From Algibacter pacificus (GTDB lineage: Bacteria > Bacteroidota > Bacteroidia > Flavobacteriales > Flavobacteriaceae), in NCBI RefSeq assembly GCF_008033385.1, contig NZ_VOGY01000002.1, positions 186,001 through 250,000 of the forward strand: DNA of 64,000 nucleotides. The letters run 5' to 3'. The notes under the pieces are model-generated. The model made no database searches. It was not told the origin of the DNA and saw nothing but the letters and a program-made list of their open reading frames with translations. A program made the position numbers and the translations under genes. This document shows positions 1 through 64,000 of this stretch, one piece after another (the first letter of the stretch is position 1; the number at the start of each line of letters is the position of its first letter).

Positions 1-2
1 CC

Positions 3-1430
3 AATGGTAAAGAGGTTGTTCTTACCAATAAAAAAGGGATGTATGAGTTGCCTTTAAATAATGATGCTATAGTTTCGGTTATAAAACCAAGTAATTATCA
101 AGTACCAATAAATCAAGATAACTTACCTCAATTTTTCTACATTCATAAACCTAACGGGTCTCCTAAATTAAAATTTAAAGGTGTTGAAGCCACAGGAAAA
201 TTATCAAAAAAAGTTAATTTTCCTTTAATACCTTCAGATGAAAACAATGTGTTTACTGCACTTGTTTTTGGAGATCCACAACCTTATACTCAACAAGAAG
301 TAGATTATTTTGCTAAAGGTATTGTTGATGAAGTAGCGAATATTAAAAATATACCTTTTGGATTGAGTTTGGGCGATTTAGTTGGTAATGATTTAAGCTT
401 ATTTAATCCTTATATAAAGGCAACTAAAAAAACAGGTATTCCTTGGTATAACGTACTAGGAAACCATGATCTTAATTTTGATGTTGAAACCGATATGCTT
501 TCCGATGAAACTTTTGAAGCTCATTTTGGACCCGCAAATTATGCTTTTAATTACGGTAAAGTTCATTTTATAATTATTGATAATATATTGTATCCAGATC
601 CACGAAAAACTTCAAAATATTGGGGTGGTTTTAGAGAAGACCAATTTCAGTTTTTAAAAAACGATTTAAAACATGTACCAAAAGATTATTTAATTGTTTT
701 GGCAATGCATATTCCTTTAAGTGAACCAGAAGACAATGATACTTTTAATGATATACACCGCCAGAGGTTATTCAATTTGTTAAAACCATTTTCAAATACC
801 TTGTCGTTATCGGCTCATACCCATATTCAACGTCAAGATTTTTTTACAAAGACTAAGGGGTGGCCGCATGAAAAACCACACCATCATTACAACGTAGGAA
901 CCACAAGTGGCGATTGGTATTCGGGAACATTAGATGCTAATAAAGTTCCCATTTCAACTATGCGAGATGGCACGCCAAAAGGTTATGCGTTTATAAATTT
1001 TAATGGTAACAAATACAGTGTAGATTATAAAGTTGCGGGTAAACCTAAAACCCATCAAATGGAAATATTTGCACCCAAAGTAGTCGCAAAATCTAAAAAA
1101 ACAAAGGCAGCAATTTATACTAACTTTTTTATGGGAAGAAAAAACGATGAGGTGCTATATAGAATTGATAGTGGTGAATGGAAACCAATGAAACATGTTG
1201 TAGAACCTGATCCGTCGTACGTGTCTCAAGTTATGAAAAGGGATGAATCTGAAACTCTAATACCAGGTAAGCGCGCATCAAACCCTATAGATTGTACACA
1301 TCTATGGAAAGGTAAAATTTTAACAAAATTAGAAGTAGGTGTGCATACTATTGAGGTAAAAGCAACAGATATGTTTGGTAAGGCACATTTTGCTAGCAAA
1401 ACATATCGTGTAGAAAATACGAACTTCTAA
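3..1430 (+). CDS. Calcineurin-like metallophosphoesterase, 5'-partial
   Basis: The reading frame is open from base 3 through the internal ATG at 39, so the true start lies upstream of the window and this is the C-terminal part of a larger protein. Calcineurin-type metal-site motifs appear in order: GDPQ, SLGDLVGND, LGNHD, AMHIPL and SAHTH. The sequence before the catalytic domain looks like a carboxypeptidase-regulatory/MetallophosN-type beta domain. The tail after about residue 340, counted from the ATG at 39, looks like the C-terminal beta domain of the same Bacteroidota family. Family members are exported phosphoesterases of unsettled substrate. A GDPD lipoprotein gene follows after 12 bp, which suggests joint use of organic phosphate or glycerophosphodiesters. 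The family call is firm; the substrate is unknown. Confidence 0.85.
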   Translation, partial: NGKEVVLTNKKGMYELPLNNDAIVSVIKPSNYQVPINQDNLPQFFYIHKPNGSPKLKFKGVEATGKLSKKVNFPLIPSDENNVFTALVFGDPQPYTQQEVDYFAKGIVDEVANIKNIPFGLSLGDLVGNDLSLFNPYIKATKKTGIPWYNVLGNHDLNFDVETDMLSDETFEAHFGPANYAFNYGKVHFIIIDNILYPDPRKTSKYWGGFREDQFQFLKNDLKHVPKDYLIVLAMHIPLSEPEDNDTFNDIHRQRLFNLLKPFSNTLSLSAHTHIQRQDFFTKTKGWPHEKPHHHYNVGTTSGDWYSGTLDANKVPISTMRDGTPKGYAFINFNGNKYSVDYKVAGKPKTHQMEIFAPKVVAKSKKTKAAIYTNFFMGRKNDEVLYRIDSGEWKPMKHVVEPDPSYVSQVMKRDESETLIPGKRASNPIDCTHLWKGKILTKLEVGVHTIEVKATDMFGKAHFASKTYRVENTNF

Positions 1431-1442
1431 AAATTAATAAAA

Positions 1443-2357
1443 ATGATATATCTAAAGTGTTTAGCGGTATTCATATTGGTTGTGGGATGTAAGCAACAAG
1501 TAAAACTTTCAAAAGAAAAAATTGAACCAACGAAACATATACAAGTACAGGGGCATAGAGGCGAACGAGGACATAGCCCTGAAAATACAATAAATGGTTT
1601 TAAAAATGCTATAAGTAAAGGTGTTGATGTTATTGAGTTAGATGTGGTAATATCAAAAGATCGTAAAGTAGTGGTATCGCATGAGCCCTTTATGTCATCG
1701 CTTTATGTTTTAACTCCGCAAGGCGAAAGTATTTCAAAAGCCAAAGAAAAGCAGTTTAATTTATACCAAATGACTTATGATAGTATTAAAACCTTTGAAG
1801 TTGGCCTAAAAGGTAATGTTAAGTTTCCGCAGCAAAAACGTATTAAAGCATACAAACCATTACTAGCCGAGGTTATTGATAGTGTTGAAACTTTTATTAT
1901 TAAGCATAAACTACCAGCAGTTGGTTATAATATTGAAATTAAATCGGTGCCACATCAATATGGAAAATATCAACCACAACCAAGTGAAATGGTAGATTTA
2001 GTTATGCAAGTGTTAAATAGCAAAACCATAGCAGGGCATTGGAATATTCAATCTTTTGATCCAGAAATTTTGAATGAAATGCATAGAAAACACCCTGAAG
2101 TAACGCTTGCTTTTTTGGTAAGTAAAGGTGGTTTTAAAGATAATTTAAAGCTATTAAATTTCACCCCAAATATTTATAGTCCTAATTACAAGTTAATAAA
2201 AACTAAGGCTATGGTAGATTCTATAAAAGCGAAAAATATGAAATTAATACCGTGGACGGTTAATGATTCTATAGCAATAACAGAGCAAATAACTCTTGGT
2301 GTAGATGGTATAATTACCGATTATCCCGAAAAGGTAATATGGCAAATACAAAAATAG
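1443..2357 (+). CDS. Glycerophosphodiester phosphodiesterase family lipoprotein
   Basis: The N-terminus is a lipoprotein signal with lipobox VVGC (Cys16), so the protein is probably membrane anchored outside the cytoplasm. The GDPD TIM-barrel signatures are present: HRGERGHSPENT, then ELDVVISKD, SHEP and NIEIKS, ending in DGIITDYPE. These include the expected catalytic histidines and metal-binding acids. Family members hydrolyse glycerophosphodiesters to glycerol-3-phosphate and an alcohol. At 304 residues the length is normal. The gene is 12 bp downstream of the metallophosphoesterase gene, so the two are probably cotranscribed, and a terminator follows the stop. Confidence 0.88.
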   Translation: MIYLKCLAVFILVVGCKQQVKLSKEKIEPTKHIQVQGHRGERGHSPENTINGFKNAISKGVDVIELDVVISKDRKVVVSHEPFMSSLYVLTPQGESISKAKEKQFNLYQMTYDSIKTFEVGLKGNVKFPQQKRIKAYKPLLAEVIDSVETFIIKHKLPAVGYNIEIKSVPHQYGKYQPQPSEMVDLVMQVLNSKTIAGHWNIQSFDPEILNEMHRKHPEVTLAFLVSKGGFKDNLKLLNFTPNIYSPNYKLIKTKAMVDSIKAKNMKLIPWTVNDSIAITEQITLGVDGIITDYPEKVIWQIQK

Positions 2358-2399
2358 AAGTTGAGTTTTTAGTAAATTTTGTTTTCTTTTTTCTTTTAA

Positions 2400-2425
2400 G
2401 GCGCAGTTTTAAACTGCGTCTTTTT
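2400..2425 (+). terminator. Rho-independent terminator
   Basis: GCGCAGTTT and AAACTGCGT form a 9-bp stem with an almost absent loop, followed by a T-run. It closes the phosphoesterase/GDPD unit. Confidence 0.8.
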
Positions 2426-2643
2426 ATTCAATTTTTATGATGCGGGGGAAGGATAATGGATAAGTGTAGTGCTAAAACTTAAAATAGTTTTTAAATTTTG
2501 CTTAACCCCTTCAGTTTTTCTAAATCTATTATAATTGGACTATATGTAATTATAACAATACAAAGGTAAACTCGAATGCTAAAGAGAGGTGTTTTGTGTT
2601 CCTGTATTATATAAAAAGATATAGATTTTATTGGAATAAAACC

Positions 2644-2714
2644 ATATTTGATTAATACGCCCTATTGAATGAACCATTTGACCTAATTAATTTATTAAGT
2701 AGAATATATATTTG
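2644..2714 (+). promoter_or_regulatory. Promoter and putative HTCS site of the GH2 operon
   Basis: A Bacteroidota-type -7 box TATATTTG lies at 2707-2714. Thirty-two bases upstream (start to start) is CATTTGACC (2675-2683), with a related ATATTTGATT at 2644-2653. About 75 bases here align, with only a one-base gap, to 20171-20247, upstream of the third sulfatase operon. The remainder of the 496-bp gap before the GH2 gene is AT-rich and shows no gene. Assigning the upstream element to the HTCS is inference. Confidence 0.6.
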
Positions 2715-2820
2715 AATTTATTATTTATAAATCAATTTTGAAGCCTATAATTCCTTTCAGTTTTTAATTAAATATGGCCTTTTAAGATCAATATAAACTG
2801 AAATTTTAAACTTTTATTAA

Positions 2821-5997
<3,177 letters not shown>

Positions 5998-6008
5998 TAG
6001 TAGATCAT

Positions 6009-7484
6009 ATGTTTAAAATAATTAAATATTTAAATATTGGAGTTTTACTTGTAATGACGTCATGTCTGAATTCAAGTTCTGATAAAAATAGTAAGGCTAT
6101 AAATGATAATAAAACCTTTTCAGAAAATAAACCCAACATTTTATGGATTATTGCAGACGATTTAGGAGTCGATTTAGGATGTTATGGAAACGATTTAATT
6201 TACACACCTAATCTTGATAAACTCGCTAGTCAAGGAGTGCGTTATACTAATATGTTTACAGTTTCGGCTGTTTGTTCTGTTAGTAGATCGTCTATGATTA
6301 CTGGTATGTATCCAGCAAGTATTGGTTGTCATCAACATAGAACACAATTTAAAGATTCGTTACCTAATCATATAAAACCTATTACCGAATATTTTAAGAG
6401 TGCTGGTTATTATGTTTCGAATAAGGGTAAAACAGACTATAATTTTATTCATTCACAAGAAAATCTATTTGATGGTACAGGATGGGAAAACCGAAAGCCT
6501 GGGCAACCGTTCTTTTCTCAGATTCAAATAAAGTATCCACATAGACCTTTTGTTAATGATACGGTACATCCAATACATCCAGATAAGGTAAAACTTCCGC
6601 CTTATTATGTTAATCATCCACTTGCTAGAAAAGATTGGGCTATGTATTTGGAAACCGTTCAACAAGTAGACAAAGAGGTTGGAGAAATACTTAATAAATT
6701 AGAAAAGGAAGGTCTTTCTGAAAACACCGTAGTGATGTTTATAGGGGATCAAGGTAGACCAATGGTAAGATCAAAACAGTTTTTATATGATGCAGGTATC
6801 CAAACACCTTTTATTATGCGTTGGCCTGGAAAAATAAAACCAGGGACTGTAAATAATCAACTCATAAATAATTTAGACCTAGCAGCAACAAGTTTAAAAA
6901 TCGCCAATGCAACGGTTCCAGAATACATCCAGAGTAAAGACTTTTTTCAAAGTGATTCTCAACGAGACTATGTGTACGCATTAAGAGATCGTAGAGATGA
7001 GACGGTAGATAGAATACGTATGGTAAGAAGTAAAAATTATAAATACATTCGAAATTATTATACAGACAGACCTTACACTCAATTTAATGCGTATAAGAAG
7101 AATTTTTATCCGGTGTTAACCTTAATGCAAGTCATGTATAAAAAAGGAGCACTTAATGCAAATCAAGCTTCATTTTTTAGGAATTACAGACCAGCAGAAG
7201 AATTATATGATTTGAGCGCTGACCCTTTTGAATTATATAATTTGGCCGATTCTAAAGTACATAAATCTGAAAAGATTAAACTTAAAAATGTGCTAAACAA
7301 ATGGTTAAAAGAAACAGATTTAGGAACTTATCCAGAAGACCAAAAAGAAATAGACTTTGCACAGCAATTAATGCAGGGTAAATTTAAACAGAAAATGGAG
7401 GCAAAGGGGCTTTCTCCAGATATTTCGGATGAAGCATACCTTAAATATTGGGAAAATACCTTATTAGGTAAGGATAGTAAATAG
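6009..7484 (+). CDS. Sulfatase (family S1), lipoprotein, variant CSVSR motif
   Basis: The lipobox VMTSC (Cys19) marks a lipoprotein. Type I sulfatase features are present: IIADDLG (metal-binding D50, D51), the formylglycine site CSVSRSSMITG with C89, and a C-terminal metal/substrate region GDQGRP. The usual third residue of CxPxR is proline, and here it is valine. The usual SDHG/SDNG is GDQG. Both changes are compatible with a minor S1 subfamily but are worth noting. The protein is 491 residues, a normal length. The enzyme should need Cys-to-formylglycine maturation by an enzyme encoded elsewhere. The gene lies 11 bp after the GH2 gene, consistent with desulfation of the same glycan. Confidence 0.88.
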   Translation: MFKIIKYLNIGVLLVMTSCLNSSSDKNSKAINDNKTFSENKPNILWIIADDLGVDLGCYGNDLIYTPNLDKLASQGVRYTNMFTVSAVCSVSRSSMITGMYPASIGCHQHRTQFKDSLPNHIKPITEYFKSAGYYVSNKGKTDYNFIHSQENLFDGTGWENRKPGQPFFSQIQIKYPHRPFVNDTVHPIHPDKVKLPPYYVNHPLARKDWAMYLETVQQVDKEVGEILNKLEKEGLSENTVVMFIGDQGRPMVRSKQFLYDAGIQTPFIMRWPGKIKPGTVNNQLINNLDLAATSLKIANATVPEYIQSKDFFQSDSQRDYVYALRDRRDETVDRIRMVRSKNYKYIRNYYTDRPYTQFNAYKKNFYPVLTLMQVMYKKGALNANQASFFRNYRPAEELYDLSADPFELYNLADSKVHKSEKIKLKNVLNKWLKETDLGTYPEDQKEIDFAQQLMQGKFKQKMEAKGLSPDISDEAYLKYWENTLLGKDSK

Positions 7485-7530
7485 ATCATTAACAGATATA
7501 CCTCATTCAATAAATACAAAATATAAGGAA

Positions 7531-8952
7531 ATGATAATTAATACAATTTGTAAAAATAGATACCTAATAATGATTATAGGACTTATGGCCATTTTAGGAC
7601 AGTCGTGTAAGCAAAAACTTGAAAATCAAATTGAAGCGGCAACAGTAACTAAACCCAATATTATATATATTCTTGCCGATGATATGGGCTATGGTGATTT
7701 GGGAAGTTATGGGCAAAAAATAATTAAAACTCCTGTGCTTGATAGAATGGCTAATGAAGGTATGCGGTTTACACAGCATTACTCAGGAAGTACGGTTTGT
7801 GCGCCATCCCGAGGTGTGCTTATGACGGGGTTAAATACAGCTCATGCCTACATAAGAGGTAATTTTTCGCAGCAAGAGGAAGGAAATCTACCCATTCCAG
7901 ATAGTACAGTAACGGTAGCCGAAATATTGAAAAAAAGAGGTTATAAAACTGGTGTTATTGGCAAATGGGGATTAGGTGGCCCTAAATCTGTTGGTGGTCC
8001 AAACAACCAAGGTTTCGATTATTCTTTTTGCTATCTCGATCAGCGTAATGCTCACGAATATTATCCAGAATATTTATGGGAAAATGAAGAAAAATATGAA
8101 TTAGAAAAAAATGTTAATAAGCAAGAGATACAATATAGTCATGATCTTTTCACTAATAAAGCATTGGATTTTGTTAAGCAAAATAAAGAAGAACCTTTCT
8201 TTCTATATCTGCCTTATACTATTCCGCATGGTAAGTATCAAGTGCCAGACGATGCACCTTATTCAGATTTAGACATGCCTCAACCTATTAAAAATTATGC
8301 CGCAATGATTACGCGTATGGATGGCGATATAGGAAAAATAATGGAGTTGCTTAAAAGTTTAAATATTGATGAAAATACTATTGTTATATTCTCTAGTGAT
8401 AATGGACCAACGCGCAATGTAAATAAGTATTACGATTGTAATGGTCCGTCACGAGGATTTAAAAGAGATCTTTACGAGGGTGGAATTAAGGCTCCAATGA
8501 TTGCGCGCTGGCCAGGTAAAATTAAGGCGGGTACAACAAGCGATTTAATATCTGATTTTTCAGATTTCTTACCATCGGCCTGTGAGATTGCAGGAATAAA
8601 ACCACCTAAAAATATAGATGGGATATCCTTTTTAGCTGAATTACAAGGAGAAAAACAAAAGAAGCATGATTTTCTATATTGGGAATTTTTTAAATATCAC
8701 TATGGTTGGAAAGAAGGCGATGATCCAAAAACGAGAAATTCATTTGAAAGCCAAGCTGTTAGGATGGGGAATTGGAAAGCCGTTAGAAAAGGAATTGCAA
8801 AGAACCCAGACGCAAAACTAGAACTCTATGATTTAAGCATAGACCAAGGAGAAACCAACGATGTAGCCATAAAATATCCAGAAATTGTTAAAAAAATAGA
8901 GCAGTTTATGGCAAACACACGTTACGATGTTGAGTTTTTTAGTAAAGAGTAA
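7531..8952 (+). CDS. Arylsulfatase-like sulfatase (family S1), lipoprotein
   Basis: The N-terminal lipobox LGQSC (Cys26) is followed by YILADDMGYGD (metal-binding D50, D51) and the canonical formylglycine motif CAPSRGVLMTG with C90. IFSSDNGPT provides the second metal-binding segment, and IGKWGLG matches the conserved basic region. At 473 residues the length is usual. The sequence HAYIRGN after the active site is typical of the arylsulfatase-like Bacteroidota subfamilies. It is cotranscribed with the preceding sulfatase (46-bp gap), so the locus probably removes sulfate at more than one position. The sulfate position is unknown. Confidence 0.9.
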   Translation: MIINTICKNRYLIMIIGLMAILGQSCKQKLENQIEAATVTKPNIIYILADDMGYGDLGSYGQKIIKTPVLDRMANEGMRFTQHYSGSTVCAPSRGVLMTGLNTAHAYIRGNFSQQEEGNLPIPDSTVTVAEILKKRGYKTGVIGKWGLGGPKSVGGPNNQGFDYSFCYLDQRNAHEYYPEYLWENEEKYELEKNVNKQEIQYSHDLFTNKALDFVKQNKEEPFFLYLPYTIPHGKYQVPDDAPYSDLDMPQPIKNYAAMITRMDGDIGKIMELLKSLNIDENTIVIFSSDNGPTRNVNKYYDCNGPSRGFKRDLYEGGIKAPMIARWPGKIKAGTTSDLISDFSDFLPSACEIAGIKPPKNIDGISFLAELQGEKQKKHDFLYWEFFKYHYGWKEGDDPKTRNSFESQAVRMGNWKAVRKGIAKNPDAKLELYDLSIDQGETNDVAIKYPEIVKKIEQFMANTRYDVEFFSKE

Positions 8953-8971
8953 TTTTTAAATAAAATTTTAT

Positions 8972-10813
8972 ATGATAATCAAACTTCTAAAAATTGCAAT
9001 AGCCCTTTTTATTTGGTTTATTTCTTGTACGAATTTCGCTCAGCAACAAATTATTGATGCTTCTTCTGTAGTCTCTTATTTATTAGATCATCAAAAAGAG
9101 AACGGTGCCTTTGGGCCATATAATAAAGAATATACAGATTTAGCCTGGAATTATCCTGCCATGCATACGCTTAAAATTCTTGGAGCAGAAATACCAAGAG
9201 AAAAAGAAGCATTTGAAAATGGTAATAAATCTTGGATTGAGATAAATTCTAGAAAAAACGGGCCTTGGTATTGGTCCTTTTTTCAAAAAGCACAATTGTA
9301 CAAACTTTTTAATAAAACGAACCTAGATTTTGAAACGGGTGTAAAACGAAATCAGAATTGGATTATTAAGTTTAAACCAAGAAAAAATTACTTAGAGTTA
9401 AGAGGATATACAAATGGTTATTTTTTTGATATCCCTTCCTTATGGCACATGATAGGGGCATTACATGTACTAGATGGTACTATTTTAAATAAAGATTATG
9501 TTGCAGACTACTTAAGAAAGCGCCAAGCAGAAAATGGGGCGTTTGTTGATGATGTTACAGAGGTTCCTTCACCTACCAATTTGGAAACAAATTTAGTGAT
9601 TACTAGTTATGCCATTTTAACACTAAATAGTTTAGGGAAGGAAATTCCAAATAAAGAAACGTGTATAAAATGGCTACAATCTTGTCAAACTCCCCAAGGA
9701 GGATTTAAATATAATCCAGAAAGTAAAGAAATTAGTAATAAAGCAGATGTATGGTACACATGGTTGGCGATTAAGGCTTTAAACATTCTGGGAGCTAAAC
9801 CTAAGAATACTAAAAACTGTATTACATGGTTAAATTCGCTTCAAAATTACGACGGAGGTTTTGGAGACCGACCAAAATGGAAATCTAGAATATATAGCAC
9901 GTATTACGCAGTTTCAGCATTAAATAATCTAACATCGAATGTAAAATTGGCAATTGCTCCAAAGACACTAAAACCATATTTTAAAGTTATTCCAGAAAAC
10001 AAGTATTCCATTTTTCAAGCTTATCATAAAAGTCCCTCAGGAGGTCAAGGAATGATAGACTCTATAGTTAAAATGAAAATAAATTTAATTGGGGTAAAAT
10101 CAAATATAAAAACGATTGACTTAAATAAAGGTATAAGTGCCCAAGTAGAGAATAACAGGAGGTATGCAAAACAAAAAGGCTATCCTCTAGAGGTTTTAGA
10201 ATTACCTGAAAATTACAGCCACAAACTAAAATGGCCTAATAGCCAAAAAGCAGATCATGTTTCTAATTTTATAATTCCCCCAAACTTATCACATTCAAAT
10301 GCGCTTCTATATAAAAAAGCTTATCTGGCTGGAAAAAAAGGGTTTACTTGGAGCCGTTTTAAAAACAACGTTTTAAGCCCAATTAAAACATTAAAAAAAG
10401 GCACCCTTTTTTACCCAGAATTAGATTATACTATTGTAAACGCGTATAGGGTTTACGATGATGGTTTAAACGGTGGTAATGGTTATAATGCAGTTCCAGG
10501 AGCACATTTTGGAAATATAGATTGGGTTAGACATTTTCCATATAAAGAACGTTGGGAAGGCGTTTTACCCATTGTTGCAGATGGAGATGCCCATGGCAAT
10601 GTAGTGAAATGGCAAAAACATTTGTTGCAATTTAGAAATGTGTTTATTGCTAAAGATTATCATTATGCCGCTTATATAGATGCTTCTTTTAATAGACGGT
10701 CTGTTTGTGTTATTCATATGCCCTCAGGTGCTGTTAGGTATTATGGAAGTGCAGAAGCTATTGTTTATTTAAAAAAGCATCGTAAAGAATGGCAATGGTG
10801 GAAAGATCAATAG
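8972..10813 (+). CDS. Secreted prenyltransferase/squalene-cyclase-type repeat protein with PHP-like C-terminal half
   Basis: A signal peptide (about 1-24) is followed by alpha/alpha-toroid repeats at about 27-320. These include HQKENGAFGPYNKEY, RQAENGAFVDDV, CQTPQGGFKYNP and LQNYDGGFGDRP, the QxxxGGF pattern of prenyltransferase and squalene-oxidase repeats. The C-terminal half (about 340-613) is not a toroid. Its segment LPIVADGDAHG, followed by FRNVFIAKD, parallels the AGIDNHNY and RTFVLAEN end of the two PHP proteins in this locus, but most metal-binding histidines are missing. A degenerate PHP fold is therefore an inference. The protein is unlikely to act on terpenes; toroids of this kind in such loci may bind or cleave sugars. 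Function is unknown. Confidence 0.75.
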   Translation: MIIKLLKIAIALFIWFISCTNFAQQQIIDASSVVSYLLDHQKENGAFGPYNKEYTDLAWNYPAMHTLKILGAEIPREKEAFENGNKSWIEINSRKNGPWYWSFFQKAQLYKLFNKTNLDFETGVKRNQNWIIKFKPRKNYLELRGYTNGYFFDIPSLWHMIGALHVLDGTILNKDYVADYLRKRQAENGAFVDDVTEVPSPTNLETNLVITSYAILTLNSLGKEIPNKETCIKWLQSCQTPQGGFKYNPESKEISNKADVWYTWLAIKALNILGAKPKNTKNCITWLNSLQNYDGGFGDRPKWKSRIYSTYYAVSALNNLTSNVKLAIAPKTLKPYFKVIPENKYSIFQAYHKSPSGGQGMIDSIVKMKINLIGVKSNIKTIDLNKGISAQVENNRRYAKQKGYPLEVLELPENYSHKLKWPNSQKADHVSNFIIPPNLSHSNALLYKKAYLAGKKGFTWSRFKNNVLSPIKTLKKGTLFYPELDYTIVNAYRVYDDGLNGGNGYNAVPGAHFGNIDWVRHFPYKERWEGVLPIVADGDAHGNVVKWQKHLLQFRNVFIAKDYHYAAYIDASFNRRSVCVIHMPSGAVRYYGSAEAIVYLKKHRKEWQWWKDQ

Positions 10814-10880
10814 CATTAAAATTTAAATTTAACATAGGTATAATTATTAATTAAATTATGCTTTTGATATAAAATTATAT

Positions 10881-13800
10881 ATGAAAAAGTTTCTTATAAC
10901 GTTTTTATTTATTTATTCCTATTTAGGGTATTCACAAGAATTTAATCAAGAATATTTAATCGATTACATTTCAACAAACCAAGGTCTTTCCCATAATTAC
11001 GTGTCTCAAATAGTCAGCGATTCGTTAAATTTTAAATGGATTGCTTCAGAAAATGGGCTTATAAAGTTTGATGGTAATAGCTTTACAACTATAAAACCAG
11101 GACCAGATTATCCTGGACTTCATAATGAAAATATTGAAACACTTTTTATTGACAGTAAAAATAACCTTTGGATTGGTACTAAAAGTGGCGGATTATCCCG
11201 TATTGTATTAGAAACTGGAGCATTAGATAATTTTAATACACTACTAACAGGAAATGAAAAAGCAGCCCTAAGAGTGCGGTCAATTAATGAGGATTCTAAT
11301 GGGAATATTTGGGTTGGAACAAGCGAAAATGGTCTATTTGTTATTAATAATACTTATAATGAATTGTTGGAGCATTACCCTTTTAAACAGGTTCTTAGTA
11401 TTATAAAAGATGCCCATGGCAACATATGGTTTGGTTCTAGAAATAGTTTAAAGAAATATGACCCTTCAGAAGATCGGATTTTTTCATTTAATCTGGATGA
11501 AGCGCTTTCTGTTATTACAGATATAGTTGAAGATGTTAAGCGTAATTGTTTGTGGATAAGTACATTATCCAATGGAGTTCAAAAGGATAAAAGTATTTTT
11601 CAACTTGATTGTACCAAACTAAGTATTAAAAAGTTTAACACAGGAATTGAAACAAATTATTTTCCTACGCTACATTTAGATAATACAAACAACTTATGGA
11701 TTGGTACATGGGGAAATGGCTTATATAGGCATAATGAGATTTTACAAGCGTTTGAAAAAATAAATTTAGTTTATCCTCCAAATGAAAAAAACACGGTTAA
11801 TTATGATATTATTATAAATATCCATAACGATAAAGATAATGTACTTTGGATTGCAACAGGATTAGGAGGCATAGTAAGATTAACAGAAGGTAAAGGTTTT
11901 AAAAACTTAGATGCCGTGGTTCAAAATTCAGTTTTAAAGGAAAACCTTGTTATACTTTCAATACTTAAAAAAGAAAAATTTTGGCTTGGAACTTTAAGAA
12001 ATGGCTTGTTTATTGGTGACGCTCTAGTAAACCTAAACCAAGTTGAAGCAATAGGAAATAAAAAAGTACTATCTATTTATGAGGATAATTCTATTTTCTA
12101 TGTTGGAACACGAGATGAATGTTATTTATTAAATGCTTCTGGCCAAAAAATAAGCTCGATTAAAATACCATTGGCTACATCATATTTGGTAGAAAATGAT
12201 GAGGTGATATGGGTGGGAACACAGCAGGATGGTTTAATATTATTAGATGTTTCTAACCCTAAAAAACCTGTTATTAGAGATCAGTTTACAAATAATACTG
12301 AAAAAAAAGCACTAAGAAGCAATCGAATAACATCATTAGTTCGAGATAATCATAACAAGCTTTGGGTTGGAACGTATAACGGAATTTATATGTATGATGA
12401 GACAAATAAAGAATTTAATCATCATGCAGAGTTTTTCGATGAAGCCCTTCCGGCAATTATTAATGTAGTATTTGTAAATAATGGCTATATATGGTTAGGT
12501 ACACCCGATGGCCTTTATAAGTTAAAATATATAAATAACACCTTAAAATTAATCGATAAATTTTCAAAGAAAGATGGACTTAAAAATGATTTTATTTGCG
12601 GTATTACCAGTTATAACAATACACTTTGGTTAACCACCACTACCAATTTAGTACAATTAAATATAAAGGATAAGTCTTTTGTAGAATACGGAAGAAATGA
12701 TGGCGTTTACACCTCGCAATTTTATATTAGAAGTTTTTATAAAGATAATGCTTCATGGATTTATGCAGGAGGTTTAGGGAATTTAACATATTTTCAGCCT
12801 GATAATATAAAAAAAGAAATAGTAGCAAATACCGATATTACATTAACTCATTTATATGTTAATAATGAGGTGGTAACACCTAGCAATCCTAAGTATGAAT
12901 TTGTCAATCTTGATAAAGATTTTAGTTATGTAGAGGATATTGAATTTACACATAAAGAAAAATCGTTTGCAATAGGTTTTGCAAGCTCTAATTTTGCCAA
13001 CGATGTCAATAATTTTAGATATAAATTAGAAGGGTATCAGGATAACTGGGTAAATTTAAAATCACAAAACGAAGTTCATTTTGTTGGTTTGCCTCCAGGT
13101 ACTTATAAGCTACATATAAGCTCTTCAAAAGATTTACAACAATGGTCAGTGCCAAAATCTCTTAACATAAAAATTAATTATGCGCCATGGCTTAGTCCGT
13201 GGGCTTTCTTTTTGTATTCTATCCTTTTTGCTTTGGTTATTACTAGCTTCTATTATATGCTTTTAAAACACTCAAAACTAACTAATAGATTAAAAAAAGA
13301 GCAAGAATTGAGTGAGGCTAAATTTACTTTTTTTACCAATATTTCCCATGAATTTAGAACACCACTTACTTTAATTACAGGGCCAATTAAAGACATGCTT
13401 TCAATGGAAGGCTTAAAAACAGAAGTTACTGAAAAACTTATTACTGTAGATAAAAATGCCACCAGATTACTCAACCTAATTAATCAGTTATTAGATTTTA
13501 GAAAAGCGGGTCATGGTTTATTAAAACTTAATGTTAGTGATGGCGATTTTACCCGATTCACTGAGGAGGTTTTTCTTTATTTCAAAGAACAAGCAGTAGA
13601 TAAAAATATTGAATATGAATATATAAAACCAAAAGATTCTATCGTCTTTCCGTTTGATAGAAATAAGATTGAAATTGTTTTATGCAACCTAATTTCAAAC
13701 GCCTTTAAATTCACAGAAAAAGGCGGGAATATTAAAATTTTAATAGATCAAATTGATGATTATTGTATTTTAAAAATAAAAGATAATGGCGCTGGAATGA

Positions 13801-14888
13801 ACAAGGAATTTGAAAGTAAAATTTTCAATCGCTTTTATCAAATTCAAACAACTAATACCTCGCATTTTATTGGAAGCGGTATCGGGTTGAGTTTTACTAA
13901 AAAAATAGTAGAGTTACATCATGGTACAATAGAAGTAAATAGTCAGTTAAATAAAGGAACGGAGTTTATAATTAAATTTCCATTATCAATCAATTATAAT
14001 CCAAGTACTATAGATGAAAACTTTAAAAATACTGATAAAATTGAAATATATGAAAAACTAGATCTTAATGATTTATCAATTAAAAACCTTGAAATAGAAC
14101 AAAAAGAAAACACTATTTTAATTGTAGAAGATAATGTCGAAATACGAGAATATGTACATCAATTTTTAGGTCCTTTTTATAATATATTAGAAGCAGAGAA
14201 CGGAAAGCAAGGTGTTGAAATAGCTTCTAAAGAAAATTGCGATTTAATTCTTTGTGATATCATGATGCCTATAATGGATGGGTTAACAGCGTGTAAAACT
14301 TTAAAATCTAATATAATTACTTCTCATATTCCAGTAATTTTACTCACCGCTCGATCTTCTAATATGTACGAGATTAAAGGACTTAAAACAGGAGCCGATG
14401 ATTTCATTACTAAGCCTTTTGACCCACAGATTGTTAAAGCAAGAATAGCGACTCTTCTTGAAAATAGAGCAAAAACAAGAGGGTATTTTTTGAATAAAGT
14501 AAGGTTTGAACCAACATTTTCTAAATTAGAAAAGGATGATTCTGAAAGTCTGTTTATCAATAAAGTAATTATAGCGGTTGAAGAAAACCTTATGAATGAA
14601 GACTTTGGAATTGAAAACTTAATTGATATTTGTTGTATGAGTCAATCTACATTATATAGAAAGATAAAATCGCTTACAGGTCTTTCTTTAACAGGGTTTA
14701 TTCGATCTATTAGAATTAAAAAATCGGCTGAATTAATTCTTACCGAAGACCTTAAAATGAAACAAATTGCTATGCAGGTAGGCTTTAATGATTATAAATA
14801 TTTTAAAGTATCTTTTAAAAAACAATTTGGATGCGTTCCCTCCAAGTATAAATCAAAAATAAAATTACAAAACGAGCAATCGGTTTAG
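10881..14888 (+). CDS. Hybrid two-component system (HTCS) sensor-regulator
   Basis: This 1335-residue single-chain regulator has a signal peptide and periplasmic two-component-propeller repeats (NLWIGTKSGG, NIWVGTSENG and others, about 20-670). A Y_Y_Y domain (about 690-765) and a transmembrane helix (about 772-795) follow. The histidine kinase has H823 in NISHEFRTPL, the N-box NLISNAFKFTEKGG and GSGIGLSFTKKI. The receiver has phospho-acceptor D1126 in LCDIMMP, and an AraC-type HTH ends the protein (about 1230-1330). Such proteins sense a glycan breakdown product and activate the cognate utilization genes. It is the last gene of the GH2-sulfatase unit, which itself starts with the shared promoter element, so positive autoregulation is likely. 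It is the only such regulator in the window. Confidence 0.95.
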   Translation: MKKFLITFLFIYSYLGYSQEFNQEYLIDYISTNQGLSHNYVSQIVSDSLNFKWIASENGLIKFDGNSFTTIKPGPDYPGLHNENIETLFIDSKNNLWIGTKSGGLSRIVLETGALDNFNTLLTGNEKAALRVRSINEDSNGNIWVGTSENGLFVINNTYNELLEHYPFKQVLSIIKDAHGNIWFGSRNSLKKYDPSEDRIFSFNLDEALSVITDIVEDVKRNCLWISTLSNGVQKDKSIFQLDCTKLSIKKFNTGIETNYFPTLHLDNTNNLWIGTWGNGLYRHNEILQAFEKINLVYPPNEKNTVNYDIIINIHNDKDNVLWIATGLGGIVRLTEGKGFKNLDAVVQNSVLKENLVILSILKKEKFWLGTLRNGLFIGDALVNLNQVEAIGNKKVLSIYEDNSIFYVGTRDECYLLNASGQKISSIKIPLATSYLVENDEVIWVGTQQDGLILLDVSNPKKPVIRDQFTNNTEKKALRSNRITSLVRDNHNKLWVGTYNGIYMYDETNKEFNHHAEFFDEALPAIINVVFVNNGYIWLGTPDGLYKLKYINNTLKLIDKFSKKDGLKNDFICGITSYNNTLWLTTTTNLVQLNIKDKSFVEYGRNDGVYTSQFYIRSFYKDNASWIYAGGLGNLTYFQPDNIKKEIVANTDITLTHLYVNNEVVTPSNPKYEFVNLDKDFSYVEDIEFTHKEKSFAIGFASSNFANDVNNFRYKLEGYQDNWVNLKSQNEVHFVGLPPGTYKLHISSSKDLQQWSVPKSLNIKINYAPWLSPWAFFLYSILFALVITSFYYMLLKHSKLTNRLKKEQELSEAKFTFFTNISHEFRTPLTLITGPIKDMLSMEGLKTEVTEKLITVDKNATRLLNLINQLLDFRKAGHGLLKLNVSDGDFTRFTEEVFLYFKEQAVDKNIEYEYIKPKDSIVFPFDRNKIEIVLCNLISNAFKFTEKGGNIKILIDQIDDYCILKIKDNGAGMNKEFESKIFNRFYQIQTTNTSHFIGSGIGLSFTKKIVELHHGTIEVNSQLNKGTEFIIKFPLSINYNPSTIDENFKNTDKIEIYEKLDLNDLSIKNLEIEQKENTILIVEDNVEIREYVHQFLGPFYNILEAENGKQGVEIASKENCDLILCDIMMPIMDGLTACKTLKSNIITSHIPVILLTARSSNMYEIKGLKTGADDFITKPFDPQIVKARIATLLENRAKTRGYFLNKVRFEPTFSKLEKDDSESLFINKVIIAVEENLMNEDFGIENLIDICCMSQSTLYRKIKSLTGLSLTGFIRSIRIKKSAELILTEDLKMKQIAMQVGFNDYKYFKVSFKKQFGCVPSKYKSKIKLQNEQSV

Positions 14889-15030
14889 TTATTAAATAAT
14901 TTCAACCATTTTATAAAGTTGTTTAAAATTCAAGATGGGAATAAGTATGAATAATATATGTAAACTAACTGATTTTAAGGGGGATTATACTTATCAACAA
15001 TTAAATTTATTCCCTTTTTATGAAATTGAA

Positions 15031-15092
15031 TTATTTTACCCCTTTCTTGCTCTATTTACCCTTACAATTTCATTTCAAAAGCTTTTAGTTTG
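15031..15092 (+). promoter_or_regulatory. Promoter and putative HTCS site before the first SusC
   Basis: TATTTTACCCC (15032) and TATTTACCC (15053) form a direct repeat 21 bp apart, about two helical turns. TTAGTTTG (15085-15092) lies exactly 32 bases after the start of the second copy. That matches the spacing in front of the GH2 and third sulfatase operons. Assignment to the HTCS is inference. Confidence 0.5.
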
Positions 15093-15130
15093 TGCAAAAT
15101 AACTGTTAACTAAATTTTAAAATCAAAACA

Positions 15131-18100
15131 ATGAAAACACTTCTATTTTATTTTATTATTCTAATATCTCTGGGGCAAGCCGCATTTTCCCAAAATGAAA
15201 TTACTGGCAAGGTAATGGATGAAAATTTACAACCAATACCTTCTGCGTCTGTAGCTATCGCAAATACTACAAGAGGAACTTATACAGATTTTGATGGGGT
15301 TTTTACTATAGAAGCTTCACCAGGAGAGGTATTAAAAATATCTTATTTAGGATTTTTAAGTACTACAGTTACTATAGGTTCTAAAAACAACTACCAAATA
15401 ACTTTAAAGGAAGATACAGCTAAACTTGATGAAATAGTTATTGTAGGTTATGGCGCCAAAAAAAAATCGTCTATAACTGGAGCCGTGTCTACTGTACAGG
15501 CTAAAGAACTCACTCAAGCCCCTACAACTACGGCAACAGAGTTGTTGGCAGGACGTATCCCTGGGCTTATTACAAAACAAACTACTGGTATTCCAGGGGC
15601 TGATGCCACATCTATTAATATTAGAGGTTTTGGAAATGCTTTAATATTAGTAGATGGTTTACAAACCCCTATGGATAGGGTGGACCCAAATGACATCGAG
15701 ACCATGACTGTATTAAAAGATGGAGCTGCTGCAGTTTATGGATCTCGAGCAGGTAACGGTGTCGTTTTAATCACTACAAAGCGTGGTAAAATTGGAAAAC
15801 CTAAAATTTCATTGCATACCAGCACTAGTTTTCAGCAACCTACTCAAACTCGAAATACTGTAGATTCTTGGGATTATGCTACATTGGTGAGAGAGTCTGA
15901 TCTTAACGGTGGTGGTAGTTTGGATGATACATATACTATGGATGATGTAGAGAAATTTCGAGCGGGCAATGATCCAAATTTTGTAAACGAAGATTGGGAT
16001 GCCACCGTATTTAAAAACTGGACGCCTATGATGCAACACAGCCTTAGTGTAAGAGGTGGGAATGAAAATGTAAAGTACTTTACATCACTTGGTTTATTGG
16101 ATCAAGAAAGTGCTTTTCGATCTGGGGATTTAAATTTTTCAAGATACAATGCGCGATCTAATGTTGATGTACAACTTAATAAAAAGCTTTCTGTAGGTGT
16201 TGATATTTCATATAGAAGAGAAAATAGAAACTCTCCAGGAACAAATTTAAGTTCAATATATCAAGCCCTTAAAACGGCGCAACCTGTTTATCCTGCATTT
16301 TTACCAGATGCCACTAGAGCTGCATATTCTGGTTTTGGAACGCGAAGTCCTTACGCGGCTACTAGCAAAGAATTTGCCGGATTTGATGATTTTATTAGTG
16401 AACGTTTAATAGGTAGGTTTGAATTGAAATATAAATTTGACTTTGGACTTTCTGCAAAAGCTGTTTTCAATTACGAAACATTAAACGATTCCGAAAAATC
16501 ATTAAGAAAATCATATAATGTATATAGCTATGATTATGATACCGATACCTATACAGATTTAGGAATACAAAACTCTAGGAGTAGTATTAGTGAAACCTAC
16601 AGAAAAAGAATACAAATGTATCCGCTTTTGTCTTTAGAATACAATAAAAAAATTGGAGACCATAGCCTTGACGCTCTTGCTTTAGTTGAATCTATTGATT
16701 ACTCTAACGATGAAATTGAAGCAAGCCGGTTCGATTTAGTGTCAACCGATATACCCTACTTAAGCTCAGGAAGCCAAGACACTCAAGAAAATAATTCATT
16801 TGCAAGAGAATCAGGAAGACAAAGTTATGTAACAAGATTAAACTACAATTATAAAAACAAATATTTTTTAGAAACTACTATGCGAGCAGATGCTACTGGT
16901 GAAAAATTTAGTCCAGAAAATAGATGGGGTTACTTTCCAAGTGTCTCAGCATCTTGGAGACTTTCAGAAGAAAAGTTTTTAGAAAATTTTTATGCTATGA
17001 ACAATTTAAAATTGAGGTTATCATATAGTCAAACAGGTTTAGATAACGTAGGCGATTTTAGATACCTAACAGGTTATAATATTTTAGATAGTGTTTACTT
17101 AATTGATGATAATGCTGGACAAATAATTCAAAGTAATGGATTGCCAAATCCCGAGGTAACATGGTTAGATAATACACTTTATAACGTTGGTGTTGATGGA
17201 GATTTTTGGAATGGTAAATTAAGCTTTGAGTTTGATGTGTTTTATAGACTAACAGAAGGAATATTTGGTACAAATCAAAGAGATGTGCCAAGTACTTTTG
17301 GAGGAAGTCTACCTCAAGAAAATATTAATAGTAGAGATGATAGAGGTTTTGATTTCGTGCTTAATCATAGAAATCAAATAGGTTCAGAGTTTAGTTATAG
17401 TGTTTCTGCAAATGTAGGTTGGGCGCGTCAAAAGTGGGTAAAATTTTCAGAAACAGAATATACAGATCCAGACGATATTAGATTAAGAAAAAAAGAAGAA
17501 AATTATACCAATAGAAACATAGGCTATCTTAGTAATGGTTTATTCATGACACAAGCCGATATTGATGCTTTGCCTTTTGATCAAGATGGTAATGGAAATA
17601 CAACTTTAGTACCAGGAGATATTAGGTATATAGACTTAAATAACGATGGAGTTTTAGATGATAGGGACAGAGATGATATTGGGTATGGCTCTACACCAGA
17701 TATATCTTATGGTCTTAATTTAAGTGCTAAGTATAAAAACTTTTCAGTAGCTGCATTATTTCAGGGTGCTAGCTTATTTAGTACAGAAATTGGTGGTGGC
17801 GCTCGTGGTGCATTTAATAATGGTTCTATACCCTACGATTACCAATACAAATATTCGTGGAGACCAGATTATAATAATCCAGACACTAATATAAATCCAG
17901 AGGCTAGATTACCAAGAATTACCGAAACAGGTACTTCTACCAATAATTCTAAATCATCAGATTTTTGGTTGTTAGACGGTACTTATTTAAGGTTAAAATC
18001 ATTAAACATAAATTATTCATTACATAAAAACCTATTAAACAAATTAGGGTTTAGCAGTTTTGATGTTTATGCATCGGCTACCAATTTATTTAGCTTTAAT

Positions 18101-18211
18101 AAGTTTGGGATATATAAGGATACTTTTGATCCTGAAGGGCCTGCTAATCAAGACGGGAACAGTTATCCTATCATGAAAACATTAACATTAGGTTTTAAAG
18201 TAACATTATAA
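15131..18211 (+). CDS. SusC-family TonB-dependent outer-membrane transporter
   Basis: The protein has 1026 residues, a usual length for SusC. A signal peptide (about 1-20) precedes a carboxypeptidase-regulatory-like Ig domain (ITGKVMDENLQPIPSASV, about 24-97). A TonB-box-like stretch DEIVIVGYG and a plug domain with NIRGFGNALILVDG and VLKDGAAAVYGSRAGNGV follow. The rest is a 22-strand beta-barrel ending in a hydrophobic strand (LGFKVTL). It imports oligosaccharides across the outer membrane together with the SusD lipoprotein encoded 11 bp downstream. It begins a new transcription unit after the HTCS gene, with its own promoter element. Confidence 0.95.
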   Translation: MKTLLFYFIILISLGQAAFSQNEITGKVMDENLQPIPSASVAIANTTRGTYTDFDGVFTIEASPGEVLKISYLGFLSTTVTIGSKNNYQITLKEDTAKLDEIVIVGYGAKKKSSITGAVSTVQAKELTQAPTTTATELLAGRIPGLITKQTTGIPGADATSINIRGFGNALILVDGLQTPMDRVDPNDIETMTVLKDGAAAVYGSRAGNGVVLITTKRGKIGKPKISLHTSTSFQQPTQTRNTVDSWDYATLVRESDLNGGGSLDDTYTMDDVEKFRAGNDPNFVNEDWDATVFKNWTPMMQHSLSVRGGNENVKYFTSLGLLDQESAFRSGDLNFSRYNARSNVDVQLNKKLSVGVDISYRRENRNSPGTNLSSIYQALKTAQPVYPAFLPDATRAAYSGFGTRSPYAATSKEFAGFDDFISERLIGRFELKYKFDFGLSAKAVFNYETLNDSEKSLRKSYNVYSYDYDTDTYTDLGIQNSRSSISETYRKRIQMYPLLSLEYNKKIGDHSLDALALVESIDYSNDEIEASRFDLVSTDIPYLSSGSQDTQENNSFARESGRQSYVTRLNYNYKNKYFLETTMRADATGEKFSPENRWGYFPSVSASWRLSEEKFLENFYAMNNLKLRLSYSQTGLDNVGDFRYLTGYNILDSVYLIDDNAGQIIQSNGLPNPEVTWLDNTLYNVGVDGDFWNGKLSFEFDVFYRLTEGIFGTNQRDVPSTFGGSLPQENINSRDDRGFDFVLNHRNQIGSEFSYSVSANVGWARQKWVKFSETEYTDPDDIRLRKKEENYTNRNIGYLSNGLFMTQADIDALPFDQDGNGNTTLVPGDIRYIDLNNDGVLDDRDRDDIGYGSTPDISYGLNLSAKYKNFSVAALFQGASLFSTEIGGGARGAFNNGSIPYDYQYKYSWRPDYNNPDTNINPEARLPRITETGTSTNNSKSSDFWLLDGTYLRLKSLNINYSLHKNLLNKLGFSSFDVYASATNLFSFNKFGIYKDTFDPEGPANQDGNSYPIMKTLTLGFKVTL

Positions 18212-18222
18212 AAAATAAAATC

Positions 18223-19956
18223 ATGAAAAAAGTTTTAAATATTGTCTTAATCTTAAGTATCAAGCTACTATGTTTTAGTTGTAGTGATGATGTACTTGAT
18301 AAACAACCATTAGGATTAATTTCTGATGAAAGCGTATGGCAAGATGAAAATTTAGTGAATCTAAAATTGAATGAAGTTTACAAAGAGTCTTTATTTTTAT
18401 TAAACACAGGTAATAAAGGTTTTAATGCTGGACTAGACGGTAATATGGCTGGTGAGTTTAAAAACTATGCTGGATGGCAAGCACCTGTTAAAGCAGCTAC
18501 AGGAGTTATAGATCAAACAGGAAATCCGGCCCGAGTTCTTCAATATTGGGGTTATAGTACATTAAGGGATATGAATACTATTATTTTTAATTTAGAAAAC
18601 ATATCCGAGTTAGATGAAGATTTTAAAGCTGATAAAATTGCTGAAACACGTTTTTTAAGAGCCTATTTGTTTTTTCAAATGGTAAAGCGTTATGGAGGTG
18701 TGCCAATAATAACCACTCCACAATCACTTAACGATTCAGCCGAAGAGCTATTTGTTTCAAGAAATACAGAACAAGAAGTATACGATTTTATTATTAGCGA
18801 AACAGATGCTATTTCTAAAGTATTACCACCAAATCCAAGCCAAGGAAGACCATCAAAATGGGCTGCTTTAGCATTAAAAAGTAGAGCAGCATTATACGCT
18901 GGTTCTATTGGAGAGTACGGCTCAATTCAGTTAGATGGTATACTAGGAATTAATAATCCTGAAAAATATTGGCAAATAGCTTACCAAGCTTCGAAGGAAA
19001 TTATTAATGAAAGTGAACATGTATTATTTACTAAATATACAGACAAAGTAAAAAACTTTCAACAATTATTTATTGAAGAAGAAGACAACCCTGAAATAAT
19101 TTTTTCAGAAGCCTATGATGCTACTCTCAATTCACATAATTGGAGTTTTATAGCAATTCCACAGCCTTTTGATTCTGGTTGGGCATCAAACTTTTTCGTG
19201 TTCTATGATATTGTTGAATTATTTGATTTCGCAGATGGCACATCAGGAAAAGTCGATAGAAATAGTATAGATGGTAAAGAAATTGATGCCGATGTCTTTT
19301 TTGGAACTAGAGACCCAAGATTTATTGCATCTATTTTTTACCCAGGTTCCGCTTGGATGGGCAGTAATGTTTACTTTCATGATAATACTATAAATGCCAA
19401 CGATGCCCCAGAAGACTGGGAAAATAGGGCGCCTGCAAAAAACAGAAACCTTAGTAATGGTACTGGACTTTTAGTTAGAAAACGAATTGATGAAAGTGAA
19501 ATACATCCAGATGCTGGCGCAGATGATACAGATTATATAGTATTTCGGTTAGGAGAAATATACCTAAACCTAGCAGAAGCTGCATTTCATTTACCAGGAA
19601 AACAGAGTGAAGCCCTAACCGCTATAAATACCATTAGAAATCGTGCTGGTATGCCAGAAAGAAAAGAGTTAACAATGGAAAATATTCAGCAAGAACGCCG
19701 TGTTGAACTATTTGCTGAAGACCAAGCTTATTGGGATTTACGCCGATGGCGAATTGCAAAACAAGTTTTGGATGGTGTTGCTTTAAAAGGTTTAAAATAT
19801 ACCTACAACGGTACAACAGGTAAGTATAAGTTAGAAATTCGAAGAGGTGAATCTACTGGTTCTAGAGTTTTTCAAGACAGGCATTATTATTTACCATTAA
19901 CGGTTAGTAGAACTAATGATAATCCTAATTTAAAAGAAAACCCTGGATATGAGTAA
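18223..19956 (+). CDS. SusD/RagB-family glycan-binding lipoprotein
   Basis: The lipobox CFSC (Cys20) is followed by the typical D-QPL-ISDESVW segment near the start. TPR-type regions include ETRFLRAYLFFQMVKRYGG and RPSKWAALALKSRAALYAG. The conserved C-terminal block runs from RLGEIYLNLAEAAF to ERRVELFAEDQAYWDLRRWR. The length of 577 residues is normal. It should form the surface lid of the SusC transporter encoded immediately upstream and bind the substrate. A terminator follows. Confidence 0.94.
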   Translation: MKKVLNIVLILSIKLLCFSCSDDVLDKQPLGLISDESVWQDENLVNLKLNEVYKESLFLLNTGNKGFNAGLDGNMAGEFKNYAGWQAPVKAATGVIDQTGNPARVLQYWGYSTLRDMNTIIFNLENISELDEDFKADKIAETRFLRAYLFFQMVKRYGGVPIITTPQSLNDSAEELFVSRNTEQEVYDFIISETDAISKVLPPNPSQGRPSKWAALALKSRAALYAGSIGEYGSIQLDGILGINNPEKYWQIAYQASKEIINESEHVLFTKYTDKVKNFQQLFIEEEDNPEIIFSEAYDATLNSHNWSFIAIPQPFDSGWASNFFVFYDIVELFDFADGTSGKVDRNSIDGKEIDADVFFGTRDPRFIASIFYPGSAWMGSNVYFHDNTINANDAPEDWENRAPAKNRNLSNGTGLLVRKRIDESEIHPDAGADDTDYIVFRLGEIYLNLAEAAFHLPGKQSEALTAINTIRNRAGMPERKELTMENIQQERRVELFAEDQAYWDLRRWRIAKQVLDGVALKGLKYTYNGTTGKYKLEIRRGESTGSRVFQDRHYYLPLTVSRTNDNPNLKENPGYE

Positions 19957-19982
19957 AAAAGTATAATTTTTGTTTTTAGTTC

Positions 19983-20039
19983 GACCAAAAAGGGCATTTT
20001 TAAAATTTATTTTTATTTATGCTCTTTTTTAAATGGTCT
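19983..20039 (+). terminator. Terminator after the first SusC/SusD pair
   Basis: AAAGGGCAT (19989-19997) pairs with ATGCTCTTT (20019-20027) with one G-T wobble. An outer GACCA/TGGTC pair and a T-run follow. The 455-bp gap to the next gene otherwise contains only the promoter region described separately. Confidence 0.6.
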
Positions 20040-20170
20040 ACTTTATTTAAGTATGCTAACTATCTACAAAAAAAAGTAAACGGAGAGTAGCCGTTATTGT
20101 AAATAAAGAATTCCAAATAGAATACAAATTTAAATTATATAGAATTTAGGTTTTAATACAAAAGGGAGCC

Positions 20171-20247
20171 TATTTTGATTTATTCCCCCTATGAATTGAC
20201 TCATTTAACCTAAATTAAATAACACATGAATTATATATTTGAATGAA
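20171..20247 (+). promoter_or_regulatory. Promoter and putative HTCS site of the third sulfatase operon
   Basis: CATTTAACC (20202-20210) stands 32 bases (start to start) before TATATTTG (20234-20241). The whole block aligns to 2644-2714 upstream of the GH2 gene, including a shared CCCTATNGAA-like stretch. The conserved spacing suggests one activator. That the activator is the HTCS of this locus is inference. Confidence 0.6.
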
Positions 20248-20411
20248 TTAATTTTTGGAAGATGATGTTTTTAAGGTATTTAATAATCGTTGGCAACAAT
20301 ACTAAAAAAAACAGGAGTTTGCGCTTAGGTTTTGGTTTGGTAAGCCGTTATTAGTTATAAACAAATCAACTAAAATTAAATATCTCATAAATTAAATAAT
20401 AAGAATCAAAA

Positions 20412-21935
20412 ATGGAACAACAAATACGTTACTACCTTAATAAATTATATTTTCTATTACTCCTTTTTTTAGTGCTATCCTGTAACAATCATAAAAAAAA
20501 TAAAATAATAGATAAAAAACCAAATATCCTAATTGTATATATGGACGATCTTGGTTTTGGAGATGTAGGATTTAATGGCGGTGAAATTGCCACTCCTAAT
20601 ATAGATTATTTAGCAGCAGGGGGTTTAGTTTTTGAAAATGGATACGCCACTTCTGCCACTTGTACACCAAGTAGGTACGCATTGTTAACAGGTATGTATC
20701 CTTGGCGAAAAAAAGAAGCAAAAATACTTACAGGGTCGGCACCGCTGCTTATAGATACGGCCCAAGTCACTATGCCTAAAGTTATGAAGGAGGCTGGATA
20801 TGTTACAGGTATAATAGGAAAATGGCACTTAGGACTTGGAGATGGAAATATTAATTGGAATACACATATTACTCCTGGACCTAATGAAGTAGGTTTCGAT
20901 AAATCTTATATAATGGCCGCAACTCAAGATAGAGTACCAACGGTATATATTAAAGATGGAAAAGTAATTAATTTAGACCCTTCAGACCCTATTCAAGTTA
21001 GCTATGAAGAAAACTTTCCTGGAGAACCTACCGCATTAGACCACCCAGAAATGCTCCAGATGAAATGGCATCATACTCATAATAATAGTATAGTAAATGG
21101 AATTTCAAGAATTGGTTTCATGAAGGGAGGGCATAGTGCTAAATGGGTAGATAGCACCATGTCTAAAACTTTTTTGAAAGAAGCACAGCGTTTTGTAGTG
21201 AATAATAAGAAAAAACCTTTCTTTTTATACTACGCATTACAACAACCTCATGTTCCAAGAACACCTAATCCAAAATTTATTGGAAAATCGGGAAAGGGAC
21301 CTCGTGGCGACGTTATCGTAGAGGCCGACTGGACTCTAGGTCAACTTATGAAAACTTTGGAAAAAGAAAATTTACTAGAAAACACATTAATTGTATTTAC
21401 TAGCGACAATGGGCCTGTTTTAAACGATGGTTATTATGATGACGCCGTAGAAAAAAATGGTAGTCATAAACCATGGGGCCCTTTTAGCGGGGGTAAATAT
21501 AGTTTGTTTCAAGCAGGAACACACGTACCTTTTGTAACTTATTGGAAAGGAAGAATACAACCAGGAACTTCTAAAGCTCTAGTTTCTCAATTAGATTTAT
21601 TGGCTTCTTTGTCAGATTTGGTAAATAAAAAAATACCACTAACAGATAGCGAAAATTTAATGAGTACCTTTTTAGGGGAAACACCTAAAGGAAGAGAAGA
21701 AGTTGTTATTGAAGCTATGTCTAGAACAGCATTAAGAAAAGGTAATTGGGTGATGATTCCCCCATACAGTGGACCAGAAATTATGAAAAAACAGAATATT
21801 AAAACAGGTAATTCTATGGAATATCAACTTTATAATCTTGGAGAGGACATTGCTGAAAAAAATAATTTAGCTAAAACTAATAAGGTTAAGCTTGATGAGA
21901 TGATAGAAACTTTTAACAGCATAAAAGCTGAATAA
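20412..21935 (+). CDS. Sulfatase (family S1), lipoprotein
   Basis: The lipobox VLSC (Cys24) marks a lipoprotein. The metal-binding pair is D45, D46 in VYMDDLGFGD, the formylglycine motif is CTPSRYALLTG with C84, and FTSDNGPV and IGKWHLG complete the active site. At 507 residues it is a usual length. It leads the unit sulfatase, BNR protein, PHP protein, GH3. It differs clearly from the other three sulfatases of the window, suggesting a distinct sulfate ester. A cytoplasmic role is excluded by the lipoprotein signal. Confidence 0.9.
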   Translation: MEQQIRYYLNKLYFLLLLFLVLSCNNHKKNKIIDKKPNILIVYMDDLGFGDVGFNGGEIATPNIDYLAAGGLVFENGYATSATCTPSRYALLTGMYPWRKKEAKILTGSAPLLIDTAQVTMPKVMKEAGYVTGIIGKWHLGLGDGNINWNTHITPGPNEVGFDKSYIMAATQDRVPTVYIKDGKVINLDPSDPIQVSYEENFPGEPTALDHPEMLQMKWHHTHNNSIVNGISRIGFMKGGHSAKWVDSTMSKTFLKEAQRFVVNNKKKPFFLYYALQQPHVPRTPNPKFIGKSGKGPRGDVIVEADWTLGQLMKTLEKENLLENTLIVFTSDNGPVLNDGYYDDAVEKNGSHKPWGPFSGGKYSLFQAGTHVPFVTYWKGRIQPGTSKALVSQLDLLASLSDLVNKKIPLTDSENLMSTFLGETPKGREEVVIEAMSRTALRKGNWVMIPPYSGPEIMKKQNIKTGNSMEYQLYNLGEDIAEKNNLAKTNKVKLDEMIETFNSIKAE

Positions 21936-21966
21936 CATAAAATTTAAGATTTGGATAACAAAAACT

Positions 21967-24183
21967 ATGATACTAAAAAAAATGGATTTTAAAAAATTAG
22001 CATTTTCAATGTTGTTAATTGGTTCGTGTATGCTTTCTGCTTGTCAGGATAAAGCTATTTCTGATCAAGAACATGATGTAGAAATTCCTGAAGAAGATGT
22101 TGTTTCAGGATCATTAGAATTTAAGCAAATGGGACCTGTTGGTGGTGGCTATCCAAATGTTGTAACCTGGGATCCAAATGTTCCTGGTAAAATTTATTAT
22201 GGCGCAGATATTGGGGGAACAGGGCTATCAATTGATTATGGTAAAAATTTTGAATCTGCAGCACGTGGCTTGGGGTATAAAGATTCTCATCAAAAGATAG
22301 CAGCTCTTAACGCTATAGATGTAAATGGAAATACCATAATTGTTGGTGGTACAGGGTTTAAAGGCCAAGGAGGGGGCGTTATTTCTTCTTCAAACGGGGG
22401 AGATTCATGGGTAGAGGATTCTTCTAATATATCTTTTTCAGCACAAAACAGCGATGGACCATTACCAAAAAGAAGACCGCGGTCTACAGATCATAGTTTA
22501 ATTCAATGGGTAGGTGGTTCAACTTGGGTCGCTGGAACTTATAAAGAAGGCGTATGGATTTCAAATAATAACCGTTCAAGTTGGAATAAATTAAATGTTT
22601 TTAATGGCCCCGTTTATGTGCGTTCTATGGCCATGTCTCCAATAGACGCAAATTCTGTTTATGTTGGTTTATGGGGCAATGCTTCTATGACAAATAAAGG
22701 GTTATGGTGTATAAGCAAACTAAACACTAGTAAACCAGAAGCTGTAAAAGTGTTAGAGGTGCCAGATGTCGTAGAATCTATTACTGTTTTAGGACATAGG
22801 CTTTATCTAGCTTGTGGTAAATTTGGTTTAAGAAAATTTGTACCATCAAATAATAGCTTAAGCAATATTACCGGCAGTATTGGTACATCAGTTATGGCAA
22901 CAGCTATAGATGGCGTTCAAAGAACTTCGGATACCGATAGAATTGTTGTTGGTACTGGACATGGTAGTGGGGATATTTGGATTTCTGAGGATAGTGGAAT
23001 GAGCTGGACTAATACAACAAATTCAGGAGTGTCTAAAAACCCATGGGGAAGTAATAAAAATTTAATTGTGTTTGATAAGCATGCAAATTGGGCTTTAGGT
23101 GGCACTAAATGCGATGTAGCCTCAATTCAAGTGTCTCCTCATAACCCAGATGCATGGGTTGTATGTTCTACTTCTGCAATTTGGACTACCGATGATGCCG
23201 GTATTACATGGCGGCCAGCCAATGGTTTTCAAATATTAACTTATCGTGATGTGGAAATAAATCAAGCGGGTATAATTGCTGTGGGAAATGTAGATCATGA
23301 TATATTGTTATCGAATGACGGTGGTATTCATTGGGTATCTAAGGGGTTTGATAAGGTTACTACTGGTCATGGGCTAAAATTTTCACCTAATGGTTCAGAA
23401 TTAGCCATAGCTGTTAATGAGCGAGATAATAATACAAAAAAAGGGCTATTAGGTTCAATTTCCTCTTTAGGAACAAATTCGCCGGTAGTTACTGAAATTA
23501 ACAATACTACTTCACCAAAGCGAATTATAGGTTTATCTTGGGTAATTTTACCTGATTTAACCGAGCGTATTATAGCTGCTGTAGATAACGGGGGGATTAG
23601 AACTGTAGATAGAAAAGATGGTAATTGGACAGCAATGACTACGCGTACGACATCATTTATGGGGCCACAATCTAATAATGGACTAAGATGTTCTGTAGTA
23701 ACAAATGGAACTTCAACCACATTTGTTTACGATAGGATGTCTGGAGTTTGGAGAACAACAGATTATGGTATTACTTGGACTCAGGTTTTAACCACAAAAG
23801 CAGGAAAAGATCAAGGCTATTTGGCTTATGATGGTGGTAAGGACATATTATACATATCTACGCCAAATCAAGTGCTTCGAGTTAATAACGCTTCAAGTTC
23901 TAATATGGTAAACAATTTATCCTTTCCGGTTAGCAATCCAGGACCATTAGACTTAGATCCTAAAGGGCGTTTAATAGTATATGCTAAACCATTAAATGCA
24001 GATTATTCAGATTGTGTTCTATACAGAAATAACACCCCAGAGCACAATGACGGTTTTTGGTTTGATATTGCAGATGATACCTTTAAAAGAGTGGCACCTT
24101 TGGTAACAGATTTAAGTGCTTCAAACAACTATTTAGTATTAGTTAGTTCTGGTAAAGGCATTTTAGTATCTCCTAATAACTAA
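21967..24183 (+). CDS. Sialidase/GH74-like beta-propeller lipoprotein
   Basis: The lipobox MLSAC (Cys25) is preceded by an n-region that allows either the ATG at 21967 or the one five codons later. The mature part has many BNR/Asp-box-type turns (SSNGGDSW, SEDSGMSW, TDDAGITW, SNDGGIHW, TTDYGITW), as in sialidase, GH74 and sortilin-type propellers. The opening MGPVGGGYPNVVTWDPNVPG resembles the start of GH74-like propellers. No catalytic pair can be assigned with confidence. It may be a glycoside hydrolase, a lyase or a glycan-binding protein. Its place between a sulfatase and a PHP hydrolase supports a role in glycan breakdown. The fold is likely; the activity is unknown. Confidence 0.7.
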   Translation: MILKKMDFKKLAFSMLLIGSCMLSACQDKAISDQEHDVEIPEEDVVSGSLEFKQMGPVGGGYPNVVTWDPNVPGKIYYGADIGGTGLSIDYGKNFESAARGLGYKDSHQKIAALNAIDVNGNTIIVGGTGFKGQGGGVISSSNGGDSWVEDSSNISFSAQNSDGPLPKRRPRSTDHSLIQWVGGSTWVAGTYKEGVWISNNNRSSWNKLNVFNGPVYVRSMAMSPIDANSVYVGLWGNASMTNKGLWCISKLNTSKPEAVKVLEVPDVVESITVLGHRLYLACGKFGLRKFVPSNNSLSNITGSIGTSVMATAIDGVQRTSDTDRIVVGTGHGSGDIWISEDSGMSWTNTTNSGVSKNPWGSNKNLIVFDKHANWALGGTKCDVASIQVSPHNPDAWVVCSTSAIWTTDDAGITWRPANGFQILTYRDVEINQAGIIAVGNVDHDILLSNDGGIHWVSKGFDKVTTGHGLKFSPNGSELAIAVNERDNNTKKGLLGSISSLGTNSPVVTEINNTTSPKRIIGLSWVILPDLTERIIAAVDNGGIRTVDRKDGNWTAMTTRTTSFMGPQSNNGLRCSVVTNGTSTTFVYDRMSGVWRTTDYGITWTQVLTTKAGKDQGYLAYDGGKDILYISTPNQVLRVNNASSSNMVNNLSFPVSNPGPLDLDPKGRLIVYAKPLNADYSDCVLYRNNTPEHNDGFWFDIADDTFKRVAPLVTDLSASNNYLVLVSSGKGILVSPNN

Positions 24184-24246
24184 TTAAAAGCTATTAGATT
24201 ATTTTTAAAAAAACCTTTTTGCGCTATAGTTTTAAAGTTAAAAAAC

Positions 24247-25476
24247 ATGAAAAAAGCATATATTATAAATAGTATTTTTTTATATTCATTTTGTTGCCTA
24301 ATAGCACAAAATAAGGAAATACCATTTAAAAATCTCAAAATTTTAAAAGGGAGTACTCACGCCCATTCTATACTTTCATATTCTCATGGCGCTCATTTAA
24401 AACCGACAGCAAATTTTAAGAAGGGGGATAAAGTTATGTTTACCGACTCTCTTTTTCTAAGCCGTCCTAAAAATAAAGAAATTAAACATAATTGGCAGGC
24501 ATTTCAAGGTTTGCCCGAAAAGCACTATAAGGAAGCCAAAAAAGCCAATTACGATTTTTATTGTGTAACAGATCATTCACAAGAAGAAGCGTTTTTTCCC
24601 AATAGCATAAACAATACGGCCTGGGCGGTTGCTAAAAAGCAAGCAGAAATGGCTTCAAATAATAATTTTACGGCTTTTATGGGGGTAGAACACTCAGAGA
24701 ATGATAGTAATAATGGAAGAGGACATTTTAATGTTATTGGAGCTCCTTCTTATATTAATGCGCTTCGTCCAGGAGTTGATCTTCCGTATTTTTATAATTG
24801 GCTTAAAGAAAACCCAATAAATCTAAAAACAGGCCATCCCGTAGTGGTTATCTTTAATCATCCAAATAAAGAACAATTTAATAATTGGGATTACCGTGAT
24901 GATGAAATCACTAAAATTATAACCTTATTGGAAATAATTAATAATCGAAAATCCAAATTTGAAGGCTATATAAACGCCTTAGATCATGGGTGGAAGGTTG
25001 CTCCAGTAGCCGGTATTGATAACCATAATTATACCGAAATTTCAGAAGCACAGGTGAGAACTTTTGTTTTGGCAGAAAATAATTCTTCAAAGGGTATTTT
25101 GAATGCGATGCGTAAAAGAAGAACCTATGCCGCTTTTGATAAGAATTTAGAGTGTCGTTATTCTGTAAACGATTCTATTATGGGAAGTAGTATTCCACAA
25201 ACGAAAACCTATAAATTAAAATTATATATAAACGACCCCGATACCGATGATGATTCGGACAGAATTTCTAAAATAGATATTATAACGCGTAGAGGGAAAG
25301 TTATTAAATCGGTTGAAGCTAAAAATATTAAGCATGAAAATTACTTTAATATCACTTTAAAAAATAAAGATATTGATACCTATTTTTTTGTTCAAGTTTG
25401 GGATAACACAAAAATTAAGAATAACGAAACTGCTTCTGCTGTTGCTTGGTTGGCTCCAGTGTGGATATTAAAATAA
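24247..25476 (+). CDS. Secreted PHP-domain (CehA/McbA-like) metal hydrolase, copy 1
   Basis: A signal peptide (about 1-20) precedes a PHP-type metal site. Visible motifs are GSTHAHS (H38, H40), CVTDHSQEE (D109, H110), GVEHSEND (E148, H149), FNHP and GIDNHNY. PHP proteins use these residues to hold two or three metals for phosphoester or amide/ester hydrolysis. A C-terminal beta domain follows after about residue 300. The gene lies between the propeller protein and GH3 genes. A close copy, about two thirds identical by eye, is encoded at 43428-44663 in the second half of the locus, so the activity is probably needed with each glycan module. The substrate is unknown. Confidence 0.78.
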   Translation: MKKAYIINSIFLYSFCCLIAQNKEIPFKNLKILKGSTHAHSILSYSHGAHLKPTANFKKGDKVMFTDSLFLSRPKNKEIKHNWQAFQGLPEKHYKEAKKANYDFYCVTDHSQEEAFFPNSINNTAWAVAKKQAEMASNNNFTAFMGVEHSENDSNNGRGHFNVIGAPSYINALRPGVDLPYFYNWLKENPINLKTGHPVVVIFNHPNKEQFNNWDYRDDEITKIITLLEIINNRKSKFEGYINALDHGWKVAPVAGIDNHNYTEISEAQVRTFVLAENNSSKGILNAMRKRRTYAAFDKNLECRYSVNDSIMGSSIPQTKTYKLKLYINDPDTDDDSDRISKIDIITRRGKVIKSVEAKNIKHENYFNITLKNKDIDTYFFVQVWDNTKIKNNETASAVAWLAPVWILK

Positions 25477-25520
25477 ATATGTTTTAAGAGATAAACAATA
25501 ATAAAGTTAAAAAAATAAAA

Positions 25521-27659
25521 ATGACAATTCGTAAAATTATTCTAACATCAATACTCATAGTATTAACAAGCATAGGTTGGAGTCAAACCTCATCAAAAGA
25601 AGATCAGGATATCTATAATATTATTAATCAATTAACAGAAGAAGAAAAAGTAAGCCTTCTTCATGGGTTTATTTCAAATAATAAACAAAAACGATTTGAA
25701 AGTGGCGGTATTCCTAGATTAAATATTCCTCCAATAAAGATGTTAGACGGCCCTGTTGGTTTGCGTGATTTTGATAAAAATCAACACACCACAGCTTTAC
25801 CATCTACGCTAGCTTTATCCTGTACTTGGGATACCATAGCTGTTAGAAATTATGCAAATGTTTTGGCTAACGAAATGGTTTCGCTAGATAAGCAAGTTTT
25901 ATTTGGACCAGGAATAAATTTAATGCGATCTCCTTTAGGAGGAAGAAACTTTGAATATATGGGCGAAGATCCTTATTTAACAGGAACTCTTGCAAATGTA
26001 TATATTAAGGAGCTACAAAAACATAATATAGCTGGTTGCGCCAAACACATTGTAGCAAACGATATTGATGGTTTGCGCCATTTTATTAGCTCTAAACTAG
26101 ACGAAAGAACATTACGAGAACTACATCTTTTTCCTTTTGAGAATGTTATAAAAGATGCTAATGTTTGGACTATTATGGCTGGGAACAACCTTGTAAATGG
26201 TAAACATGTAGCAGAAAACACAACCATACTTAACTCTATTTTAAGAGATGAATTGAATTATGATGGTATTGTAGTAAGTGATTGGAGAGCGGCCTATACG
26301 CCCTTAGCTAGTTTTGTAGGTGGATTGGATATGAGTATGGGAATCTGTGCTTATGTTTATGGAAACGGAGATTTATTAAAACTGGTTAATAATGGAACGA
26401 TTAAGCATAAAGCGTTGAATGATCGTGTTTTTCGGGTATTAAAACTGTATCAGCGAACCGGTCTTTTAGAAAAGAAAAATAATAAAAAACCCTTTAAGGT
26501 TAATACACCAGAACATAAAAAGGTAGCTCTAGAAACCGCCAGTCAAGGTATGGTTTTGTTAAAAAATGAAAATAAACTTTTACCACTAAAAGTAAATGAT
26601 TATGATAAAATAATTGTTACAGGTCCAGCTTTAAATCATGTGGCCTTTGGAAAAGGATCGAGTAGAGTAGACTCAGAGTTTTCATTAACCCCACTTGCTG
26701 GTTTAATTAGTACATATGGCAAAAATAAAATAATAGAAATAGCAGATATTGAGACGGTAGATAAAAAAACGCTCAATACATATGAAACTTTAAAATATCC
26801 GGTTTTATACTTTGCCGAAGGAGGGCAAGGCAGCGAAGGACACGATATGAAAACGTTAGTATTACCTAATAATCAAAGCGAATCTATTAAAAAATGGAAT
26901 AAAAAGTTTTCAACCGCTGTAATTGTTCAATCTGCTAGTGCGTTCGAAACTAGTTCATGGGAAACTGATACAGATGCTATTTTAAGTGCTTGGTATTTGG
27001 GGCAATCAGCAGGAGATGCTATTGCACAAGTTTTAAGTGGGCAAACAAACCCTGGAGGAAAACTAAGTTTTACAATAGCTAAAAACTTAAATGATTATGC
27101 GCCACACGCTTTAGATACTTGGCCTCCTCAAGCAATTATTAATCCAGCTCCAATTAAGGCTTCTTTTAAGGCAGAAGAGCGTTTTGCTTTACATGGTTAC
27201 GATATGGATTATAAAGAAGGTGTGCTTTTAGGATATAGATGGTTTGATACAAAAGGTATTAAGCCTGCTTATGAGTTTGGTTTTGGATTAAGTTACACCA
27301 GCTTTAAACTTTCAGATTTTAAAGTTGAAGTAAAAAATTCAAATAAAGAAAATCCACAAATTCATATTTCAGGAAAAATTACCAATATCGGCTCGGTTTC
27401 GGGAAGTGAGGTTATTCAGGTTTATGTAAGCGATCTGCAGAGTACTGTTATTAGGCCTACAAAAGAGTTGAAGGCGTTTAATAAAATTAAGCTAGCTCCT
27501 AATGAAAGTAAAATATTTTCTTTTAATTTAACAAAAGAGGCTTTTGCTTTTTGGGATGTGCAAACTCATGGTTGGAACGTAGAGGAAGGCAAGTTTGTAA
27601 TTTCTATAGGTACATCTTCGCATCAAATAAAGCATCAAGATATTGTGAATCTGGACTAA
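25521..27659 (+). CDS. GH3 family beta-glycosidase
   Basis: The 712-residue exported enzyme has a signal peptide, the GH3 TIM barrel (about 30-320), the alpha/beta sandwich domain (about 340-560) and a C-terminal fibronectin-III-like domain (about 600-700). The nucleophile is D254 in GIVVSDWR. RNFEYMGEDPYLTG, AKHIVAND and DERTLREL match the substrate-binding loops. GH3 enzymes remove terminal beta-linked glucose, xylose or N-acetylhexosamine. It ends the third sulfatase unit, just before a strong terminator, and probably finishes oligosaccharide degradation in the periplasm. Exact sugar specificity is not determined. Confidence 0.93.
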   Translation: MTIRKIILTSILIVLTSIGWSQTSSKEDQDIYNIINQLTEEEKVSLLHGFISNNKQKRFESGGIPRLNIPPIKMLDGPVGLRDFDKNQHTTALPSTLALSCTWDTIAVRNYANVLANEMVSLDKQVLFGPGINLMRSPLGGRNFEYMGEDPYLTGTLANVYIKELQKHNIAGCAKHIVANDIDGLRHFISSKLDERTLRELHLFPFENVIKDANVWTIMAGNNLVNGKHVAENTTILNSILRDELNYDGIVVSDWRAAYTPLASFVGGLDMSMGICAYVYGNGDLLKLVNNGTIKHKALNDRVFRVLKLYQRTGLLEKKNNKKPFKVNTPEHKKVALETASQGMVLLKNENKLLPLKVNDYDKIIVTGPALNHVAFGKGSSRVDSEFSLTPLAGLISTYGKNKIIEIADIETVDKKTLNTYETLKYPVLYFAEGGQGSEGHDMKTLVLPNNQSESIKKWNKKFSTAVIVQSASAFETSSWETDTDAILSAWYLGQSAGDAIAQVLSGQTNPGGKLSFTIAKNLNDYAPHALDTWPPQAIINPAPIKASFKAEERFALHGYDMDYKEGVLLGYRWFDTKGIKPAYEFGFGLSYTSFKLSDFKVEVKNSNKENPQIHISGKITNIGSVSGSEVIQVYVSDLQSTVIRPTKELKAFNKIKLAPNESKIFSFNLTKEAFAFWDVQTHGWNVEEGKFVISIGTSSHQIKHQDIVNLD

Positions 27660-27693
27660 GCTGTTAAGATTTAAAGGTTATTTTTATTCATCT

Positions 27694-27727
27694 TTACCCT
27701 TGTTTATTCAACAAGGGTAATTTTTTT
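27694..27727 (+). terminator. Strong terminator after GH3
   Basis: TTACCCTTGTT and AACAAGGGTAA form a perfect 11-bp stem with a five-base loop, followed by seven T. It marks the end of the first half of the glycan locus. Confidence 0.9.
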
Positions 27728-27884
27728 CCTTGTAAAGGGTAACAAAACTAAATTACACTAGTGGTTATTAAAGAAAAATTAATGATGATTTTGTTGAAAA
27801 TTACTTACATTATATAAGAGTGAGATGCCTAAATACTAATTGATTTTATTACTTTAGAGGCTTCATAATACTCTAAACTAGTTC

Positions 27885-30800
27885 ATGGCATTATATCAAA
27901 CCTCAGTTTTAAAACAGCACATATCTTTACAAGACAAAGACCTCGTAAATAAAGCGTATAAAAAATACACTAAGTATTTCTTAAACCCAACTATACAAGA
28001 CAATATACGCAGTTCTAAAGAAGAAGAATATCAAGGCATATTTCTTACCGAACTCTTTGCAAACATATTAGGGTACACCTTAAAACCAAATGCCGATTTT
28101 AATTTAGTTGCTGAATATAAAAATCAAAATAACGCACGTAAAGCCGATGGTGCCATATTAAATAACGATGTTGCTATTGGTGTTATAGAATTAAAAGGTA
28201 CAAACACCAAAGACCTAGAAAGCATACGTAAACAAGCGTTTGATTATAAAGCCAATCAAAAAGGCTGTATTTATGTTATCACCTCAAATTTTGAAAAACT
28301 ACGTTTCTATATTAACGATGCTACAGAATTTGAAGAATTTAATTTATTCGAACTCTCCTTAGAACGTTTTGAATTATTATATCTATGTTTACAAAAGGAT
28401 AATATATTAAATAACGTACCCTTAAACATTAAAGAAGCGTCCGTAGTTATAGAAGAACAAATAACAAAACAATTCTATAAAGACTATTCTGTATTTAAAC
28501 GTGAATTATATCGCGATTTAGTAAAGCGCAATGCAAAACCTTTAAAAGCAAAAGCATCTAATGTCACCTCGAGCGCAGTCGAGAGGTCTCAAGAAGAACA
28601 ACTAGAACTACAACGTTTAGAAAAAAACGTGAAGCTTACCCTCTTTAAAAAGTCTCAAAAATTAATAGACCGTTATTTGTTTATCTTCTTTGCCGAAGAT
28701 AGAGGTTTACTTCCTGCAAACAGCACACAACAAATATTAGATAAATGGAAAGACGATGTAGATTTTGGCGACGATAGACCACTATACACACTATTTAAGC
28801 AATACTTTAATTTCTTAGATCAAGGAAGAGCAGGAACAGCCAAAAGAGCCGAAATATACGCTTATAACGGTGGTTTATTTAAAGAAGATAAAACCCTTGA
28901 TAGTTTAGAAATTGATAGTGAACTATTATTTAAGCATACCAGTAAATTAGCAGCTTACGATTTTGAAAGCCAAGTTGATGTAAACATACTAGGACATATT
29001 TTTGAAAACTCACTAAACGAGATTGAAAGTGTAAATGCCGAAATTGAAGGTGGCGACTTCGATAAACAAAAATCTAAACGTAAAAAAGACGGTGTTTTTT
29101 ACACCCCTAAATACATTACCAAATACATAGTTGAAAATACCATTGGTAAACTTTGCAACGAAAAGAAAACCGAACTAGGCTTTAAAGAAGAAGAATATTT
29201 TAAAGGCAGAAAGAACAGGCAAAAAGCAACCATTACAAAACTAGTAAACATACTAGACACGTATAGAGATTGGTTGTTGCAACTCACTATATGCGACCCC
29301 GCTTGTGGCTCTGGTGCGTTCCTTAACCAAGCCTTAGATTTTTTAATAAAAGAACATACTTACATCGATGAGTTAAAAACCAAAGTTTTAGGCGGTGGCT
29401 TACAGTTTCCCGACATTGAAAACACCATTTTAGAAAACAATATTTACGGTGTAGATTTAAACGAAGAATCTGTAGAAATCGCAAAACTATCGCTTTGGTT
29501 ACGCACCGCACAACCCCGCAGAAAATTAAACGATTTAAGTAGCAATATTAAATGTGGTAATTCTTTAATTGATAGTAAAGCCGTTGCAGGCGATAAAGCT
29601 TTTAATTGGCAAGAGCAGTTTCCTAAAGTATTTGAAGAAAAAAATAAAAAAGCCTATCATATTACAACGGCCATACACGACAGTCGTACTTCCGATAGGA
29701 TGGTAAAATATAAAGTAAGAGAACGCCGCGATATGGGCACAAACCCCTATCCAAATGTTATTTATTTTACTCCTGAAGACGATTTAATTATTACAAATAC
29801 CATTGCAAATATTGTAAAAGAAGACCAGTTAAACCTATTGGCCTATAATATTTGTGCAGACCATATTCATTTATTATTAGTTTGCCATATAGACGACATT
29901 CCTGCTATTATGCAAAAAATAAAAGGACGCACCTCTTTTGTAAAAGGAAGCAAGGCGCAAAATAAGACGTTCAACAAGAGGCTCAGCAAGGGGCTCAACA
30001 AGGGGCTTAACAAGGGGCTTAAGCCCCTTGCGGAAGCGGAAAAAGAAAAACCAAACAAACCCTTATGGCAACAAAAATACAGCGCGCCTAAAGAAATTAC
30101 CACAACCGAGCAGCTATACAATACTATAAAATACATACAAAACAATAGAGCAAAACACGAATTACCAGAACATAACAAAGACACACAACAACTTATTGAT
30201 GCCATGTGTTGCACACAAGATAAAGCCTTTAATACCGAATTTTCTGGTGGCTTTGATGTGGTTATTGGGAATCCGCCTTATGTACGTAAGCAAGGGTTAA
30301 TGGAACATTATCCTGAAATGTGCGATTACTATGAAAAGAAGTTTCAATCAGCAACCGCAAATTATGATATTTATGCATTGTTTATGGAGAAGTGTTATTA
30401 TCTAATAAATAATTTAGGTATGGTTTCTTTTATTTTGCCTCATAAATTTTTAGTGGCTGATTTTGGAGAAGGTATTAGAAAGTTTTTTAAAGAAAATACG
30501 GCTGTATCGAATTTAGTACACTTTGGGTCTGAAATAGTTTTTGAAGAAGCTTCAACATATACTTGTATTGTAGATTTAACTAAAACAGTAAAGCAAAAAG
30601 TGAACTTTAAAAAACTATTACCAAGTGAAGTTTTTGAGCCTTTTATTTGGGACACAATGTCTTATTCTAATTTATCAGAAAAAAATTGGGATTTACAAAG
30701 TGAACAGGTTTTTGATGTAATTGATAAGCTAAAAGAACAGCCTTATATTGTTGGAGATATTTTTAATACAATTTTTCAAGGACTAGCGACAAGTCTCGAT

Positions 30801-31805
30801 TCTGTTTATGTTTTTGAAGGAGTTGACAAAGGAAGCTATGTAAAAGGATATAATTCTAAATTTGATTATCACTTTGAAATTGAAAAATCAATAGTCAAAC
30901 CATTTATTAAAGGTAATGAAATATCAAAAAATAAAAATTTAAAAAATATACATTACGTATTATTTCCTTACGAAAATGGTACAGCAGTAAGCGAAGAATA
31001 TATACAACGGGAATTACCTAAAACGTATTCTTACTTAAAACATTTTGAAAAGGAAATACGAGGAAGAGAGAGAGGTAGAATGGATATTGATGAAGGTTGG
31101 TATTTATATATTTACCCTAAAAGCTTGACTAAATTTGGTAAACCTAAAATAATGACACAAGAAATTTCTTTAGGCTGTAATATGACTTATGATGAAAACG
31201 GAGAGTTTTATCATCCTACAACAATTTATTCCTTTGTTAAAAATGAAAAATTCAAAGTTGATGATAAGTACTACTTAGGGATATTAAATTCTAAAGTAAT
31301 GTGGTTTTTTCTAAAAAACACAGGAACAGAGTTACGTGGTGGTTATTTTAGATTTAAAACTAATTACTTAAAACCATTTCCTTTACCTGAAATTTCAGAA
31401 AATAATCAAGAATTAATTGATAAAGTAAATTTTCAATTAGATAACAATAAAATATTTCAAGCTCAAAATAATAAGTTTATAAAATATTTAGATTCTCAAT
31501 TCAGTTTACAAAAACTATCCAAAAAACTACAAAACTGGCACGAATTAGAATTTGGCGACTTCATAAAAGAGTTAAACAAAGCCATAAAAGCAAACAATAA
31601 ACTACGTGTTAAAGAGGATTTAGCAGAAATACCAACCCTAACCAAAAAAGATGAGTTTGAATGGTTAGACCTCTTTGAAGAAAACAAACAAAAAGCACAA
31701 GCCTTACAAACCCAAATTAACCAAACCGATAAAGAAATAGACCAAATGGTGTATGAGTTGTATGGGTTAACGGAGGAGGAAATTAAGATTGTGGAGAATT
31801 CTTAA
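27885..31805 (+). CDS. Type IIG (Eco57I-like) restriction-modification protein with inserted Y1/HUH transposase domain
   Basis: One 1306-residue chain appears to hold the whole R-M system. The N-terminal nuclease has D88 and E102-L-K104 (PD-D/ExK). The N6-adenine methylase has motif I DPACGSG (from D471) and motif IV NPPY (796-799), with a target-recognition region and helical tail after about 900. Between motifs I and IV, about residues 586-785 do not belong to the family. They read as a RAYT/IS200-type Y1 transposase: YHITT, ADHIHLLL with HUH H660/H662, IMQKIKGR, LWQQKY and TIKYIQNNR with Tyr750. The flanks (QEQFPKVFEE and GGFDVVIGNPPY) join naturally if it is removed, so the insert is in frame. 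A REP-like palindrome and a 12-bp repeat cluster also lie inside the ORF. The upstream terminator isolates it from the glycan operon. Confidence 0.88.
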   Translation: MALYQTSVLKQHISLQDKDLVNKAYKKYTKYFLNPTIQDNIRSSKEEEYQGIFLTELFANILGYTLKPNADFNLVAEYKNQNNARKADGAILNNDVAIGVIELKGTNTKDLESIRKQAFDYKANQKGCIYVITSNFEKLRFYINDATEFEEFNLFELSLERFELLYLCLQKDNILNNVPLNIKEASVVIEEQITKQFYKDYSVFKRELYRDLVKRNAKPLKAKASNVTSSAVERSQEEQLELQRLEKNVKLTLFKKSQKLIDRYLFIFFAEDRGLLPANSTQQILDKWKDDVDFGDDRPLYTLFKQYFNFLDQGRAGTAKRAEIYAYNGGLFKEDKTLDSLEIDSELLFKHTSKLAAYDFESQVDVNILGHIFENSLNEIESVNAEIEGGDFDKQKSKRKKDGVFYTPKYITKYIVENTIGKLCNEKKTELGFKEEEYFKGRKNRQKATITKLVNILDTYRDWLLQLTICDPACGSGAFLNQALDFLIKEHTYIDELKTKVLGGGLQFPDIENTILENNIYGVDLNEESVEIAKLSLWLRTAQPRRKLNDLSSNIKCGNSLIDSKAVAGDKAFNWQEQFPKVFEEKNKKAYHITTAIHDSRTSDRMVKYKVRERRDMGTNPYPNVIYFTPEDDLIITNTIANIVKEDQLNLLAYNICADHIHLLLVCHIDDIPAIMQKIKGRTSFVKGSKAQNKTFNKRLSKGLNKGLNKGLKPLAEAEKEKPNKPLWQQKYSAPKEITTTEQLYNTIKYIQNNRAKHELPEHNKDTQQLIDAMCCTQDKAFNTEFSGGFDVVIGNPPYVRKQGLMEHYPEMCDYYEKKFQSATANYDIYALFMEKCYYLINNLGMVSFILPHKFLVADFGEGIRKFFKENTAVSNLVHFGSEIVFEEASTYTCIVDLTKTVKQKVNFKKLLPSEVFEPFIWDTMSYSNLSEKNWDLQSEQVFDVIDKLKEQPYIVGDIFNTIFQGLATSLDSVYVFEGVDKGSYVKGYNSKFDYHFEIEKSIVKPFIKGNEISKNKNLKNIHYVLFPYENGTAVSEEYIQRELPKTYSYLKHFEKEIRGRERGRMDIDEGWYLYIYPKSLTKFGKPKIMTQEISLGCNMTYDENGEFYHPTTIYSFVKNEKFKVDDKYYLGILNSKVMWFFLKNTGTELRGGYFRFKTNYLKPFPLPEISENNQELIDKVNFQLDNNKIFQAQNNKFIKYLDSQFSLQKLSKKLQNWHELEFGDFIKELNKAIKANNKLRVKEDLAEIPTLTKKDEFEWLDLFEENKQKAQALQTQINQTDKEIDQMVYELYGLTEEEIKIVENS
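28566..28587 (+). repeat. REP-like palindrome inside the R-M gene
   Basis: ACCTCGA-GCGCAG-TCGAGAGGT is an imperfect hairpin with one bulged base. It is GC-rich against its surroundings and is translated in frame as about residues 228-235. From memory it resembles a short dispersed palindrome common in flavobacterial intergenic regions; copy number was not checked. Confidence 0.6.
29652..30239 (+). mobile_element. In-frame Y1/HUH (RAYT-like) domain insertion
   Basis: This is the segment of the R-M gene encoding the complete IS200/RAYT-type domain. It has the HUH pair, the KGR helix and the catalytic tyrosine, about 195 residues, normal for a stand-alone TnpA/RAYT protein. It has no stop or start of its own and keeps the host frame. 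Whether it still acts as a nuclease, or is a domesticated or intein-like passenger, cannot be told. Confidence 0.7.
29970..30033 (+). repeat. Four 12-bp tandem repeats plus 18-bp palindrome
   Basis: Units TTCAACAAGAGG, CTCAGCAAGGGG, CTCAACAAGGGG and CTTAACAAGGGG run head to tail. They end in the perfect palindrome AAGGGGCTTAAGCCCCTT (30012-30029). In protein they give repeated LNKG-type units between the KGR helix and the WQQKY strand of the HUH domain, so they probably form a flexible loop. Confidence 0.85.
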
Positions 31806-31974
31806 AATAATAAATAAGAATGTCTATTCATTTTGATTCATAAACACAAAAAACCATAGAAACTGGGTGAGTAAATAGCAATTGTAGAGAATAGCTAAAT
31901 GGAAATATGGACTTGCAAACAAAAAACGAGACAATGCGTTGAGTGACTATGCTGCTAATTCGTGATGCTACATA

Positions 31975-32440
31975 TCTAATTCAAATTCACTAATGCTTCG
32001 GTTTTCTAAAAAGGAATAATTTTGTTTATTATTGTATCATGTTTCTATCTATTTAAAGATAGATAATTCGGCTTCAAACCTTCGTTTATAAGTGTGTTGA
32101 TATACCCTTTCTACTTTTAATGATTTAGAAAAGGACGCTATCTGTGGTTGTTTTAAATTTACGTTTTCGTTTAGCAAACAAATAATTAGCGCTCATGATA
32201 TTGGCTACTTTAAGATATCACGCTCTAATTCGGCTTCTTTTAAAGCCTTTTTTAAACAATCTATCGCTTTCTCTTCATTAGATATTTTAGGCTTACCCCA
32301 ACCAGGAAAACTGTTTTTACAGTAATTTTTTAATTCTTTACGCCAACCATAAAGCACAGACGGTAAAATGTATAAGTTTTCACTGCCCTGCTTTACATTG
32401 CCTTTACATAACTTAATACTACAGCTTTTGCTTAAATTTT
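31975..32440 (-). pseudogene. IS3-family transposase remnant (OrfA and end of OrfB)
   Basis: Read on the minus strand, 32440 to about 32200 gives an OrfA-like sequence in two frames: GNVKQGSENL, SVLYGWRKELK and SFPGWGKPKISNEEKAI, then after a frameshift KEAELERDILK. About 32140 to 31975 gives the OrfB C-terminus: SLKVERVYQHTYKRRFEAEL, then stop-interrupted IFK*IET*YNNK, a decayed form of the usual IETWYN. Most of OrfB is deleted. The rest of the 899-bp gap between the R-M gene and the next SusC holds only the promoter region described separately. The element is inactive. Confidence 0.8.
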
Positions 32441-32542
32441 AATGTGTAGTTTCGGGTTACTTCTCATAATAGCTAAATTAATAACGCACAAACAAATTCT
32501 ATCTACTTGGCGTCTAGTTTAATGTAGTAATTATTCACAAAA

Positions 32543-32613
32543 TTATTTGACTTATTTACCCTTATAATTGAATGAAACACCCCCTTGATTCTAACAAGTG
32601 GAGCATAGATTTA
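32543..32613 (+). promoter_or_regulatory. Putative HTCS-type site before the second SusC cluster
   Basis: TTATTTGAC and TTATTTACC stand side by side at 32543-32560, followed by CTTATAATTG. The stretch TATTTACCCTTA is identical to the one before the first SusC gene. A TAGATTTA box (32606-32613) lies 53 bases after the core start, not 32, so the promoter geometry differs. Low-confidence member of the set. Confidence 0.4.
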
Positions 32614-32704
32614 CACCGCAAATAAAAATCAGTTTTAGACTTCTTTATAATGCTTTGGGTTTAAGAAGTTAAGTGAATTAGAAAAATTAAATCAAAAAAA
32701 CAAT

Positions 32705-35700
32705 ATGAAAAAAAACCATTTATTTTTACTAATGTTATCAATTTCTTGGTGCTCTTTCTCTCAAAATTTAATATCGGGAGTAGTCAAGGATAATTCTGGA
32801 CCTATGCCAGGTGTTAACATCTTAGAAAAAGGAACGTCAAATGGAGTGGTAACAACTTTTGATGGAACATATGAGATAACCACTGCTAAGAACGCTATTC
32901 TAGTTTTCTCGTATCTCGGTTATAAGGTTAAAGAAGTAGAAGTATCCAATGAGCAAAATATTAATGTTGTAATGACAGTAGACACCGAAAGTCTTTCAGA
33001 AATTGTTGTTGTTGGATATGGGAGACAGAAAAAGGAAAGTGTTTTAGGAGCAATTAACCAAGTTAAAGGGGAAGACGTGGTAAATTCAGGATCTCCCAAT
33101 ATAGTAAATGCCTTAAATGGAGTATCACCAGGACTAAATGTTGTTCAATCTTCTGGACAACCTGGGGCAGATGAAGGACAAATATTTATTAGAGGGAATG
33201 CAAATCCTTTAATATTAGTAGATGGTGTTGAAATTGTAGGTGGGTTTTCCAATATTGACCCTAGGGATGTTGAAAGTATAAGTACTTTAAAAGATGGAGC
33301 AGCAACAGCTGTTTATGGTATTAGAGGTGCTAATGGCGTAATTATTATAACAACCAAACGAGGTAAAATAGGAAAACCTAAAGTCAGTTTTAATAGTCAA
33401 TTTGCAGTTAAAACAGTACAGAATTCACCAGATATGTTAAATGCCTATGATGCACAAAACGCCCTTAACGTAGGTATTTTAAATGATCAAATGTATACAG
33501 GAGGATATTCCTCTGAAGAAGATTTAGCACATTGGGCTAGTGGTGATTTACCATATATCTATCCAAATACAGATTGGCAAGACACGTTGATAGAGGATTA
33601 TGCCTTTAGTACAACTCAAACGGTGTCATTAAGAGGTGGAAATGATTTTGTTAAATATTATGCCTCTGCTGGATATTTAGAGGAAGGCGATATTACTAAA
33701 ACCGTAAAGTTATTTAATTATAATCCGGATTTTAAATTTCAGAGATATTCGTTTAGAGGAAATTTAGATTTTACATTAACAAAATCAACACGACTAAAAA
33801 CAAGTATTAGTAGCCGTTTAGAGGATACAAACCAACCAGGAAATACTGGAAATGCTAATTTTATAAAATTATATCAATCAGCTCCAGGTGGTTTGGTGCC
33901 TATATACCCAGCCGAAATAATGGAACAATATCCAGATCCTTTATACCCTGATGGTTTTTCAGAATATAGGTTTGGTGCAGGTGTTAACTTGTATAGTAGT
34001 ATAAATGCAACAGGAGCTTTGAACGCTTTAAAAACAGTATTCTCAATAGATTTTGAATTAGAGCAGGATTTAGATTTTATTACCGAAGGTTTAATGTATA
34101 CAGGTAAGTATAATTACGTTAGTAGTTATACTACTAAAAGTGATTTTGATTTAAGTAATAGTGAAGCAGGAAGAATTGATACTTATACTTTGAATAGAGA
34201 TGGTAGTTGGTTTTCTTTTGAAGGTAGAAATTATGAACGTCCTACAGAATTTTTTCATAATAATGAAAGCATCACTTATAATCAAGAAATTTCATATTAC
34301 AGAGGGCAGCTTAATTATAAAAAATCTTTTAATAATCATAATGTTACTGGATTGGCTATTTTTAGCCGTAGTAAACGTGTTACAGGTACAGAATATCCTT
34401 ATTTTAACGAAGATTGGATAGGGCGTTTTACCTATGACTATAATTCACGTTACTTTTTTGAAGCAAGTGGTGCTTATAACGGAGATGAAACTTTTGCAAA
34501 AGGACAGCGTTTTAAGTTTTTCCCATCGTTTGCATTAGGTGCAAATTTAGCAAAAGAAAATTTTGTAAAAAATACAATTCCCGTACTTAATAATTTTAAA
34601 GTTAGATATTCATATGGACAAACAGGAGATAAATCCGGTTTAGGAAATAATCGTTGGCAATATTTAAGTTTTTATGATAATATTAAAAGTAATCACTTAA
34701 GAAACAGATATTATTTTGGAGAAAATATAAACACACCTCTTACGATTATTGGAGAATCTCAAATAGGGAATACAGAATTAACTTGGGCTACAGTTACCAA
34801 ACAAAATATAGGAGTTGATTTTGGTGTTTTTAAGAATAAATTTTCAGGTTTTGTAGAGTTTTTTAAAGATGAAAGAGAGGGCTTAATTGGTAGGCCTACT
34901 GCCGCTGTACCAAGTTATTTTGGTTCATCAGTTTCGTTACCTTATGCAAATTTAGGAGCTTCAGAAAGTCATGGTTACGAGGTGTCTTTAACTTATAAAA
35001 ACAAAACCAGTGGTGGGTTTAGTTATGCTATTACTGGATTTTATGGCTTTAATGAAAACAGAGTCGTTATAAGCCCCGCAGATGGTGCTGGAACACCAGA
35101 GTATTCAAAATTAGAAGGAAAACCAGCAGGAACAACAGCTTTATTACAAACAGATGGGTATTTTCAAAATATAGATGAATTGCTAAATTATCCAGAATTT
35201 GCTGGAAACCCTGGATTGGGCGATTATAGATATGTAGATTATAATGCTAACGGAACCGTGATAGGTAACGATTTACAAGATCAGGTTCGATTTGATTTAC
35301 CAACATCTCCAAAAAACAGTTATAGTTTTAAATTAAACTTAGGATACAAACGTTGGTCTTTAAGTGCCTTGATAAATGGTATTAAAGGTCATAAAGGGTT
35401 GGTGAATAGTACGCTGGCTTATGCGTTGCCAAGTGGAGAAGCAACAGGAAGATACGATCAGTTAGATTACTGGACACCTAGTAATCCAGATGCAGCATAT
35501 CCCGCATTGCATAAAAGTATAAGCAACCCAAACTTAAATGCAGGAACTACTGCTAGAATTATAAATTTAGATTATATCAAATTAAGAAGTTTAAACTTGG
35601 CTTACAACTTTGATATGAGTAAAAGTAATAGTATCAGTGTTTTAGAGGTTTATTTGAATGGGAATAACCTTTTTACTATTTCAGATATTGATTATGGCGA

Positions 35701-35773
35701 TCCTCAAGGTAATTCAGCAGGTAGTTATCCTATTTTGGCTAGGTTTAATTTAGGGCTAAATATAAGTTTATAA
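32705..35773 (+). CDS. SusC-family TonB-dependent transporter
   Basis: The 1022-residue protein has a signal peptide (about 1-20), a carboxypeptidase-regulatory-like domain (ISGVVKDNSGPMPGVNILEK, to about 95) and TonB-box-like SEIVVVGYG. The plug has FIRGNANPLILVDGVE and TLKDGAATAVYGIRGANGVI, and a beta-barrel ends in GLNISL. It is the first gene of a five- to six-gene unit containing two SusC/SusD pairs. SusD follows after 11 bp. It is clearly divergent from the first SusC of the window, so it probably carries a different oligosaccharide of the same polymer. Confidence 0.95.
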   Translation: MKKNHLFLLMLSISWCSFSQNLISGVVKDNSGPMPGVNILEKGTSNGVVTTFDGTYEITTAKNAILVFSYLGYKVKEVEVSNEQNINVVMTVDTESLSEIVVVGYGRQKKESVLGAINQVKGEDVVNSGSPNIVNALNGVSPGLNVVQSSGQPGADEGQIFIRGNANPLILVDGVEIVGGFSNIDPRDVESISTLKDGAATAVYGIRGANGVIIITTKRGKIGKPKVSFNSQFAVKTVQNSPDMLNAYDAQNALNVGILNDQMYTGGYSSEEDLAHWASGDLPYIYPNTDWQDTLIEDYAFSTTQTVSLRGGNDFVKYYASAGYLEEGDITKTVKLFNYNPDFKFQRYSFRGNLDFTLTKSTRLKTSISSRLEDTNQPGNTGNANFIKLYQSAPGGLVPIYPAEIMEQYPDPLYPDGFSEYRFGAGVNLYSSINATGALNALKTVFSIDFELEQDLDFITEGLMYTGKYNYVSSYTTKSDFDLSNSEAGRIDTYTLNRDGSWFSFEGRNYERPTEFFHNNESITYNQEISYYRGQLNYKKSFNNHNVTGLAIFSRSKRVTGTEYPYFNEDWIGRFTYDYNSRYFFEASGAYNGDETFAKGQRFKFFPSFALGANLAKENFVKNTIPVLNNFKVRYSYGQTGDKSGLGNNRWQYLSFYDNIKSNHLRNRYYFGENINTPLTIIGESQIGNTELTWATVTKQNIGVDFGVFKNKFSGFVEFFKDEREGLIGRPTAAVPSYFGSSVSLPYANLGASESHGYEVSLTYKNKTSGGFSYAITGFYGFNENRVVISPADGAGTPEYSKLEGKPAGTTALLQTDGYFQNIDELLNYPEFAGNPGLGDYRYVDYNANGTVIGNDLQDQVRFDLPTSPKNSYSFKLNLGYKRWSLSALINGIKGHKGLVNSTLAYALPSGEATGRYDQLDYWTPSNPDAAYPALHKSISNPNLNAGTTARIINLDYIKLRSLNLAYNFDMSKSNSISVLEVYLNGNNLFTISDIDYGDPQGNSAGSYPILARFNLGLNISL

Positions 35774-35784
35774 TATAAAATTTA

Positions 35785-37707
35785 ATGATCATGAAAATAA
35801 ATAGATATATATGTAGTGTTATAATCTTCGCTAGTTCATTTGTTAGCTGTGAAGATTATTTGGATAAAGTACAAGAATTTGAAGGACTAAATCAAGAAGA
35901 CGTTTTTGAAGATATACTTTTAGCAAGAGACTTTTTGGATGGTGGCTATGGGTATTTGTTAACAGAAATGAGTGCGCGTGGAGGAAATAACAAACAGTCA
36001 GATTATTTACCAGGAATGACCATGTCTGGAGAAGGTTATCCAGGGAGAGTTAATAGCAGTGTTCCGGAACTGTATAATTTTTATGCACAAGGAGACTACT
36101 TAAGTTTAATGAATCGTGGATTTACAGCAACACAATCTCCCAATTTTGTAGAGCGGTATTCTTTCAGCTGGAAAGGAATTAGAATAGTTAACAGTTTTTT
36201 GGAGAATGCAGATAGAATTAATAACGCAAGCGAAGAAGATGTAAACAATCTAAAAGGTCAAGCTTATTTTTTAAGAGCCTATTACTATCATTTAATGACC
36301 AAACGCCATGGGGGACTTTATTATTTAAAGGAAAATTTAAATTTAAACGAATCCCTAGATAAAAACAGAGAATCCTATGCCTCTAACTTAGCCGATATGC
36401 TTGAAGATTTAGATTTAGCAATTGATTTGTTACCTATAGATTGGTCTTCTGAAAATGTTGGTAGACCCACAAAAGGAGCAGCTATGGCTTTAAAATCTAG
36501 AGTAACATTATTTGGGGCAAGTCCTTTAGCTAATACAACTAACGATGTACAAGCATGGCAAGATGCGGCTATAGCCGCATCTGATTTAATTCAGTTTGCT
36601 AATACAAATGGCTTATACAACTTGGCAGATGCCAGTGCAGCAAGTGGGTTAGATGTGGGGCATGATGGAGCAGATCTTTTTTTAGCAGAGCCAGAAGAAT
36701 TAGCTCCCTATAGAAATATTTTTGTTGGACCAGGTATTCAGAAAACTATTCCAGATGAAGTTATTTTTATGGAAGTTAATGAAATAGTAGAAAACGTGTT
36801 TAAAAACACTATCAACCCTATACCTAGGCTCACCCTAACTAGTGGGTTTGATACTATGAAAGGAAATGGCCGTCCAATGAATATTGGTGCCTTGGCTAAT
36901 TTTGTAGATAAGTTTGAGACTAAAAGTGGTTTAGCTATAGAAGACGATACGAGTTATAATCCACAAGAACCATTTATTAATAGAGATCCCAGATTTTATA
37001 ATGCTATATTATTTGATGGTGTAGCATGGGATGTTACAACAGCTGGGCCATTAAATAAGACAGGATTTGTTGATTTGGCTGTTGTTAATGAGGAGTATGA
37101 ATATGGAATAGATTTACATAACCCCAAAACACCTGCAAATTTAACATGGAGGGTACAAAACTTAACCGGCTACCGAATTAGAAAGTGGGTGTCTCATGGA
37201 TTTGGATGGCCTGGCTACAGAAATTTTCATATAAATAATAATGTATTTAGAATGGGAGAAGTGTATTTAAACTATGCAGAAGCTGTAAATGAAGCTTATG
37301 GTCCCAATGGCACTGCTCCAGGATTTAATTTAACGGCATTAGAAGCTGTAAACATGATAAGAAACCGAGTTGGAATGCCTAATGTGAATAGTATGTACAT
37401 AGGATCTAAAGAAGCTTTTAGAGAAAGAATTAGAAATGAACGCGCTGTAGAATTATGTTTTGAAGGAATTAGATATGATGATTTAAGAAGATGGAAAGTA
37501 GCACATTTAGAAGAAAATCTAAAAGTAGAGTTTTTAGAAATGCGTTGGCAAGGAGGAACTAGCGTGTTATACCCAACAGGGTTTAGTTATGACAAAGTAG
37601 AGCAAACTAATTTGAAAAAAACATTTAACGAAAAGAATTATTGGTGGCCAATTCCTAGTTCAGAAATCGAAGCTGTACCAACGTTTGGACAAACCATAGG
37701 TTGGTAA
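35785..37707 (+). CDS. SusD/RagB-family lipoprotein
   Basis: The lipobox FVSC (Cys22) marks a surface lipoprotein. The ATG two codons downstream (35791) is an equally good start. SusD landmarks are GQAYFLRAYYYHLMTKRHGG, RPTKGAAMALKSRVTLFGAS, RMGEVYLNYAEAV and RNERAVELCFEGIRYDDLRR. At 640 residues it is at the long end of the family. It should cap the SusC barrel encoded directly upstream and bind the glycan. Confidence 0.94.
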   Translation: MIMKINRYICSVIIFASSFVSCEDYLDKVQEFEGLNQEDVFEDILLARDFLDGGYGYLLTEMSARGGNNKQSDYLPGMTMSGEGYPGRVNSSVPELYNFYAQGDYLSLMNRGFTATQSPNFVERYSFSWKGIRIVNSFLENADRINNASEEDVNNLKGQAYFLRAYYYHLMTKRHGGLYYLKENLNLNESLDKNRESYASNLADMLEDLDLAIDLLPIDWSSENVGRPTKGAAMALKSRVTLFGASPLANTTNDVQAWQDAAIAASDLIQFANTNGLYNLADASAASGLDVGHDGADLFLAEPEELAPYRNIFVGPGIQKTIPDEVIFMEVNEIVENVFKNTINPIPRLTLTSGFDTMKGNGRPMNIGALANFVDKFETKSGLAIEDDTSYNPQEPFINRDPRFYNAILFDGVAWDVTTAGPLNKTGFVDLAVVNEEYEYGIDLHNPKTPANLTWRVQNLTGYRIRKWVSHGFGWPGYRNFHINNNVFRMGEVYLNYAEAVNEAYGPNGTAPGFNLTALEAVNMIRNRVGMPNVNSMYIGSKEAFRERIRNERAVELCFEGIRYDDLRRWKVAHLEENLKVEFLEMRWQGGTSVLYPTGFSYDKVEQTNLKKTFNEKNYWWPIPSSEIEAVPTFGQTIGW

Positions 37708-37775
37708 ATAGGTAGTGTTTTTCTTTATAAAAAAGAAAACAAGATTATGAAGAACTTAAAAACAAAATTTAACAA

Positions 37776-40571
37776 ATGAAAATAACTACAGAAAAGTCAA
37801 AAATATTTATTTCCTGCTTACTCAGTGTACTAGGAATTCAGTTGGGTGTTGCTCAAAACACCTCTTTGAATACTTCAGTTGCTCAAGATTCGGTACAAAT
37901 AAATGATAACGATGAAATGTTAAAAACACCATTTGGCGTTTTTAATTTAAGCCGTACAAGTGGTGCTGTCTTCCAAATTTCTGGAGATGAATTAAGAAAA
38001 ACAGGAGGCGATAATTTATCAGAAGCTTTAAGAGGACGGGTTCCAGGATTAAGAATTGTAAGAGGTACAAATACACCTGGTACAGATGGAGGTTATTCTT
38101 ATGTATTAAATGGCGGTAACCCTTATATTCTAATTGATGGACAGCCAAGAGGTTTACAAGTAGATTTAAGAGAGGTCGAAGAAGTATTAGTTTTAAGTGA
38201 TGGCACTTTTAACTCGTTATTAGGAAACTTAGGAGATAATGGATTGATATATGTAAAAACTAAAGGAGGTAAACCAAGCCCTTTAAGTATTGATGTCAAT
38301 TTTCAAAAATCGATAAATGCACCTACTAGAATGCCAGATTTACTTTCAGCATCAGAATACGCAAAAGTAATTAACCAAGTAGCCAGTAATGATGGCTTAG
38401 GGGTTATATATAGTCCAGATGCCATTCAAGCTTATGAAACAGGGACCAACCCAATAAAATATCCAAATATTAATTATCAAGAAACGTTTGTAAGTGATTT
38501 TTCTGTTTCCAATTATGCTTCATTAGGTATTTATGGCGGAGAAGAAAAACTAGCTTATAGCGCTTTTATAGGATATTCTGATTGGGAAGGCTTAGAGAAG
38601 GTAGGCTCTGAAATAAATGGTAGAGATATTATTTTTAGAACTAAAATAAATGCAGCTATTAACGATTTAATCAGTACGAGTGCAAGTGTTTATGGGAAAT
38701 TTGGCGAGAATGTTAGACCTGTTATAGGAGCCGATCAAACATTTAATTGGATTTCTTCAACTCCTGCAAATGCGTTTCCATTAAAGGTTGCAGACACTGC
38801 TTATGTAGTTAGTAATCAGTATAATTCGAACGTCTTATCTGAATTAGAGTCAGGAGGTACTAGAACCGATTATAGCTCGAATTTAGTTTTTGACTTGGGA
38901 TTGGATTTTGATTTTAAGGATTATATACCGGGATTAAAATATAGTACTTATATAATGATGCGAACTTTTAGTACTCAAGCATTGTTAGCAAATAACACCC
39001 CAGGCTTGTATACTTTAGATTATCAACAAGATGCTACAGGACAGGATTCGTTGGTTTTAAAGTTGCATACAAGAGAGGTTAATGTTCTTAATGTTAATAG
39101 AGCAAATGCGAGCGCTCAAAGAGATTTTGTATATGGAGGTAATTTAAGTTACAATAAACGATTTAACAACGATGTGTTAAATTTAAACCTTAGCCATCTT
39201 TTATATAGCCAGCCAAACAGAAATTCAGAACAATTAGATAAAAGAGATTTAACTTTCAATTTAAACGGATCCTATGCGCTTGATAATAAATACATCATGT
39301 ACGCAAATATGAATATGAGTAGTAGTTCTAAGTTTATAGGAGATAATAGAACGAAATTATTTCCAACTATAGGTTTAGCTTGGGTGGCGTCAAACGAAGG
39401 TTTTTTAAAAAATCATGATGTAATAGACTTTTTAAAGTTTAGAGCGTCCTTTGCAAAAGTAGGTACAGAATACTCTGCTTCAACCTTTTATTATTTAGAT
39501 ACATGGGGAGGAAGTGAAAACAATGGAACTATTTATTTAGGAGATGGAAATACCACACAATCTAAATACGGATTTCGTTTAACAAATACAGCTAGTGAAG
39601 CTATTGATTGGGTGGTTTATAATCAACTATTTGCAGGCGTAGAATTAAAGATGTTAAAAAAATTGAGCTTGAATCTTAACTATTTTAATATAGCAATTAA
39701 CGGGCAAGTTATTAATGCCAGCGAACAATACGCAACAGCTTTAGGTAATAATGTGTTTTTACCACAAATAAATTATACCAATAAAAGAAATCAAGGATTT
39801 AATTCAAACATTTCTTTTAGTGATACTACCAAACCGTTTAAATATTATTTTAGTGTAAATGGAGGTTATAATAAGATTGTTGGAGAAAGGATATCAGAAA
39901 TTCAACATTTAGAGTCATACAGAATAAGAGAAGGTCAAGCCGAAGATGAAATTATGGGATATGTAAGCGATGGCTTATTTACTGCAGAAAATATTGGAAG
40001 CGCCTTACCTCAGTTCGGTGAGGTAAAAGGAGGAGATATTAAATATATTGACCAAAATGGAGATAATGTTATTGATGCTAGAGACCAAAGAGCTATTGGA
40101 AATAATACACCAAGGTTTAATTATGGTATTAATCTAGGATTTGAATACAAAGGTTTTAACCTAGATGTGGTTGGAATGGGAGTTTCAGGGTATGATATAA
40201 ACCTAAATAGTATCGCATATTACCAACACAGTGGTTTAGAAACCTATTATGCAAATGTAAATAGTAACCTACCAAATGGAAATGAAAACCCGAGAATAAG
40301 TGCCTTTGGAAGTATCAATAATTTTACAAATTCAGATTATTGGTTAGTAGATGGTAGTTATTTTAGAATTTCTAATGCACAATTTGGATATAAATTACCA
40401 GGATCCTTAATAGCTAAATGGCCTGTTAACAAAGTGAAATTATATTTAACAGGGAGCAATTTAGCTTTGTTTAGTAAAATGAAAGATTTAGATCCAGAAG
40501 ATCCTAGATCAGGAATATTTGAATATCCTATGATGAGGAATTTCATATTTGGTGTTTCAGTAAATTTTTAA
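37776..40571 (+). CDS. Short SusC-like TonB-dependent transporter without the N-terminal Ig domain
   Basis: This 931-residue barrel protein has a signal peptide (about 1-26), then only a short linker before the plug (GGDNLSEALRGRVPGLRIVR, NPYILIDGQPRG). The barrel ends at MRNFIFGVSVNF. The carboxypeptidase-regulatory-like domain and the usual VVVGYG box are absent, making it about 90 residues shorter than the other two SusC proteins. It may depend on a different energising contact or use a less typical TonB box. It is followed after 7 bp by its SusD gene and lies 68 bp after the previous SusD, all in one unit. Confidence 0.9.
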   Translation: MKITTEKSKIFISCLLSVLGIQLGVAQNTSLNTSVAQDSVQINDNDEMLKTPFGVFNLSRTSGAVFQISGDELRKTGGDNLSEALRGRVPGLRIVRGTNTPGTDGGYSYVLNGGNPYILIDGQPRGLQVDLREVEEVLVLSDGTFNSLLGNLGDNGLIYVKTKGGKPSPLSIDVNFQKSINAPTRMPDLLSASEYAKVINQVASNDGLGVIYSPDAIQAYETGTNPIKYPNINYQETFVSDFSVSNYASLGIYGGEEKLAYSAFIGYSDWEGLEKVGSEINGRDIIFRTKINAAINDLISTSASVYGKFGENVRPVIGADQTFNWISSTPANAFPLKVADTAYVVSNQYNSNVLSELESGGTRTDYSSNLVFDLGLDFDFKDYIPGLKYSTYIMMRTFSTQALLANNTPGLYTLDYQQDATGQDSLVLKLHTREVNVLNVNRANASAQRDFVYGGNLSYNKRFNNDVLNLNLSHLLYSQPNRNSEQLDKRDLTFNLNGSYALDNKYIMYANMNMSSSSKFIGDNRTKLFPTIGLAWVASNEGFLKNHDVIDFLKFRASFAKVGTEYSASTFYYLDTWGGSENNGTIYLGDGNTTQSKYGFRLTNTASEAIDWVVYNQLFAGVELKMLKKLSLNLNYFNIAINGQVINASEQYATALGNNVFLPQINYTNKRNQGFNSNISFSDTTKPFKYYFSVNGGYNKIVGERISEIQHLESYRIREGQAEDEIMGYVSDGLFTAENIGSALPQFGEVKGGDIKYIDQNGDNVIDARDQRAIGNNTPRFNYGINLGFEYKGFNLDVVGMGVSGYDINLNSIAYYQHSGLETYYANVNSNLPNGNENPRISAFGSINNFTNSDYWLVDGSYFRISNAQFGYKLPGSLIAKWPVNKVKLYLTGSNLALFSKMKDLDPEDPRSGIFEYPMMRNFIFGVSVNF

Positions 40572-40578
40572 TCAATAA

Positions 40579-42327
40579 ATGGTAAAAAAACTTAATAAAA
40601 TGAAATCAACTAATACAGTAATAACAATTTTAGCCTTCATGTTTAGCATTGTTGGATGTAGTGATTTTTTAGAAGACGATATTCAGTATTTTAATGAGGA
40701 ATTTGTAACAGAATCGGGTTTAAAATCTAGAGGAATTATAGATGATATTTATACAGATTATTCATTTAATTATTTTGATGATTTTTCTGCTGAATATCTT
40801 ACAGATAATGGCGTTTTAAACTCACAGGAAACAGGATTAGTTACGAGCCAATGGACAGCAACTAATAACCCGTTTCAATACGTATGGCAACGTTCCTATA
40901 ATAACATTAGAAAGGTTTATCAGTATATAGAATTAGTTCACAATAAAGATTTGGATTATTTGTCAGATCCGGATGATGCTATTTTGAATGAAAATGTTAA
41001 AAAGAGATATTTTGGTGAAGCCTATTTTTTAAAAGCTTGGGCACAATGGGAATTGCTGAAAATATTTGGAGGCCCATCAGAAAGTGGAGAAATGCTTGGC
41101 TTTCCAATTGTAAATGGAATTTTAGAAAATGAAGAATATGCAGAATTAACACGGGGTACTTATGATGAGTGTGTAAATCTAATTATGGCAGATTTAGATG
41201 TAGCTATTAATAATCTACCTCTTGTATATGCAGGGAATGGTGCTGATGGATATGGTGTCTCCGAAACAGGTAGGGGAAGTGGTTTAGCTGCATACGCACT
41301 AAAAGCTAAAGTGGCATTAATGGCAGCTAGTCCTGCTTTTAACCCAACTAACAATTTAGAAAAATGGGAATTAGCAGCAACCTATGCGCATGATTTAATT
41401 GTAAAAAATGGAGGGTTAATAAACCTACAAGCTTATAACTATAGTCGAGAAAATAATCCAGATCATATCTGGAGAATGCGCAACTCAAGACAAAATAATA
41501 GTTTAGAGAATAGATTATATCCTCCAACTTTATATGGTCAAGGCGAGGTGAATCCTTCTCAAAATTTTGTTAATGCTTTTCCAGATGCAAATGGCTATCC
41601 AATAGATAATGCCTTAAGTACTTATAATCAAACAACACCATATGCTTCTAGAGATAGTAGATTTTATAGATTTGTATTTTACAATGGCGATCAATGTTTT
41701 ACCTCAGCATCATGTACAGAGTATAATCCTATTGAAATATATCAAGGAGGTTTAGATAATTTTGGTGGTTTCATTCCTAACGAAGGAACAAGAACAGGAT
41801 ATTATTTAAAAAAGTTTTTAAATAACTTAAATTTTGATCCGTCAGCTCTAAATCCCACAACAAATTTACCAAAAGTGTATGTACAATTAGGGCTTACAGA
41901 TATGTATTTAAGTTATGCAGAGGCATTAAATGAGGCTTTTGGACAACCTGATATGATTCCCGCTGGTTTTACATTTTCAGCAAAAGATGCTTTAGCAAAA
42001 GTAAGATTGCGAGCAGGAATATCTTCAGATCCTTATCTTAATGAGGTTGCAGCCAATAGTAATGATTTTAGAGATTTAGTAAAAAATGAAAGACGTATAG
42101 AACTATCTTTTTCAGGAGAAAGGTTTCATGATTTAAGAAGATGGAAAGACATTGAAAACACTGAAGATATTAAAGGAGTAAAAATTGTTAAAAACGCTAA
42201 CGATACGTTTACTTATGAGGATATTCTAGTTGAAGTAAGAAATTTAGAAACTAAAAATTATTATTTACCGCTTCCTTATACAGAGCTACTGTTAAATGAT
42301 AATCTAGAACAAAATCAAGGGTGGTAA
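40579..42327 (+). CDS. SusD/RagB-family lipoprotein
   Basis: The lipobox IVGC gives a lipid anchor. The ATG at 40600 (eighth codon) would give a more usual signal length than 40579. SusD features are present: RYFGEAYFLKAWAQWELLKI, GSGLAAYALKAKVALMAASP, LTDMYLSYAEALNEAF and NERRIELSFSGERFHDLRRW. The length is 582 residues. It should be the partner of the short SusC-like protein encoded upstream. A surface DUF1735-type lipoprotein gene follows after 20 bp. Confidence 0.92.
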   Translation: MVKKLNKMKSTNTVITILAFMFSIVGCSDFLEDDIQYFNEEFVTESGLKSRGIIDDIYTDYSFNYFDDFSAEYLTDNGVLNSQETGLVTSQWTATNNPFQYVWQRSYNNIRKVYQYIELVHNKDLDYLSDPDDAILNENVKKRYFGEAYFLKAWAQWELLKIFGGPSESGEMLGFPIVNGILENEEYAELTRGTYDECVNLIMADLDVAINNLPLVYAGNGADGYGVSETGRGSGLAAYALKAKVALMAASPAFNPTNNLEKWELAATYAHDLIVKNGGLINLQAYNYSRENNPDHIWRMRNSRQNNSLENRLYPPTLYGQGEVNPSQNFVNAFPDANGYPIDNALSTYNQTTPYASRDSRFYRFVFYNGDQCFTSASCTEYNPIEIYQGGLDNFGGFIPNEGTRTGYYLKKFLNNLNFDPSALNPTTNLPKVYVQLGLTDMYLSYAEALNEAFGQPDMIPAGFTFSAKDALAKVRLRAGISSDPYLNEVAANSNDFRDLVKNERRIELSFSGERFHDLRRWKDIENTEDIKGVKIVKNANDTFTYEDILVEVRNLETKNYYLPLPYTELLLNDNLEQNQGW

Positions 42328-42347
42328 ACAAAATAAAAATATAAATT

Positions 42348-43259
42348 ATGAATAAAAGTAAATTAAAATCAATAATCGAAATTTTGGTATTTATTATTAT
42401 AGGGGTAGGTGCAGTATCATGTTCTTACGATGATTTTGTGGAAAACGAATTTGAATTTACATCAGTATACTTACCAAAAGCACAAATAAATCGCACTTTT
42501 ATTATGGGTGAAGGCATGCAAATTGGTGTAGGTGTTGTCTTGGGGGGCAGGTTGTCTAATACAGAAAATGTTGAAGTAACATTTTCTTTAGATGATGGAC
42601 TAGTTACCGACGCTGGATTAACACCATTACCAAGCAATTATTATCAACTTGTAGATAAAGGAGGTAATCCAATAACTAATAAAATAACGATTCCAGCAGG
42701 CAGTGTACAAGGATTTGTTTACGTAAAGGCAGATTCTATAAACTATCTTGCTGATCCATTATCATTTGGTAATAATTACGCATTAGGCTTTCAATTGGAT
42801 AATGTGGTTAAAGCAGATTCTATTTTAACAGATTATAAATCATCCTTAATTACGTTTTCATACATAAACCAACTTTATGGCAATTATGTACAAACAGGAA
42901 AAGTTATAGAAACAGATGGAACCAATGTGGAAATAATTACTTATTCAGGAGGCATAACAGATGTTGTAGAGCTAACAATGGAAAACCCTAATACATTAAT
43001 ATATAATGGACTTGGTACATTTAGAGGGGCTACACAAAAAATGAATATTGTGATTGCTGAAGACAATACAATAACTATTGAAAGTATTCCTGGATTGGTA
43101 CCTGTTGTAGATCAAGGTGGTTCATCATTCAATCCTTCAACACGAGAAATTACTCTAAATTATTCTTTCGATTTTAATGGAATAAATTATAAATCTACTG
43201 AAGTTCTAGAATTTAGAAATAGAGTGGTTGATGGTGTAAATCAATTTGCATATGATTAG
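42348..43259 (+). CDS. DUF1735 (BT_3987-type) surface lipoprotein
   Basis: The N-terminal signal ends in AVSC (Cys25), and a DUF1735-like Ig domain follows: FTSVYLPKAQINRTFIMGEG, VEVTFSLDDGLV and ITIPAGSVQGFVYVK. The C-terminal part (about 165-303) is a beta-rich domain of DUF4361 type. Proteins with this layout sit next to SusD in glycan loci and act as auxiliary surface glycan-binding proteins (SusE/F-like role). It closes the two-pair SusC/SusD unit, and 168 bp separates it from the next gene. Binding specificity is not visible. Confidence 0.75.
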   Translation: MNKSKLKSIIEILVFIIIGVGAVSCSYDDFVENEFEFTSVYLPKAQINRTFIMGEGMQIGVGVVLGGRLSNTENVEVTFSLDDGLVTDAGLTPLPSNYYQLVDKGGNPITNKITIPAGSVQGFVYVKADSINYLADPLSFGNNYALGFQLDNVVKADSILTDYKSSLITFSYINQLYGNYVQTGKVIETDGTNVEIITYSGGITDVVELTMENPNTLIYNGLGTFRGATQKMNIVIAEDNTITIESIPGLVPVVDQGGSSFNPSTREITLNYSFDFNGINYKSTEVLEFRNRVVDGVNQFAYD

Positions 43260-43427
43260 TAGAGTTAAGAAGGTTGAGGCTTATTATTTCTTAATCTAAG
43301 ATTAAATAACACCTTGCTAAAACAAGCCTTACTTCTGAATAAAAAATACAATTTAAAGGATTTATTTTTAATTAATTTTTTGAAAATAGTTTTTGAAAAA
43401 TAATTAAATAAGATTGAAAATATTAAT

Positions 43428-44663
43428 ATGAAAAAAAAGACATTAATAATCAGTATTTTGTTGTATACCTTCTGTTTGAGAGGTATGGCGCAAAAGTATG
43501 AAATACCGTTTGAAAATCTAAAAATTTTAAATGGTAGTACACATTCTCATTCTATACTGTCTTATTCACATGGAGATCATCTGGAACATAATGATGATTT
43601 TGTTAAAGGTAGCAGGATTTTATATATAGATTCACTTTTTGTAAGTCGACCTAAAAACACTCATCTTAAAAAAGATTGGGACTCTTTTCAAGGGTTACCT
43701 GAAAAACATTATGAAGAAGCAAAAAATGCTGAATTTGATTTTTATTGTGTAACAGATCACTCTCAAGAAGAAGCATTTTTTCCTAATAGTATAAACAATA
43801 CAGCATGGGCCATAGCTAAAAAACAAGCAGAAATGGCTTCCAATAATAACTTTTCAGCTTTTATGGGTGTTGAACATTCGGAAAACGATAGTGAGAATGG
43901 AAGAGGGCATTATAATGTTATTGGGTCTTCTTCTTACATTAATGCTATCCGTCCAGGTGTTGATATTCCATTTTTTTATAAATGGCTCAAAGAAAACCCT
44001 ATTAATTTAAAAACAGGTAATCCTGTTGTAGTCATGTTTAATCATCCTAAAAAAGAGCAATATAATAATTGGGCATACCGTGATGATAAAATTACAGAAA
44101 TTATAAGTTTATTAGAAATAAGAAATAATCAAAAATCCAGGGGTGGAGGCTTTATTAGTGCTTTAGATAAGGGGTGGAGAGTTTCACCGGTTGCTAGTAT
44201 CGATAATCATAATTATACAGATATTGCAATAGTACAATCAAGGGCTTTTGTTTTAGCCGAAAGGAATACACCAAAGGATATATTAATTGCAATGCGCAAA
44301 AGAAGAACGTATGCATCTTTTGATAAAAACCTGGAATGTCGTTATTCAGTAAATGACTCGGTTATGGGGAGTGTAATTCCGCAAAAAAACACCTATGATT
44401 TAAAGATTTATGTGAATGATCCTGACACGAATGAAGAATCCGATAAAATATCAAAAATAGATATAGTTACCAAAAAAGGAAAAATTATAAAATCAATTAA
44501 ATCAAAAAAAAGGAAACATAAAAATTATTGGAATATATCTTTAAAGAATAATGATATAGATGAATATTTTTTTATTCAAGTTTGGGACAATTCTATACCT
44601 GAAAATACTAAAAAAGGACCCGTACCAGTAGCTTGGCTTGCACCAGTATGGATTTTGAAGTAG
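43428..44663 (+). CDS. Secreted PHP-domain (CehA/McbA-like) metal hydrolase, copy 2
   Basis: This is a paralogue of the protein encoded at 24247-25476. It has the same length, the same signal peptide type and the same metal motifs GSTHSHS, CVTDHSQEE, GVEHSEND, FNHP and SIDNHNY, plus the MRKRRTY helix. The two are similar along their whole length, so duplication within the locus is likely. All putative metal ligands of copy 1 are kept. This copy stands next to the SusC/SusD cluster rather than next to GH3. Reaction and substrate are unknown. Confidence 0.78.
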   Translation: MKKKTLIISILLYTFCLRGMAQKYEIPFENLKILNGSTHSHSILSYSHGDHLEHNDDFVKGSRILYIDSLFVSRPKNTHLKKDWDSFQGLPEKHYEEAKNAEFDFYCVTDHSQEEAFFPNSINNTAWAIAKKQAEMASNNNFSAFMGVEHSENDSENGRGHYNVIGSSSYINAIRPGVDIPFFYKWLKENPINLKTGNPVVVMFNHPKKEQYNNWAYRDDKITEIISLLEIRNNQKSRGGGFISALDKGWRVSPVASIDNHNYTDIAIVQSRAFVLAERNTPKDILIAMRKRRTYASFDKNLECRYSVNDSVMGSVIPQKNTYDLKIYVNDPDTNEESDKISKIDIVTKKGKIIKSIKSKKRKHKNYWNISLKNNDIDEYFFIQVWDNSIPENTKKGPVPVAWLAPVWILK

Positions 44664-45061
44664 AAAATGTCAAGTTACTTATTTAAACATTAATTCAGTT
44701 TGTTTAAATTTCTATAAAAGAAAAAAGATTCAAATTTAGAGTAATTAAGTCATTTATAGGAGATTAATTTATAATTAAAAAATAATAAAATACAGTACAG
44801 AAGATAGGTTTAAGTTTACTTAATATTTTATTTGTTTTAACAGTCTAATTTGGTCTTAATAAATAATGAATTATTATAAAATATTGAGAAATTATTAAAA
44901 TCATAAACTTTTATAGACTTAATGAAGTTATCAAAAATTAAATTTATTTCTAGACTAACTAAGATTACTGCTTAAACCTTTTGGTTTTTATCTTAGAATA
45001 AAAATTTACGTCATTCCTACTAAAACGGGAGTAAACCCAAAGATTAAAAAAACAAATTCAG
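44664..45061 (+). other. AT-rich intergenic gap, no gene seen
   Basis: No open frame, clear terminator or copy of the TATTTACC-type promoter element was found here. The sulfatase downstream may be read from an unrecognised promoter. Confidence 0.5.
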
Positions 45062-46498
45062 ATGAATTTAAAAATAATTACTATTGTAGTTTTTAATTTA
45101 ATACCAATTATTACACAATGTCAAATTATAAAAGAAAAAGAACCACCAAACATCATATTTCTAAGTATAAATGATGTCAATGATTTTGTAGGCTTTTTAG
45201 ATGGTAGATACAAAGCAATCACACCAAATATGGATAAGATTGCTAATATGGGTGTAAATTTTACAAATGCTCACTGCACAACCCCTTCCTGTGGCCCTAG
45301 CAGAAATGCTATCTTGTTTGGACAGCATGCCTTTAATTCAGGTTTATATCGTTACAATAAGGATATGCAAGAAATACAAGTTGAAATACGAAAAAAAACT
45401 CCAGAATTCATTTCTTTACCACAATTACTTAAAGAAAATGGATACAATACATTTGCATCTGGAGAAATTCATTGCTACAATTGGACTTATACACACATGC
45501 ATGGTGAAAATGAATGGACAGGGCACTATACTCCAAAACAAAAAGAGATGAAGCCTATTGAAGATTTAGGTTATACGTTTAGTAAATCTCGGAAATTTTA
45601 TCCTACCCTTAATGATGACTCAGACTACCAGTCTTATGATGTGGTTAATTACGGAATAGAAATACTTGAAAAAAAGCATGAAACTCCTTTTTTTCTTGCC
45701 TTAGGTTTATATGAAGGACATTTACCTAATATGATTCCTAAAAAATATTTTGACTTATATAATGCATTAGAAATCACTCCTACTTATTTAGAGGATTTAG
45801 ATGATATTCCGCCCGTAGGCATTGAATTCATAAATAATGGAAATGATGATAAGAAGATTAAACAGGCTGACAAATGGAAATTGGTTATTCAGTCTTATCT
45901 TGCAACGCTTTCATTTATAGATAATCAGGTTGGTAGGATAATAACAGCTTTAAAAAATAGCGAGAATTACAGGAATACCGTTGTTATATTATGGTCAGAC
46001 CATGGTAATCATTACGGTAGTAAATCAAAATTAGGAAAATTTACGCTTTGGGAAGGAGCAACCCGTGTTCCACTCATAATTTGGGATTTGAGGGAGGGTA
46101 TACAAAAAGGAAGGGTTTGTAAAGAAAGTACATCTCTTGTCGATCTTTACCCCACCATCATGGCATTAACAGGTCTTACATCTCCAAGTTATCTTGATGG
46201 CATTGATTTAACTCCATGGCTTAAAAATCCTCAATTAAAACGTGATATTCCTGCCATTACTACTATGGGGAGAGGAAATTATGCTATTAGAACAAAAGAT
46301 TGGCGATATATTAGATATCATGATGGTAGCGAAGAATTATATCATAATGCTGTGGATAAACTTGAAATTAAGAATTTGGCTAATATCGATACGTATCAAG
46401 CTCAAAAAAAGCATATGATAAAGTGGCTTCCAAAATACGAAGCACCACTAAATGATATGAATGCTGGACCAATGATTTTTTATGATGCTGACCGATAA
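45062..46498 (+). CDS. Sulfatase (family S1, iduronate-2-sulfatase-like)
   Basis: The formylglycine motif is CGPSRNAILFG with C77; the usual TG at its end is FG. SINDVND supplies the first metal ligands (D38 with N37 instead of the common DD). WSDHGNHYG provides the second metal segment, and TLWEGATRVPLI follows. The order and the SxDDxND-like start resemble iduronate-2-sulfatase-type enzymes. The N-terminus is a signal sequence with TQC around residue 20 that is not a good lipobox. The length is 478 residues. The stop codon lies five bases before an IS terminal repeat, but the protein end looks complete. It is the fourth sulfatase of the locus. Confidence 0.88.
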   Translation: MNLKIITIVVFNLIPIITQCQIIKEKEPPNIIFLSINDVNDFVGFLDGRYKAITPNMDKIANMGVNFTNAHCTTPSCGPSRNAILFGQHAFNSGLYRYNKDMQEIQVEIRKKTPEFISLPQLLKENGYNTFASGEIHCYNWTYTHMHGENEWTGHYTPKQKEMKPIEDLGYTFSKSRKFYPTLNDDSDYQSYDVVNYGIEILEKKHETPFFLALGLYEGHLPNMIPKKYFDLYNALEITPTYLEDLDDIPPVGIEFINNGNDDKKIKQADKWKLVIQSYLATLSFIDNQVGRIITALKNSENYRNTVVILWSDHGNHYGSKSKLGKFTLWEGATRVPLIIWDLREGIQKGRVCKESTSLVDLYPTIMALTGLTSPSYLDGIDLTPWLKNPQLKRDIPAITTMGRGNYAIRTKDWRYIRYHDGSEELYHNAVDKLEIKNLANIDTYQAQKKHMIKWLPKYEAPLNDMNAGPMIFYDADR

Positions 46499-46503
46499 AA
46501 AAG

Positions 46504-46868
46504 AGGAGGTCGTCTCAAAAGTAATTTTAGGCGATTTTCTTTTTTGAATATATTTAATTTTGTTAGATAATTTTAAAATGAGATTACAATAGCGTAGGCA
46601 TAAAAAAGCAAAGTAAGCTAACCTAGTTAAGCTATACTTTTTTAGGTTGTGAGCCATTGCAATTAAGCCTATTTCTACTTTTACTTTATTAACTCCTCTT
46701 AACATAAAGCGCTTAAAGTTCATGTTTTGCTTAATATTTCCAAAAACAGCTTCCTTATCCATGTAGCGCAGTTTTCTTTTTGCGATACCTTGTTTGCTGA
46801 TCAATAAGTTGTTTGCCTGAGATTTTAATCGTTTTAAATTGTAATTTTGTTCTATAATACAATTTGTT
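46504..46868 (-). pseudogene. IS1182-like transposase, C-terminal remnant with IS end
   Basis: Minus-strand reading gives NLKRLKSQANNLLISKQGIA, EAVFGNIKQNMNFKRFMLRG and KVKVEIGLIAMAHNLKK. This is the end of an IS1182-type DDE transposase, including the final catalytic Glu in the EAVFG segment. GAGGTCGTCTCAAAAGT at 46506-46522 matches the terminal repeat style of the family. The 5' half of the gene is absent. The frame runs through the IS end, so the original stop is lost. Confidence 0.75.
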
Positions 46869-46879
46869 TAATATTTATG

Positions 46880-47365
46880 GCAAAGGCTTCTATCTGTTTA
46901 GCAATGGAATTACTAGAAAACAACTATTAGCTAGAAGTAGATATTTACTTTAAAAAGAGCCTTCTAATTAGACTAAAAATCATTATGAAAGAAGCCAAAT
47001 AAATTTTAAAGAATATTCTGATATGAAAACAGTTTTTAATTTGGCACAAAATCTTAGAAATATTTTTAATTCTGCTAAATCCCAAGAAATGGCATATACT
47101 ATATATGCACATTAGTATAAAGAAATGAAGCAATCTGGCTTTAAAGCGTTTAATACCATAGCAAATACCATAATTATAAACTACAGATTTATCTTTAACT
47201 ATTTTGTCAATAGAAGTACAAATACCGCTGCTGAATCTTTCAAGGCAAAAATAAAAGCTTTTAGAGCACAGTTTAAGAGGGGGTAGGAGTGTAGAATTCT
47301 TCCTTTTTAGACCAACTAATATTTTTGCTTAATAACCAAAATCACACAACTTTTGGACTTGATCC
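46880..47365 (+). pseudogene. ISL3-family transposase remnant, first copy
   Basis: Interrupted frames on the plus strand read KEYSDMKTVFNLAQNLRNIF, YKEMKQSGFKAFNTIANT and NRSTNTAAESFKAKIKAF, the C-terminal third of an ISL3-type transposase, with several stops. It ends in a terminal-repeat-like ACTTTTGGACTTGATCC (47349-47365). Confidence 0.7.
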
Positions 47366-47367
47366 TT

Positions 47368-47524
47368 AATTATTTTATAAATAGAAGTACAAACGCTTCT
47401 GCCGAATCCTTTAATGCCAAAATAAAAGCTTTTAGAGCACAGTTTAGAGGGGTTAAAAATGTAGAATTCTTCCTCTATAGATTAACAACAATTTTTGCGT
47501 AAACACAACAATTTGGATTGATCC
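47368..47524 (+). pseudogene. ISL3-family transposase remnant, second 3' end
   Basis: A second, better preserved C-terminus reads NYFINRSTNASAESFNAKIK, then VKNVEFFLYRLTTIFA and stop, followed by AATTTGGATTGATCC (47510-47524). It starts directly after the end of the first copy, so two IS ends are joined tail to tail in the same orientation. Confidence 0.7.
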
Positions 47525-47698
47525 TTTAAAATTATACATTAATTTACGAAATATCAAGGTCTTTTGTCCTGTTTAAGTAACTGATTTATAAACAGTTATT
47601 AACAAACAGGTGACCTAAATAAGGTTCAAAAAAGGTCACCTAATAGGTCACCAACAGAATGGTATTTAATACATATTTTGATGTTTTGCAGAAACTAA

Positions 47699-47733
47699 AA
47701 AGTCCCGTAAACATAGTGTTTACAGGACTTTGT
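47699..47733. terminator. Hairpin, possible bidirectional terminator
   Basis: AAAGTCCCGTAAACA and TGTTTACAGGACTTT form a long stem with a three-base loop and one mismatch. It sits 20 bp from the putative attachment core. Confidence 0.6.
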
Positions 47734-47753
47734 TGGAAATTGAATAAATTTCA

Positions 47754-47772
47754 GCGGAGAAAGAGGGATTTG
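47754..47772 (-). other. Putative attachment core resembling a tRNA 3' end
   Basis: GCGGAGAAAGAGGGATTTG reads on the minus strand as CAAATCCCTC-TTTCTCCGC, like a T-arm half plus acceptor strand of a tRNA. The rest of the tRNA is missing, as expected for a displaced att copy. Its direction implies that an inserted element extends to higher coordinates. The matching copy is not in the window. Confidence 0.35.
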
Positions 47773-47999
47773 TATTCCTCTTTATTATGCTAGTATTTTC
47801 AAGGGTTTCGCTGTAATATGTTTCGATAGGTCATTAAATAGGTCACTATCAAATATGCATAAAGAACATTAAATTATATGTGTAAATATAATAATAAACC
47901 ACTGAAAACACAAGTGTTAAGTCCAAATAATGAACTACTTAATGAACTTGTTTTTAATAATTAAAAAGAGGCTATTTAAGAGGCTTAACTCTTAAACGC

Positions 48000-48203
48000 T
48001 TATCCAATTATCAAAGGATTAACTTCTTCAAATTTAAGCCCTGTATACTGGCAAAATTCATCAACAGAAATGAATTGATGATCTTGTTTGTTTAGGTGCT
48101 TTTTGATGTCAATTAAAAGTAATCGTGAATAACGATAACTTTTACCCGTAATTCTTTGAACGTCTTTTGGATATATACATACTCTCTTTTGTTCAAATTT
48201 CAT
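48000..48203 (-). CDS. Small conserved protein of unknown function
   Basis: The 67-residue basic protein contains IYPKDVQRITGKSYRYSR and FISVDEFCQYTGL, a pattern I recognise as a recurrent small Bacteroidota protein found near mobile DNA, without known function. The size and two helical blocks would suit a small DNA-binding or accessory protein, but that is a guess. It stands alone, divergent from the cassette at 48500, and may be near the left end of the island. Confidence 0.6.
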   Translation of the reverse strand: MKFEQKRVCIYPKDVQRITGKSYRYSRLLLIDIKKHLNKQDHQFISVDEFCQYTGLKFEEVNPLIIG

Positions 48204-48499
48204 ATACTATCTATACTTTAAACTTGGCTTTGCTATACTTTATTCATGAATGTCATACAAACGAAATAAAAGCCTTTTCAAAGTTATTTAATATCATTTA
48301 TCCATTGGTAAGTAAAAATAGGTAAAAAAGAACTTATTAGGCTATAATAGCTCTGTAAGGTAGTAGTTCCTTGTGTTTATTAATTTTAAATGAAAGATTT
48401 GTTCCTGTAAATCGGTTTTTGATGCATCGTGATTTGATTTATGAGGTTTGAAAGAGTGTACCTGAACATTCTAAATGTATAATCAAAAAATGAAAAATT

Positions 48500-49258
48500 A
48501 TGGCAAGACAAAAAGGCATAATTAAACTAAAAGGTACTATTGGAGATATTACCTTTTACAAAACCAAAGACGGACATTTGGCTCGTGAAAAAGGCGGTAT
48601 TGATGCAAAAAGAATTGCAACAGATCCGGCTTTTCAAAGAACGCGTGAAAATGGTTCTGAATTTGGTAGAGCGGGTAAAGCAGGTAAAGTGTTACGAACT
48701 GCTTTGAGATTGCTTTTATTGAATGCTTCTGATGGTAGAATGGTTAGTAGATTGACACAAACTATGGTGAAAGTCATTCAAGCAGATAGCACTAGCGAAC
48801 GTGGATTGCGTAACGTAATTGATGGTGAAACAGAATTGCTGTTAGGATTTGAATTTAATATTAGAGGTAAACTTGGCACCAGTTTATTTGCACCTTTTAC
48901 GGGTACAATTGATCGTGTTGCAGGAACTTTGGATGTTGAGATTCCTTCTTTTATTCCATCAAATATGATTGCTGCACCCAGTGGTACAACACATTTTAAA
49001 GTGATTTCTGGAGGTGCTGAAGTTGATTTTCAAGAAGAAACTTCTATTGTAGAGACTTCTGAAACGGCAATTTTACCATGGGATACAACAGCCACTGCTG
49101 TTATTAATTTAAGCAATGCCGTAACAGCAAATAGTACACATCCTTTGTTTTTAGCATTGGGTATTGAATTTTTTCAAGAGGTTAACGGACAAATGTATTC
49201 TCTTAAAAATGGAACATACAATCCTTTATCTATTGTAAAAGTTGATAGCGGTGTATAA
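48500..49258 (+). CDS. Unknown protein, first gene of a coupled four-gene cassette
   Basis: A 252-residue protein that I cannot assign to a named family, although the start (RQKGIIKLKGTIGDITFYKT) is of a type seen in Bacteroidota. The N-terminal ~100 residues are basic with many Arg and Gly. The C-terminal ~150 are beta-rich (TGTIDRVAGTLDVEIPSF, HFKVISGGAEVDF). No signal peptide or membrane helix is seen. The stop overlaps the next ATG (TAATG at 49256-49260), so it is translationally coupled to the DUF5675 gene. A phage-like structural or packaging role is possible but unproven. Confidence 0.75.
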   Translation: MARQKGIIKLKGTIGDITFYKTKDGHLAREKGGIDAKRIATDPAFQRTRENGSEFGRAGKAGKVLRTALRLLLLNASDGRMVSRLTQTMVKVIQADSTSERGLRNVIDGETELLLGFEFNIRGKLGTSLFAPFTGTIDRVAGTLDVEIPSFIPSNMIAAPSGTTHFKVISGGAEVDFQEETSIVETSETAILPWDTTATAVINLSNAVTANSTHPLFLALGIEFFQEVNGQMYSLKNGTYNPLSIVKVDSGV

Positions 49259-49701
49259 TGTTGTTGGTACTGTATAGAACTTATTTTCCTAATGGAACAC
49301 AAGGAACACTCCAATTTAACGGTAAAACTATTTGCCAAACTATTGAGTTGCCTTGGTTAGAGAATCAACGTTGTGTTTCTTGTATTCCAGAGGGGATATA
49401 TATTTTGCAGAAGCGTTATAGCAAACGATTTAAAAAGCATCTTCATATTAAAAATGTTCCAGGACGAAATTTGATATTAATCCATCCTGCGAATCATGCT
49501 CAAAAAGAATTAAAAGGTTGTATTGCTCCTGTAACAAAACACATAGGAATTGGTCAAGGTAGTTCCTCAAGAAAAGCACTCAAGAAATTAACTGATTTGG
49601 TTTTTCCCATATTAGATAAAAATATACAAGTGGAATTGAGAATTACCTCAACCAACCTAAATGATAAAAAGGAAGTTGAACTTAAAAATATAAAATTATG
49701 A
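49258..49701 (+). CDS. DUF5675 family protein
   Basis: The 147-residue sequence has the DUF5675 pattern: LVLYRTYFPNGTQGTLQFNG, CQTIELPWLENQRCVSCIPE, VPGRNLILIHPANHAQKELK and GCIAPV. The fold is expected to be a small beta domain reminiscent of L,D-transpeptidase-like proteins, with conserved His in IHPANH and Cys in GCI. DUF5675 genes are common in phages and integrated elements; the activity is unknown. Start and stop both overlap neighbouring genes (TAATG and ATGA), so it is made together with the small membrane proteins downstream, as in lysis or export modules. Confidence 0.8.
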   Translation: MLLVLYRTYFPNGTQGTLQFNGKTICQTIELPWLENQRCVSCIPEGIYILQKRYSKRFKKHLHIKNVPGRNLILIHPANHAQKELKGCIAPVTKHIGIGQGSSSRKALKKLTDLVFPILDKNIQVELRITSTNLNDKKEVELKNIKL

Positions 49702-49946
49702 ATGTAACAAAACGTGCAAATGCACCAACACCTAAGTTTTTTAAAGTTTTAAGAACCGTAGGTTTGTCATTGCTAGCTATAAGCGGAAGTATTATTGCTG
49801 CTCCTATTGCTTTGCCTGCAACGGTTGTAACTATTGCAGGGTATGTGGCTGTTGCTGGTGGTGTTTTATCAGCTGTAAGTCAAGTAACTGTTGATGATGA
49901 AGCTCTAAAAGAAATCAACTCAGCAAATGAAATAAATTCTGAGTAA
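49698..49946 (+). CDS. Small membrane protein, holin-like
   Basis: The 82-residue protein has a basic N-terminus (about 1-20), one or two hydrophobic segments (about 22-62, LSLLAISGSIIAAPIALPAT and VVTIAGYVAVAGGVLSAVSQ) and an acidic tail. Its start overlaps the stop of DUF5675 (ATGA) and its stop overlaps the next start (TAATG). Size and charge pattern fit a holin or other small pore/anchor protein. No family is recognised. Confidence 0.65.
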   Translation: MNVTKRANAPTPKFFKVLRTVGLSLLAISGSIIAAPIALPATVVTIAGYVAVAGGVLSAVSQVTVDDEALKEINSANEINSE

Positions 49947-50119
49947 TGAAAACAAATATTTCACTTAAAATAGGAACTGCCTCAGGAACATTATTGAGTA
50001 TCAGTCCTACCATTTTTTCTGAAGATATTCTCAAAACAGTTCTTCTGGCTATTGTTGGAGCCACTGTCAGTTTTGCCGTTTCTTATTTTTTAAAATGGCT
50101 TACAAAGTCTAAGAAATAG
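49946..50119 (+). CDS. 57-residue small membrane protein
   Basis: This short gene starts at the ATG that shares its A with the preceding stop and encodes MKTNISLKIGTASG..., ending in WLTKSKK. It has a hydrophobic helix at about 31-49 (TVLLAIVGATVSFAVSYFL) and a basic C-terminus. The coupling and the terminator shortly after the stop support a real gene closing the cassette. The function is unknown; a second holin/spanin-like component is one possibility. Confidence 0.6.
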   Translation: MKTNISLKIGTASGTLLSISPTIFSEDILKTVLLAIVGATVSFAVSYFLKWLTKSKK

Positions 50120-50178
50120 ACTTCATCATAAAATAAACATCGTGTTCGGTTTTTAGTGTGGTAACTTTACCGAACATT

Positions 50179-50212
50179 AAAGGTTCAGTCATATTGATTG
50201 AACCTTTTTTAT
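50179..50212 (+). terminator. Terminator of the four-gene cassette
   Basis: AGGTTCA and TGAACCT, with an inner TCA/TGA pair, form the stem, followed by a T-run. It is oriented for the plus-strand cassette. Confidence 0.8.
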
Positions 50213-50632
50213 TTACCTTTCCAATTTACAGGATCTTAATAAGGAGGTTTTTAGTTCTTGAATGGTTTTTAATTTATTTTGAAAACCTTTTTCTAGGACC
50301 TCTACTTTTTTTATTGCCTCAATTTTTGTTTGAAAATCTTGTTGCTTTAGGTACTTATGATTTTTTATCAGTAAATTTTTAACATCATTTATGCCTATAA
50401 AAGGAATAACAGAACCTTTCAAATAATAATTATAGTATTTGGATTCTAACAACATATATGATAGCTGAAACAAAGCTTCTTTTTGTTCAATTGTTTCTGT
50501 TGAAATAACAAATGAGTTTCTTATTGGGGTTCTACATGGTTTTCCGCTATTTAACCCTTTGTTTAAGATGTAGAAATGCGGTTTTGAGTACGTTTGTCCG
50601 TGTTTGTGGGTTTTGATTTGAAAAGTTAGCAT
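50213..50632 (-). CDS. DUF6943-like protein
   Basis: A 139-residue protein whose start (TFQIKTHKHGQTYSKPHFYI, ILNKGLNSGKPCRTPIRNSF) matches my recollection of DUF6943, a small Bacteroidota family from mobile elements. The C-terminal half is helical with coiled-coil character (EAIKKVEVLEKGFQNKLKTI). It is convergent with the coupled cassette; the terminator at 50179 lies just past its stop. Function is unknown. Confidence 0.65.
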   Translation of the reverse strand: MLTFQIKTHKHGQTYSKPHFYILNKGLNSGKPCRTPIRNSFVISTETIEQKEALFQLSYMLLESKYYNYYLKGSVIPFIGINDVKNLLIKNHKYLKQQDFQTKIEAIKKVEVLEKGFQNKLKTIQELKTSLLRSCKLER

Positions 50633-50949
50633 AGTTATCCAATTAAAAAATTAAGATTCTCTATGCTCCGCTACGCTTCGCGCAATAAAATTTTAAAAGA
50701 AAAACAGAAAAAAGAAAGCCCATCATTAAGGAAACGAGGCTATGCTGTCAAGGTTTTTGGAAAAAATACTACTGCTTAATTAGTTCAAAATATTAAACAG
50801 AAAGGGTATTTACTGGATTGTAAAAAGATGTTAAAACCAGTTGAGTTTTGCAGTGGAGATTTTTTTCAAAACCCGTAGGGCTTGACCTTTATAGCATAAA
50901 AGCATTGGACGAAGGGAGTGCCTAGCATTGCATTCTTTTTTTTGTTTTT

Positions 50950-51540
50950 TTGTTTCACCTATTTTCAATTCTAGGATACTTTGGGGGAAATATGCGTAGG
51001 TGGAAGTGATTATTGATGTTGTAGCGGTGGGAAAAATAAATGAAGTGCTGAACGCAGTGGTGCACTTTTTTTATGCGCGGTGTTGAGGTGGGGAAATGAA
51101 AAGAGTGATTCCCTGATAAGGGATTGAACGAATGTAGTTTGCCTACCGCAGACACATAGCAAACATTACTAATTGCTGTAACCTACACCGCTGAAATGGG
51201 TGGCGGGGAAAGTGGTCTTTTATAATATGTTTATTTGTTCAAAATTTTAATTGAAATGAGAAGTGTGCGGCTGGAAAACGGCTATTTTACATAATGGAGT
51301 TATGGTACAGAAAGTGAATGAATGCTACCATAACTACCCGTTATGTAACTTAGCTTTGGGATAGCGTTTAAATTATTAGCTTTTTGCCTGGGGCAGCTCT
51401 TTATAGTTGTGAAATGAGGCACGAATGAAACAAGCTGTAATGTGCTGCAATAGTTTGGCAATTTAAACGCTATAGACGTGTGGCGCGCGGAACAAACCAA
51501 AAGACAGAGGGTTTTGAGGAACGAGAAAACTGGGTTTTGG
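50950..51540. ncRNA. GC-richer structured noncoding block (candidate RNA or DNA site)
   Basis: No supported gene lies in the 918 bp between the DUF6943-like and nuclease genes. This part is visibly GC-richer than its surroundings and holds several inverted repeats. AGTGC/GCACT is at 51044-51066 and TTCCCT/AGGGA at 51109-51123. A hairpin at 51289-51346 has arms GTTATGGTA/TACCATAAC and outer ACATAA/TTATGT. A perfect 14-bp long-range pair, ATAGCGTTTAAATT (51361-51374) and AATTTAAACGCTAT (51460-51473), is also present. It may be an RNA, an origin or a transfer site. The stretch 50640-50940 shows nothing convincing. Confidence 0.45.
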
Positions 51541-51550
51541 TTTGTGGGGA

Positions 51551-52294
51551 TTAAATATCAATTATATCATAATAATCTAAAAAAATATGATAAATCTGAA
51601 TACTGCTACCATCATCTCTTCTGAAATATGAATTATAAATATCTATTTCATATTTTTTATCAATATTGACATCTAAATCTACATCTCCTATTGAGCACAA
51701 AATACTTTTCTGATAATTTTGATCCAATAGCTCATTAAAAGACATTACTATTGAATTTGAATCCTCTCTGTGTGATGGTTTTTCACACTCCATAAATGAT
51801 AACATAAAAGCTATTTTAGAATTAGATTCTGGGTAATATTGTCTAGTTAAAAAACGATTAACTCCATGATCTATATAATATTTTTTTGTTTTAGCTAGTT
51901 TATTAATTCTTTTGCATTCTATAGCAAAATATTCATCACCAGTTAACGATTTATTAGTTGGTAATAAAACTTTAATATCTAAACTACCTATTGTTACACC
52001 ATCTTTTATTTCATCAACACCAGGTTCAAAATAAAAATAATCTAGATTAAATTTTGATTTATTGTTGTTAATATAATTTTTAAGGAAATCATTTCTTAAA
52101 TAATCTTCAAGTTCTAATTTGGTTTTAGCACCTTTATTTCCTTTAAATTGGACATGCTTTTTTAAAATTTCTTTTCTAGAATATTTGGATGTTTTTTTTT
52201 CTTTTTTTAATTCCGAATAAGAATACCCTACTAGATTAAATAGTTTTGTCTGATAATACGGTTCTTCAGAATAAATAAAACTGTCTGCGTTCAT
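51551..52294 (-). CDS. Putative PD-(D/E)xK nuclease partner of the adjacent methylase
   Basis: The 247-residue protein carries a restriction-type core, SLDIKVLL with D106 followed by YFAIECKRI with E126 and K128, the D...ExK pattern. The remainder is not recognised. It is five bases downstream of the 1090-residue methylase gene on the same strand, so it is probably the nuclease or a nuclease subunit of that system. A Cys between E and K is a common variant. Alternatives are an effector nuclease of another defence type. The motif reading is by eye. Confidence 0.65.
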   Translation of the reverse strand: MNADSFIYSEEPYYQTKLFNLVGYSYSELKKEKKTSKYSRKEILKKHVQFKGNKGAKTKLELEDYLRNDFLKNYINNNKSKFNLDYFYFEPGVDEIKDGVTIGSLDIKVLLPTNKSLTGDEYFAIECKRINKLAKTKKYYIDHGVNRFLTRQYYPESNSKIAFMLSFMECEKPSHREDSNSIVMSFNELLDQNYQKSILCSIGDVDLDVNIDKKYEIDIYNSYFRRDDGSSIQIYHIFLDYYDIIDI

Positions 52295-52299
52295 CTTAC

Positions 52300-55200
52300 T
52301 TAATTAGTTTTTTTTATTTCTGATTTTGCTATAGCCTCAATAAATTCCGATAAATCTAAATGAGCAATAGCCCTATGCCAATTTTTCAAAATATTAGGCT
52401 TTATTACATAAAATGAACTTCTATTAAATCCTCTAATATCTTGTTGGGCAAACAAGCAAGTACTAACTTTATGCATACCCAATCCACCGATTTTATTTAT
52501 CGAATCTTCTAAACTAGAGTTAAAAAAGTATTTTATTATATCCTTTCTCACTTCTTCTGAAACAACAAAATTAACGGCAATAAAGTTTTTATTGATATAT
52601 ACATCTACAATAAAGCACTTATTCGTTTTATTAAATCTCGAACTAAAATGATTGATAAATGTTTGACAATATTTTCCTATAGACTCTAGATTTTTTTCTG
52701 TTATTTTTTCAAAAATTGAAAGATGATTACTATTTAATCTATCAGCTCTCTTCATAACAGGTATACTGATATTTAAAGCATAATTTATCAATTCTTTCTC
52801 AATAGAATTTATATTAAATAATTCATATATTTTATATTCAATCTGATTTTCGATTGAATAAATCTTTTCTCTATTTTCATTGAAAAAATCATCCTTTTTT
52901 AAATCATGTAATTCCCTTGTCAGAAGTGATAACTCAATATCTTCTTTAAATGGCATTTCTAAAAATTCAATAAAATTAACTCTGTTTCTATCTGCACCAA
53001 ATGAAGAACTCGTCATTAAAAGGAAATATGTAAATAATTTAGAATTAAATATTGCGGACATACAAAGAAGTAAATTCTCTACTTCATTCGACATTTCTCC
53101 ATCAACAGGTACTATTGAAGCTATAGTTGATGAAAAAATACAATCTCCATCATAAAAAGCACTCACCGCTCTATGATTTAAGTATTTATCAAGACCTTTT
53201 TTTATTAATAGTTTCTTCCCTTTAAATGCTGAAATTTCTGTTATTTGAGGTACTTTTAGATCTTTTTGTATATCTCCTTTTAGATAGAGTTCATCCAATT
53301 TTTGTTTGAACGTTTTATTTGAGATTACTTGAAACTGTCTTAAATCTTTGCTTTTTTCTACTTCTATATAATCATATTTCCAATATTCTTTTGTTGATTT
53401 TCTCTTGTTAACTGGTATACCTGAATCTTTAGATTTAAAACCACCTTTTATAGTTAGATTGAATTTGCTAATTATTTTAGATATAGTTAAGTCGTTATCT
53501 TTTAGTTTTTTGATAAACAAATAATCCAAAATATTACCATATAACATTATCTTCCATAACTTATCATCCTTAATAAATAAGTTTTGATCAATTAACTTAA
53601 CATCATTCTTTTCAATAACTATAGTTTTGAAATAATAATAATACTTATTAGCCCTAGCTACAATATGTTTTATTTTATTATTAGCAATACTATTGTCCTT
53701 CAAGCTATACAATAGTATTGCAGGTGGTTGATTAGCATTGTCAAATATCTGCTTACCACCAGCTACTTTATTATTTACACCAAATAAATCAAAACACTGA
53801 TGCACATTAAATTTTGACAGGAAGTACTTTCTCCATTTTATAGCACTTTCATCAGAATTGTATAAGTTTTTACCTGTTACGATAAAGCAAATTTTGGTCT
53901 TATGTTCTTTCTGAATTAAATCACTTACCCTTACTATAAAGGCTTGAGAAATTTCCTTGTTACCTATAGATAATGATATTTCTTCTTTTAAGTTTCTTGA
54001 TAATTCTTTCCTATTCCTTTCTGTAATATAGTCTACATACCTTGATGTCTTTACGATACCCCAAGGTGGATTACCAACAATGAAATCTAATTTAACTTGT
54101 TTTTTAAACAATGTATTGAAAGCATTGCTTTCATTAAAGAAATCTGCTTTCTGTCCTCCAAATAAGTTTTTATCCTTTAATGGTCTAAATTCAAAATTTT
54201 CAATTTCTTTTGGATGTGTTTTGTAATCTAGCAATGTGATGTAAAGAGAGAAAATAGTTATCTCAATTGCATTTTTATCGATATCTATCCCGTAAATATT
54301 GTCTTCTAATAAACGCCATAGTTTTTCATTAGAAATTGTTTTCTTATACTTATTTTCTTTGCTATTGACTACAATTTCTTTATCAATAATCCTTCTTAAA
54401 GACTCTACTAAAAAAATACCAGAACCACATGATGGATCTAAAACTTTACAATTACTATTTTGTTGTTTTTTTAAAAAAGGTTGAATAGTTTGGCTTAATA
54501 CATAATCTACTAAAAAAGGTGGTGTATAATATGCTTTAACTTCTTTTTGTTTAGAAAGCTCAGTGATCATTTTACCATTAGAAAATGCAGTATTCCCTAA
54601 AAAACTCTCATAAATATTACTAATTAATTCAACTGGTATAATTTCAAAATCATAAACATTAAACATTGATGGCTGCACACTATAGCCCTTAACTTTATCA
54701 CCCATAAACATTTTAGAACTCGTCAATAAATGATAAAGGATATTTAAATTTTCTTGTTTAACATAATCTTTTTCAAAAAAAGGTAGCCCTTGATTTTCAA
54801 ATTCAAGGGGAAATAAATCTCCTCCAAATTTATTACTAATGTATTCAAAAAAATCATACGTCTGCTTATGATTTAGCAAGATTTGATTGAGTGCCTCTTG
54901 TCGTTCTTTTTTTGTAGAGCCAATTAAAATATTTTGATCATTAAAAACTACATTTCTGTCAATTAAATATCTAATAAAAATAAGCCTACCGATTAACCGG
55001 TTAGCAACTTCAGGTGTTAAATTTCCTTCTGGAAAATTAATCTCTTTTGCTATTAATATTCTTCTAGCATCAGTAATATTACTTAACAGAAATCTATCAA
55101 CAGTTTTACTTTTTGTAAAATATTCATTATAAATCTCTCTCCAGCCTTCACCATTTCGTAGATTTTCAATATACAGAAGGTTTCTATTAACATTTATTAA

Positions 55201-55572
55201 CTCCAACCACTGGTTTGAACTATCTGAAAAATCAAAACCATTATAGATTTCAATGTTATTTTCTTTATTTATTATAACTAAAGGTGCTCTACTTAAATTA
55301 AATGAGTGTTTTGGAATTAAACTATATTCAGATTCTGTAGGATTATCATAAAATAAGATTAATGGGTTATTAAATGGTTTAATATGCTCTTTATTTTCAT
55401 ACTGAATATCAGCACAAAAAATAGCATAAGGTTTTATAACTTCTGTAATTATCCTACTAACTCTACTAGGAAATACATTTAAAATTTTCTCTTCATCTTC
55501 ATCCAAAATAAAAAGTCCATTTTCTTTATTATATCCAAGTTCATTAAATAGTCTATGTAATATAGATGTCAT
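52300..55572 (-). CDS. Eco57I-class N6-adenine DNA methylase (large)
   Basis: The 1090-residue protein has an N-terminal part (about 1-340) that I do not recognise. The methylase core has motif I LDPSCGSGIFLVE (about 378-390), YGIDIDKNAIEI and motif IV GNPPWGIVKT (NPPW near 500). A long C-terminal region (about 620-1085) probably contains target recognition. NPPW instead of NPPY is an accepted adenine-methylase variant. No ExK nuclease motif was seen in the chain itself, but a nuclease-like gene follows. It is the third gene of a minus-strand operon starting with an AbiE-like pair. The most likely role is a restriction-modification or phage-defence system. Confidence 0.85.
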   Translation of the reverse strand: MTSILHRLFNELGYNKENGLFILDEDEEKILNVFPSRVSRIITEVIKPYAIFCADIQYENKEHIKPFNNPLILFYDNPTESEYSLIPKHSFNLSRAPLVIINKENNIEIYNGFDFSDSSNQWLELINVNRNLLYIENLRNGEGWREIYNEYFTKSKTVDRFLLSNITDARRILIAKEINFPEGNLTPEVANRLIGRLIFIRYLIDRNVVFNDQNILIGSTKKERQEALNQILLNHKQTYDFFEYISNKFGGDLFPLEFENQGLPFFEKDYVKQENLNILYHLLTSSKMFMGDKVKGYSVQPSMFNVYDFEIIPVELISNIYESFLGNTAFSNGKMITELSKQKEVKAYYTPPFLVDYVLSQTIQPFLKKQQNSNCKVLDPSCGSGIFLVESLRRIIDKEIVVNSKENKYKKTISNEKLWRLLEDNIYGIDIDKNAIEITIFSLYITLLDYKTHPKEIENFEFRPLKDKNLFGGQKADFFNESNAFNTLFKKQVKLDFIVGNPPWGIVKTSRYVDYITERNRKELSRNLKEEISLSIGNKEISQAFIVRVSDLIQKEHKTKICFIVTGKNLYNSDESAIKWRKYFLSKFNVHQCFDLFGVNNKVAGGKQIFDNANQPPAILLYSLKDNSIANNKIKHIVARANKYYYYFKTIVIEKNDVKLIDQNLFIKDDKLWKIMLYGNILDYLFIKKLKDNDLTISKIISKFNLTIKGGFKSKDSGIPVNKRKSTKEYWKYDYIEVEKSKDLRQFQVISNKTFKQKLDELYLKGDIQKDLKVPQITEISAFKGKKLLIKKGLDKYLNHRAVSAFYDGDCIFSSTIASIVPVDGEMSNEVENLLLCMSAIFNSKLFTYFLLMTSSSFGADRNRVNFIEFLEMPFKEDIELSLLTRELHDLKKDDFFNENREKIYSIENQIEYKIYELFNINSIEKELINYALNISIPVMKRADRLNSNHLSIFEKITEKNLESIGKYCQTFINHFSSRFNKTNKCFIVDVYINKNFIAVNFVVSEEVRKDIIKYFFNSSLEDSINKIGGLGMHKVSTCLFAQQDIRGFNRSSFYVIKPNILKNWHRAIAHLDLSEFIEAIAKSEIKKTN

Positions 55573-55614
55573 AAAAGATTAGTTATTAATTTTATAAATA
55601 TTGACATGTTTTTT

Positions 55615-56673
55615 TTAATAGCTCCCCTTTAATTCGAGCATTATGAACCAATAGAAAAAGGCCTCTGGATTGCTTTTCTTTAGTTTGTTTAATTTATTGA
55701 ACTGTTGGTTTTCAATAGTCCAATCTTTAATCTGTTTAGGGCTTTTAAATTTTTCTAAATCTGATACTATTTCATTTTTTAATACTTCTGCTAAATAAGC
55801 TGTTTTGGCTGCAGCTGTAATCGCTTCTTCAATATTAAATTTTGTAATGGTGAAATTTGTAAAATTGCTAATCCCTAGTTGTAAATGTTTAAATTCTTCT
55901 GATTTGAGATCTCTAGTTGCTAATATGTAACAAGCTTCTTGGGTATCTTCTAATACCTGAATTGCAGATATGTTTAACTTTCTGAATTTAATTTCTTCTG
56001 CCACTACTTTGTTGTAGCTATTTTGAACTGTTTTTAAATCTGTGATGTTATCTGTTAAAAAGGCCACATCAAACAATTGCTTTATGATTTCTACAGGTCT
56101 GTTTTTACTATATAATATTCCTGTTGTTTTTGGTGCAAAAGCCGTTAATTTGTCTCCTAATATGGCATCAAAGGTTGGCATTTGTACCGTAATAATTTCT
56201 CCTGTAGTTTGGACCCAATCATGCGCTATGGGAATTTCCATAAGTGCCGGATATGGATTTGGTGTGTATAATACATCTAATAGTATTGGTTCTACACTAC
56301 CATCTACATTACTAGTATAATACATTTTAAAATGTCCTATTGGTGCATCTGGCGTGTGTTTTCTATTATTGTCATCTTCCCAATGTGTAAACACCGTATT
56401 TTTACTAATTTTTTCTAGAATGTTTTCTATTTCACTTTGTGTTTGCTCTGTGATAATGTCTATATCTATTGAAAATCGTTTAGGTATTTTGGTAGCTAGT
56501 AATAACGCCGTACCACCTTTAAAAATAAATTCTAATCCGTATCCTTTTAATTGTTCTAAAAACAGCAATGCATAAATTACCTTCTCAATTAATTTAGGAT
56601 CTAATTTCTTTTTTCCTAAATTACTTTTAACTTCATGAATCCAATCTGGATGGTATGTTGTTGGTTCTATCAT
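55615..56673 (-). CDS. AbiEii/AbiGii-type nucleotidyltransferase toxin
   Basis: The 352-residue protein has the nucleotidyltransferase signature KGGTALLL (G53-G54-T55), followed by SIDIDII (D70, D72), as in AbiEii-family toxins. It has a helical C-terminal part. AbiEii proteins act as bacteriostatic GTP-dependent nucleotidyltransferases and are paired with AbiEi-like regulators. The upstream gene encodes such a winged-helix protein. It sits between the antitoxin gene and a DNA methylase gene with 21- and 42-bp gaps. Confidence 0.85.
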   Translation of the reverse strand: MIEPTTYHPDWIHEVKSNLGKKKLDPKLIEKVIYALLFLEQLKGYGLEFIFKGGTALLLATKIPKRFSIDIDIITEQTQSEIENILEKISKNTVFTHWEDDNNRKHTPDAPIGHFKMYYTSNVDGSVEPILLDVLYTPNPYPALMEIPIAHDWVQTTGEIITVQMPTFDAILGDKLTAFAPKTTGILYSKNRPVEIIKQLFDVAFLTDNITDLKTVQNSYNKVVAEEIKFRKLNISAIQVLEDTQEACYILATRDLKSEEFKHLQLGISNFTNFTITKFNIEEAITAAAKTAYLAEVLKNEIVSDLEKFKSPKQIKDWTIENQQFNKLNKLKKSNPEAFFYWFIMLELKGSY

Positions 56674-56685
56674 TCGTAATTATGT

Positions 56686-56713
56686 TTTGGCAAATTATTT
56701 AATTTTTGCCAAA
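56686..56713. promoter_or_regulatory. Second TTTGGCAAA inverted repeat
   Basis: TTTGGCAAAT and TTTGCCAAA face each other across the stop codon of the antitoxin gene, 13 bp before the toxin start. The half-sites are the same as in the palindrome upstream of the antitoxin, so the same protein may bind both and adjust toxin expression. Confidence 0.6.
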
Positions 56714-57426
56714 GTTAAATTGGTTAAATTTTCTACTTCATTTTCTCTATTTCGTCTGTATGCATACCGCTTCATTTTATTTTTATTTACCTCATACTTT
56801 TCAAATGCAGAAGCGTAAATAAACTCTATTTCACTTTGTTGTGCTGCGTATAGTTTGGTATCAATAGTCATATCAACTAATAATTTTTCCAGCGTTGGCA
56901 GCGTTATTTTATTTATTTCTTGCAAAGGTGCTTCTGATATTAAATGTTTTAAAATAATAACATCTTCACTATTGTTGATATACAGATTGAACGTTTCTGC
57001 ATCTGGTTCTATATAGACTTGCTTTCCTTGTTCTTTTAATGCGTGAAAGACAGCTTCTGTAACATCTTTGTCTAATTCTAGAACCGTATAGCATTTAAAT
57101 GGTTGATGCCTCATAAATTCATTTAACCATTTGGTGTCCCAAATACAAAACTCAACAAAAGGATAGTCTTTTTTTATTTTATTGAACAAGCGTTTTAAAT
57201 AACTATCTACAACAGGATTGTATGTCTTTTTTTCTTTTAATGCATACATGCCTCTTGCGGGGTTTTTAATAAGTCCTTCCTTTTTTAAACGTGACAAATA
57301 CACGTTTATAGTGCTTTGTTTTAGTTCAGGAAAATCTAACACCATACAATTCACCAATTTCTCTTTTGAAATGGTTGATTGTTCTTTAAAATAAGATTCT
57401 ATTTTATCTTTTATTGTATCAATCAA
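56695..57426 (-). CDS. AbiEi-like antitoxin/regulator (DUF6577 type)
   Basis: The 243-residue protein begins with a winged-helix domain (about 1-63, VYLSRLKKEGLIKNPARGMY) and continues into the larger C-terminal domain typical of DUF6577/AbiEi-like antitoxins. It precedes the AbiEii gene by 21 bp. AbiEi proteins bind inverted repeats in their own promoter; a perfect palindrome lies 14 bp upstream of this start, which fits autoregulation. Family assignment is from pattern memory. Confidence 0.75.
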   Translation of the reverse strand: MIDTIKDKIESYFKEQSTISKEKLVNCMVLDFPELKQSTINVYLSRLKKEGLIKNPARGMYALKEKKTYNPVVDSYLKRLFNKIKKDYPFVEFCIWDTKWLNEFMRHQPFKCYTVLELDKDVTEAVFHALKEQGKQVYIEPDAETFNLYINNSEDVIILKHLISEAPLQEINKITLPTLEKLLVDMTIDTKLYAAQQSEIEFIYASAFEKYEVNKNKMKRYAYRRNRENEVENLTNLTLAKIK

Positions 57427-57440
57427 AGTGTTAAGTTCTT

Positions 57441-57484
57441 AATTAATCTTTGGCAAATTACATAATATTTGCCAAAGATTAATT
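57441..57484. promoter_or_regulatory. Perfect 18-bp inverted repeat, probable antitoxin operator
   Basis: The arms are 57441-57458 and 57467-57484, exactly complementary over 18 bp, with the core TTTGGCAAAT/ATTTGCCAAA and an eight-base spacer. It is in the promoter position of the four-gene defence operon. It may also serve as a terminator for the DnaC-like gene upstream. Confidence 0.75.
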
Positions 57485-57543
57485 ATTTTCAATAAATTGT
57501 TTTCTTTACACCTAGCATCTTCATTAATTTATAGTTTTTTTAA

Positions 57544-58149
57544 TTATCTGCGTTTGTCTTTTGATGTATTGTCATAAGCGATTAAATTGAATAGTTCTCG
57601 CATTCTACTTCTTACTCGGTTGCCATAGTGTTGTTCAATTTCTGATGCAGAGAGGTTTGTGGTAATGTGTGTTTTTAGCTTTTTACTTACGAATAAATCG
57701 TAGCGGCTTAATATGATTTCTGCCATGACATTGCATTCGTTACCGAAGTATTTTAAGTTGCTTTCCGTTCCTAAATCGTCAAAACAAATGGTGTTGTATT
57801 TTGGTTGGTATAGCTTGCCTTTGCTATACCTGTGAATGACTTCGTAACCGTCTTGTATGAATTCAAAACTTACATCTCTACAGGATTTTACATGATACTT
57901 TTCTTTTTCAGTAATATGTTTTATCAAGGTCATTAATGATGTTTTACCACAGCCTATGGGTCCGGAAAGTAAGATGCCTTTTTCTAAAGAAATATTGAGT
58001 TCAATAGCTCTTTTTTCATCTTTTAGCATATAGGCTATTAACTTTTCAATAATGGTTTTATCTTCTTTATAAATTTTGAAATGGATTCCGAATAGTTCTT
58101 TGCCTTTTTTTTCGAGCCATTGGGTTATTTCTTGGTAGTTGTGTCGCAT
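57544..58149 (-). CDS. DnaC-like AAA+ ATPase
   Basis: The 201-residue protein carries Walker A GPIGCGKTS (63-71), Walker B TICFDDLGTE and a NRVRSRMRELFNLI segment, as in the DnaC/IstB helicase-loader family. In this type of Bacteroidota island it accompanies the HTH/replication-like protein encoded next to it. It probably helps replication or maintenance of the element. At about 200 residues it is shorter than chromosomal DnaC but matches island versions. Confidence 0.8.
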   Translation of the reverse strand: MRHNYQEITQWLEKKGKELFGIHFKIYKEDKTIIEKLIAYMLKDEKRAIELNISLEKGILLSGPIGCGKTSLMTLIKHITEKEKYHVKSCRDVSFEFIQDGYEVIHRYSKGKLYQPKYNTICFDDLGTESNLKYFGNECNVMAEIILSRYDLFVSKKLKTHITTNLSASEIEQHYGNRVRSRMRELFNLIAYDNTSKDKRR

Positions 58150-58212
58150 TTTGTTTTCTAATTTTAATCTATAATTTATTATAGAAATTGCTTTAAGCTA
58201 TCAACTTGTTCA

Positions 58213-58402
58213 TTTTGTCTTGAAACAAAACGAACCAAAAATTCAAGCCTTAAATCTTCGGCGGTCAAATTGATTTTTGATTTCTAAAACAAAAGAACTC
58301 GCCTTCCTTTTAGTCAGGCTCAAACAGCTTTTGTTTTTACGAAACCTTCAAATATTTGACACTCGCCTGCCAGATTCTATGGCGGTTGAGATTGTAACTA
58401 GA
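58213..58402 (-). repeat. Structured repeat, copy 1
   Basis: A diverged copy of the sequence at 59451-59629. Stem AAAACAAAAG (58286-58295) pairs with CTTTTGTTTT (58328-58337), with an inner GCCT/AGGC hairpin between them. It lies about 60 bp upstream of the DnaC-like gene start and fills the 360-bp gap. Confidence 0.7.
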
Positions 58403-58510
58403 TTTGTTATCTACATTTTTAGTCATGTTTTTTTATTTACATTTCTACATAGCTCAGTGTGACAATAAAGCGTTTTATTTAATTGAACAAATACAGTATG
58501 AGACAAAACG

Positions 58511-59332
58511 TTACAATGGTTCGGAGTAATTTTTATCCGTAGTTGTGTTGAGTTGTTTTGCTCGATTTGTCGGTGTGGTGTCGGTGTTGTGCTTAAAATT
58601 AGCACTGTTGAGCATCCAATTTTCTGCAGCAGCTTTCCAATCGACCATTTTGGTTTTTCCGCCTACTAACCAACCATTGCTGGTAAAATAATTGTAAAAC
58701 TTCTGCGCTTCTAATTCTGGGTGTTTTTGTTCTATAAAATACTTATTTACTTCTTCAATAGTCGGCTTCAAGACTGCATTTGAAGTGATCTTATTTTTCT
58801 TTTTTTGCCGCAACTTTTTTTCTTTTACATCGCCCTGATTTTTAAACTCTATATTTTTATTTTCAAAATTTGGTGCTTGTTCTTCCAAGTTTGAAATGTT
58901 TAAAGTGTTTGTTTTGTTTATACTGTTTATAGAAGATACCAGTGCTTGTTCACTACTAGTTTTTTGCTTGTTTAGAGCTTGTTCATCAACAGGGATATTT
59001 TTTTTAGTATTGCGGTCTTTTTTTTGAACTGGTTTTAAGTCTTCTGAAAAATTGAACATATAGACCATACTGCCTTTAAAAGGATTGTAGGATGGTTCGT
59101 ATTTAAGATATCCTTTGTCATTTAATTCGCGTATGCATTTGTGATACGTTGCTTTAGAACATATTTTACTAATACGCATAACCTCATCTCTTGTAATGCT
59201 TATTGGATTTTTAAACCGGTTGATATTCCAGTATTGAAATAAGCCTAAATATAAACTTATATGTGTTGGGTTTAAATTTGAATCGTGAATGATGCGGTCA
59301 AAAAATCCTGTTAAGTGTTTTATGTAGTTCAT
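58511..59332 (-). CDS. Island replication-type HTH protein
   Basis: The 273-residue protein has an N-terminal helical/HTH domain (NPTHISLYLGLFQYWNINRF, then SITRDEVMRISKICSKATYH, to about 115). A low-complexity charged linker (about 120-200) and a small C-terminal domain (WLVGGKTKMVDWKAAAENWM, about 205-245) follow. That last part resembles the primosomal DnaD/DnaT-like tail that works with helicase loaders. It lies directly upstream of the DnaC-like gene, which supports a replication role. I know the type from Bacteroidota islands but not a name. Confidence 0.7.
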   Translation of the reverse strand: MNYIKHLTGFFDRIIHDSNLNPTHISLYLGLFQYWNINRFKNPISITRDEVMRISKICSKATYHKCIRELNDKGYLKYEPSYNPFKGSMVYMFNFSEDLKPVQKKDRNTKKNIPVDEQALNKQKTSSEQALVSSINSINKTNTLNISNLEEQAPNFENKNIEFKNQGDVKEKKLRQKKKNKITSNAVLKPTIEEVNKYFIEQKHPELEAQKFYNYFTSNGWLVGGKTKMVDWKAAAENWMLNSANFKHNTDTTPTNRAKQLNTTTDKNYSEPL

Positions 59333-59450
59333 TTTGTAAATGGTTTAATTTTGTGTTTTTTACATTGACATAAACATTTTAAATTCAATCAATACAAACT
59401 TTATCATAGAAATAGCCCCTTGAATTTTCGACAGTAAAATTGATTTTTCT

Positions 59451-59629
59451 TTTGTCTTAACACAAAAGAAACAAAAAGTCAAGACTTGGATTCTCAGCGG
59501 TCAATTACAATCTCAAACCCTAAAAGAAAAGAACTCGGCTTAAGCCTCAAACAGCTTTTCTTTTTACGGTTTTTTCTATTGATTGACACTCGCCTACAAA
59601 TCCTATGTCGAATAGAGATTGTAATTAGC
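59451..59629 (-). repeat. Structured repeat, copy 2
   Basis: Outer arms AATTACAATCTC and GAGATTGTAATT are perfectly complementary. Inner TAAAAGAAAAG (59521-59531) pairs with CTTTTCTTTT (59555-59564), enclosing GGCTTAAGCC. Relative to copy 1, C-G has become G-C in the inner stem, a compensatory change. It lies about 120 bp upstream of the HTH protein gene start. Confidence 0.75.
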
Positions 59630-59906
59630 TTTCGGAATTATTAACTTTATTTTCTTCTAAAACCTTTTGAATATCATCGTAGGCATAAAAGATAATACCT
59701 CCAACTTTGGTATAAGTGAGCGTACCATTGATGCGTAGGTTTTGTAAGGTTCCTGGAGAGATGTTTAGTAATTTTCGGACTTCAATAGATTTGAGCCATT
59801 GTTTTTCTCGATACCCAGCTTGATGGGTTATGATGGCTTTGATGCTGTTTAGAAGGTCTATTCTGAATTGGTGTAAGTCTTCTTTTGTAATTAGTTCTAC
59901 TTCCAT
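59625..59906 (-). CDS. Excisionase-type helix-turn-helix protein
   Basis: The 93-residue protein has a MerR/Xis-like winged helix, KSIEVRKLLNISPGTLQNLR, then INGTLTYTKVGGIIFYAYDD. It is preceded by a helical N-terminus. Such proteins are standard in Bacteroidota conjugative elements and islands and act as excisionases or regulators. The gene stands between the replication pair and RteC, the usual neighbourhood. Confidence 0.82.
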   Translation of the reverse strand: MEVELITKEDLHQFRIDLLNSIKAIITHQAGYREKQWLKSIEVRKLLNISPGTLQNLRINGTLTYTKVGGIIFYAYDDIQKVLEENKVNNSES

Positions 59907-60023
59907 AACTTGATTTTTAGATTGTTATGGTACAAATTTGTTGGTTTTGAGTGATTTTACATCACAAGGCGAACCGAAGTTGTGATACATTTTATTTTAA
60001 AGACAATAATTCAATCACTTATC

Positions 60024-60866
60024 TTATTCATCCGAATTATCCATTCTTTTTTTAAGACTCTCTTTAAGTGAGGTCATAAACTTTGTTCTATCTCCTTTGC
60101 GCATTCGAATTTCTAAAAAAGCTCTGTGATATTGACCTAAATTGATATTGAAGGTGTCTTCGAAATAAGCAGCAATGTCTTTTAAATCTGAAGCTCCATT
60201 GTTAAAGACACCTTCTGAATGTAATGCATATAACAACTCTATTAGAGCCACTTTAGAGCCAGTCCAGTTTTGTTTGATCTTCGGGTTAACTTGTGATTTT
60301 TGATTGGGTTGCTTATTTTCTAATAACAATAATTTATCCTCTAGGTATACTTGTAGTAAATCATGCGCTATAATTTTAGCGACTTTGTAACTATGTGTGG
60401 TTGCAAAGTTTTTATCTGATTCGAAATAAAAGGAGTTTAAGCTTAGTTTTACATCTAACTTACCGCGTACAAAATATTTATGGTCTAAATAATTGCTTCC
60501 TGTTCGGAAGTATCTATAAAACTCTAGTTCGCTATCAAAAAACAATTTTAGTTTTCGCAATTCATTTCTATAAAATTTTTTCACCACTCTTTGACCTCCA
60601 TAAGGTCTTTTGGTTTCCATTTTATATATTTTGTTGTAATAAATAAATTTGGAGGAAAATTGAGGCTTGATTTCTTTGAAAAAATTAATTTCTTCGTTTG
60701 TTGATTTGAATTTTCTTTTTAACACAAACTTCTTTAATTGCTCTAAAGATTTTAAGGTTATTTCAATGGCTTGCTCACATGCCACAATAGGGTCATCAAT
60801 CTCAATATTTATAAAGTTGAGTTGTTCTTGTAGGTCTATTAGTAGTTTGTTTATTGGGGGTTGCAA
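60024..60866 (-). CDS. rteC: RteC-domain protein
   Basis: The 280-residue protein shows the RteC pattern: VACEQAIEITLKSLEQLKKF, FFKEIKPQFSSKFIYYNKIY, ELEFYRYFRTGSNYLDHKYF and a C-terminal FEDTFNINLGQYHRAFLEIR segment. In the conjugative transposon CTnDOT, RteC activates excision genes. RteC-like proteins mark related islands. Here it is the first gene of the minus-strand block followed by the excisionase-like gene, consistent with control of excision. The cognate RteA/RteB genes are not in the window. Confidence 0.82.
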   Translation of the reverse strand: MQPPINKLLIDLQEQLNFINIEIDDPIVACEQAIEITLKSLEQLKKFVLKRKFKSTNEEINFFKEIKPQFSSKFIYYNKIYKMETKRPYGGQRVVKKFYRNELRKLKLFFDSELEFYRYFRTGSNYLDHKYFVRGKLDVKLSLNSFYFESDKNFATTHSYKVAKIIAHDLLQVYLEDKLLLLENKQPNQKSQVNPKIKQNWTGSKVALIELLYALHSEGVFNNGASDLKDIAAYFEDTFNINLGQYHRAFLEIRMRKGDRTKFMTSLKESLKKRMDNSDE

Positions 60867-61024
60867 ACCGTTATTTTTGTTATAAGTTAAATTATTAAGA
60901 AATTTTTCGCATCATCAGGATCTTACTTAATTAAAGTTTCTCATACAAATAATAACAACCACTTTGTTTACATTATTAAAACAGATATTCCTTGTTAGGT
61001 AACTTCTATAATATTATTATATTC

Positions 61025-61381
61025 TCAATTTTTTAAAATTGGATTTTCTTTGATAAAATTTGTGTAACACAATCCTTCATTACCTATAAAGACATACTGT
61101 TTTTTTTGAGATGTCCATTTCTTTCTGTAATTAAAATTGTATCCATTTATAGATTTTTATACTTGAATTTCATATACATTATTAAGTATTTCCTTTGTCA
61201 TGCTTTCATCCTGTAACACAAAACAATGTTTAGTAAACTTACAAGCAATATCCAATATTTAGTCTTCTTTATTCCTCCATAACATGTGGATTATTTTTTC
61301 ATAAACATCATTATGAGAAGTGATTGAAAAGCACTCATTGGATTATTTAATTAAGCTAAAATGTTTTTTTTTGGTATCCAT
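61025..61381 (-). pseudogene. Decayed gene with three in-frame TAA codons
   Basis: One minus-strand frame runs 119 codons from ATG (61381) to TGA and is coherent except for three TAA codons. Readable pieces are SNECFSITSHNDVYEKIIHM, ILDIACKFTKHCFVLQDES and NYRKKWTSQKKQYVFIGNEG. No family is recognised. The rest of the 752-bp gap around it (60867-61618) is AT-rich with no gene. Confidence 0.5.
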
Positions 61382-61618
61382 AATATTTTTAGTAAAGTTA
61401 AGCTAAGACTACAAAGTCTAAATAATCATATATAGACAATAAATAAGGATAATAGGACAATTAATCATTAATATAAATAAAAAAATTATAAATTCTTCCT
61501 ATATAAAGAAGTTACAAATTCTATGTAAAACATTTACACTGTGAAAGAGAAATTTCGAATGTATTAATTATTTGTATAAAGGTTTTTAATTAATTAACAT
61601 TTAACTATTTCACACATT

Positions 61619-62413
61619 TCAATCCTTACTTTTCAAAATATAATTTGATGGTGTTTTACCTAAATGTTTTTTAAACATATAAATAAATGAGCTCGAGCTT
61701 TCGTAGCCTAAATCAAAGGCTATTTCTTTTACAGATTGTTGCTCACCTAATCTTTTTATTGCTTCTAAAAGTTTTAAACGAATTCTCCAATCACTAAAAT
61801 TCATACCTAATTCTTTGATGAATAAACGAGATAAATTTCGACTACTCATACATGAAATTTCAGCATAGTATTCTATCGTTTACTTACTGGCAACATCGTT
61901 AAGTAAAAGCTGTACAACATTCTTTAATCTTACATGATTTGTTGTTGGTAAAAAAGTAATACTAGGTTGTATTAAAGTAACTTCATCTAAAAAGACCATC
62001 ATAATTCTTTTTTCTGAAATTGAGACAGTATCAACTGTATTAAAAGAAATAATTTTAAATAGTAATTGTTTTAAAAAAGGGGAAATGCCAAATGAAAAAG
62101 TAGTTTTTGGCAATCCATCTGTAAAAGAAGGATCTATGAAGACACTATATAATTTGACATTTTTTTGAAAAGAAACTTGATGTTCTACTCCTCCTGGAAT
62201 CCAAAGTCCTTGTAATGGATTCACTACCCAAATTTGGTTATTAACTACTACTTTCATTACACCAGTAGTAGCATAAAGAAGTTGTGCTCTTGGATGTGAA
62301 TGTGATATACAAATAGAATTGGTTACCATCTCCGAATATCCTATTACTGGCAAATCTGAATTAATTTGGAATCCAAAATCAACTAATCGATATGTCTGAT
62401 ACTCGCTATTCAT
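61619..62413 (-). pseudogene. AraC-family regulator interrupted by one stop codon
   Basis: The N-terminal cupin sensor domain (about 1-175) is read from 62413 and ends at TAA (61880-61882). The same frame continues for ten codons (TIEYYAEISC) into MSSRNLSRLFIKELGMNFSD, the two-helix AraC DNA-binding domain, ending at 61619. So one nonsense codon splits an otherwise full-length regulator of about 264 codons. An MFS transporter remnant follows on the other strand, the usual regulator/transporter arrangement. Either the gene is inactive or a sequencing error produced the stop. Confidence 0.82.
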
Positions 62414-62529
62414 TGTCCAAATATACCAATTCAGGTAGTATATTTATTAGAATCTTTGTGAAAAATAATTCAGCTATTATTTTAAAAAAAATAAACATAA
62501 AACAACAATATAAAAAAAACGAAATCTAA

Positions 62530-63120
62530 ATGAAAACCGAAAATTTATTAAAGCAAATTGATTTTATAAAAGAAATTGATAAAATAAAATATATTCAAAG
62601 ACGGACAAAATTATTTAATAGCGACAGACGCGAAAATGATGCAGAACATAGTTGGCATTTAGCGATGATGACAATTGTTTTAAGCGAACATTCAGATTGT
62701 GAAATTGACTTATTGAAAGTAATAAAAATGGTCTTAATTCACGACATTGTTGAAATTGATGCTGGCGATACTTTTTTGTACGACCAAAATAAAAATCACG
62801 ATAACACCATAGAAGAAATGAAATGTGCGGAACGCATTTTTGGAATGTTACCAAAAAAACAAGCAGAGGAATTTATCCAAATTTGGACTGAATTTGAAGA
62901 TGGTAATTCTAACGAGGCGAAATTCGCAAAATCAATGGACAGACTTGAACCTTTATTACAGAACACTTCAAACGATGGAGGAACGTGGAAAGAATTTGGA
63001 GTGAAATATCAAACTGTGTATGAAAAGAAAAAAGTAATTGAAAATGGCTCGAAAAAGTTATGGAACTATGCCGAAAAACTAATCGATGAAAGTGTTGAAA
63101 AAGGCATATTAGAGAAATAA
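62530..63120 (+). CDS. HD-domain hydrolase (YfbR/HDDC2-like)
   Basis: The 196-residue protein has the HD_3 pattern: DAEHSWHLAMM, VLIHDIVEIDAGDTF (HD pair) and AKSMDRLEPLLQN. Relatives are 5'-deoxynucleotidases or other metal-dependent phosphohydrolases acting on nucleotides. It begins a new unit divergent from the AraC remnant and ends immediately before a large imperfect hairpin, which suggests that gene plus hairpin arrived as one cassette. The substrate is unknown. Confidence 0.85.
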   Translation: MKTENLLKQIDFIKEIDKIKYIQRRTKLFNSDRRENDAEHSWHLAMMTIVLSEHSDCEIDLLKVIKMVLIHDIVEIDAGDTFLYDQNKNHDNTIEEMKCAERIFGMLPKKQAEEFIQIWTEFEDGNSNEAKFAKSMDRLEPLLQNTSNDGGTWKEFGVKYQTVYEKKKVIENGSKKLWNYAEKLIDESVEKGILEK

Positions 63121-63250
63121 TACTGTTGCCAACAACGTATAAAATTAATTGCTTGCTTCTAGCCTACTTACGAAAGTCCTCGCGGACTTTCTATCTGTGA
63201 TTTATTTGCTAAATTTAGTACTTAAACCACGCAACTAATCTTATACAAAA
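63121..63250 (+). repeat. Large imperfect hairpin after the HD gene (attC-like)
   Basis: GTATAAAATTAATTGC (63138-63153) and GCAACTAATCTTATAC (63230-63245) are complementary apart from two positions. An inner AAAGTCC/GGACTTT hairpin (63174-63191) lies between them. It starts one base after the HD gene stop and ends at the break point of the MFS gene. I recall similar elements behind single accessory genes in flavobacteria. Confidence 0.6.
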
Positions 63251-63615
63251 CCGATAAATTCGGAAGAAAATATGTTATTTGGATTTCTATCTTAGGTGCG
63301 GCTCCTTTTACACTTTTACTACCCTATGTGTCGTTATTTTTGGTTGGAATTTTATCCATTGTAATAGGATTGATTATCTCCTCTGCTTTTTCAGCAATTT
63401 TAGTTTATGCAACTGAATTACTTCCAGGAAAAGTAGACCTAGTCGCAGGACTGTTCTTTGGATTTGCTTTTGGAATGGGTGGTTTGGGTTCTGCTATTTT
63501 AGGAAAACTTGCTGATGAAACTAGTATTGTATATATATTTAAAGTTTGTGCCTTTTTACCATTAATTGGGATTCTAACAAGCTTTTTACCCAATATAGAA
63601 AGCAAAAAAGCATAG
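63251..63615 (+). pseudogene. 5'-truncated MFS transporter (fosmidomycin-resistance type)
   Basis: The frame opens at TDKFGRKYVIWISILGAAPF, the MFS loop motif, without a start. It continues through transmembrane segments (LFLVGILSIVIGLIISSAFS, LFFGFAFGMGGLGSAILG) to a normal C-terminus. Roughly the last third of an Fsr-like transporter is present. The 5' part is replaced by the hairpin. The internal ATG at 63328 would give 95 residues and no functional carrier. Confidence 0.75.
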
Positions 63616-63671
63616 TTTGATTAACGCAAATTTTATTTTGAAATATAACACGAAAATGATTTAGAAGAAAG

Positions 63672-64000
63672 ATGAAACATATAGCTATATATTGCTCCAA
63701 TACAATTGATAAAAAACAACTAATACAACATATTGAAAAAAATTTTCTTTCCCCATTCATTTGTAAACTTACTGAATTACAAGGAGAAGTTTATTCATCA
63801 ATTACAATTGATAAGTTTATTAATGAAGCATATAAACACGATAAGATTTTTATTTCAACTGATTCAGATACAACTTTTGAAGAAATGTCGAGCGGTCAAC
63901 AACGCATAGCATTGGCAAAATTTATTTTTAAGCAAAACCCTGACTATGTTATTATAGATGATATTTGTAGTAATGTTGATAAACAAACACTTTCAATGGT
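63672..64000 (+). CDS. ABC-ATPase domain protein (ModF/PhrA-like), 3'-partial
   Basis: The frame starts at ATG 63672 and runs out of the window after 109 codons. It carries the ABC signature SSGQQRIALA (about 73-82) and Walker B YVIIDDICSNVD, but no Walker A before the signature. The first domain is therefore degenerate, as in the two-domain ModF/PhrA-like ATPases of Bacteroidota, where the second domain is complete. No transporter membrane domain is seen. The second half is outside the window, so the call is provisional. Confidence 0.7.
   Translation, partial: MKHIAIYCSNTIDKKQLIQHIEKNFLSPFICKLTELQGEVYSSITIDKFINEAYKHDKIFISTDSDTTFEEMSSGQQRIALAKFIFKQNPDYVIIDDICSNVDKQTLSM

Follow-up and report, generated by a model that had tools for sequence, protein, structure and literature searches.

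The restriction-modification gene and its insert

The window, that is, the whole 64,000-nucleotide stretch of Algibacter pacificus DNA that was analysed, carries an open frame whose Pfam matches (Eco57I at 5.2e-43, N6_Mtase, TaqI_C and MmeI_Mtase) put an adenine methylase and a specificity domain on one chain, the arrangement of the Eco57I type. The ORF at 27885-31805 is an Eco57I-type IIG restriction-modification protein. Within its methylase part lies an insert of 204 residues, which ends eight residues before the NPPY motif. The features of the locus are the following:

27885..31805, + strand: type IIG restriction-modification gene, host of the insert (open frame, 1306 aa)
28146..28196, + strand: putative nuclease motif D88...E102-x-K104 (from the sequence)
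29295..29315, + strand: methylase motif I, DPACGSG, residues 471-477 (from the sequence)
29634..30245, + strand: the insert, residues 584-787, in whose place the 20 empty alleles compared have two residues
29859..29870, + strand: HUH motif D-H660-I-H662 (DHIH, residues 659-662; alignment of inserts and sequence)
29925..30059, + strand: hypervariable loop that separates the HUH half from the Tyr half and contains repeats of CAAGGGGCTTAA (from the sequence)
30011..30030, + strand: perfect 20-bp palindrome CAAGGGGCTTAAGCCCCTTG, REP-like, translated as KGLKPL (sequence; recoding and locus counts)
30132..30149, + strand: Tyr motif Y750-IQNN-R755 (alignment of inserts and sequence)
30246..30281, + strand: conserved 3′ flank GGFDVVIGNPPY, including methylase motif NPPY, residues 796-799 (allele comparison and sequence)

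The initial annotation had described a Y1/HUH domain nested in an open type IIG frame, and this description stands: all 1306 aa are open and the Y1_Tnp match lies within the methylase domains. Its landmarks (D471, H660/H662, Tyr750 and NPPY at 796-799) are right in the sequence. It had placed the insert at 29652-30239, which is the correct location with a slightly too narrow extent, as the empty alleles give 29634-30245.

D88...E102-x-K104 is a putative nuclease motif of the PD-(D/E)xK type; in the window protein this motif alone is seen, a nuclease domain being absent from the Pfam matches. An insert-free Eco57I paralogue (L146) matches HSDR_N. By eye, the neighbours of the restriction-modification gene are glycoside hydrolase-like and SusC/SusD-like (window 25521-27659 and 32705-37707).

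Assignment of the insert to the Y1 superfamily

Residues 629-686 match Y1_Tnp with 30.2 bits, over the cut-off of 23, and H660, H662, Y750, N754 and R755 are the same in every one of the 24 aligned inserts. The NCBIfam equivalog REP_Tyr_transpos also matches, at residues 636-764, with 35.7 bits, under its cut-off of 80, a shortfall that would fit an ordinary methylase-family domain or an assembly artefact.

The AlphaFold model of the insert has a mean pLDDT of 72.5 and a pTM of 0.69, its residues 12-37 and 104-141 being under 50. The structure prediction, which the initial annotation had proposed, gave modest scores: the IS200/IS605 TnpA chains of ISDra2 and IS608 top the Foldseek list, with a best E of 1.9e-3 at probability 1.00, zero matches at E 0.001 or better, and a TM-score that is only 0.34 for the query and about 0.48 for the target. 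The RAYT structure 4er8 comes at rank 31 (E 0.14). When methylase and insert are modelled together (pLDDT 73.7, pTM 0.54), the matches are BrxX/PglX and CamA, plus TnpA for the insert part. Y1_Tnp over its cut-off, the invariant residues and the TnpA structures placed first assign the insert, by profile and predicted fold, to the Y1 (TnpA-Y1) HUH superfamily. The insert differs from the IS200/IS605 TnpA, whose fold its model matches, in that no hairpins were found at the element ends and in its motif, which is Y---N as against Y---Q in TnpA.

Filled and empty alleles

We searched 249 Flavobacteriaceae genomes with the whole protein at E 1e-30. The methylase N-terminal part, to residue 583 at least, is present in 32 of them by count of rows, and only 4 of these 32 have the insert (the genome of the window, G127, G230 and G051). 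In the other 28, the match ends at residues 583-585, in frames of 923-1126 aa. Twenty empty alleles read straight across the site, through ...FP-x-x-F, two residues that vary, E/A and N/K being frequent, and GGFD(V/I)(V/I)(I)GNPPY, where the window protein reads ...FPKVF, the 204 residues and GGFDVVIGNPPY; the flanking methylase sequence does join without the insert, as had been proposed. The clean empty alleles and the 28 insert-free genomes rule out an ordinary domain of the methylase family. Such a domain would have been expected in nearly all family members and without likeness to RAYT or IS200 proteins; instead, few members carry the segment, and Y1_Tnp and TnpA matches were obtained. Together with the in-frame presence of the insert across many separate genomes, and with profile and fold pointing to Y1 transposases, this leaves an ordinary domain or an assembly artefact, in our judgement, next to no probability.

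When genome contigs were scanned with the insert, 22 loci were found, 21 of which have it at the identical place in the same methylase, which rules out chance for this observation; the 22nd (L024) is a small separate frame in an Ignavibacteria genome. With a profile of 15 inserts, 5 of 395 Bacteroidota genomes match at E 1e-20, all at this methylase site and including groups f18 and f24. The same search, with the E-value limit alone changed to 1e-6, gives 29 matching genomes; besides those five and L098, these contain frames of 129-249 aa that score 46 bits at most. Among 387 family genomes, the 6 matches of at least 73 bits all lie within host frames (five methylases and one CobB), and in the remaining 3 matching genomes the frames are 181-195 aa long and score no more than 42 bits. 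L098 (group f33, genome G460) carries, at the methylase site of the insert, a Y1 domain that is divergent and comes with a palindrome of a different type, CCCCAAGCTAAAGCTTGGGG; it represents either a parallel insertion or an old divergence.

Neither transposon ends nor a palindrome were seen at the insert borders. Plasmids and phages gave no tblastn match to the insert at E 1e-5, and of the 27 stretches of viral contigs that fit a pattern, 0 were confirmed.

Selection and integrity of the frame

The constraint on the insert, whose examination had been suggested together with the structure check, was estimated from ten hand-chosen, overlapping pairs. Where computable, dN/dS is 0.07-0.25 in the HUH half and 0.03-0.31 in the Tyr half (0.03-0.31 over both), 0.03-0.12 in the host N-terminal part, and 0.2-1.6 in the loop. 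Comparison of these sequences indicates purifying selection on the Y1/HUH core of the insert and, with low values in both, host and passenger both look kept.

The frame is broken within the gene in 4 of the 24 filled loci (L010, L011, L020 and L023), inside the insert in L020 and L023. Three of these four are metagenome assemblies, and some of the breaks are perhaps sequencing faults of such assemblies; decay or phase variation may equally account for the broken methylase frames.

A translated palindrome inside the insert

In 23 of the 24 filled loci the insert codes for a palindrome of 20 bp, which is either of the CAAGGG(8)CCCTTG or of the CAATGG(8)CCATTG type; in the 24th, L017, the contig stops before the loop. 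It is found between the HUH and Tyr halves in 20 loci. In L014, L018 and L056 the strict palindrome lies 3′ of the Tyr, and L014 and L018 also have a weaker loop copy (9 of 10 pairs). The empty loci have it in 0 of 26 cases (120.7 kb, in stretches shorter than many of the filled ones), and the short inserts of f24, three in number, have none. Further palindromes are present in the host gene outside the insert in 8 of the 24 filled loci. In these counts the host frame of L088 is unassigned, and L057, on the same contig as L020, is left out.

When 19 loops were randomly recoded with synonymous codons, 15 of them never attained the observed pairing in 2000 trials; the remaining four did so 1, 5, 8 and 20 times in 2000. 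Across 16 palindromes, two of them from the CobB case described below, 18 cells have changed on both sides and are still paired, and 0 of 500 shuffles were as high. The rows were hand-picked as the palindrome of each locus, so that the large proportion of paired cells in part reflects this choice, and it is the paired changes that are informative. Two of the five covariation measures do not stand out, namely the pairs changed on both sides (345 of 500 shuffles as high) and further pair types (415 of 500). These comparisons indicate that the pairing of the palindrome has been kept despite the translation of the stretch.

The palindrome is similar to the REPs of RAYT enzymes. A 5′ GT[AG]G foot was found in 0 of 16 palindromes, and by eye the printed flanks have no common tetranucleotide of that kind.

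Insert and host have different histories

A tree of the methylase N-terminal part was built from 24 filled and 20 empty alleles, leaving out the empty rows L038, L039, L042, L052, L053 and L055. On this tree the presence of the insert changes 9 times, 7 of which are forced by firm branches; with shuffled labels the mean is 14.8 changes, and 9 or fewer were needed in 1 of 500 shuffles. Holding the filled alleles as one clade costs 1047 log units (p-AU 2.6e-55).

The insert tree alone has only 3 firm inner branches out of 22, and its bootstrap had not settled. Therefore, we relied on topology tests and on a control made of three host segments of the insert's length, whose trees were tested against each other. 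With 20 taxa, that is, without the partial inserts L017, L020, L021 and L023 and the separate frame L024, the host tree is rejected by the insert data by 240 log units, and the insert tree by the host data by 2170. The host segments differ among themselves by 19-73 log units, with 1 of 6 comparisons short of significance by AU (p 0.052). Insert and host segments, by contrast, differ by 245-271 log units on insert data and by 493-907 on host data. The Robinson-Foulds distance is 30 of 34 between insert and host, as against 14-18 within the host.

Individual pairs of alleles are also informative. The filled L019 and the empty L051 are sisters at 100/100 on the methylase tree, and their flanks are 76-96% identical in 35 of 36 windows of 90 bases, the remaining one being at 53%. 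In L014 and L018, the insert windows share 81-93% of bases, with a dS of 0.45 in both halves, whereas upstream the 18 windows are at 53-81% and dS is saturated. After the insert, the target-recognition part of this pair falls to 31-58%, and the last ~95 residues are again at 82-93% of bases; L014 and L018 being alike both in the insert and in the C-terminal end, the host gene is therefore a mosaic. Between L007 and L056, 92% of the N-terminal residues are shared, but only 55% of those of the insert. Taken together, comparison of these alleles shows repeated gain and/or loss at one fixed site and indicates lateral spread of the insert among methylase alleles.

The same data can be set against a reading in which the insert is an inert traveller: a single old insertion would have been lost and regained by ordinary recombination of methylase alleles, and the Y1 activity would serve the upkeep of the palindrome or nothing, without driving the spread. 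The single site, the conserved flanks and the mosaic host gene speak for it. However, it sits poorly with histories of insert and host that conflict far more than those of host segments among themselves, with a catalytic core that is kept, and with the presence, in 8 of the 24 filled loci, of additional palindromes within the host gene; we think it rather unlikely.

Related domains and palindromes elsewhere

A second host was found in G076 (L149:899-2761, minus strand), where a Y1 domain of the same clade as the insert extends the C-terminus of CobB in frame (GATase_3 3.2e-39, Y1_Tnp 1.4e-12, 73 bits with the insert profile). One palindrome, CCAATGGGTTTCAACCCATTGG, is translated at the joint and another, CAATGGGGTTAACCCCATTG, runs across the stop codon; a palindrome is also found in frame inside cobB of this genome. 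The Ignavibacteria relative (L024, genome G273) is a separate gene with an internal stop and two palindromes at that gene.

In the genome of the window itself we noticed a 489-aa frame that joins a RAYT-like Y1 domain to HemF (L002:394-1863, minus strand; G000:C3 near 165892-166224). Its Y1 part, N-terminal to HemF (PF01218, 4.6e-137), scores 22.8 bits, just under the cut-off of 23 (26.7 bits in another search), and no ATG is found directly 5′ of the HemF part. Visual inspection shows that a different type of palindrome (ACCTGTCAGGTTT...AAACCTGACAGGT) precedes the Y1 start and recurs, translated, at the joint.

A loose palindrome pattern matched 112 of the 249 family genomes and was too permissive; the strict pattern CAAGGGRNYNNRNYCCCTTG, used instead, is found in 9 of 249, namely 4 of the 4 insert-bearing genomes and 5 of the 245 others (Fisher 8e-7). 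The five insert-free genomes are G020, G076, G092, G111 and G184, among which G076 has the CobB fusion. This association counts the copy within the insert. Away from the methylase gene, G127 alone of the four has copies, and the independent part of the association is therefore weak in the 249-genome sample. Abundant palindromes are ruled out for the genome of the window, which has one strict copy, that of the insert, and two loose ones.

Among the 22 genomes behind L003-L024, which were found through the insert, are rich in Lutibacter and do not form an independent sample, 21 match the strict pattern, the miss (G253) having a CAATGGG variant. Copies away from the methylase gene occur in at least G255, G263, G264, G266, G268, G270 and G272, while genomes such as G252, G254, G257, G258, G259 and G262 have a single palindrome. 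The number of strict copies goes from 1 in the window's own genome up to 24 in the insert-bearing G270; G273 has 21. The copies at other places fall either outside long frames or, in frame, within genes, and restriction-modification genes with in-frame copies include a type ISP protein (L122) and the insert-free Eco57I paralogue (L146). A further palindrome-bearing frame, L123, resembles the nuclease portion of another enzyme of this kind and has no Pfam match. In G270, four tandem palindromes with 44-base spacing lie at a contig end (L117:1495-1651).

The distribution of the domain and of the palindromes bears on whether the insert is a passenger or a functional fusion, two readings that the initial annotation had left side by side. 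In a functional fusion, the Y1 domain would be a working part of the restriction-modification enzyme kept for defence, for example by nicking or binding structured single-stranded phage DNA. The invariant catalytic residues, the low dN/dS, the fact that in Flavobacteriaceae all close relatives of the domain but one sit in this methylase, and the palindromes in other restriction-modification genes would all agree with this. Against it, most methylase relatives lack the domain, including the near orthologue L051 with a similar target-recognition part; a related domain is joined to CobB, a cobalamin enzyme; and the loop is hypervariable. A role in defence sits badly with the natural empty orthologues and the CobB fusion, and we consider a functional fusion unlikely. 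The passenger is favoured by the patchy presence, the clean empty alleles, the lateral spread and the hypervariable palindrome loop.

Discussion

We consider it probable, from the comparison of alleles and genomes, that the insert is an in-frame, unspliced RAYT-type element with a REP-like palindrome, which has spread laterally among type IIG methylase alleles at one site. TnpA-REP of E. coli was reported to nick single-stranded DNA in vitro (PMC8266576), and by analogy the Y1 domain of the insert would bind the folded palindrome and nick single-stranded DNA. Such nicking could multiply palindromes. Nicking at or near the locus could also stimulate recombination, in which filled alleles would convert empty ones with the conserved flanks as homology, and the insert's own nicking may in this way drive its spread. 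The loop before the NPPY strand would tolerate a separate domain, so that the host enzyme keeps working.

Several observations weigh against this explanation. The trees of host segments differ too, and L014 and L018 share their C-terminal end besides the insert. The borders and the empty alleles have no palindrome, hence no evident nicking target for a self-driven spread. The methylase site is constant, as recombination alone would also give. Frames are broken in 4 of 24 filled loci, palindromes are confined to the insert in the genome of the window and in several more, the f24 forms have none in the insert, and 2 of the 5 covariation measures stay within the shuffles.

The closest enzymes to compare are the RAYT/TnpA-REP proteins and the REPtrons described for them, especially subclass 2.4, with which the insert has in common the HUH/Y1 core and a palindrome tied to the enzyme (PMC6006769). 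In the description of class 2, the Tyr motif is Y---NP and the REP has a 5′ GT[AG]G foot (PMC6006769). The insert differs from these RAYTs in several respects: it has no gene of its own and is an internal domain of a methylase, its copy numbers appear low, its Tyr motif is Y---NR (the Asn kept and the Pro changed to Arg, invariant in 24 rows), and its palindrome CAAGGG...CCCTTG, unlike the class 2 REPs, is without the GT[AG]G foot (PMC6006769). Among the marks of a RAYT, a cognate palindrome at or in the gene was found in 23 of 24 filled loci, in the CobB fusion and in L024, and in none of the three f24 inserts; the Y---NP motif, the GT[AG]G foot and a REP_Tyr_transpos score over the cut-off were not found in the insert. 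Quentin et al. 2018 dropped unexpectedly long proteins as fusions or annotation errors, and the words "methyl", "restriction" and "Eco57I" are absent from the main text of that article (PMC6006769).

The insert also has to be compared with mobile elements that live within protein genes. Inteins with homing endonucleases occupy a fixed site, have empty alleles and spread laterally. The distribution of the insert is like theirs and, in this respect, its early description as comparable to an intein was justified; as to splicing, the comparison fails, as the Pfam matches at E 0.01 include no splicing (Hint) domain, and an intein is thereby rejected. ShiLan, in actinophage DNA methylases, is likewise described as a mobile methylase insertion that is readable in frame and has no splicing domain; like the insert, it has a fixed site and a patchy distribution and has moved between diverged alleles (PMC9957025, PMC11855218). 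In these accounts its nuclease is of the HNH type and in another reading frame, whereas the insert has an HUH/Y1 domain in the host frame and a palindrome (PMC9957025, PMC11855218). The fixed site, the empty alleles and the transfer between diverged alleles that mark a ShiLan-like homing element were all found here, and ShiLan, as described in those reports, is the nearest analogue of a non-splicing mobile methylase insertion. The intragenic REPs and the Rickettsia palindromic elements are likewise described as translated in frame within protein genes; in their case the palindrome alone is in the host gene, whereas the insert brings an enzyme domain too (PMC3733652).

New here, and absent from the initial annotation, are the conserved palindrome coded within the insert and the second host gene, CobB. 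Among the matches listed in our search of open-access papers by title and start of abstract, with subscription papers and preprints outside its scope, no paper on a Y1 domain inside a restriction enzyme was found. To our knowledge, this would be the first in-frame protein passenger based on an HUH nickase.

A bolder reading, which we put forward tentatively and hold to be possible rather than probable, is that of a selfish RAYT without a gene of its own: an unspliced in-frame domain of a host protein, which would home by HUH/Y1 single-strand nicking, in place of the double-strand cut of a homing endonuclease, carry a translated REP and seed palindromes into the host gene and into other genes. 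If this reading is true, that life style would also take in the CobB fusion and, at a greater distance, the RAYT-HemF frame.

The spread of REP palindromes and of their enzymes is described as poorly understood (PMC8266576). Here, a methylase carries a catalytic domain of foreign origin, whose end lies eight residues ahead of the NPPY motif, and a RAYT-like enzyme appears to have moved between alleles at one site, where natural pairs of filled and empty alleles make its activity, its spread and its cost directly testable.
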